From Bacteroidales bacterium (lineage in GTDB: Bacteria; Bacteroidota; Bacteroidia; Bacteroidales; UBA932), in assembly GCA_016290835.1 (NCBI GenBank), contig JAEEVG010000029.1, positions 1 through 32,168 on the forward strand: a stretch of DNA of 32,168 bases, written 5' to 3'. Shown piece by piece: positions 1-32,168 of the stretch. The translations under genes and the position numbers were made by a program. How positions within the stretch are numbered: position 1 is the stretch's first letter; every line of letters starts with the position of its first letter. The notes under the pieces are model-generated. The model searched no databases. It was not told where the DNA came from and saw nothing but the letters and a program-made list of their open reading frames with translations.

Positions 1-1
1 C

Positions 2-1006
2 TATACCGACATCGCCATCGGCGTGGCGATGCTGATGGGCTTCTACCTGCCCCAGAACTTCAATTCGCCTTATAAGGCCTCCAATCCGCAGGACTTCTGG
101 CGGCGCTGGCATATGTCGCTGAGCCGCTGGCTGCGCAACTACCTCTACATCCCCCTGGGCGGCAACCGCAATGCCTCCTTCGGGACCTGGTTCTGGATCG
201 CCCTCTTCGCGCTGATCGCGGCCATCCTCTCCGGCAGCTGGGCCGTGTCGGGCATCTTCGTGGGCCTGGCGGCCGTACTGGGCATCGTCGCCTACTTCCA
301 TCCGGACCGCCGCAAGAAGATCATCGCCAACATCAACCGTTTCATCACGATGCTGCTGGGCGGCCTGTGGCACGGGGCTTCCTGGAATTTCATCATCTGG
401 GGCGGCCTGAACGGCATCGGCCTGGTGGTGTACCAGTTCTGGAAAGACATGCGCTGGGGTTGGCGTTTCGCCCTGGTCAGCGCCGGGACGATCCTGCTCG
501 GGGTGCTGCACTGGACGGTGGGCGAACCGGTGTGGAACCTGCTCTTCGTCTGGTCCGCCTGCATCTGGACCGGTACCTTGGTGCGCTTCATCTATCACCT
601 CTGCGGCGGCAAGGGCTTTGCCGGCCTCGGCTACATCTGGGGGGTGCTGCAGACCTTCACCTTCATCACCTTCACCCGGCTGTTCTTCCGCAGCGGCAGC
701 AACCTCGATCCGGCGACGGCCAACGAGGTGGCCTGGCAGACGGCCCGGCGGATGGTGCACCAGATCGGCTCCGGCTGGGATTGGGCCCTGGTGCCGCAGA
801 TCTGCGCCCAGTACTGGCGGGTCTTCGCGCTGGTGATCCTGGGAATGGTCATCCACTGGCTGCCCGTGCGCTGGAAGCGCTGGTACCGCATCAATTTCGC
901 CCTGCTCCCGCTCCCGGTGATGGCCCTCGCCGTCGTCGCCGTGGTCTTCCTCGTCTATCAATTCATCACCGCCGACCTCCAGGCATTCATCTATTTCCAG
1001 TTCTAG
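2..1006 (+). CDS. MBOAT family O-acyltransferase (AlgI-like), 5' end cut off
   Basis: This is a polytopic inner-membrane acyltransferase that moves acyl (often acetyl) groups onto extracytoplasmic polysaccharide or a similar acceptor. The reading frame is open to the left edge, so the N-terminal part is missing; the first Met in the window is internal. Visible MBOAT signatures are the run NFNSPY followed by [20 protein letters not shown] and PLGGNR, and then [19 protein letters not shown], which holds the histidine conserved as catalytic in this family. Many hydrophobic segments follow, as expected. The segment between the two motifs is rather long and hydrophobic. The acceptor cannot be told, because the usual partner genes (AlgJ/AlgX-like or SGNH proteins) would lie outside the window. 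The next gene starts 3 bp after its stop, so the two are probably co-transcribed. Confidence 0.93.
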
Positions 1007-1009
1007 CCT

Positions 1010-1756
1010 ATGTTCTTCCTCGTCCTGTTCGCTGCCGTGCTGCCGGCCCTGGCCCTGCTGTATTTCATTTACCGGAAGGATGATCTGCGTACGGAGCCGC
1101 CGAAGCAGGTGCTGACGGCATTCTCGCTGGGGATGGTCGCCGCGGTGGTGTCGATGTTCATCAGTACGCCCCTGATGGTGCTGGGCGTCTTTACGGAAGA
1201 GGCCACGACCGTGGGCGAGCATTTCCGGCAGGCCCTGTTCGGGGCGGCGCTGCCGGAGGAGACGGCCAAGCTGGTGGTTCTCTGGCTGTTCCTGCGCAGG
1301 AATCCGTATTTTGACGAATGGGTGGACGGCATCGTCTATGCCGCCTGCATCGGACTGGGCTTTGCGGCGCTGGAGAATGTCCTCTACCTGTTCAACAACC
1401 TGGACGAATGGGTCTCGGTCGGCATCCTGCGGGCCTTCCTGTCCATCCCGGCCCATTTCTTCTTTGCGGTCACGATGGGCTATTTCGTCTCGCGGGCGAG
1501 TTTCGGCGACATTTCCAAATTCAGGTGGAACCTCGCGCTGGCCCTGCTCTGCCCGGTCATCTTCCACACCCTGTTCGACTTCCCCTTGATGCTGACACAG
1601 ATATCAGGCGCCACCGGAGGCCTGGTCTTCCTGGTCCTCGGTATCTATATTTTCATGGCCGTGAAGAGCAAGCGTTTCTACCTCGCCCACCACGCCACGG
1701 ACGCCTCAATGATGGATCAATATTCTCCGCCGCGCAACCAGCGGGATTTGACGTAG
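1010..1756 (+). CDS. PrsW-like intramembrane metalloprotease
   Basis: A 248-residue polytopic protein of the PrsW/CPBP-like glutamic-type intramembrane protease superfamily. The pattern is PEETAK at residues 82-87 (paired Glu 83-84), LENVLY around 121-126, then PAHFFFAVTMGYF and a late FHTLFDF, which give the conserved Glu and His residues of the family inside membrane helices. In Bacillus, PrsW cleaves an anti-sigma factor; the substrate here is unknown. The gene follows the acyltransferase by 3 bp on the same strand. Its last 40 bp overlap, tail to tail, the end of the deformylase-like lipoprotein gene on the other strand, leaving no room for a separate terminator between the convergent genes. 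Confidence 0.88.
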   Translation: MFFLVLFAAVLPALALLYFIYRKDDLRTEPPKQVLTAFSLGMVAAVVSMFISTPLMVLGVFTEEATTVGEHFRQALFGAALPEETAKLVVLWLFLRRNPYFDEWVDGIVYAACIGLGFAALENVLYLFNNLDEWVSVGILRAFLSIPAHFFFAVTMGYFVSRASFGDISKFRWNLALALLCPVIFHTLFDFPLMLTQISGATGGLVFLVLGIYIFMAVKSKRFYLAHHATDASMMDQYSPPRNQRDLT

Positions 1757-2412
1757 GCCCCCTGGGCCTCGTACTGGGCACGTTCCGCCATCCATTCCGG
1801 ATCCTCGGTCACGTTTTCCGCCCGGTCGGTGTAGAGCACGCCGTCCAGGTGGTCGGCTTCGTGCTGGAAGATGACGGCCGTGTAGCCATAGACGGTATCC
1901 GTGACGGCCTGCAGGGTCTCGGGATCGGTCCAGCGGACGATCACGCCCTCGCTGCGGGCCACGATGCCCCGCTTCCCGGGGATGGACAGGCAGCCTTCCG
2001 GCCCGCGCACTTCCTTCCCCAGATGCTCCAGGATGTGGAGGTTGGGATAGACTTCAAAAGGCTCTCCTTCCTTGTCGAAGCGCTGCAGGGCCACGATGCG
2101 CCGGCGGAGGCCCACCTGCGGCGCCGCCAGGCCCACGCCGTCCTGCTGGGGCGAACGGACCGTACAGACCATTTTGTGGGCCAGCATCTTGTAGAGATCG
2201 CTCTGCAGCTCTTCGTCGCTGAGGTCCCGGCAGGGGGCGCGCAGCAGCAGGCTGTCCTCGAAATCGGAGACCACGCTGACATACATCACCGAATCGTTCA
2301 TCGTGATCACGGTGCGCTCCCACACCTCGAACGGCCCCGCCAGTTTCCGGCCCTGGCCGCAGGACGCCGCCAGGACGAGCAGGATGACGGGAATCAAGTA
2401 TTTGGCTTTCAT
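1717..2412 (-). CDS. Peptide deformylase homologue with a lipoprotein signal peptide
   Basis: The 231-residue protein carries all three peptide deformylase motifs: GVGLAAPQ (motif 1), EGCLSIPG (motif 2, metal-binding Cys) and HEADHLDG (motif 3, two metal-binding His and the catalytic Glu). The active site therefore looks intact. It begins with a hydrophobic signal sequence ending in a lipobox (LAASC, Cys18), which predicts an exported, lipid-anchored protein. That is odd for an enzyme whose usual substrate is nascent protein on the ribosome. An extra region of about 70 residues lies between the lipobox and motif 1. The gene starts 13 bp after the stop of pyrB and is the last gene of the pyrimidine operon. 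The housekeeping def gene is presumably elsewhere. The fold call is secure; the location and role are inferred. Confidence 0.9.
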   Translation of the reverse strand: MKAKYLIPVILLVLAASCGQGRKLAGPFEVWERTVITMNDSVMYVSVVSDFEDSLLLRAPCRDLSDEELQSDLYKMLAHKMVCTVRSPQQDGVGLAAPQVGLRRRIVALQRFDKEGEPFEVYPNLHILEHLGKEVRGPEGCLSIPGKRGIVARSEGVIVRWTDPETLQAVTDTVYGYTAVIFQHEADHLDGVLYTDRAENVTEDPEWMAERAQYEAQGAYVKSRWLRGGEY

Positions 2413-2425
2413 AATGGGGAAATCT

Positions 2426-3505
2426 TTATCGGACCTTGCTGTCGCAGTACCAGCAGCGGGTGATGCCGTTTTCGGCGAGGCGGAAGCGCGGTTGGTGCTT
2501 CTCGTTGTTGCAGATGCATTTCGGGTTGGAGCAGTGCAGGGCGGGGTTGAGGATGGGCGCCTCGTGCTCCGGCATCACGTGCTCCGGATCGTTCCGCCAC
2601 TCCATCAGGCTGACGATCAGCGACATCCGCACGAATTTGCCGTTCTCCACCTGGCGGAAATACGCCGCCCGCGGATCATCGTCCACCTCGGTGAGGATCT
2701 CGTTGACGCGGGGCAGGGGGTGCAGCACGGCCATCTTCGGCTTGGCGAGCGCCATACGCCGCGCATCCAGCACGAAGCTGTCCTTCACGCGGTCGAATTC
2801 GTCCTCGTCCAGGAAGCGCTCCTTCTGCACACGTGTCATATAGAGCACGTCCAGCTCGGGGATGGCCTCGTCCAGGTTGTCGGTCTCGCGGTACTCTACG
2901 CCCATTTTCTCACAGACGTCCAGTTTGATGTAATCGGGCAGGCGCAGCTCGTCCGGGGCGATCAGCACGACCTTGATGCCGTGATAGCGCGACAGGGCCT
3001 TGATCAGGGAGTGGACCGTGCGGCCGAAGCGGAGGTCGCCGCAGAAGCCGATGGTGATGTCGTCGATGCGGCCCAGTTCACGCTTGATGGTCAGCAGATC
3101 GGTGAGCGTCTGGGTGGGGTGGCTGTGGGAGCCGTCGCCGGCGTTGATGATCGGCACCCGGGATACCTCGGAGGCCACCAGCGGGGCGCCCTCGATGGGG
3201 TGGCGCATCGCGATGATGTCGGCGAAGCAGCCCAGCACGCGGACGGTGTCCTGCACCGTCTCGCCCTTGGCTGCGGAGGAGTTCTGGGGGTTGGAGAAGC
3301 CGAGGACCTGGCCGCCGAGCTCCATCATCGCGGCGGTAAACGAGAGCCGCGTGCGGGTGCTCGGCTCATAAAAGAGGGTCGCGAGCTTCTTGTGGGCCAT
3401 GCTGCCCTGGTAGCGCTCGCGGTGGGCGATGATGTCTTCGGCCAGGACGATGATCTGGTCGATCTCCTCTTTCCTGAGGTCGGTGGGGTCGATGAGGTGT
3501 TTCAT
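2426..3505 (-). CDS. pyrB: Aspartate carbamoyltransferase with a C-terminal PyrI-type zinc tail
   Basis: Second step of UMP synthesis: carbamoyl phosphate plus aspartate to carbamoyl aspartate. Residues 1 to about 310 are a normal catalytic chain, with the carbamoyl-phosphate loop [12 protein letters not shown], the motif HPTQTLTDL and the late HPLPR. The protein is 359 residues, about 50 longer than a plain PyrB. The extra tail holds Cys325-x4-Cys330 and Cys351-x2-Cys354, the same arrangement as the zinc domain of the separate regulatory chain PyrI of enteric bacteria. The nucleotide-binding allosteric domain of PyrI is absent. The start overlaps the pyrE stop by 4 bp. The tail probably stabilises catalytic-chain contacts; allosteric control by nucleotides seems unlikely from this polypeptide alone. 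Confidence 0.95.
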
Positions 3506-4110
3506 AAGGCGTTGCGGAATGCGAGGACTTGTTCTTTCTGGGCGGGGGAGATGTAGCCTTCTTCGACGGCCACGTCCACGAGGGTATCGAGGTTGCTGAG
3601 GGAGTAATTGACGACGTTCGCGGCCGCGAGCCTGTCCAGGCCCTTGCGGATGCCGTAGGTGAAGATGCTGACGATGCCGAGCACCTCGGCGCCCGCTTCG
3701 CGCAGGGCTTCCACCACCTCGATCACGCTGCCGCCCGTGGAGATGAGGTCTTCGACCACGACGACCTTCTGACCGGGTTCGAGGCGGCCCTCGATGCGGT
3801 TGGTGCGTCCGTGGCTCTTGGCCGAACTCCGGACATAGCCCATCGGCAGGCCGAGCAGGGTAGCGGTGATGGCGGCGTGGGCGATGCCGGCGGTGGAGGT
3901 GCCCATCAGGGCTTCACACGCCGGGAAATGCGTGCGCACCAGGGTGGCGAGGCCTTCCTCGATGTGCGTGCGCACGGCGGGGGCGGAGAGGGTGAGCCGG
4001 TTGTCGCAGTAGATCGGGCTCTGGATCCCGCTGGCCCAGGTGAAGGGCTCGTCCGGGCGCAGGAACACGGCGCCGATCGAGAGCAGGTCTTTGGCAATCA
4101 GTCTTTGCAT
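3502..4110 (-). CDS. pyrE: Orotate phosphoribosyltransferase
   Basis: Joins orotate to PRPP to give OMP, the fifth step of the UMP pathway. The 202-residue protein has the PRPP-binding loop [20 protein letters not shown] near the middle and an N-terminal region typical of bacterial OPRT ([17 protein letters not shown]). Length and motif order are normal for the family. The gene lies 3 bp downstream of the pyrF stop and overlaps the start of pyrB by 4 bp, so it is tightly coupled inside the pyr operon. Confidence 0.96.
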
Positions 4111-4113
4111 AAG

Positions 4114-4818
4114 CTATTGATTCAAAAATTCTTTCAGACAGCGTTCGTAGGCGGCGACGGGATCGCTTGCGGCCGTGACCGGGCGGCCGACCACGATGTA
4201 GTCGGAGCCGATCTGCCGGGCGCGGGCGGGGGTGGTGATGCGGACCTGGTCGTCCTTCGCGGCATCCGCGAAACGGATACCCGGCGTCACGGTGAGGAAG
4301 TCCGGGCCGCAGGCGGACTTGACCATCGCGGCCTCCAGGGGAGAACAGACGACTCCGTCCAGGCCCGCTTCCCGGGCATTCCGGGCATAGTGTACGATGG
4401 TCTCGTCGATGCCGGCGCCGATGAGCAATTCGCGTTGCATCCGCTCCTCGCTGGTGGAGGTGAGTTGGGTGACGGCCACAAGCAACGGTCTTGTGCCGTC
4501 CTCTCTTGTCAGGCCCTCCAGCGCGGCGCGCATCATTTCGACGGTGCCGGCCGCGTGGACGTTGACGATGTCCACGTCCAGCGCGGAAAGCACGCGCATC
4601 GCCTTCTTGACGGTGTTGGGTATGTCGTGGAGCTTGAGGTCCAGGAAAACAGGGTGTCCGCGGCGCTTGATCTCGCGCACGATGTCCGGTCCTTCGGCGT
4701 AGAATAGCTCCATGCCGATCTTGACGAAGGGCTTACGGTGTCCCTCGAAGGCGCCCAGGAAGTCCAGGGTCTGCTGCCTGCTTGCAAAATCGCAGGCGAT
4801 GATGACGTCTTTTGCCAT
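4114..4818 (-). CDS. pyrF: Orotidine 5'-phosphate decarboxylase
   Basis: Decarboxylates OMP to UMP, the last step of the pathway. The 234-residue protein shows the catalytic [13 protein letters not shown] motif (Asp-x-Lys-x-x-Asp) at about residue 60, an N-terminal IACDFAS strand, and the C-terminal phosphate-binding segment [16 protein letters not shown]. The size fits the short Bacillus-like type. The start overlaps the pyrD stop by one base (position 4818). Confidence 0.96.
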
Positions 4819-5735
4819 TATACGATGCCGATGATTTCTTGTAAACTGTTGATTCCGAGGCTGTCCATCAAGGCGGGCAGGGCCGCGATGATCTCCGGAC
4901 AGGCCTGCGGATTGCGGAGGTTCTCCGCGCCCACCTGCACGGCGGTGGCCCCGGCCATCATCATCTCAATCACGTCCTCCGCGCGGGCCACCCCCCCGCA
5001 ACCCATCACGGGGATGCGGCAGGCGTGCGCGACCTGCCAGACCATCCGCAGGGCGACCGGGAAGACGGCGGGGCCGGAGAATCCGCCCATTTTGTTGGCG
5101 ATCACGCTCCGGCGCCGGCGGATGTCGATGCGCATGCCGAGCAGGGTGTTGATCAGCGTGAGCCCGTCCGCCCCGGCGTCCTCACAGGCGCGGGCGATGG
5201 CCACGATGTCCGTCACGTTGGGGCTGAGCTTGATGAAGACCGGCTTGCGGGTGACGGCCTTGACCGCTTTCGTTACCTCGGCGGCGCAGGCGGGGTCGGT
5301 GCCGAAGGCCATCCCGCCGCCGTGCACGTTGGGGCAGGAGATGTTGACCTCCAGCAGGTCGATATCCGGGCAGGCGTCCGCCCGGGCGCAGTTGTAGGCG
5401 TATTCTTCGACGGAATAGCCGCTGATGTTGGCGATGATGACTCCGTCGTAGATCCGGCGCAGGGCGGGGGCCTTCTCCGAGACCAGCACCTCGATGCCCG
5501 GGTTCTGCAGGCCCACGGAATTGATCATCCCGGCGGTGCACTCGGCGATGCGCGGGGTGGGGTTGCCGAAGCGGGCCTCCCGGGTGGTCCCCTTCAGGGA
5601 AATGCCGCCCAATACATTGAGGTCCAGGCTGTCGGCGAGTTCGAGGCCGAAGCCGAAGGTGCCGCTGGCGGGGATGACCGGATTCTTCAGCGGGAGTGCG
5701 CCGAGGCGTACGGAAAGGTCTTTGGGTGCTACCAT
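4818..5735 (-). CDS. pyrD: Dihydroorotate dehydrogenase, class 1B catalytic subunit
   Basis: FMN enzyme that oxidises dihydroorotate to orotate. The 305-residue protein has the class 1 active-site region [15 protein letters not shown], with a Cys rather than the Ser of the membrane-bound class 2, and lacks an N-terminal membrane-targeting extension. The partner pyrK lies directly upstream with a 7-bp overlap, which marks it as class 1B: the NAD-linked heterotetramer in which PyrK passes electrons from the FMN of PyrD to NAD. The FMN phosphate segment [10 protein letters not shown] lies near the C-terminus. Confidence 0.95.
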
Positions 5736-6466
5736 GGCAGGTCCTCCTTATCGAAAACGGGGCCGTCGGCACAGACGCGTTTCGGCCCGGAAAGGGTCTG
5801 GACCGTGCAGCCGTAGCAGAAACCCGCCCCGCAACCCATCCGCTCCTCGAGGCTCGCTTCGCCGGGGGTGGGGAGGGCGGCGCAGAGGGCTTTCATCATC
5901 GGCAGCGGCCCGCAGGTGTAGAAACGGTCGAAGACGGGCTGCGCCGCGGCGATGGCATCGGTGACGAAGCCTTTCGTGCCCGCGGAGCCGTCCAGGGTAG
6001 CGAGCAGGACCGGGATGCCGAGCGCGCGGAACTCCTGCTCCAGGCAGATCTCATCCGCACGGTTGAAGCCCAGCACGGCGGTGACTTGCTTCCCCAGTGT
6101 CTGCAACTCCTTGGCCAGCAGGTAGAGCGGCGCGGCCCCGAGGCCCCCGCCCGCGAGCAGCGCCGCCTCGCGGCACCGCTCCGGATGGAATCCGCTGCCC
6201 AGGGGCAGCAGCAGTTCCAGGCCCTCCCCGGGCTTCATCCCGGCCATCGCGCGCGTCCCTTCCCCGACGACTTTATAATAGAGAACGACGCCGTCGGGCA
6301 GGATGTCGCTGACGGAGATGGGCCGGCGCAGGTAGAAGCCCGGCAGGGCGATATCCACGAACTGCCCGCTGCGGATCGCCACGGGAGCATCCGTGCGCAG
6401 CACCAGGCGGAACGTATCCCGCGCCACCGCTTCGTTTTGCTCGATTTTGAACAGACGCTTCTGCAT
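5729..6466 (-). CDS. pyrK: Dihydroorotate dehydrogenase electron transfer subunit
   Basis: FAD and [2Fe-2S] subunit that links PyrD to NAD. The 245-residue protein has a ferredoxin-reductase-like layout: an N-terminal FAD domain with the binding motif LRRPISVSDI, a central NAD domain beginning LLAGGLGAAPLYLLA, and a C-terminal cluster motif with Cys212, Cys217, Cys220 and Cys232. It is the first gene of the pyr operon, 36 bp after the phospholipase gene. A near match to the Bacteroidota -7 box (one mismatch, minus strand, 6474-6481) lies just before the ATG, so the operon may have its own promoter, but the -33 box is not clear. Confidence 0.94.
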   Translation of the reverse strand: MQKRLFKIEQNEAVARDTFRLVLRTDAPVAIRSGQFVDIALPGFYLRRPISVSDILPDGVVLYYKVVGEGTRAMAGMKPGEGLELLLPLGSGFHPERCREAALLAGGGLGAAPLYLLAKELQTLGKQVTAVLGFNRADEICLEQEFRALGIPVLLATLDGSAGTKGFVTDAIAAAQPVFDRFYTCGPLPMMKALCAALPTPGEASLEERMGCGAGFCYGCTVQTLSGPKRVCADGPVFDKEDLPW

Positions 6467-6502
6467 ATCCTTGCGAAGATAAGAATAAATCTTGAATATG
6501 GA

Positions 6503-7291
6503 TCAGGGGGTGGTCAGCAGATTGCCGAAGAGGAGCCCGATACGCAGGTAGGGCGGCGGACGGTAGCCGCGGACCCAGTCGGTCAGGGCTTCGCCGTAGC
6601 CGTAGTTGAACTGGGCGAAGAGCGAACAGAAGCCGATCTTGCGGGCCACCCCCGCTTCGATGTTGATGCCCTGGGGGCCGGAGACCGGAGTGAAAGTCGC
6701 GGCTGCCTGCCATTTCTCGCCCAGATAGCCGGCCGTAAAGTCCGCATAGCCCTGGAACCGGGAGAAAACCTCCTGGGTGAGTTCCTCGTCGTACCAGCCG
6801 ATTCCTGCCCGAAGCTGGACTTTCAGCACCAGGCCGGACGGGAAAAAAGCCCCGTATTCGCCGAAGAAGTAGTTGATCGAACGGCTGAAGGTGTCGCCGG
6901 CGGTGCCCCGCATGGGCCGGCCGTTGGATTTGTGCTCCAGTCCGAAGCGCAGGCCGCTGCTTTCCAACGGTATCGACAGATAGAGGCCCGGAGAGAAGCA
7001 GTTGTCCCGGAACGGGGATGAGTCGTCGAAGAAGTCCCAGATCGAGATCTGGGTATAGCCGAAACGGAGGTCCAGTCCTTCGCGGCCGGAAATGTGCTCC
7101 CACAGGGGGATCGCGGTGCTGAACTGGAACTTGAAGCCGGCAGTGCTCTTGTCCACGGGGCCCCGCAGGGGGACGCCTCCGATGAAATACATCGGCTTGA
7201 GAGGACGGAACGGGAAGTCCGAAGCTTCCTGGGCCCCGGCCGGAAAGCCCGACAAGAGGGCAAGCGCAATGAAGAATAGATGCTTCTTCAT
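6503..7291 (-). CDS. pldA: Outer membrane phospholipase A (OmpLA/PldA family)
   Basis: A 262-residue beta-barrel with a Sec signal peptide (about residues 1-20, ending in GAQ). It matches the OmpLA family at the active site: HKSNGRP supplies His120 and Ser122, and SRSIN supplies Asn140, the His-Ser-Asn triad of enteric PldA, with a few extra residues between the two blocks. Upstream IWDFFDDSSPFRDN and downstream LFAQFNYGYGEALTDW also follow the family. It should hydrolyse acyl chains of phospholipids in the outer membrane when the membrane is disturbed. The ATG at 7291 is preferred over an in-frame TTG at 7300. Its start overlaps the stop of a 40-codon ORF, with a terminator-like hairpin just before it. 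Confidence 0.86.
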   Translation of the reverse strand: MKKHLFFIALALLSGFPAGAQEASDFPFRPLKPMYFIGGVPLRGPVDKSTAGFKFQFSTAIPLWEHISGREGLDLRFGYTQISIWDFFDDSSPFRDNCFSPGLYLSIPLESSGLRFGLEHKSNGRPMRGTAGDTFSRSINYFFGEYGAFFPSGLVLKVQLRAGIGWYDEELTQEVFSRFQGYADFTAGYLGEKWQAAATFTPVSGPQGINIEAGVARKIGFCSLFAQFNYGYGEALTDWVRGYRPPPYLRIGLLFGNLLTTP

Positions 7292-7410
7292 ATAGGACAA
7301 AAAAGGACAGCCAAGCGGCTGTCCGGGTCAATCGTCAAAAAAAAGCAAGGGCAGGAGGCCTTCTGGAAGCCGCCGCAGCGGGAATCGTTCGTGAGGGTGG
7401 TCCTGACCAT
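7288..7410 (-). CDS. Possible 40-residue leader peptide coupled to the phospholipase gene
   Basis: A short ORF (begins MVRTTLTNDSRCGG, ends LAVLFCPI) follows a good -7 promoter box by about 15 nt. Its TGA overlaps the pldA ATG (ATGA at 7291-7288). The 3' part of the ORF forms a stem-loop followed by six T, so ribosome passage could decide whether transcription reaches pldA. The peptide has four Cys residues and two adjacent Phe codons but no run of a single amino acid that would name a sensed metabolite. It is not recognised as a known family and could be chance. Confidence 0.35.
   Translation of the reverse strand: MVRTTLTNDSRCGGFQKASCPCFFLTIDPDSRLAVLFCPI
7298..7324 (-). terminator. Intrinsic terminator or attenuator just upstream of pldA
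   Basis: Minus-strand reading gives GGACAGCC-GCTT-GGCTGTCC (7324-7305), a perfect 8-bp stem with a 4-nt loop, followed at once by six T (7304-7299). This is the form of a rho-independent terminator. It ends only a few bases before the pldA start codon and lies inside the short upstream ORF, so it looks like an attenuator rather than a simple gene end. Confidence 0.65.
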
Positions 7411-7425
7411 TGCTGTAAATCCTTG

Positions 7426-7433
7426 CAAATATA
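7426..7433 (-). promoter_or_regulatory. -7 box of a Bacteroidota promoter upstream of pldA
   Basis: Minus-strand TATATTTG is a full match to TAnnTTTG and lies in an AT-rich stretch (7423-7452) within GC-rich surroundings. A T-rich segment lies upstream but no clean TTTG at the expected spacing. Expected transcription start is about 7419, ahead of the short ORF at 7410. Confidence 0.5.
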
Positions 7434-7570
7434 AAAATAAAACTTGAAAAACCCGCCCCCGCTCGCCCGGCAGGGCGGCTGGAACCAGAGAGAGGCAGCG
7501 GCGAGATCTCGGCCAGGAGCGGAGAAGGCCTCCAGCGCTCCCGAAACAAGAAAAGTTGACTCTATTTGTA

Positions 7571-7703
7571 GATAGGTGTCCAGAAAATCGCCATCTGGTG
7601 CAAAATAACTGGCTACCTATCCCTTGAAACCTACAATAACGACCCAAAAGCCCGATAGGTAGCCGCTAAAAACGCGTACAACGGCGTTTTTGTGGACACC
7701 TGT
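7571..7703. repeat. Compound inverted repeat with four copies of GATAGGTNNCC
   Basis: Related 11-mers alternate in orientation. GATAGGTGTCC is at 7571-7581 (+), GGCTACCTATC at 7611-7621 (-), GATAGGTAGCC at 7654-7664 (+), and GGACACCT at 7694-7701 (-, partial). The two inner copies are perfect complements with a 32-nt loop. The outer pair is AGGTGTCC/GGACACCT, and its similarity continues inward (CA-AAAA-CGCC with two mismatches). A further hairpin, AAAAACGC/GCGTTTTT, is at 7668-7691. No ORF is visible. It could be a small non-autonomous element, a structured RNA or a protein-binding array. Confidence 0.6.
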
Positions 7704-7720
7704 TTTGGAGTATGTCGGAG

Positions 7721-7741
7721 ATCCCGGGGCAAGCCCGGGAT
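7721..7741. repeat. GC-rich palindrome of a dispersed intergenic repeat
   Basis: ATCCCGGG-GCAAG-CCCGGGAT is a perfect 8-bp stem with a 5-nt loop. It is followed at 7754-7775 by TCCTTCGCTGCGCTCAGGATGA, here split as TCCTTCGCTG and CGCTCAGGATGA. Both parts resemble the REP-like 'ATCCTGAGCGCAGCGAAGGA' and 'CCCGGGCTTGCCCCGGG' repeats scattered in intergenic DNA of many bacteria. The copy number in this genome cannot be seen from the window. Confidence 0.5.
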
Positions 7742-7797
7742 GAGGGGGTATATCCTTCGCTGCGCTCAGGATGACAGCAGTCCCGGGCAAGCGGGGC

Positions 7798-7826
7798 CCG
7801 CCGAGAGCCTCCAAAACTCTCGGCGG
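7798..7826. repeat. Perfect 10-bp stem-loop in the intergenic repeat region
   Basis: CCGCCGAGAG (7798-7807) and CTCTCGGCGG (7817-7826) are perfect complements around a 9-nt loop. No T-run follows on either strand, so it is not a standard terminator. It lies directly after the REP-like segment and may be part of the same composite repeat. Confidence 0.5.
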
Positions 7827-7920
7827 CTGCCCCTCCCGCCGCTCTTGGGCGGAAAGCCTGGCACACACCCAGTTCCTCCGGGACCGTGATGAGGATGTTG
7901 TTGATAATCAATAAGAACAC

Positions 7921-7955
7921 AGATCCGTGGTACATTTAGACGGTACCACGGATCT
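7921..7955. repeat. Perfect 13-bp inverted repeat downstream of the small exported protein gene
   Basis: AGATCCGTGGTAC (7921-7933) and GTACCACGGATCT (7943-7955) pair perfectly around a 9-nt loop. On the minus strand it lies about 105 bp after the stop of the upstream gene, so it could act as a transcript end or an mRNA-stabilising hairpin. No T-run follows. Confidence 0.55.
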
Positions 7956-8061
7956 AGCAAATCATTATGTATCAATTACTTCCTCATCACGCGCGATAAG
8001 CCGCCAGACAGCGGCAGGCCGGAGGCCGTTTTTGTGCCCGGAATGAGAAGCCGAGCCCGAG

Positions 8062-8631
8062 CTAGAAGTTCAAGGCGAAGCCGATTCCGGAAGGGGTGGG
8101 ACCGAAGGTCAGGGCGACGGTGCCGGAGGCCGGGTCGTTGCAATCCTTGACGATGCGGCGGAGGTGGCTGTTGCCGTTGATGAGCAGGACGATGCCGGTG
8201 ATACCGGCCACGGCGCCGACCCCCGCGGCGATCATCCCGCCGTTGATGTGGGGCGACATCCCGTTCCAGACGCCCTGGACGGCCTCCTCTCCGCCGACGG
8301 CAACGAGTGCGGAGCCCACGGCGCCGCCCACCACCATCACCGTGCTATAGAGCACGCCCACGCCGGCGAGGGTGAAGCCGCCCGCGGTGAGGCCGATGCC
8401 CCAGCCGCGCTGCGAGCTGTATTTCTGCCAGTCGGCGCTCAATTGCGGGCCGCCGGCCTGTTCGAGCAGCAGGAGGGTGCCCGCTTTGTCGAGTTTGACG
8501 CTGTCCACGGCGATGCGGGTGCCCTTGCGGACGAGATCGCCCGGCTTCCAGTCAGGCACGGTCTGGGCCAGTGCCGCGCTGCTGAGCAGCAGGAGCGCAG
8601 CGGCGAAAAGGATATGCAGATGCTTCTTCAT
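8062..8631 (-). CDS. Small exported protein of unknown function
   Basis: A 189-residue protein with a clear signal peptide (MKKHLHILFAAALLLLSSAA, then LAQ). The mature N-terminus (about residues 20-65) is soluble and polar. Next come two long glycine- and alanine-rich hydrophobic stretches, around VLYSTVMVVGGAVGSALVAV and MIAAGVGAVAGITGIVLLIN. The C-terminus, LTFGPTPSGIGFALNF, ends in an aromatic residue like an outer-membrane strand. I do not recognise the family; such glycine-rich exported proteins are common in Bacteroidota. The ATG at 8631 is chosen because a TTG 18 bp upstream adds nothing to the signal peptide. It lies after the RiPP operon with 138 bp between, including a strong hairpin. 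Confidence 0.75.
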   Translation of the reverse strand: MKKHLHILFAAALLLLSSAALAQTVPDWKPGDLVRKGTRIAVDSVKLDKAGTLLLLEQAGGPQLSADWQKYSSQRGWGIGLTAGGFTLAGVGVLYSTVMVVGGAVGSALVAVGGEEAVQGVWNGMSPHINGGMIAAGVGAVAGITGIVLLINGNSHLRRIVKDCNDPASGTVALTFGPTPSGIGFALNF

Positions 8632-8695
8632 AGATCCTAAAGGTAGCAATTATTTCTAAAAGTGGGGCGGCGAAAGGGCCAAAATCCTGCCACGA

Positions 8696-8732
8696 CGCCG
8701 CTTTTTCCTGATCAGGACAGAAAAAAGCGGCG
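8696..8732. terminator. Stem-loop after the RiPP operon, possible terminator
   Basis: CGCCGCTTTTT (8696-8706) and AAAAAGCGGCG (8722-8732) form an 11-bp stem; the loop contains the palindrome CCTGATCAGG. It lies 37 bp after the stop of the last peptide-operon gene. The T-run sits inside the stem rather than after it, so termination is plausible but not textbook. Confidence 0.45.
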
Positions 8733-8769
8733 CCACGTGCCCGGACAAAAGCCCTTAACTATGGCACGA

Positions 8770-9903
8770 TCACTTCAGTTTGAAAACCACCAACAGCGGA
8801 TTGCCCTCCTCGTCGAAGCCCTCCAGCAGCGGCCGGGCCGCCGGGACGAGCGCGACCAGTTCATCCTTGAAAACAAGCTCCGGCAGGGGCAGGATGCAAT
8901 GTTTCCCGTCAACCGTCGTATTCTGGAAATAGAAAGCCATGGCCATCAGCGAGTCCGCCGGGATGCTGAAGACCTGGCCATCCGACTTCCGGATGGCGAA
9001 GACCTTGTCCCGGCGGCCCGTGTCCTGAAAGCGGCAGAACAGATAGTCCGTGCCCTCGGCCGTGACGGAAAAGATCTGCTCTGCAGAGTTGTGCGCGGTG
9101 TTGACGAGCCGGGTCTCGGTCCGTCCGGCGTCGGAGAAGAAATAGGTCGTATCCGATCGTGACCCCGGGTTCAACCAGACTCCGCCCCGCCCCCGGACCG
9201 GCCCGCTGGAATACACCCGGTATCGAATATAGCCGGCAAGATCGTGGGGCCGCCCGAAGTGGATATCCGCTGTCGGAAAGGGAGAAAAGTCTGCTTTGCC
9301 GAACAGGGCCACCGTCGGAGTCTGTGAGTCGATGACCTCTCCGTCGGTCTCGTAAATGAATTGCGAGGAAAGATTGTACATCAGGAACTTGTCCGGAAGA
9401 CCGGACCATTGGACGGTATTGGGGATCTCCGGATCAAGCTGCTCCGTATCCAGCGGATGGTAGCTCCCGTCATACCCGAATCGGAGGACTTTCCGGGAAT
9501 TGGTGTCGTAGATGAAGAGCATTTCTTTCTCCGGATCGGAGAGCAGTCGGATGGATGGGGAAGAGAATTCCCCCGGACCGCGCCCGACGCGGCCGATTTT
9601 GCGCAAAAACCGGCCTTGACCATCGAAAACGCCCACGCAGGTATTCTCCCCGAGCCCGCAGGTAATGAAAAACATTCTCCGGGTTTCGTCGAAGCAACTG
9701 TTCGCCCCGAGCATCTGGTTGACGAAGAGACCTTGCTCTGCCCCCTGAAGCTGCACGATGCTGATTTCGGCGAGATCGGACAACGGAAGCTCGAAAGCGG
9801 GATAAGAAACCCCGGGGTCGATTGTATAGAGGATGTCCCTTTCTTTGGGCGTACAAGACGCCAGGAGAAGCAGCAAGATGGCTGTAATACTGAAAATACG
9901 CAT
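8770..9903 (-). CDS. Six-bladed beta-propeller lipoprotein 1, partner of precursor 1
   Basis: A 377-residue predicted lipoprotein (lipobox LLASC, Cys17) of the six-bladed, NHL-like propeller type common in Bacteroidota. The repeat hallmark GRVGRGPGEF is near residue 110, and blade-like strands run to the end. It closes with FDEEGNPLLVVFKLK, shared with the other two propellers of this cluster. It lies 3 bp after the precursor 1 stop, so the two are translated together. Its GC-rich codon use is like the host genome and unlike the AT-rich precursor directly upstream. Likely anchored in the periplasm or outer membrane; a role in binding, presenting or neutralising the exported peptide is inferred from the pairing only. 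Confidence 0.88.
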   Translation of the reverse strand: MRIFSITAILLLLLASCTPKERDILYTIDPGVSYPAFELPLSDLAEISIVQLQGAEQGLFVNQMLGANSCFDETRRMFFITCGLGENTCVGVFDGQGRFLRKIGRVGRGPGEFSSPSIRLLSDPEKEMLFIYDTNSRKVLRFGYDGSYHPLDTEQLDPEIPNTVQWSGLPDKFLMYNLSSQFIYETDGEVIDSQTPTVALFGKADFSPFPTADIHFGRPHDLAGYIRYRVYSSGPVRGRGGVWLNPGSRSDTTYFFSDAGRTETRLVNTAHNSAEQIFSVTAEGTDYLFCRFQDTGRRDKVFAIRKSDGQVFSIPADSLMAMAFYFQNTTVDGKHCILPLPELVFKDELVALVPAARPLLEGFDEEGNPLLVVFKLK

Positions 9904-9906
9904 GGG

Positions 9907-10146
9907 TTACTCTACAGGGCTAGTCCTGGATAATCCCTCATGGTAAATCATTGCAGCCACTTCAGGACCATAATTGGAATCCATAAAGGATGAGATATTA
10001 GAATCATAAGTAACATCACAGGAACATGTGCAGATAGACACACAGACACAAGCACAAACTGGTTTGTGGTCGCCTCCTTTGAGAGCGCTGGCTTGGCTTT
10101 GGGAAATCTGTTCCTTAGCCAAAGAAGATAGAGATAATCTTTTCAT
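9907..10146 (-). CDS. Double-glycine RiPP precursor peptide 1
   Basis: A 79-residue peptide. Residues 1-25 are a leader ending ALKGG, of the type cleaved by C39 peptidases and almost the same as in precursors 2 and 3. The core begins DHKPV and holds six Cys in CxCxCxxxCxCxC, followed by a polar tail ending SRTSPVE that differs from the other two. Leader and Cys-rich block match what I know of the GG-Bacteroidales radical-SAM target family (TIGR04149). It lies 36 bp after the exporter gene and 3 bp before propeller 1. The final modified form cannot be deduced. Confidence 0.87.
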   Translation of the reverse strand: MKRLSLSSLAKEQISQSQASALKGGDHKPVCACVCVSICTCSCDVTYDSNISSFMDSNYGPEVAAMIYHEGLSRTSPVE

Positions 10147-10182
10147 ATCTAATGGTTTTAAAGAGTGGATTTACGCTTTGTA

Positions 10183-12384
10183 TTATTCCCCGGAAAACAA
10201 CTGATTTTTCCCTAATTGATAATAGTAGCCATGTTGAGAAACTAAACTATCATGGGTGCCTTGTTCAACCACACGTCCATTATGTAAGACAATGATGTTG
10301 TCCGCGTCCTTGATAGTGCTGAGACGGTGGGCTACGATAACCGCGGTTTTACCACTAAATAAAGACAATAAGTTTTGTAGAATGGCATACTCGTTTTCTG
10401 AGTCAAGAGCATTGGTCGCTTCATCGAAAAACAAATATGGTGGATTTTTGTATGCTGCACGTGCAATGAGAATCCGCTGCTTCTGGCCAGAACTTAATCC
10501 ATGGCCATTGGCGCCAAGCATCGTGTTATATTGAAGAGGCAATGACTCTATCCAATCAGAAATAATCGCGATTCGTGCTGATTCCTTTACCTTTTCCATG
10601 TCTTGTTCATCGGATGACAGAGAGATATTGTTGGCTATGGTATCTGCAAAGATGAAACCATCCTGCATCACACTGCCGCATAAAGTCCTCCAATTCTTTA
10701 TATTATAGTTTGATAGATCCTTGTTCCCAATATAAATGTGCCCGGAAACGGGGGAGTAAAAGCCGAGGAGCATTTTCAGTAAAGTGGTTTTTCCACTTCC
10801 AGATGCTCCGACGATAGCCGTGGTCTTCCCAGACGGAATCCGTATGGAGACGTTGTCAAGAACCTTTGCTGATCGAGGTCCGTCATATTGGAACGTCACG
10901 TTCTCCATCCTCAAATCTTCAAAGGATGGAATCGCAGATTCTTGCGCATTTAATGAAGGCTCTTCATCTTCCATACCATGAACTTCTCCGAGCCTTTCCA
11001 GAGAAATTGCAGCGTCTTGTGTGGACTGAATAAAAGAAATAAACTGTGATACAGGGGCGCTGAGATGCCCCATTACGTATTGAATAGCCATCATCATTCC
11101 CAAAGTCATCTCTCCTTTTATCACCGCAATGGCTGCGATGAATGAAATGGTAATGCTCTTCAACTGTTCAATCAAAGTACTGCCTATTTCCTGAGTCTGT
11201 CCCAGATTTAAACTCTTTATGCTAATGCGGAATAGTTGTTCTTGAGTATCTACCCATGTTTTCCGTTTCTTCTCTTCGCAATTATTTAGTTTAATGTCTT
11301 GCATTCCCGACACTATTTGAATCAATAGGTTTTGACTTAAAGACGATTGACGGAATCGTTCGTGATCAAGTTTTTTTCGGCGTTTGAGAAATAGAAATAC
11401 CCAAATGATATACAGGACCGTACCAACCAGAAAAACCAGAAAGACCCATATATTGTAAGTCGCCATAACAATGCTATAAATGAAAAATGTTATAAGTGCG
11501 ACGCAAATGCTTAAAAGTGTTCCGGTCAGGAACTGTTGAATCCTCGTGTGATCAGAAATCCGCTGGAGAATGTCTCCGGTATGCCTTCGGTCAAAGAATG
11601 AAATTGGCAATCTCATCAACTTGGATAGGAAATCCGAAATCAGGGAGATGCTCGTTCTGGTTGTTACTTTAAGAAGCAGACGGTTCCGTATCAGGTTGTT
11701 AGCAAGGAGCCCAAGGGTTAGCATCATTTGGGCCAAAAGGACGGCTGTAACAAAAGACACACTCTTTTCACCAATCCCTTTGTCAACGAGCGCTTGGGTT
11801 AGGAAAGGGAAAAGGAGCCCACAAACACTAGCTAAAAGCATAGTGGCGAAAATGCTGGCTATTTTTTTCTTGAATGGATTTAGATACGCGATAATTTGTC
11901 TGAAACCATATCTATTCGTTTTAATGCTCTGATTTGCAATCTCCTGAAAGGCATCAGTTGCCTCGAAGAGGATGCACAACCCTGACTGCCCGTCCGGACT
12001 CCAGTATTTAAAGAACTCTTCGCCGTTGAATTCGACGAGACCGTCTGCTGGATCGGCAACTTGCACCCTCCATCGCTTACAGCAACGTTTTATACCATAT
12101 ACAACAACAAAATGATTTTGCCTCCAATGGCAGATGCAAGGAAGAGGTATTTCATCCCGGAGTCTCTCCCAAGATACTTTGATGGCAGTGTTTTTTAGCC
12201 CTAACATACTTGCCGCATCCATAATGTCTGAAACAGATGCGCCTTCTTTGCCGACATAACAAGTTTCCCTTAGTAACTGAATGGAAATATCCCGTCCGTA
12301 GAACCTACATATCATCTTAAGACATGCTGGTCCACAGTCCATAACACTATTCTGCAAAACATAAGGGAAGACTCGTGGTTTCAT
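10183..12384 (-). CDS. C39 peptidase-containing ABC transporter (leader-cleaving peptide exporter)
   Basis: A 733-residue fused exporter that cuts double-glycine leaders and carries the peptide over the inner membrane. The N-terminal C39 domain (about 1-140) has the nucleophile in MDCGPACL (Cys17), His91 in NHFVVVYG and Asp111 in VADPADG, so the triad is intact. The membrane domain spans about 165-450. The nucleotide-binding domain has Walker A GASGSGKTT (526-534), signature LSSGQ (630-634), Walker B YLFFDE (650-655) and H-loop His686. It lies 5 bp after propeller 2, in the middle of the operon, and should serve all three precursors. No HlyD-like adaptor or TolC-like channel is present in the window, so delivery to the periplasm is the simplest reading. 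Confidence 0.95.
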   Translation of the reverse strand: MKPRVFPYVLQNSVMDCGPACLKMICRFYGRDISIQLLRETCYVGKEGASVSDIMDAASMLGLKNTAIKVSWERLRDEIPLPCICHWRQNHFVVVYGIKRCCKRWRVQVADPADGLVEFNGEEFFKYWSPDGQSGLCILFEATDAFQEIANQSIKTNRYGFRQIIAYLNPFKKKIASIFATMLLASVCGLLFPFLTQALVDKGIGEKSVSFVTAVLLAQMMLTLGLLANNLIRNRLLLKVTTRTSISLISDFLSKLMRLPISFFDRRHTGDILQRISDHTRIQQFLTGTLLSICVALITFFIYSIVMATYNIWVFLVFLVGTVLYIIWVFLFLKRRKKLDHERFRQSSLSQNLLIQIVSGMQDIKLNNCEEKKRKTWVDTQEQLFRISIKSLNLGQTQEIGSTLIEQLKSITISFIAAIAVIKGEMTLGMMMAIQYVMGHLSAPVSQFISFIQSTQDAAISLERLGEVHGMEDEEPSLNAQESAIPSFEDLRMENVTFQYDGPRSAKVLDNVSIRIPSGKTTAIVGASGSGKTTLLKMLLGFYSPVSGHIYIGNKDLSNYNIKNWRTLCGSVMQDGFIFADTIANNISLSSDEQDMEKVKESARIAIISDWIESLPLQYNTMLGANGHGLSSGQKQRILIARAAYKNPPYLFFDEATNALDSENEYAILQNLLSLFSGKTAVIVAHRLSTIKDADNIIVLHNGRVVEQGTHDSLVSQHGYYYQLGKNQLFSGE

Positions 12385-12389
12385 CCTGA

Positions 12390-13499
12390 CTATTTAAGCG
12401 AAAAGATGACAAGTAAAGGATTGCCTTCCTCGTCGAAGGAATCAATCACTGGCTTTGCGTTAGGATCAAGTGCAATCAGTTCATTTTTATATTGGATTTC
12501 CGGCATGGGCAGAATACAACGCATTCCGTCGCCCGTCGCATTGAAGAAATAAAAAGTCAAGAAACTCAACTGCTGGGGCGAGATCTTGAAGACCGCGCCG
12601 TCGGATTTGCGGATGACGAAGCATTTTTCCCAGTGCGTATCGTCTCTATATCTGCAGAAAAGGTATTCCGGGCTCTCGAATACTAGAGAAAGGATGTGTT
12701 CTGCGGTATTGTGGGTGAGGTTGACAACACGCGGGACAATCCGGCCGTCATGCTGAAAGAAATATGTCGTGTCCGAACAGGAGGACGGATTGAGCCAGAC
12801 ACCCTTATCGGTAGGAACGGCCCCGGTGCTATATACTTTGTAGGTCATATAGCCCTTGAAATCAAAAGGACGAGGAAACTGAAAGTCTCTTTTTTCGACC
12901 AGTGTCAAGTCCTCTATGCAAAAAATGCAGAGCATGGGTTGATGCGTTAATTCGGATTTTTGCTTTTCGTAATTGAGTAATTTGTCCCCGCTTCTCACCC
13001 ATTCACCTCCAAAGATTTCTTCATCAAACTGCTTGGTCTCTATGTAATTCCCCTCATAATCATACAGAATAAATTTGTAGTCATATTTATCAATGACTAA
13101 CAAATGTTTTTCCTCGGGTATAGGAAGAATAGAAATCATTTCCGAGCAGAATTCTCCCGGCCCCCGTCCTACTTTTCCGATACTCCGGATGAAATTGCCA
13201 TCGAAATCAAAAACCCCGACAGAGGTCAGATGCCCAATTCCGTTTGATAGGAAAATCAATTGATTTACATCGTCAAAATACACATTCCTTCCAACCAATG
13301 TGCGGATGAAGTAGTGTTGTCCCTCTCCACCCAGGCGAATTACCCGGATGTCAAAGATGTGATTGAGTGGGACAGCGAACTCAGGATAGTCCTTGTCCGG
13401 GTTGATTAGGAATACCCTGTCCGTCGTCTGGTGCGTGCAGGCATTTATGACCAGACAAAGGGCCAGAAATGAACTATGGATAAGGCGGGAACAATTCAT
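12390..13499 (-). CDS. Six-bladed beta-propeller lipoprotein 2, partner of precursor 2
   Basis: A 369-residue predicted lipoprotein (lipobox VINAC, Cys21) with the propeller hallmark GKVGRGPGEF and the family ending FDEEGNPLLVIFSLK. It is very similar to propeller 3 over its whole length (for example HNTAEHILSLVFESPEYLFC in both with few changes nearby) and more distantly similar to propeller 1. Its ATG overlaps the stop of precursor 2 by 4 bp (ATGA), so the two products are likely made in fixed ratio. Function unknown; see propeller 1 for the inferred role. Confidence 0.89.
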   Translation of the reverse strand: MNCSRLIHSSFLALCLVINACTHQTTDRVFLINPDKDYPEFAVPLNHIFDIRVIRLGGEGQHYFIRTLVGRNVYFDDVNQLIFLSNGIGHLTSVGVFDFDGNFIRSIGKVGRGPGEFCSEMISILPIPEEKHLLVIDKYDYKFILYDYEGNYIETKQFDEEIFGGEWVRSGDKLLNYEKQKSELTHQPMLCIFCIEDLTLVEKRDFQFPRPFDFKGYMTYKVYSTGAVPTDKGVWLNPSSCSDTTYFFQHDGRIVPRVVNLTHNTAEHILSLVFESPEYLFCRYRDDTHWEKCFVIRKSDGAVFKISPQQLSFLTFYFFNATGDGMRCILPMPEIQYKNELIALDPNAKPVIDSFDEEGNPLLVIFSLK

Positions 13500-13726
13500 A
13501 AGTTCTGATCCCAGCCATTACCATCAAAATCGCTATTCATTAATGTATTAGGAGTATCTGCGGCATCTCCTGATACATCTAGATTAATATTGTTTAGGAA
13601 CTCATAACATGTGCAGGTACAAATGTAAACACAGGTACAAAGGATTTTGTCGCCACCTTTGAGGGCGTTGGTTTGGCGTCTGGTGATTTGCTCCATGGCC
13701 AAGGTTGAGAGGGATAATTCTTTCAT
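13496..13726 (-). CDS. Double-glycine RiPP precursor peptide 2
   Basis: A 76-residue peptide with a 25-residue leader (starts MKELSLSTLAMEQ, ends ALKGG) and a 51-residue core. The core begins DKIL and has the block CTCVYICTCTC, five Cys in CxCxxxCxCxC. The tail is acidic and Asn-rich and ends GNGWDQNL. It is nearly the same as precursor 3 and shares leader and Cys spacing with precursor 1. It is translationally coupled to propeller 2, and an AT-rich gap of 51 bp separates it from propeller 3 upstream. Confidence 0.88.
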   Translation of the reverse strand: MKELSLSTLAMEQITRRQTNALKGGDKILCTCVYICTCTCYEFLNNINLDVSGDAADTPNTLMNSDFDGNGWDQNL

Positions 13727-13777
13727 AATAAAGGAGTTTTGAATAATTGTAATAAATGTATAAGATGCGCTAAGAAA

Positions 13778-14884
13778 CTATTTGAGGGTGAAAATAACAA
13801 GTAAAGGATTGCCTTCCTCGTCAAAGGACTCGATCAATGGCTTCGCGTCCGGATCGAGTGCAATGAGTTCATCAGGGTACAGTATTTCTGACATAGGCAG
13901 AATACAATGCCGTCCGTCACGCGTAGCATTCCAAAAGTAAAAAGTCAGGAAGCTTAATTGTTGCGGTGAGATTTTGAAGATTTCGCCGTCCGATTTATGG
14001 ATGACGAAACACTTCTCCCAGTGTTCTGCATTCCTGTACCTACAGAAAAGATATTCTGGACTCTCAAAGACGAGGGAAAGGATGTGCTCTGCCGTGTTGT
14101 GGGCAAGATTGACGATACGGGGAACAATCCGACCGTCATGCTGAAAGAAATATGTCGTGTCCGAACAAGAATCCGGATTGAGCCAGATGCCATTTTCAGA
14201 GCAGACTGTCCCGGTGCTATATACTTTGTACTTTAAGTATCCAGCAGTGTCGTAAGGTCGAGAAAAATGAAAACTGCGATTTCCGATAGGACGGAGACTA
14301 TCTAAATCAAATAATGAAAGTGTCGATTCCATTTGAGGATTATTTATGTCGTACGCCAGCAACTTGTTTGCAATAGATGCCCACTCATATGTATACAGTT
14401 GCTCATCAAATCGTTGGGTCTTCATATAGTTCCCGTTATAGTCGTAGCAGATGAATTTTCCATCGTAATAGTCAATGACCAGCACTTGTTCTTTTTCAGG
14501 GATGGGGAGAAATGCAATGTAATCTGAGCAGAACTCTGCAGGTCCACCTCCCACCCTGCCGATGCTTCGGATGAAATGGCCATTAAAATCAAAAACCCCG
14601 ATAGATGATAGGTGCCCAATAAAACCATTTATCAAGAGTATCTGCTGATTCTTCTCGTCAAGATAAAGATTTCTTCCAAGTATATGTCGGATAAAGAAGT
14701 TCTGCTCCTCTCCTTCTAGATGAATGACTTTAACATCGAAGATATCACAGAGAGGGATGTTGAACTCCGGATAGTCCTTTTCCGGGTTAATCAAGAATAA
14801 CCTGTCTGGCATTTTGTGTGCGCAGGCATTGAGGACCAGACAAAGAACCAGAAAAATAAACTGGAAATGACTTGAACATTTCAT
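13778..14884 (-). CDS. Six-bladed beta-propeller lipoprotein 3, partner of precursor 3
   Basis: A 368-residue predicted lipoprotein (lipobox VLNAC, Cys21). The propeller hallmark is slightly changed to GRVGGGPAEF, and the protein ends FDEEGNPLLVIFTLK. It is a close paralogue of propeller 2; the C-terminal third is the most conserved part, while the region around residues 170-210 has diverged most. The start overlaps the precursor 3 stop by 4 bp. The precursor 3/propeller 3 pair looks like one half of a tandem duplication with the next pair. Confidence 0.89.
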   Translation of the reverse strand: MKCSSHFQFIFLVLCLVLNACAHKMPDRLFLINPEKDYPEFNIPLCDIFDVKVIHLEGEEQNFFIRHILGRNLYLDEKNQQILLINGFIGHLSSIGVFDFNGHFIRSIGRVGGGPAEFCSDYIAFLPIPEKEQVLVIDYYDGKFICYDYNGNYMKTQRFDEQLYTYEWASIANKLLAYDINNPQMESTLSLFDLDSLRPIGNRSFHFSRPYDTAGYLKYKVYSTGTVCSENGIWLNPDSCSDTTYFFQHDGRIVPRIVNLAHNTAEHILSLVFESPEYLFCRYRNAEHWEKCFVIHKSDGEIFKISPQQLSFLTFYFWNATRDGRHCILPMSEILYPDELIALDPDAKPLIESFDEEGNPLLVIFTLK

Positions 14885-15111
14885 GTGTTTTGATCCCAGC
14901 CATTACCGTTAAAGTCATTGTTCTTGAGTGTCTCAGGGGTAACTGCTGAATCACCTGTCACATCGTATTGTAAATTATTCAAGAACTCATAACAAGTGCA
15001 GGTGCAGATGTAAACACAAGTACAAAGAATCTTGTCGCCACCTTTGAGGGCGCTGGTTTGTTCTCTGGAGATTTGTTCCATAGCCAAGGATGAGAGGGAT
15101 AATCGTTTCAT
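14881..15111 (-). CDS. Double-glycine RiPP precursor peptide 3
   Basis: A 76-residue peptide, leader starting MKRLSLSSLAMEQ and ending ALKGG, core starting DKIL with CTCVYICTCTC, identical to precursor 2 in the Cys block, and tail ending GNGWDQNT. Differences from precursor 2 lie mostly in the middle of the tail (LQYDVTGDSAVTPETLKNND). It follows the pseudo-rSAM gene by 22 bp, so it is the precursor closest to the maturation genes. Confidence 0.88.
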   Translation of the reverse strand: MKRLSLSSLAMEQISREQTSALKGGDKILCTCVYICTCTCYEFLNNLQYDVTGDSAVTPETLKNNDFNGNGWDQNT

Positions 15112-15133
15112 GAATGATATGAGTTAAATGCAA

Positions 15134-16294
15134 TTATCTGTTGAAGCACATGTGATAATCTCCCTTCCATAGCTCATAGTTTGAGATACAAGGGCATAGT
15201 CGGTTAAAACGACAGTCCGGGCACGAGAAAGATGGCCGTGTTTTCAACCATACTGAATGTACATTGGTCAACTCTCTATAGACTAAATCGACAGGGGAAT
15301 CATAAATATCTCCAATGGTGTCACCGTTGAGATTCCCGCACACCGTTCTGTCAGGTAAGACGAATAAATGGCCAAAACAGTTGGAGTTCAATGATTGATG
15401 GAGAAAAATGTCTCGTTTCCCACAATTGAGTATTTCTTCTCTTTGCGTGAATACATAGTTCTCGAAAAATCCATCGTTTTGATTAATTATCGGTACTATC
15501 TGTTTGTCTCGAATAGGTATTCGTTCAGCTTTGTCAAGGGCAACCGTGGAGTCGACCAAGAATAAGTGAGGGAACGCCTGTAACCGTTTGTCATAGCGTG
15601 CGGGAAAGGTTGTTATGATAACGTGGCAGAATGGATATGTCGCAGAAACTGCCATTATGGAGTCGGTGGTCCAAGAGCCGGGGGCTAGATATATAAATAT
15701 GTTGGGATTTTCAAGAAATAGGTCTTCAATGTAATTCTTCTTTGGGATTAGATCGGATTCTTTCGAGGGAAAGATATTGATACGGTTAATTGGGCAATAG
15801 CGTAGATTTGCAACGAATCTCAAGAGATCAGCTCCTTGGATCTCGATGTTGGATGGAGAAAAAGGAAAGGGTACTTGATGGCTGAAAGGACTTTTGTTTT
15901 TGTCACCGGAAAGGAACAGATTTAATTGATGAACATATTTTAGCAAACAGCCTTTGTCCCCATTTTCTACCTTCTTGATAATTGATACTAAGTTTTCGTT
16001 GAGTTTAATGACAGGGGGGTATGAAGGAGAATAAAGATGCCCTGAAGAAAATATCTTTGCAAAACCAGCACTAATTAGCTTGTCAATTAAAAACTGATTC
16101 TGTTGATATTGAATAGACGAAATCCGTGTTTGATACAAAAGACGAGGATCTTCCGAGAGAGGGAGCAGTATGTTGTCAATAAACGGAGTATGCTTTGTCT
16201 CGAAAGAATTGTGTGACAACGAATGATAAAAACACACCCCCTGTTTATCATAAAAAATGAACGTTTCGGGGGAAAAAACCAAATATCTGTCCAT
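15134..16294 (-). CDS. Pseudo-radical-SAM protein with SPASM-like C-terminus
   Basis: A 386-residue protein that has no CxxxCxxC motif in its N-terminal part, so it should not bind the S-adenosylmethionine cluster. The C-terminus keeps a SPASM-like set of cysteines: Cys306, Cys319, Cys358, Cys361, Cys367, Cys369 and Cys383. This and the context fit the pseudo-rSAM GG-Bacteroidales family (TIGR04150 in my memory of the family names). It overlaps the maturase stop by one base (16294). It may act as a precursor-binding or electron-transfer partner of the maturase; this is inference. Confidence 0.82.
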   Translation of the reverse strand: MDRYLVFSPETFIFYDKQGVCFYHSLSHNSFETKHTPFIDNILLPLSEDPRLLYQTRISSIQYQQNQFLIDKLISAGFAKIFSSGHLYSPSYPPVIKLNENLVSIIKKVENGDKGCLLKYVHQLNLFLSGDKNKSPFSHQVPFPFSPSNIEIQGADLLRFVANLRYCPINRINIFPSKESDLIPKKNYIEDLFLENPNIFIYLAPGSWTTDSIMAVSATYPFCHVIITTFPARYDKRLQAFPHLFLVDSTVALDKAERIPIRDKQIVPIINQNDGFFENYVFTQREEILNCGKRDIFLHQSLNSNCFGHLFVLPDRTVCGNLNGDTIGDIYDSPVDLVYRELTNVHSVWLKTRPSFSCPDCRFNRLCPCISNYELWKGDYHMCFNR

Positions 16295-17499
16295 TATGCT
16301 TGCGATGTGTGAGAATAAAACAATGCCATTGCTTCTGGTAAACTGTGCTTTACAAGACTGAATCTAATGGGTGTATCATCGGCTGGATTGAAAGACGAAC
16401 AGGCCTTTTCGTGTTTTTGATAAACACAAATTGTGCAGGATCGATTATGCTGACACAAAGAACATTGCTCAAGATACTTTGTCCTACTCCGGTTATGCAG
16501 TTTTGCAATAAGCTCATAATCAAGAGAGACACCCTTATCAGTAACCAAGCCAAAAGCAAAATCGTGATGAATCCGTTCGCACGGGAGTACCTTGCCTCGG
16601 GCAGAGATGAACATCTTTTTTGCAAAGGGAAGACATGTTCCGGTGGGGAAGACCGACTTTATTGAACGGTCAAATAGTAGATCGTTGAAGTCACCAAAAT
16701 AATTCCCGCTTTTGTTTTGGAAATCTCGAAGGAAAGAGGAAAAGTATGGGGAAACATCTAAAGGGATGCAACTCGTATCTGGGATACCTGGGTGGGCGAT
16801 CTGACGGAATTTTTCCTTTTTGTCTTCGTTAAGGTCGGCAAGAGAAATGGGGGATATCTGGGGCTTTTTACCAAATTCGGTTTCACAAAAACGCCTAATC
16901 CCCTCATAGTCATTTCTATTGTTGAGAACCGCGTTAAAGGAAACACAATCGCGAAAGAAAACAGGATAACTCTTTCGTATTTGTTGGATATTCTTATATA
17001 CAGTGGGGAAAGAAGGATTGCCTTGTGCGTCTACACGATAACTGTCACCGATTTCATCCCCATCCAGACTAATCAGTAGATGAAAACCATACTTAACAAG
17101 AAACGAAAGATGCTTAGGAAGCAGAATCCCATTGGTGGTCATAGAATAAGTAATATGACGGTTGATTCTACTTTTATATCGCTCAACATAGTCTATAATT
17201 TGTTGAATCAAAGGAACATTTAGTAGCGGCTCTCCACCATAGAACCCGATGTTCAGTCGAAGAGGTGTTTGACGAAGAACATCATCATCCCATAGTTGAA
17301 ATAAATAATCCAAAGTCGTTTTAGCGGTATGGAAGTCCATTTTTTTGCCACTTCGGCCGCTACTTTTTGTATAGAGATCGGAGAAGGCACAATACTCACA
17401 ACAAAGATTGCAACCCTCGGTCACTTCGAAAACAAGATTCGGCAAAAAATTTAAATTGTAAATAATGTGATCTGGTTTTATTTCAGCATAATCCATCAT
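16294..17499 (-). CDS. Radical SAM/SPASM peptide maturase
   Basis: A 401-residue radical-SAM enzyme with the cluster motif CNLCCEYC (Cys30, Cys34, Cys37) and a C-terminal SPASM domain with seven cysteines (289, 307, 346, 349, 355, 358, 367) for auxiliary iron-sulfur clusters. FYGGEPLL near residue 110 is the usual GGE motif. It fits the GG-Bacteroidales peptide maturase family (TIGR04148). It probably modifies the Cys-rich core of the three precursors, for example by thioether formation, but the bond type is not visible from sequence. First gene of the operon; the ATG at 17499 is followed by a second ATG at 17496, and a good promoter lies directly upstream. Confidence 0.92.
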   Translation of the reverse strand: MMDYAEIKPDHIIYNLNFLPNLVFEVTEGCNLCCEYCAFSDLYTKSSGRSGKKMDFHTAKTTLDYLFQLWDDDVLRQTPLRLNIGFYGGEPLLNVPLIQQIIDYVERYKSRINRHITYSMTTNGILLPKHLSFLVKYGFHLLISLDGDEIGDSYRVDAQGNPSFPTVYKNIQQIRKSYPVFFRDCVSFNAVLNNRNDYEGIRRFCETEFGKKPQISPISLADLNEDKKEKFRQIAHPGIPDTSCIPLDVSPYFSSFLRDFQNKSGNYFGDFNDLLFDRSIKSVFPTGTCLPFAKKMFISARGKVLPCERIHHDFAFGLVTDKGVSLDYELIAKLHNRSRTKYLEQCSLCQHNRSCTICVYQKHEKACSSFNPADDTPIRFSLVKHSLPEAMALFYSHTSQA

Positions 17500-17503
17500 A
17501 TTA

Positions 17504-17535
17504 CAAAGTTAGTGCGCAGGAGTTTTTCCGGCAAA
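17504..17535 (-). promoter_or_regulatory. Promoter of the RiPP operon
   Basis: On the minus strand TTTG (17535-17532) and TAACTTTG (17511-17504) stand 20 nt apart, a full match to the Bacteroidota -33/-7 pattern. The predicted start of transcription is at or within a few bases of the maturase ATG, so the mRNA would be leaderless or nearly so. Confidence 0.65.
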
Positions 17536-17606
17536 AAAAACATCCTTACATCTACTTTTGTAAGTTGTTGATTACCAGTTTGCTGAATAATCTGCGACCT
17601 TACACT

Positions 17607-19175
17607 TCAGTTCGCGGATTTGCTGGAAAGATATTGCAGGTAGGATACTTTGTCGGGGGAGTCGCTTTTCCGGATGCGGTCGCGCAAGCGGGTGGCGCGG
17701 GTGTAGAGGGTCCCGGTGTTTTCGCCGAGGATGACGGCAATCGCGTTATAGGAGAGTCCCGCTACGACATAGGTCACGAAGGGGAAGTCTTTGGGGGAGA
17801 AGAGTTGTTCGTCCTGGTGCATCCTGGCCAGGAGCTGACGGCGTCCGGGATCGAGTTGGGCTTCAAACCGGGAGATGAAGGCGGGGTCTTCCCGGTAGCG
17901 GGCGAGCATAATGGAGAAATGCTTGAGCAGGCGCTCATTTTTGTTCAGGAAAGGCTGATCGTACACCTTGCAGAGCTCTTCCAGGATCAGGAACTTGGAG
18001 GATTCCCCGTCAGGACTCTTGTCGGTCAGCGCCTTCAGATCCCGGCGAAGTGACGCCTCGGCCTTTTTGGACCGCCATAGCAACAGGCCGGTGATGCCGA
18101 TCAGGATCAATGCGGCGATCAACGCCGGGAGATGGGTGTTCATGTCCTCTGGCTGATGGTTGAAAACCAGGGTATTGATCGTAGCCCTCCGGGTGGAGTC
18201 TTCGCGGGTCCGAAGCTCTTCGTGAAGGGTCAGGGCCCTGGCCGAGTCCCCGCGGTTTTTGCGAATCCTGTATTCTGCCTCCCGGACGAAGTCGCGGTCA
18301 TCCCGTGCGGTAAGGGAGACATATGCGCTGTCCAGCAGCCGGTCTGCCCGGTCGGGGTGCCCGAGAAGTTCCTCCGCAACGGCGGACAAGGCATAATCCT
18401 TACTATAAAAGGAACCAAATACATCCCGGAGGCGGGACAATTTGGAACGGGCGCTGTCCGGCTGGGGCGGGGTCATCCTCAAATACTGTCCCACTGTTTC
18501 CCGGAGTATGTCCTGCTGATATGCATAGTAGCCTTGTTCTTCTACATAGTGGAAGATACGGTCCAGGGCGGCCTCCGCCTGACGCCTTTTCCCGAGTTGG
18601 ATCCAGGCCTCGACCAGGCGGTTGCCTGTGGTCAGGAAATGCTCGTGGTCTCCGGCCAGGATAAAATAATTCTGGGCCTGGGACGCGTATTCGTAGGCTT
18701 GCTGGGGCAGTTCGGTCAACTGGTATAGAGATGCCATCCGCAGGTTGGACATGGCGGCATAGAACCAGTCCTCCTGCCGGGCGGCTTCTTCGCCGGAACG
18801 GGCCAGGAATGAATAGGCTTGGTCGTATCTTCCGGAGATCATCGCCTGGTCGCCGAGATAATACAGGACGATGTGCTGGAGATGTCTGGGCGGGTGTTTT
18901 GAGTACCAGTCTGCGTCCTGGGCTGTCAGGCCGGCCGAGGGGCCCTGGTCGAGGTGGCTCTTGTCCGATGCGATGGCGCTGAAGAGATGGTATTGAGCCT
19001 GGAGACGGGGAGGGCGGAGGGCGGTCGTGTCCACGGCCTGCAATAAGGTGAGCGCCGAGTCGGGGTGATCCTGGACGATGGCCTCAATCCGCCGCAAGCA
19101 GGTCTGCTGCCCGCAGGCGGCGAGCAGCAGCAGGGTCAGCAGGCCTGCGGACAGGTATGGGCGTCGGCGGGGCAT
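17607..19175 (-). CDS. TPR-transmembrane-HTH regulator, lipoprotein-type N-terminus
   Basis: A 522-residue protein with three parts. The N-terminus has a signal with lipobox LLAAC (Cys21). A long helical TPR-like region (about 30-340) follows, expected in the periplasm. One membrane helix lies at about 349-368. The cytosolic C-terminal part has a coiled region (370-460) and a LuxR/sigma-4-like helix-turn-helix near 471-502 (LSYNAIAVILGENTGTLYTR). This is the layout of Bacteroidota membrane-bound one-component regulators (DUF6377-like). It sits 6 bp after pyrC and 107 bp before the peptide operon on the same strand, so it is the best candidate to control that operon. Composition is GC-rich, unlike the operon. 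Confidence 0.82.
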   Translation of the reverse strand: MPRRRPYLSAGLLTLLLLAACGQQTCLRRIEAIVQDHPDSALTLLQAVDTTALRPPRLQAQYHLFSAIASDKSHLDQGPSAGLTAQDADWYSKHPPRHLQHIVLYYLGDQAMISGRYDQAYSFLARSGEEAARQEDWFYAAMSNLRMASLYQLTELPQQAYEYASQAQNYFILAGDHEHFLTTGNRLVEAWIQLGKRRQAEAALDRIFHYVEEQGYYAYQQDILRETVGQYLRMTPPQPDSARSKLSRLRDVFGSFYSKDYALSAVAEELLGHPDRADRLLDSAYVSLTARDDRDFVREAEYRIRKNRGDSARALTLHEELRTREDSTRRATINTLVFNHQPEDMNTHLPALIAALILIGITGLLLWRSKKAEASLRRDLKALTDKSPDGESSKFLILEELCKVYDQPFLNKNERLLKHFSIMLARYREDPAFISRFEAQLDPGRRQLLARMHQDEQLFSPKDFPFVTYVVAGLSYNAIAVILGENTGTLYTRATRLRDRIRKSDSPDKVSYLQYLSSKSAN

Positions 19176-19181
19176 CGGATT

Positions 19182-20447
19182 TCAGGCTTTCCAGACAGCT
19201 TGTCCGTCCTTGAGGGTGAGGACGATGCGGCTGCGGACCGGTTTGCCGGCGAAGGGGGTGGAGCGCCCTTTGGAGAGGAAATCCGCGGGGTCGATGGTCC
19301 AGGCGGCGTCAGGATCGATCACGGTGAGGTCGGCCCGCTCCCCAGGCCGGAGGCCGCCGTCCAGGCGGAAAATCCGGCGGGGGCCCTCCGTCAGGGCCTC
19401 GATGATGCGCTCCAAGGACACTTCTCCCGTCAGCACCAGGTCGGTATAGAGCACCGGGAAGGCGGTTTCCAGCCCCACGATGCCCATCGCGCTGCCCGCC
19501 AGGCCGCGCGCCTTCTCCTCGGCGCTGTGCGGAGCGTGATCGGTCGCGATGGCGTCGATGGTGCCGTCGCGCAGGCCTTCGATCAGGGCCTGCCGGTCCG
19601 CTGCACTGCGCAGCGGGGGATTCATCTTGAAGCGGCCGTCCTCCTGCAGGTCGTCCTCGCAGAGGCATAGGTAGTGGGGAGCGGTCTCGCAGCTGACGCG
19701 GACCCCATGCGCCTTGGCGGCGCGGATCAGCGCTACGCTCTCCGCACAGGAAATGTGGCAGACGTGATAGCGGCAGCGGGCCTGGTCCGCGAGGGCGAGG
19801 TCGCGCCGGATCTGCCCCCATTCGCTCTCGGAGCAGATGCCGCGGTGGCCGTGGGCGGCGGCGTAGCGCCCGTCGTGGATGTAGCCTCCGTGCAGCAGCG
19901 AGTTGTCCTCGCAGTGCGCGGCGAGGATGACATCCTCCCGGGCGGCGGCTTCCATCGCCTCGCGCATCATTTCCTCGCGCTGGACCCCGCTGCCGTCGTC
20001 GGAGAAGGCGGCGCAGCGCCCCTTGAGGGCGGCGAAGTCCACCAGTTCCAGGCCCTTGCGGCCGCGGGTGATGGCGGCGTAGGGGAGAACCTCGATGCAG
20101 GCATCGGCATCGATGATCCGCTGTTCGAGGGCGAGGGACTCCGGGCTGTCGGGCACGGGGTCGAGGTTTGGCATCGCGCAGACGGTGGTGTAGCCCCCGT
20201 GCGCGGCGGCCAGCGATCCGGTGCGGATGGTCTCCTTGTAACTTTGGCCGGGTTCGCGGAAATGCACGTGGATATCGACGAAGCCGGCACTGATCAGTTT
20301 CCCTGAGCAGTCGATGACCTCCGCCCCGGAGGCATAGGCGATGTCGGGTCCGATGGCGGCGATGCGGCCATCCCGGACCAGCACGTCAGCGCGGCGGCGT
20401 CCGCCGCCGTCGACCAAGGTTCCTCCTTTGAGCAATAAATCCGTCAT
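19182..20447 (-). CDS. pyrC: Dihydroorotase
   Basis: Third step of UMP synthesis: carbamoyl aspartate to dihydroorotate. The 421-residue class I amidohydrolase shows metal ligands in DIHVHFREPG (His60, His62), AAHCEDN, YHVCHISC and ATDHAPHS, and the substrate motif MPNLDPVPD. The start is placed at the ATG at 20447 (protein begins MTDLLLKGG). The frame stays open farther upstream, but that part only mirrors purE on the other strand. A -7-like box lies just upstream. It is apart from the other pyr genes, which are about 13 kb away, and divergent from the purine operon. Confidence 0.95.
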   Translation of the reverse strand: MTDLLLKGGTLVDGGGRRRADVLVRDGRIAAIGPDIAYASGAEVIDCSGKLISAGFVDIHVHFREPGQSYKETIRTGSLAAAHGGYTTVCAMPNLDPVPDSPESLALEQRIIDADACIEVLPYAAITRGRKGLELVDFAALKGRCAAFSDDGSGVQREEMMREAMEAAAREDVILAAHCEDNSLLHGGYIHDGRYAAAHGHRGICSESEWGQIRRDLALADQARCRYHVCHISCAESVALIRAAKAHGVRVSCETAPHYLCLCEDDLQEDGRFKMNPPLRSAADRQALIEGLRDGTIDAIATDHAPHSAEEKARGLAGSAMGIVGLETAFPVLYTDLVLTGEVSLERIIEALTEGPRRIFRLDGGLRPGERADLTVIDPDAAWTIDPADFLSKGRSTPFAGKPVRSRIVLTLKDGQAVWKA

Positions 20448-20455
20448 GACAGCTA

Positions 20456-20463
20456 CAAAAATA
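20456..20463 (-). promoter_or_regulatory. -7 box for pyrC
   Basis: Minus-strand TATTTTTG matches TAnnTTTG and lies 8 bases before the pyrC ATG. A matching TTTG at the usual distance is not seen, so the promoter is tentative. Confidence 0.4.
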
Positions 20464-20491
20464 ATAAAAATAATGGCTCCTATACGGTAAG

Positions 20492-20524
20492 TTATCAACA
20501 AGGAAAGTTGAAAACTGTGGAAAA
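20492..20524. promoter_or_regulatory. Cluster of three DnaA-box-like 9-mers
   Basis: TTATCAACA (20492-20500), AGTTGAAAA (20506-20514, reverse TTTTCAACT) and TGTGGAAAA (20516-20524, reverse TTTTCCACA) are each one to three changes from TTATCCACA. An AT-only stretch lies at 20456-20473. Genes run away from this point on both sides. Confidence 0.4.
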
Positions 20525-20530
20525 CTTGTC

Positions 20531-20561
20531 TTGCAAGGGGCGCGTGATTGTTGTAAATTTG
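20531..20561 (+). promoter_or_regulatory. Promoter of the purine operon
   Basis: CTTG-type -33 (TTG at 20531-20533) and a perfect -7 TAAATTTG (20554-20561) are 20 nt apart, close to the Bacteroidota pattern. Predicted transcription start is about 20567, some 14 nt before the purE ATG. No riboswitch would fit in this short leader. Confidence 0.65.
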
Positions 20562-20580
20562 CAATCTATACGGTTTGAAT

Positions 20581-21048
20581 ATGAAAGTCAGCATTATCAT
20601 GGGATCCAAGAGCGACTGGGATGTAATGTCAGCCGCCTGCGAGACCCTCGACCAGTTCGGGGTTCCGTATGAGAAGAAGGTCATCAGCGCCCACCGCACC
20701 CCGCAGTTCTTCTGCGAATACATGGCCGGGGCCCGCGACCGCGGCGTGAACATCGTCATCGCCGGTGCGGGCGGCGCCGCCCACCTGCCGGGCATGGCCG
20801 CCGCGCTTACTTCGCTCCCGGTAATCGGCATTCCGATCCGGAGCAAGGCCCTGAACGGACTCGATTCATTGCTCTCCATCGTCCAGATGCCCTCGGGCAT
20901 CCCCGTCGCGACGATGGCCATCGACGGGGCGAAGAACGCCGCCCTCTATGCTGTCTCCATCCTCGCCCTGCAGGATCCCGCCCTGGCGGCCCGCTACGAG
21001 GAATTCCGCAGAAAACAGGCCGAGAAAGTCCTCCAAACCGAGTTGTAA
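20581..21048 (+). CDS. purE: N5-carboxyaminoimidazole ribonucleotide mutase
   Basis: The 155-residue protein has the class I PurE motifs [17 protein letters not shown] and [12 protein letters not shown], then [20 protein letters not shown]. It moves the carboxyl group of N5-CAIR to give CAIR. Class I enzymes normally work with PurK, which is not in this window. The ATG at 20581 is preferred over a TTG six bases earlier. First gene of the purine operon; purL starts 3 bp after its stop. Confidence 0.95.
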
Positions 21049-21051
21049 GCC

Positions 21052-24000
21052 ATGAATGCCCACCGCATTTACGTAGAAAAATACGCGGAATACCAAGTCG
21101 AGGCCCGGAGCCTCAAGAACGAGTTCAACGAAAACCTTTCGCTCTCCCTGCGCAGCCTGCGGCTGCTGAATGTCTACGATCTGTTCGGATTCTCCGCCGA
21201 GTTGCTGGAGAAGTGCCGCTATACCGTCTTCGGTGAAGTGGTGACCGACCTCGTCTCGGACGAGTGTCCGCTCGAAGGCAAGAAATACCTGGCCGTCGAA
21301 TACATCCCCGGCCAGTTCGACCAGCGGGCCTCTTCGGCCCTGGACTGCGTCCACCTGATCGACCCCGGGGCCGAGGTGCAGATCCGCTCGTCCCGCCTGT
21401 TAATCTTCGATGACGACCTATCCGAAGAAGATCTCGCCGCCATCCGCCACTACTTCATCAACGTGGTGGAGTCCCGTCCGAAGGACCTGGGGCGCCTGCA
21501 GCCGGAGGGCAAGGCGGAAGTGAAGCCGCTGGAGGACCTGACGGGTTTCACGCAGATGCCGCGCTCCGCTTACGCCGCCTTCTGCAAGCAGTGGGGCCTG
21601 GCGATGAACACCGACGACCTGGACGAGGTGGTGCGCTATTTCACCCGCGAGGGCCGCGATCCTTCCGAGACGGAGCTGCGCATCCTCGACACCTATTGGA
21701 GCGACCACTGCCGCCACACGACCTTCACTACCGAACTGACCGAGGTCCGGGTGGACGACTCTTTCGCCAAGGCGGAGATCGAGGCGGCCTACGGCGAATT
21801 CCTGGACGCCCGCAAGGAGCTGGGCCGGGAGAACCGGAGCCTCTGCCTGATGGAACTCGCCACGATCGGGGCCCGCGTGCTGCGCAAGCGCGGCTTGCTG
21901 GAGGACCTCGAGCAGAGCGAGGAGAACAATGCCTGCAGCATCTTCGTGGACGTGGAAGTGGACGGCAAGCCCGAACGCTGGCTGCTGATGTTCAAGAACG
22001 AGACGCACAACCATCCCACGGAGATCGAGCCTTTCGGCGGGGCCGCCACCTGTCTGGGAGGCGCCATCCGCGACCCGCTCTCCGGCCGCGCCTACGTCTA
22101 TCAGGCGATGCGCGTGACGGGCGCCGGCGACATCAACGCCGCCGTGGCGGACACCCTGCCGGGCAAGCTCCCGCAGCGGATGATCAGCCGCAAGGCCGCC
22201 GCCGGCTACTCCAGCTACGGCAACCAGATCGGCCTCGCCACCACGCACGTGCGGGAGATATACCATCCCGGCTATACCGCCAAACGCCTGGAAGTGGGTG
22301 CGGTGGTGGGCGCCGTCAAGGCGGAGAACGTCCGCCGCGAGAGCCCCGCACCGGGCGACGTGATCCTGCTGCTGGGCGGCCGTACGGGCCGCGACGGCAT
22401 CGGCGGCGCCACGGGCTCTTCCAAGGAGCACACGGGTGCTTCGCTGGAGACCTGCGGCAGCGAGGTCCAGAAGGGCAACGCCCCCGAGGAGCGCAAACTC
22501 CAGCGGCTCTTCCGCCGTCCGGAGGTGACGCGCCTGATCAAGAAATCCAACGACTTCGGCGCGGGTGGCGTGAGCGTCGCCATCGGCGAACTGGCGCCCG
22601 GCCTGGACATCTGGCTGGACCGCGTGCCCGTCAAATACAGCGGCTTGAACGCCACCGAACTGGCCATCAGCGAGTCCCAGGAGCGCATGGCCGTGGTGGT
22701 GGAGGCGAAGGACCGCGAGGCCTTCGAGGCTTTCTGCGGCAGCGAGAACGTCGAGGTGACCCACGTCGCCTCGGTGACGGACCGCGGCCGGATGCGGATG
22801 TTCTTCCACGGATCGACCGTGGCCGACCTCTCCCGCGAGTTCATCGACAGCGCCGGCGCGAAGCATTACGCCAAGGCGGCCGTGGCCGCGGTCGAGGACA
22901 TCGATCCGTTCCGCCGCGAACCGGCGGGACAGACGCTCAAGGAGAAGATGGTCGCGACCCTGTCCGACCCCAACGTGGCCTCCCAGAAAGGCCTCGTGGA
23001 GATGTTCGACTCCACCATCGGCCGCTCCACCGTGCTGATGCCCTACGGCGGCGCCCTGCAGGCCACGGAGACCCAGGTCTCCGTCCAGAAGCTTCCTGCG
23101 GACGGCTATACCGACACCGCCAGCATGATGGCCTTCGGCTATGATCCCTTCCTGACCAGCTGGAGCCCCTTCCACGGGGCCGCGTACGCCGTGGTGGACG
23201 CCTGCACCAAGGTGGTGGCCGCGGGTGGGGAATGGTCCGGGATGCGATTCTCCTACCAGGAATATTTCGAGCGGATGAGCGCCGATCCCCATAGCTGGGG
23301 CAAGCCCCTGTCCGCCCTGCTCGGCGCCCTCAAGATGCAGCTCGCCCTGGGCCTCCCGTCCATCGGCGGCAAGGATTCGATGAGCGGCACCTTTGAACAT
23401 ATAAGCGTGCCGCCCACCCTGATCGCCTTCGGCATCACCACGGTGGACGCCCGCCGGGTGATCTCCCCGGAACTCAAGTGGGAGGGCAACAAGCTCTATC
23501 TCATCAAACATACCCCGCTGGCCGACCGGATGCCGGATATTCCGCAGCTCAAGGCCAACTGGGACTTCGTGCACGCGCAGATCGCCGCGGGCCGCATCGT
23601 GTCGGCCTGGGCCCTGGGCCGCGGCGGCGTGGCGGAAGGCCTCGCCAAGATGTCTTTCGGCAACCAGTTCGGCGTCAATGTCCGCGCCGACGAGCGTACG
23701 CTCTTCGACCTGGGCTACGGTTCCATCCTCGTGGAGGCGGAAGGGGAGCTGGACTTCCCGCAGGCCGTCCTGCTCGGGGAAGTGACCGACGGCGAAGACG
23801 GTGTGCTGCACCTCTGCGGCGAGCGCATCTCGATCGACCGCCTGATGGAGGCGAACGCCGGCAAGTATGCCAAGGTGTTCCCGCCCAAGGTGCCCGCCGC
23901 CCATCCGGATTTGCCCGGCTTCGCCCGCAAGATCGCCCGGCCCGAGACCAAGTACGAATCGCCCCGCTGGAAGGGCGCGCCCGTGGATAAGCCGCTGGTA

Positions 24001-24795
24001 TATATTCCTGTCTTCCCGGGCACCAACTGCGACTACGACACCGCCAAGGCCTTCCGCAAGGCGGGCGCCGAGGTGTGCTTCGGTGTGTTCCGCAACCTCA
24101 CCGGCGCCGACGTGCTCCGCTCCATCGACGAGATGGCGGCCGCGATCGACCGCTGCCAGGTACTGATGCTCGCGGGCGGTTTCTCCGCCGGCGACGAGCC
24201 CGACGGCAGCGGCAAGTTCATCGCCAATGTGCTGGGCAACGCCCGCATCACCGAGGCCATTCACGCCCTGCTGGACCGCGGCGGCCTCATCCTGGGCATC
24301 TGCAACGGCTTCCAGGCCCTGGTCAAGAGCGGCCTGCTTCCGTACGGCCGCCTGGGCCTGGTGAGCAAGGATTCCCCGACCCTGTTCCGCAACGACGTCA
24401 ACCGCCACATCTCCCAGATGGCGACCACGCGGGTCAGCACGACCCGCTCGCCCTGGCTCGCGGGCCTGTCCGCGGGCGAGCTGCACACCATTGCCGTCAG
24501 CCACGGCGAGGGCAAGTTCATGGTCCGCGAGGACCTGGCGAAGGAGCTCTTCGCGCGGGGGCAGGTGGCCTTCCAGTATGTCGATCCCTTCTCCGAGGAG
24601 GTCACGATGGAGGCGCCCTACAACCCCAACGGCTCCTACTACGCCATCGAGGGCATCATCAGCCCGGACGGCCAGATCCTCGGGAAGATGGGCCACACCG
24701 AGCGCTGGGAGAGCGGCTTGTTCAAGAACATCGAGGAGGAACTCTACCAGCCGCTCTTCGACAACGCTGTTCGTTACTTCAAGAAAACCAGTTAG
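21052..24795 (+). CDS. purL: Phosphoribosylformylglycinamidine synthase, long fused form
   Basis: A 1247-residue single-chain FGAM synthase. It has an N-terminal PurS-like part, a linker, and two AIR-synthase-like halves with the ATP site (FKNETHNHPTEIEPFGGAAT). The C-terminal glutaminase domain holds nucleophile Cys1084 in LGICNGFQ and His1215/Glu1217 in GHTERW. All parts needed to make ammonia from glutamine and pass it to FGAR are present. Size is slightly shorter than the enteric enzyme (about 1295). It replaces the separate PurS, PurQ and PurL of Gram-positive bacteria. The long minus-strand frame across this gene is a codon-bias shadow. Confidence 0.97.
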   Translation: MNAHRIYVEKYAEYQVEARSLKNEFNENLSLSLRSLRLLNVYDLFGFSAELLEKCRYTVFGEVVTDLVSDECPLEGKKYLAVEYIPGQFDQRASSALDCVHLIDPGAEVQIRSSRLLIFDDDLSEEDLAAIRHYFINVVESRPKDLGRLQPEGKAEVKPLEDLTGFTQMPRSAYAAFCKQWGLAMNTDDLDEVVRYFTREGRDPSETELRILDTYWSDHCRHTTFTTELTEVRVDDSFAKAEIEAAYGEFLDARKELGRENRSLCLMELATIGARVLRKRGLLEDLEQSEENNACSIFVDVEVDGKPERWLLMFKNETHNHPTEIEPFGGAATCLGGAIRDPLSGRAYVYQAMRVTGAGDINAAVADTLPGKLPQRMISRKAAAGYSSYGNQIGLATTHVREIYHPGYTAKRLEVGAVVGAVKAENVRRESPAPGDVILLLGGRTGRDGIGGATGSSKEHTGASLETCGSEVQKGNAPEERKLQRLFRRPEVTRLIKKSNDFGAGGVSVAIGELAPGLDIWLDRVPVKYSGLNATELAISESQERMAVVVEAKDREAFEAFCGSENVEVTHVASVTDRGRMRMFFHGSTVADLSREFIDSAGAKHYAKAAVAAVEDIDPFRREPAGQTLKEKMVATLSDPNVASQKGLVEMFDSTIGRSTVLMPYGGALQATETQVSVQKLPADGYTDTASMMAFGYDPFLTSWSPFHGAAYAVVDACTKVVAAGGEWSGMRFSYQEYFERMSADPHSWGKPLSALLGALKMQLALGLPSIGGKDSMSGTFEHISVPPTLIAFGITTVDARRVISPELKWEGNKLYLIKHTPLADRMPDIPQLKANWDFVHAQIAAGRIVSAWALGRGGVAEGLAKMSFGNQFGVNVRADERTLFDLGYGSILVEAEGELDFPQAVLLGEVTDGEDGVLHLCGERISIDRLMEANAGKYAKVFPPKVPAAHPDLPGFARKIARPETKYESPRWKGAPVDKPLVYIPVFPGTNCDYDTAKAFRKAGAEVCFGVFRNLTGADVLRSIDEMAAAIDRCQVLMLAGGFSAGDEPDGSGKFIANVLGNARITEAIHALLDRGGLILGICNGFQALVKSGLLPYGRLGLVSKDSPTLFRNDVNRHISQMATTRVSTTRSPWLAGLSAGELHTIAVSHGEGKFMVREDLAKELFARGQVAFQYVDPFSEEVTMEAPYNPNGSYYAIEGIISPDGQILGKMGHTERWESGLFKNIEEELYQPLFDNAVRYFKKTS

Positions 24796-24805
24796 TTAGT
24801 ATGAT

Positions 24806-25528
24806 ATGAAAAAAGGTGAATTGATATTCGAAGGCAACGAGAAACAGGTGTTCGCCACGGACAATCCCGACCAGGTGATTTTCCGTTACAAGGATGTCAC
24901 CGTGGCCTATAACAATGTCAAGCGGGCCCGTTTCATCGGCAAAGGCGCCTTGAACAACAAGATTTCGGCTATCCTGCTCAACTACCTGAACCAGCATGGG
25001 GTGGAGACCCACTTCATCGAGATTCTGGGAGAAAAGGAGCAGCTCTGCCGTAAGATCGAGATCATCCCCCTGCAGGTGGTCGTGCACAACCGCATCGCCG
25101 GTTCGCTGGCCGCCCGCCTGGGCGTGGAGGAGGGCTTCCGCCACTCCAATACCATCGTGGATCTGCGCTACAACAACGACTTCCTCGAGGACCCGTTCAT
25201 CAACCGCGACCACGCTTTCGCCCTCGGCCTGGCCACCTACCAGGAGCTGGACGAGATGTACAACATCGCACGCCGGGTGAACGAACTGCTCAAACCCCTC
25301 TTCCACAAGGCCGGCATCGAGCTGGTGGACATGAAACTCGAGTTCGGCCGGGCTTCCGACACGGGCGCCATCATCATCTCCGACGAGATCAGCCCCGACA
25401 CCTGCCGGCTCTGGGACGAGAAGACGGGCGAGCGGATGGACAAAGACCGCTTCCGCCTGGACCTGAGTTGCGTGGTGGAGAACTACAACAATGTATTGAC
25501 CCGTTTGAAACAAGTGACCGAATCCTAG
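24806..25528 (+). CDS. purC: Phosphoribosylaminoimidazole-succinocarboxamide synthase
   Basis: A 240-residue SAICAR synthase that joins CAIR and aspartate with ATP. Motifs include the N-terminal KGELIFEGNEKQVF, VVHNRIAGSLAARLGVEEG and the late FGRASDTGAIIISDEISPDT with the acidic metal and substrate residues. Length is normal. It starts 10 bp after purL, and its stop is one base from the purF start. Confidence 0.96.
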   Translation: MKKGELIFEGNEKQVFATDNPDQVIFRYKDVTVAYNNVKRARFIGKGALNNKISAILLNYLNQHGVETHFIEILGEKEQLCRKIEIIPLQVVVHNRIAGSLAARLGVEEGFRHSNTIVDLRYNNDFLEDPFINRDHAFALGLATYQELDEMYNIARRVNELLKPLFHKAGIELVDMKLEFGRASDTGAIIISDEISPDTCRLWDEKTGERMDKDRFRLDLSCVVENYNNVLTRLKQVTES

Positions 25529-25529
25529 T

Positions 25530-26888
25530 ATGGCAGTTCTCGCAGTATATGGCGTGCCGAGCGCGTCAACCTATATTTATTATGGACTCCACAACCTCCA
25601 GCACCGGGGGCAGGAGGGCGGCGGCATCATCACCTTCGATGAGAAGGGGGAGAGCCACCGGTATCGGGGACAGGGCCTGCTGAGCGAGGTCTTCACCAAT
25701 GGCGAACTGGACCACCTGCCCGGCAGCATGGGCATCGGCAGCGTCAAGTACGCCAACGCCTCCAAAGGCGGCCTGGACAATGTCGAGCCCCTGTTCTTCC
25801 ATCACCACACGGGCGACTTCGCCATCGCCGGCGAGGGCAACCTGATCAATGCCCGCCAGGTGTCTCAGTATCTGGAGCGGCACGGGTCGATTTTCCAGAC
25901 CGATACGGACAGCGAACTGGTGGCCCACCTGATCAAGAAAAACAGCAAGGAGGATCGTATCCACCGGATCGTCAAGGCCCTGAACATGATCGAGGGCGGC
26001 TTCACCTTCGTGATCCTGACCCGCAACCGCATCTATGCCTGCCGGGACAAATACGGCATCAAGCCCTTGTGTATCGGTAAGTTGGGCGACGGCTACGTGG
26101 TCAGCAGCGAGTCCTGCGCCTTCGGAATCATGGGTGCGGAGTTCATCCGCGACGTGACCCCCGGCGAGATCGTGAGCCTGGACCACCACGGCATCCGGAG
26201 CACGCTCTATTCGCATTTCAACCGCCACCGGATGTGCGCGATGGAGTATATCTATTTCGCGCGTCCCGACAGCGACATCGACGGCTGCAACGTCCACGCC
26301 TACCGCAAAGAGGCCGGACGGAGGCTGTACCGCGAGAATCCGGTCGAGGCCGACATCGTCGTGGGCGTGCCCGAGTCCAGCCTCAGCGCTGCCCAGGGCT
26401 TCGCCGAAGAGAGCGGCATCCCCTATGAGATGGGCCTGGTCAAGCATAAATATGTGGGCCGCACCTTCATCCAGCCGGTGCAGTCGCTCCGCGAGCTGGG
26501 CGTGAAGATGAAACTCTCCCCGGTGCGGAGCATCGTTTCGGGCAAGCGGGTCGTGCTGGTGGACGACTCCATCGTGCGGGGTACGACCTCGCTCAAGATC
26601 GTGGGCCTGCTTCGCGAGGCCGGCGCCACCGAGGTGCACGTGCGCATCGCCAGTCCGATGATGCGTTTCACCTGCCACTACGGCGTGGACACCTCTACGC
26701 CGGAGGAGCTGTTGTGCTCGCACCGGACCCTGGAAGAGGCCCGGCAGGTCCTCGGCGCCGATTCCCTGGGCTACCTCAGCCCGGAATCCACGCGGGACTC
26801 CTGTTTCGGCTGCGCAGACCCCTGCCAGGCCTGTTTCACGGGCGAGTACCCGACTTTGCTGTATGAAGAATTGGTAGAAAATGATTAA
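25530..26888 (+). CDS. purF: Amidophosphoribosyltransferase-like protein with a degenerate glutaminase site
   Basis: The 452-residue protein follows Bacillus-type PurF along its whole length, but the N-terminus reads MAVLAVYG where active enzymes have a processed CG(V/I)FG. There is no catalytic Cys, and an in-frame stop at 25515 rules out an upstream start that could add one. Other glutaminase residues are changed too: Arg of VRYA is Lys73, and HNGN is GEGN (Asn to Glu102). The PRPP loop VVLVDDSIVRGTT is intact, and Cys residues for the iron-sulfur cluster are kept (CAMEYIYFARPD, TCHYGVD, CFGCADPCQACF). It may use free ammonia, or a second PurF elsewhere may do the glutamine reaction. Its place in the operon supports a purine role. 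Confidence 0.88.
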   Translation: MAVLAVYGVPSASTYIYYGLHNLQHRGQEGGGIITFDEKGESHRYRGQGLLSEVFTNGELDHLPGSMGIGSVKYANASKGGLDNVEPLFFHHHTGDFAIAGEGNLINARQVSQYLERHGSIFQTDTDSELVAHLIKKNSKEDRIHRIVKALNMIEGGFTFVILTRNRIYACRDKYGIKPLCIGKLGDGYVVSSESCAFGIMGAEFIRDVTPGEIVSLDHHGIRSTLYSHFNRHRMCAMEYIYFARPDSDIDGCNVHAYRKEAGRRLYRENPVEADIVVGVPESSLSAAQGFAEESGIPYEMGLVKHKYVGRTFIQPVQSLRELGVKMKLSPVRSIVSGKRVVLVDDSIVRGTTSLKIVGLLREAGATEVHVRIASPMMRFTCHYGVDTSTPEELLCSHRTLEEARQVLGADSLGYLSPESTRDSCFGCADPCQACFTGEYPTLLYEELVEND

Positions 26889-26907
26889 TCAAACTAATAA
26901 CTAAGTC

Positions 26908-27939
26908 ATGGCTAACTCTTACGAAAAAGCAGGTGTAAACCTGGAAGCGGGCTACGAGGTAGTTCGCCGTATCAAACAACACGTGGCTTCCACGGCCCGC
27001 ACGGGCGCGATGGGCAACATCGGGGCATTCGGCGGTATGTTCGATCTTTCCGCCCTCGGCTACAAGGAGCCGGTCCTGGTGAGCAGTACCGACGGCGTGG
27101 GCACCAAGCTCAAGATCGCTTTCGCGATGGACAAGCACGACACCGTCGGCATCGACGTCGTGGCCATGTGCGTCAACGACGTGCTCGCGCACGGCGCCGA
27201 GCCGCTCGTTTTCCTGGATTACGTGGCCCTGGGACACAATGTCCCCGAGAAGGTCGAGGCCATCGTCGCGGGTGTCGCCGAGGGCTGCCGCCAGTCGCAC
27301 TGCGTGCTCGTGGGCGGCGAGACCGCCGAGATGCCGGGCATGTACGCGAAGGATGAGTACGACCTTGCAGGCGCCACGATGGGTGTCGTCGAGAAGAGCA
27401 AACTGATTGACGGCTCCAAGGTCAAGGTGGGCGACGTCCTGGTGGGCCTCGCTTCCTCCGGCGTACACGCCAACGGCTTCAGCCTCGTGCGCAAGATCGT
27501 CCAGGACGGCCGGCACTTCTATTCCGAGCGCGTCCCCGAGTTCGGCGGCCGCAAGCTCGGCGAGGTCCTGCTGACCCCGACCAAGATCTATGTCAAGCCC
27601 GTGCTGGAGCTCATCAAGCAGGTCGATGTGCACGGCATGGCCCACATCACCGGCGGCGGTTTCGACGAGAACATCCCCCGCTTCCTGCAGGAAGGCCAGG
27701 GTCTCGAGATCCGCGAGGGTACCTGGGAGATCCCCGTGGTGTTCCAGATGCTGGAGAAATGGGGCGGCGTGCCGCATCGCGAGATGTTCAACATCTTCAA
27801 CATGGGCGTGGGCATGGTCCTGGTGGTCGATCCTTCCGAGGTGCAGAAGACCATCGACATCCTCACCGCCCACGGCGAGAAGGCGTTCGCCATCGGCGAG
27901 GTCACGGACAAGCCGGGCATGAACATCATCCTGAAATGA
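26908..27939 (+). CDS. purM: Phosphoribosylformylglycinamidine cyclo-ligase (AIR synthetase)
   Basis: Closes the imidazole ring of FGAM with ATP. The 343-residue protein has the N-terminal ATP and metal segment SSTDGVGTKLKIAF, the motif VGGETAEMPGMY, and GLASSGVHANGFSLVRK in the C-terminal domain with GGGFDENIPRFL. Length is normal. It follows purF by 19 bp and overlaps purN by 4 bp. Confidence 0.96.
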   Translation: MANSYEKAGVNLEAGYEVVRRIKQHVASTARTGAMGNIGAFGGMFDLSALGYKEPVLVSSTDGVGTKLKIAFAMDKHDTVGIDVVAMCVNDVLAHGAEPLVFLDYVALGHNVPEKVEAIVAGVAEGCRQSHCVLVGGETAEMPGMYAKDEYDLAGATMGVVEKSKLIDGSKVKVGDVLVGLASSGVHANGFSLVRKIVQDGRHFYSERVPEFGGRKLGEVLLTPTKIYVKPVLELIKQVDVHGMAHITGGGFDENIPRFLQEGQGLEIREGTWEIPVVFQMLEKWGGVPHREMFNIFNMGVGMVLVVDPSEVQKTIDILTAHGEKAFAIGEVTDKPGMNIILK

Positions 27940-28501
27940 AAAAACGCCTAGCGGTTTTCGCCAGCGGTTCCGGGACCAATTTCGAGGCCATCGCACAGGC
28001 CTGCGCCGACGGCCGCCTGGATGCCGAAGTGGCCCTGATGGTCTGCGACAAGCCCGGTGCCGCCGTGGTGGCCCGGGCGGAGCGTTTCGGCATCCCGGCC
28101 TTCGTCGCCTCTCCGAAATCCTTCGGCTCCAAGGCCGAGTTCGAGCGGGAGGTCATCCGCCGGATGGATGCTGCCGGAATCGACCTCGTGTGCCTGGCGG
28201 GCTATATGCGTATCATCTCCGATGTGCTGCTGGGCGCCTATGAGGGGCGTATCATCAACATCCATCCCTCGCTGCTGCCCGCCTTCAAGGGCGCACACGC
28301 GGTGGAGGATGCGGTGGCCTACGGCGTCAAGGTCTATGGCATCACCATCCATTGGGTGAACGCTGACCTGGACGGGGGGAAAATCATTGCCCAGCGGGCC
28401 TTCGAGTACGACGGGGACGACCCCGCGGAGGTCCACCGCATCGGCCAGAAGATCGAACATGCATTGTATATTGAAACCATCCAAAAATTGTTGAAGAATC
28501 T

Positions 28502-28505
<4 letters not shown>
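27936..28505 (+). CDS. purN: Phosphoribosylglycinamide formyltransferase
   Basis: The 189-residue protein transfers formyl from 10-formyl-tetrahydrofolate to GAR. The phosphate loop is FASGSGTNFEA near the start. The catalytic region is INIHPSLLPAFKG (Asn and His), and the late VNADLDGGKIIAQ supplies the catalytic Asp. The start ATG at 27936 overlaps the purM stop (ATGA). The folD part of the last gene in this operon makes its cofactor. Confidence 0.95.
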
Positions 28506-30031
<1,526 letters not shown>

Positions 30032-30037
30032 TCGCGT

Positions 30038-32146
30038 ATGAAAGATAAGAAAGTGCTCGTGGTCGGTGGCGGCGGACGCTGCCACGCCATCGTGGACGCG
30101 CTCAGCCGTTCCCCGCAGGTCGCGAAGATCTGGTGCGCCCCCGGCAATGCCGGCATCGGCGAGCAGGCGGAGAACGTGCCGCTGAAGGATACGGACGTGG
30201 ACGGGCTGCTCGCCTTCGCGAAGCAGCAGGGGATCGACCTGACGGTCGTGGGACCGGAGGCGGCGCTGGCCGTCGGCATCGTGGATGCCTTCCGCGCCGC
30301 CGGGTTGACGATTTTCGGTCACACCCGCGCCGCTACCCGCATCGAGAGCAGCAAAGAGTTCGCCAAGATCCTGATGGAGCAATACGGCGTCCCGACGGCA
30401 TCCTACCGCAGTTTCGAGGACTTCCAGGAGGCGCTGGACTATGTCAGCGCCCGGCCTTTCCCGGCCGTGCTGAAGTATGACGGCCTGGCCGCCGGCAAGG
30501 GCGTGGTGATTGCCGCGAACCTCCAGGAGGCCGAGGCCGCCCTGCGCAGCATGCTGCTGGACGCCTCCTTCGGCAAGGGCCGCGTGGTGGTGGAGGATTT
30601 CCTCACCGGGCCGGAATTCTCCTTCATGGCCTTCGTGGACGGGGAGCGGGTCTATCCCATGCCCCTCGCACAGGACCACAAGCGCGCCTTCGACGGCGAC
30701 AAGGGTCCCAATACCGGGGGAATGGGTGCCTACACGGGCCTGCCTTTCATCACGCCCGAGGACCGCGAATTCGCCCTCAAACAGATCCTGGAGGCCACTG
30801 CCAAGGCGATGGTCGCGGAGGGCTGCCCCTTGTCGGGCGTGCTCTACGGAGGATTGATGAAGACCCCGGACGGGATCAAGGTGATCGAGTTCAACGCCCG
30901 TTTCGGCGATCCCGAGACCGAGGTGGTGCTCCCGTTGCTCGAGAGCGACATCTATGACATCTTCGAGGCCGTCGCCACCGGTCGGCCGGCTGCGCAGCCC
31001 GTCTGGCGCGAGGCCGTGACCCTCGGCGTGGTGCTGGCTTCCAAGGGCTACCCCGGCTCCTATCCCAAGGGTGCGGAGATCCGCGGCGTGGAGTCCGTGG
31101 ATGCCAAAATCTACCACATGGGTACCAAGCGCGAGGGGGACAAGCTCCTGACCAACGGCGGCCGCGTGATGATGGTCGTCGCCGAGGGGGCGGACATCCG
31201 CAGTGCGCAGCAGAAGGTGTATGCCGAACTGGGCAAGATCTCCTGCGAGACGCTCTTCTGCCGCCGCGACATCGCCCACGTGGCCCTGGACGGCCGCCTG
31301 CTGGACGGCAAGGCCCTCTCCGCCGCCATCAAGGAAGACATCCGCGAGCGGGTCGGACGGCTCGAGGTCAAGTACGGCCGCAAGCCGTCGCTGGCCGTGA
31401 TCATCGTGGGGGACAACCCCGCGAGCCAGGTCTATGTGCGCAACAAGGTCAAGTCCGCGATCTATGTCGGGATGAATTCCCGCCTGATCACCATGGCGGC
31501 CGATGCCTCCGAGGAGGCCCTGCTGCAGATGATCGACAACCTGAACCGCGATCCGGAGGTGGACGGCATCCTGGTGCAGCTCCCGCTGCCTGCACAGATC
31601 AATGAGGCGCGGGTGATCGACGCCATCGCCAAGGAGAAGGACGTGGACGGTTTCCACGTGCTGAACGTGGGCGACCTCTGGCTCGGCCGGCCCTGCAGCG
31701 TGCCCTGCACGCCCAAGGGTATCCTGCGGCTGATCGACGAGTCCGGCATCGACCTGCGCGGCAAGATCGCCGTGGTCGTGGGCCGCAGCAACATCGTCGG
31801 CAAGCCGGTGGCCAAGCTCCTGCTGGACCGCCACGCCACCGTGATGATCGCGCATTCGCGCACGAAGGATCTTGCGAGCATCACGCTCCAGGCCGACGTG
31901 CTGGTCGTGGCCGTGGGCCGCGAGAATGTCGTGACCGGGGATATGGTCAAGCCCGGCGCCGTGGTGATCGACGTGGGGATGAACCGCAATGCTGCGGGCA
32001 AGCTCTGCGGCGACGTGGATTTCGTCAGTGCGCGCCAGCGTGCGTCCTGGATCACCCCCGTGCCCGGCGGCGTGGGTCCGATGACCATCGCGATGCTGAT
32101 GGAGAATACTCTCGAGTGCTTCCTCGCCCGCGTGGAATCCAAGTAG
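30038..32146 (+). CDS. purD-folD: PurD-FolD fusion: GAR synthetase joined to methylenetetrahydrofolate dehydrogenase/cyclohydrolase
   Basis: One 702-residue frame. Residues 1 to about 416 are a full PurD: N-terminal GGGGRCHAIVDALS (REH is RCH here), the ATP-grasp KYDGLAAGKGVVI, GGMGAYTG, IEFNARFGDPET, and the family end RRDIAHVAL. From about 418 a complete FolD of 285 residues begins at once (LDGRLLDGK). It has YVRNKVK with the catalytic Lys, GILVQLPLP, KDVDGFH with Asp, GRSNIVGKPVAKLL for NADP, and the end ITPVPGGVGPMT. There is no spacer between the two. FolD supplies 10-formyl-tetrahydrofolate for PurN and PurH of the same operon, so the fusion links cofactor supply to the pathway. Both active sites look intact. 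Confidence 0.95.
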   Translation: MKDKKVLVVGGGGRCHAIVDALSRSPQVAKIWCAPGNAGIGEQAENVPLKDTDVDGLLAFAKQQGIDLTVVGPEAALAVGIVDAFRAAGLTIFGHTRAATRIESSKEFAKILMEQYGVPTASYRSFEDFQEALDYVSARPFPAVLKYDGLAAGKGVVIAANLQEAEAALRSMLLDASFGKGRVVVEDFLTGPEFSFMAFVDGERVYPMPLAQDHKRAFDGDKGPNTGGMGAYTGLPFITPEDREFALKQILEATAKAMVAEGCPLSGVLYGGLMKTPDGIKVIEFNARFGDPETEVVLPLLESDIYDIFEAVATGRPAAQPVWREAVTLGVVLASKGYPGSYPKGAEIRGVESVDAKIYHMGTKREGDKLLTNGGRVMMVVAEGADIRSAQQKVYAELGKISCETLFCRRDIAHVALDGRLLDGKALSAAIKEDIRERVGRLEVKYGRKPSLAVIIVGDNPASQVYVRNKVKSAIYVGMNSRLITMAADASEEALLQMIDNLNRDPEVDGILVQLPLPAQINEARVIDAIAKEKDVDGFHVLNVGDLWLGRPCSVPCTPKGILRLIDESGIDLRGKIAVVVGRSNIVGKPVAKLLLDRHATVMIAHSRTKDLASITLQADVLVVAVGRENVVTGDMVKPGAVVIDVGMNRNAAGKLCGDVDFVSARQRASWITPVPGGVGPMTIAMLMENTLECFLARVESK

Positions 32147-32147
32147 G

Positions 32148-32168
32148 ATGGGGGAGTACCGCTACACA
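32148..32168 (+). CDS. Possible start of the next gene (cut off by window end)
   Basis: An ATG one base after the purD-folD stop opens a frame beginning MGEYRYT that runs off the edge. Close spacing like that of the other operon genes makes it likely to be a further gene, but seven codons are too few to name it. Confidence 0.3.

Follow-up and report, generated by a model that had tools for sequence, protein, structure and literature searches.

A Bacteroidales radical SAM peptide operon in which each of three Cys-rich precursors is followed by a propeller lipoprotein gene

Radical SAM enzymes are the most commonly identified RiPP enzymes across 1,136 Bacteroidales strains, as reported in the accessible part of PMC10352776. 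Among the described systems, the Bacteroidales cassette recognized by TIGR04148, TIGR04149 and TIGR04150 shares with the locus studied here a maturase family, a pseudo-radical SAM (pseudo-rSAM) protein, a precursor with a double-glycine leader and a C39 exporter. A cluster of this kind in B. fragilis 3_1_12 contains a TIGR04149 precursor, immediately 3′ of it a lipoprotein and then a TIGR04085/TIGR04150 rSAM pair; section 8 of the source, in its available text, lists the lipoprotein as PF08139 and does not discuss its role (PMC4573289). BGC5 also combines an rSAM enzyme with a pseudo-rSAM protein, and signalling was suggested by its authors, but it differs from our locus in carrying LanC-like and CAZyme genes and in that no transporter was found (PMC10352776, available part); the main text of that paper uses neither ‘propeller’ nor ‘lipoprotein’. 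The accessible parts of PMC10352776, PMC4573289, PMC8939145 and PMC2954219 give no product or role for such a cassette. Further related enzymes are the ranthipeptide maturases PapB and CteB and the CcpM family, which, like the maturase described below, are rSAM/SPASM enzymes acting on Cys-rich precursors. Ranthipeptides are defined by a thioether from a Cys sulfur to a non-alpha carbon.

The analyzed window, a 32,168-nt stretch of a Bacteroidales bacterium contig, contains nine open reading frames (ORFs) that form a single minus-strand gene run from 17499 to 8770 (Table 1). Their order and overall span are as originally predicted, with transcription proceeding from the rSAM maturase and pseudo-rSAM genes through precursor 3, propeller 3, precursor 2, propeller 2 and the C39 exporter to precursor 1 and propeller 1. 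Unlike the TIGR04148/04149/04150 cassette, the locus has three precursors with a propeller each, and its pseudo-rSAM protein and two precursors fall below the model cut-offs; the B. fragilis 3_1_12 cluster, by contrast, has a single module. The three precursor–propeller pairs are similar and look like duplicated units. At ATGA junctions, the start codons of propellers 2 and 3 overlap the stop codons of precursors 2 and 3. Most of the operon has 40–45% GC versus 60–66% for the contig, while propeller 1 (57.8%) differs from the other eight genes, including precursor 1 (42.1%). A scan of both strands of the window gave a single match to TTTG-N20-TAnnTTTG, which we take to be the Bacteroidetes-type promoter consensus; this match lies directly upstream of the run (shuffled sequences average 0.08 matches). 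At its other end is a hairpin with a z score of −5.1, an energy reached by none of 200 shuffles, although it is absent from the list of our terminator scan. Rfam and tRNA scans of the whole window returned no match, and the operon holds no membrane-fusion gene, with nine HlyD_3 matches elsewhere in the same genome.

Table 1 Features of the operon and its flanks, in order of transcription.
Feature	Position	Strand	Properties
Possible regulator, TPR-type lipoprotein	17607..19175	-	One likely membrane segment, helix-turn-helix-like end (domains by eye)
Bacteroidetes-type promoter match TTTG-N20-TAnnTTTG	17504..17535	-	4 bases 5′ of maturase start codon
Radical SAM/SPASM peptide maturase	16294..17499	-	401 aa; TIGR04148 over cut-off; CX3CX2C and seven SPASM Cys
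Pseudo-rSAM partner	15134..16294	-	386 aa; TIGR04150 142 bits, below cut-off
Precursor peptide 3	14881..15111	-	76 aa; 25-aa leader and 51-aa core (5 Cys; CTCVYICTCTC)
Propeller lipoprotein 3	13778..14884	-	368 aa; PF17170 35.9 bits
Precursor peptide 2	13496..13726	-	76 aa; 51-aa core (5 Cys)
Propeller lipoprotein 2	12390..13499	-	369 aa; PF17170 40.2 bits
C39 peptidase-containing ABC exporter	10183..12384	-	733 aa; PF03412, PF00664 and PF00005 over cut-off
Precursor peptide 1	9907..10146	-	79 aa; 54-aa core (6 Cys); TIGR04149 28.1 bits
Propeller lipoprotein 1	8770..9903	-	377 aa; PF17170 42.2 bits
Strong hairpin, possible transcription terminator	8665..8770	-	Directly 3′ of last gene; −51.4 kcal/mol

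The maturase reached the TIGR04148 cut-off of 300 with 380.1 bits. It carries the rSAM motif CNLCCEYC at residue 30 and SPASM cysteines at positions 289, 307, 346, 349, 355, 358 and 367, all seven of which are conserved without exception when the window enzyme is aligned with 17 relatives. The enzyme is of a short form, lacking an N-terminal extension of ~100 aa that some relatives have. The next-best models were for Cys-rich-peptide, lachnocin and ranthipeptide maturases, with TIGR04068 (CcpM) ranked second and NF047865 (PapB) fourth, both far below their cut-offs. The PDB matches of the analysis include 5wgg, which is CteB according to the accessible part of PMC10352776. The pseudo-rSAM protein aligned to positions 1–404 of the 407 in TIGR04150 with 141.7 bits, short of the cut-off of 250; it lacks CX3CX2C, retains C-terminal SPASM-like cysteines and is best regarded as TIGR04150-like only. 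For the exporter, PF03412 scored 110.4 bits (cut-off 22), and C17, H91 and D111 can be read from the sequence as a candidate C39 triad. Some maturase relatives lie on contigs of metagenome-assembled genomes labelled Lachnospiraceae, Aminicenantes or FCPU426, where binning errors are possible.

Each precursor has GG at residues 24–25. Only precursor 1 reached the TIGR04149 cut-off of 25, with precursors 3 and 2 scoring 19.9 and 17.4. The original assignment to the TIGR04148/04149/04150 type is thus confirmed by model for the maturase and precursor 1 and not for the pseudo-rSAM protein and the other two precursors; the rSAM and SPASM motifs, the triad as a candidate and the double-glycine leaders were all found as predicted, and an rSAM RiPP operon of this type remains supported despite the low scores. 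Precursor 3 is 79% identical to precursor 2 and 55% to precursor 1. Across 76 codons, precursors 2 and 3 gave a dN/dS of 0.19. Their cores differ by 6.0 synonymous and 0.0 nonsynonymous changes (17 aligned codons), while the leaders alone carry no purifying signal (synonymous 2.5/17.5, nonsynonymous 7.5/60.5). A CxC motif follows GG in 38 of the 44 kept precursors that were found without using CxC; for background GG ORFs the figure is 12 of 169. These 44 remain from 58 Cys-holding GG candidates (CxC in 41 before any were dropped), after removal of three judged to be chance ORFs, one duplicate (L085) and ten that we considered a different kind of peptide or neighbours of a different maturase (in L066–L068, L084, L087 and L092). 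Of 13 further candidates selected by CxC, three were excluded: L040 and L086, considered to be chance, and L079, a duplicate. The original prediction depended on conserved precursor ORFs under coding selection, and the precursors are conserved, with the core under coding selection.

All three propellers exceed the PF17170 gathering score of 22.9, with part of the model covered, and possess a lipobox-like Cys. Propeller 2 is 66% identical to propeller 3 and 44% to propeller 1. A profile of 11 propellers aligned to PDB 4raa from position 51 to 378 of 379 (E = 4.2 × 10−17). In this genome only the three operon propellers match propeller 2 at E ≤ 1 × 10−5, the best match elsewhere among 392 genomes of the order has 27% identity (E = 2.8 × 10−13), and a profile search of genome contigs with the three-propeller alignment confirmed 0 of 120 stretches. 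Related clusters were sought using the maturase instead. Eight aligned propellers from other clusters are 16–21% identical to propeller 2.

Among 25 genomes, a PF17170 match lies within 1 kb downstream of nine of 39 TIGR04149 matches (expected, 0.033) and upstream of only one; with the window left out, the count is 7/37. The nine pairs come from five genomes and are, being drawn from so few, not independent. PF17170 itself is abundant: 15 of the 25 genomes have 145 matches in total, 11 of them in this one, and certain matches are fragments of the same gene. No TIGR04149 match precedes 136 of the 145, among which propeller 2 is counted because precursor 2 scores under threshold. The predicted co-occurrence accordingly stands above chance when viewed from the precursors and is weak when viewed from the propellers (9/145), so the counter-scenario of propellers found equally often without precursors is half realized.

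The position 3′ of the precursor is not exclusive to propellers: the first gene there (n = 54) encodes a propeller in ten cases, a GLPGLI protein in nine and an aspartic-protease/PDZ-like lipoprotein in seven, the remaining precursors being followed by the maturase (19), something else (5) or nothing within 1 kb (4). If the ten dropped precursors are restored, a partner of the three families is next in at most 26 of 64. At least three partner families, the propellers among them, therefore occupy this slot. The alternative partner in L043 scores as an aspartic protease (PF13650), while others have PDZ domains. GLPGLI-type loci also hold a gene of 869–913 aa that appears outer-membrane-protein-like by eye. 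A family-wide rule of strictly one propeller per precursor was rejected, as propeller and precursor numbers differ in L046 (four listed to two), L069 (three to one) and L082. The window maturase clusters with those of L046, L069 and L048 (SH-aLRT 92), all with propellers nearby. Partner type fixed per maturase clade was likewise rejected, with the propeller label needing six changes for nine rows on a poorly resolved tree (5/47 inner branches starred).

Similar pairing was seen for NVEALA peptides, for which we found no paper in the open-licence PMC literature. NVEALA (PF14055) matches precede PF17170 in six of 17 cases (expected, 0.042), in two genomes. As in the window, a small peptide is encoded directly before the PF17170 gene; unlike the window precursors, NVEALA peptides have a signal-like N terminus by eye and are not tied to rSAM genes. 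The three window precursors did not match PF14055 at E = 1, nor did PF14055 find a match in this genome at E = 0.01. An 81-aa peptide on contig C79 of the genome (L191) looks NVEALA-like by eye. Small-peptide/propeller arrays are present in two genomes of the same genus (G016 and G437).

From the gene content, one enzyme set probably modifies and exports the three small Cys-rich peptides. The maturase would cross-link the CxC-rich core, with thioethers as a first guess because of its nearest models, and the pseudo-rSAM protein may serve as a leader-binding or scaffolding subunit. The C39 exporter would then cleave after GG and carry the product across the inner membrane. Beyond it, either in the periplasm or at the outer membrane, the mature peptide may be bound by the propeller lipoprotein as a receptor or carrier; the stop codon of each precursor overlaps or almost touches the start codon of its propeller, which couples the two genes. 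That shared machinery handles all three peptides and that each is bound by its own envelope propeller partner is a proposal we regard as evenly balanced. We would place signalling slightly ahead of self-protection, with the upstream TPR-type membrane protein perhaps acting as the reader. This gene had no Pfam match at 0.001 and scored 31.6 bits with the BT3442 family, far under the cut-off of 940. Relatives occur near clusters in L035, L049, L070 and L073 and also in L189. As a system member it was set aside, enrichment not being shown because the family is near-ubiquitous (25 of 26 genomes at E = 1 × 10−6) and the profile was built from near-cluster cases.

The most serious alternative, which we nonetheless consider unlikely, is a bacteriocin system, in which each peptide would be a bacteriocin and the propeller encoded after it the matching immunity lipoprotein. 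LanI-type lipoproteins provide immunity to lantibiotics, and a lipoprotein gene directly 3′ of each structural gene would fit this arrangement; unrelated families in one slot, as seen 3′ of the precursors, are common among immunity proteins. The GG leader and C39 export also resemble those of bacteriocins, and such clusters were classed as sactipeptide-like in an earlier survey (PMC4573289, accessible part). However, modules 2 and 3 have diverged propellers but cores without a single difference over 41.3 nonsynonymous sites, such that one core would have two immunity proteins. Listed propellers outnumber precursors in some clusters, the rSAM-independent NVEALA peptides share the propeller partner, and Pfam and NCBIfam scans of the window propellers revealed no immunity family. 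To our knowledge, GLPGLI and aspartic-protease/PDZ-like proteins are not known immunity families either.

The same protease and PDZ-like partners, together with the large outer-membrane-like gene at GLPGLI-type loci, could instead suit an extracytoplasmic maturation enzyme or chaperone that trims, folds or loads the peptide onto an outer-membrane machine, with no receptor involved. This is less probable still, given that the window propellers matched no catalytic family above cut-off in these scans and the implausibility of unrelated folds performing one processing step. That the propellers are ordinary DUF5128 lipoproteins placed beside precursors by chance or island assembly could draw on the abundance of PF17170 and the deviating GC content of propeller 1, but is very improbable in view of the downstream-biased pairing, the overlapping reading frames and the restriction of propeller 2-like proteins in this genome to the operon.

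Binding of each peptide by a dedicated partner remains our preferred account. On the best reading of these sequences, Bacteroidales may have a broader peptide-plus-partner module, where genes for small, exported, Cys-containing peptides would stand immediately ahead of a propeller lipoprotein gene, and the operon would be its RiPP form. In its general form, advanced tentatively and with somewhat less than even confidence, a Cys-rich peptide, either Sec-exported and NVEALA-type or rSAM-modified with C39 export, would be followed by the gene for a propeller, GLPGLI or aspartic-protease/PDZ-like partner, with arrays, envelope signalling or recognition and, sometimes, sensing by a TPR-type regulator. 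Clusters of this type are already known; what is new is the tripled arrangement and the partner slot. The peptide–partner pairs in relatives hint at a way of handling secreted peptides not yet described. The three-partner rule, with one partner family also found 3′ of unmodified peptides, suggests where function might be sought, and the slot could give PF17170 propellers and GLPGLI proteins a first role.

The nine reading frames of the original prediction were all borne out, in coordinates and in order, on the minus strand. The window is the entire contig C78 (32,168 bases) of a 2.66-Mb genome in 112 contigs that is 94% complete. The radical SAM (rSAM) and pseudo-rSAM frames share one base; precursors 3 and 2 each run four bases (ATGA) into their own propeller, and a gap of three bases separates precursor 1 from propeller 1. 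The pattern TTTG-N18-22-TAnnTTTG, which we take to be the Bacteroidetes-type promoter consensus, has a single match in the window (0.08 expected), ending 4 bases 5' of the maturase start codon. A strong hairpin (z -5.1) lies 3' of the last operon gene and is absent from the list of a simple terminator scan. The nine genes are most naturally read as a single transcription unit.

Coordinates of the operon, its discussed parts and a comparison locus.
Feature	Sequence	Positions	Strand
Operon (maturase, pseudo-rSAM, precursor 3, propeller 3, precursor 2, propeller 2, C39 exporter, precursor 1, propeller 1)	window	17499-8770	-
Pseudo-rSAM	window	15134-16294	-
Precursor 3	window	14881-15111	-
Precursor 2	window	13496-13726	-
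Precursor 1 and propeller 1	window	8770-10146	-
TPR-type lipoprotein gene	window	17607-19175	
Peptide-propeller array (L197)	G016:C1	259000-269000	

GC content is 40-45% in eight of the nine operon genes and mostly 60-66% in the flanks. The maturase family has a match in 2 of 37 genus genomes, the window's own counted and the other (G016) below cut-off. Across the order, 24 of 392 genomes have one at E 1e-60; horizontal arrival of the operon is likely. Propeller 1 is the odd gene, with 57.8% GC and 73% at third positions next to 42% and 36% in the adjoining precursor 1, a clash within one module that perhaps reflects recombination. Directly upstream of the operon stands a TPR-type lipoprotein gene of 60% GC. 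Since 3 of 81 genus genomes, the window's included, have a match to it at E 1e-30, the gene may have arrived together with the island despite this composition.

The C39 exporter passed the Pfam domain models and did not reach the NHLM equivalog (470 versus 853 bits). A profile of 11 cluster propellers matched PDB 4raa ('Putative exported protein') over 51-378 of 379 (E 4.2e-17), and alignments of the same profile with NHL propellers were of partial length. For 17 pseudo-rSAMs, the profile aligned with radical SAM chain 5v1q at 107-238 of 411 (E 1.2e-5), a match that suggests descent of pseudo-rSAM from a radical SAM enzyme. Among the 50 pseudo-rSAM partners in the rows of the maturase tree, 49 have a C-terminal SPASM-like Cys pattern. 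CX3CX2C near residues 123-148 is kept in 25, so that 'pseudo' is a misnomer for half of the partners; it is absent there from 25, the window's among them.

Precursors 2 and 3 are separated by dS 0.77 and dN 0.148 (ratio 0.19; 76 codons). Synonymous differences amount to 6.0 of 9.7 in the core (17 codons) and 14.2 of 20.0 in the tail (33 codons), with nonsynonymous values of 0.0 of 41.3 and 16.8 of 79.0; the leader taken alone (26 codons; 2.5 of 17.5 and 7.5 of 60.5) gives no purifying signal. Between the two genes, the leader holds few synonymous differences and the tail is near saturation; the leader looks as if it had been gene-converted. Across relatives, CxC follows the GG in 48 of 54 listed precursors, ten of which had been selected using CxC as a criterion. 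It is present in 38 of the 44 found without that criterion (41 of 58 prior to exclusions) and in 12 of 169 background ORFs whose GG is similarly placed.

All 25 genomes of the pairing sample were picked because they match the TIGR04148-type maturase: the 24 from the order-wide scan at E 1e-60, and G016. They contain 39 matches to the precursor model TIGR04149 at E 0.01 (22 genomes) and 145 to the propeller family PF17170 (15 genomes), some of the latter being pieces of one gene. Of the 39 TIGR04149 cases, nine have a same-strand PF17170 match that begins no more than 1 kb downstream and one has PF17170 upstream, with a density-based expectation of 0.033 for such a neighbour; leaving out the window gives 7 of 37 downstream. 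The nine adjacent pairs are not nine independent events, being confined to five genomes (G000, G230, G288, G389 and G408). Only 9 of the 145 PF17170 matches follow a TIGR04149 match; window propeller 2 belongs to the remaining 136, since its precursor falls under the threshold. Precursors are therefore enriched for propellers, and most propellers neighbour other genes.

The partner slot, directly after the precursor, was annotated at 28 maturase loci, seven further TIGR04149 loci and 26 of 80 named loci (L069-L092, L120 and L121), with duplicates and doubtful candidates omitted from the 54 precursors counted. The next gene downstream, if within 1 kb, encodes the maturase in 19 cases, a propeller in ten, a GLPGLI protein in nine, an Asp-protease/PDZ-like protein in seven and another protein in five; four have none. 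GLPGLI examples reach 137 and 179 bits with TIGR01200 (cut-off 50). The L043 partner scores 28.1 bits with PF13650 (cut-off 24.3) and PDZ models exceed cut-off in both proteins of L039 and in L038; protease and PDZ signals sit in different members, grouped as one family by a custom profile built here. The named propeller-type examples carry the MAG labels Bacteroides sp. STD2_73 (L069), Mediterranea massiliensis (L082) and Dysgonamonadaceae (L090); Parabacteroides chinchillae (L121) is a further one, while Segatella buccae (L073) is GLPGLI-type. In the maturase tree of 50 rows, the window groups with L046, L069 and L048 (SH-aLRT 92, not starred). Nine rows bear the propeller label, and six changes are needed to account for it, against a mean of 8.5 after shuffling (8 of 500 shuffles were as low); the partner was therefore probably swapped. 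A gene of 869-913 aa occurs near the GLPGLI gene in L044, L045, L049, L064, L072, L073, L075, L080 and L120; its start, judged by eye, would make it an outer-membrane-type protein.

NVEALA peptides (PF14055) gave 17 matches in 2 of the 25 genomes, with PF17170 within 1 kb downstream in six cases and upstream in one (0.042 expected); five of the six pairs belong to G390. In G016, of the same genus as the window, array L197 runs propeller, peptide-propeller, peptide-propeller, peptide, 181-aa protein and, last, a TolC-like gene. Two of its three propellers each directly follow a small peptide. All three peptides contain Cys and start with a signal-like segment; these peptides, their signals and the TolC-like gene were identified by eye, and the stretch contains no rSAM gene. 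Another genus member, G437, has a TPR-type gene, a 139-aa frame, a small Cys peptide (by eye) and a 364-aa lipoprotein, with a propeller one gene on (L189). At 28 loci around the best other propeller 2 matches, a GG precursor lies upstream in one (L152, same record as L050), an NVEALA-like peptide was seen by eye in four (L150, L158, L170 and L173) and neither was found in 23; in a few (for example, L164, L165 and L176), a neighbouring ORF may stand in for the propeller. Given these NVEALA, G016, G437 and propeller 2 neighbour loci, the window resembles a RiPP variant of a more general arrangement. PMC4573289 lists, for B. fragilis 3_1_12, a TIGR04149 precursor, then a lipoprotein, then an rSAM/TIGR04150 pair. 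The word 'propeller' is absent from the main text of PMC10352776, and among open-licence PMC papers we found none on the pairing rule or NVEALA peptides.

A common maturase and pseudo-rSAM would modify the three cores, with thioethers as a first guess because the models ranking next after TIGR04148 are Cys-rich-peptide, lachnocin and ranthipeptide maturases. C39 would remove the leader after GG and export the product. As the operon has no membrane-fusion gene (HlyD_3 matches lie elsewhere in the genome), the exported peptide may be delivered no further than the periplasm, and there the lipoprotein could meet it. Modules 3 and 2 share 79% identity in precursors and 66% in propellers; identity to module 1 is 55% (precursors 3/1) and 44% (propellers 2/1). 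The propeller middle is divergent (dN 0.31-0.67, alignment codons 120-240) and the end conserved (dN 0.06-0.19 after codon 240), with synonymous sites mostly saturated. Coupled frames, paired module similarity and a divergent propeller middle against a conserved end fit a putative binding partner with a variable face. As the role of such putative peptide binding, signalling would stand slightly ahead of self-protection.
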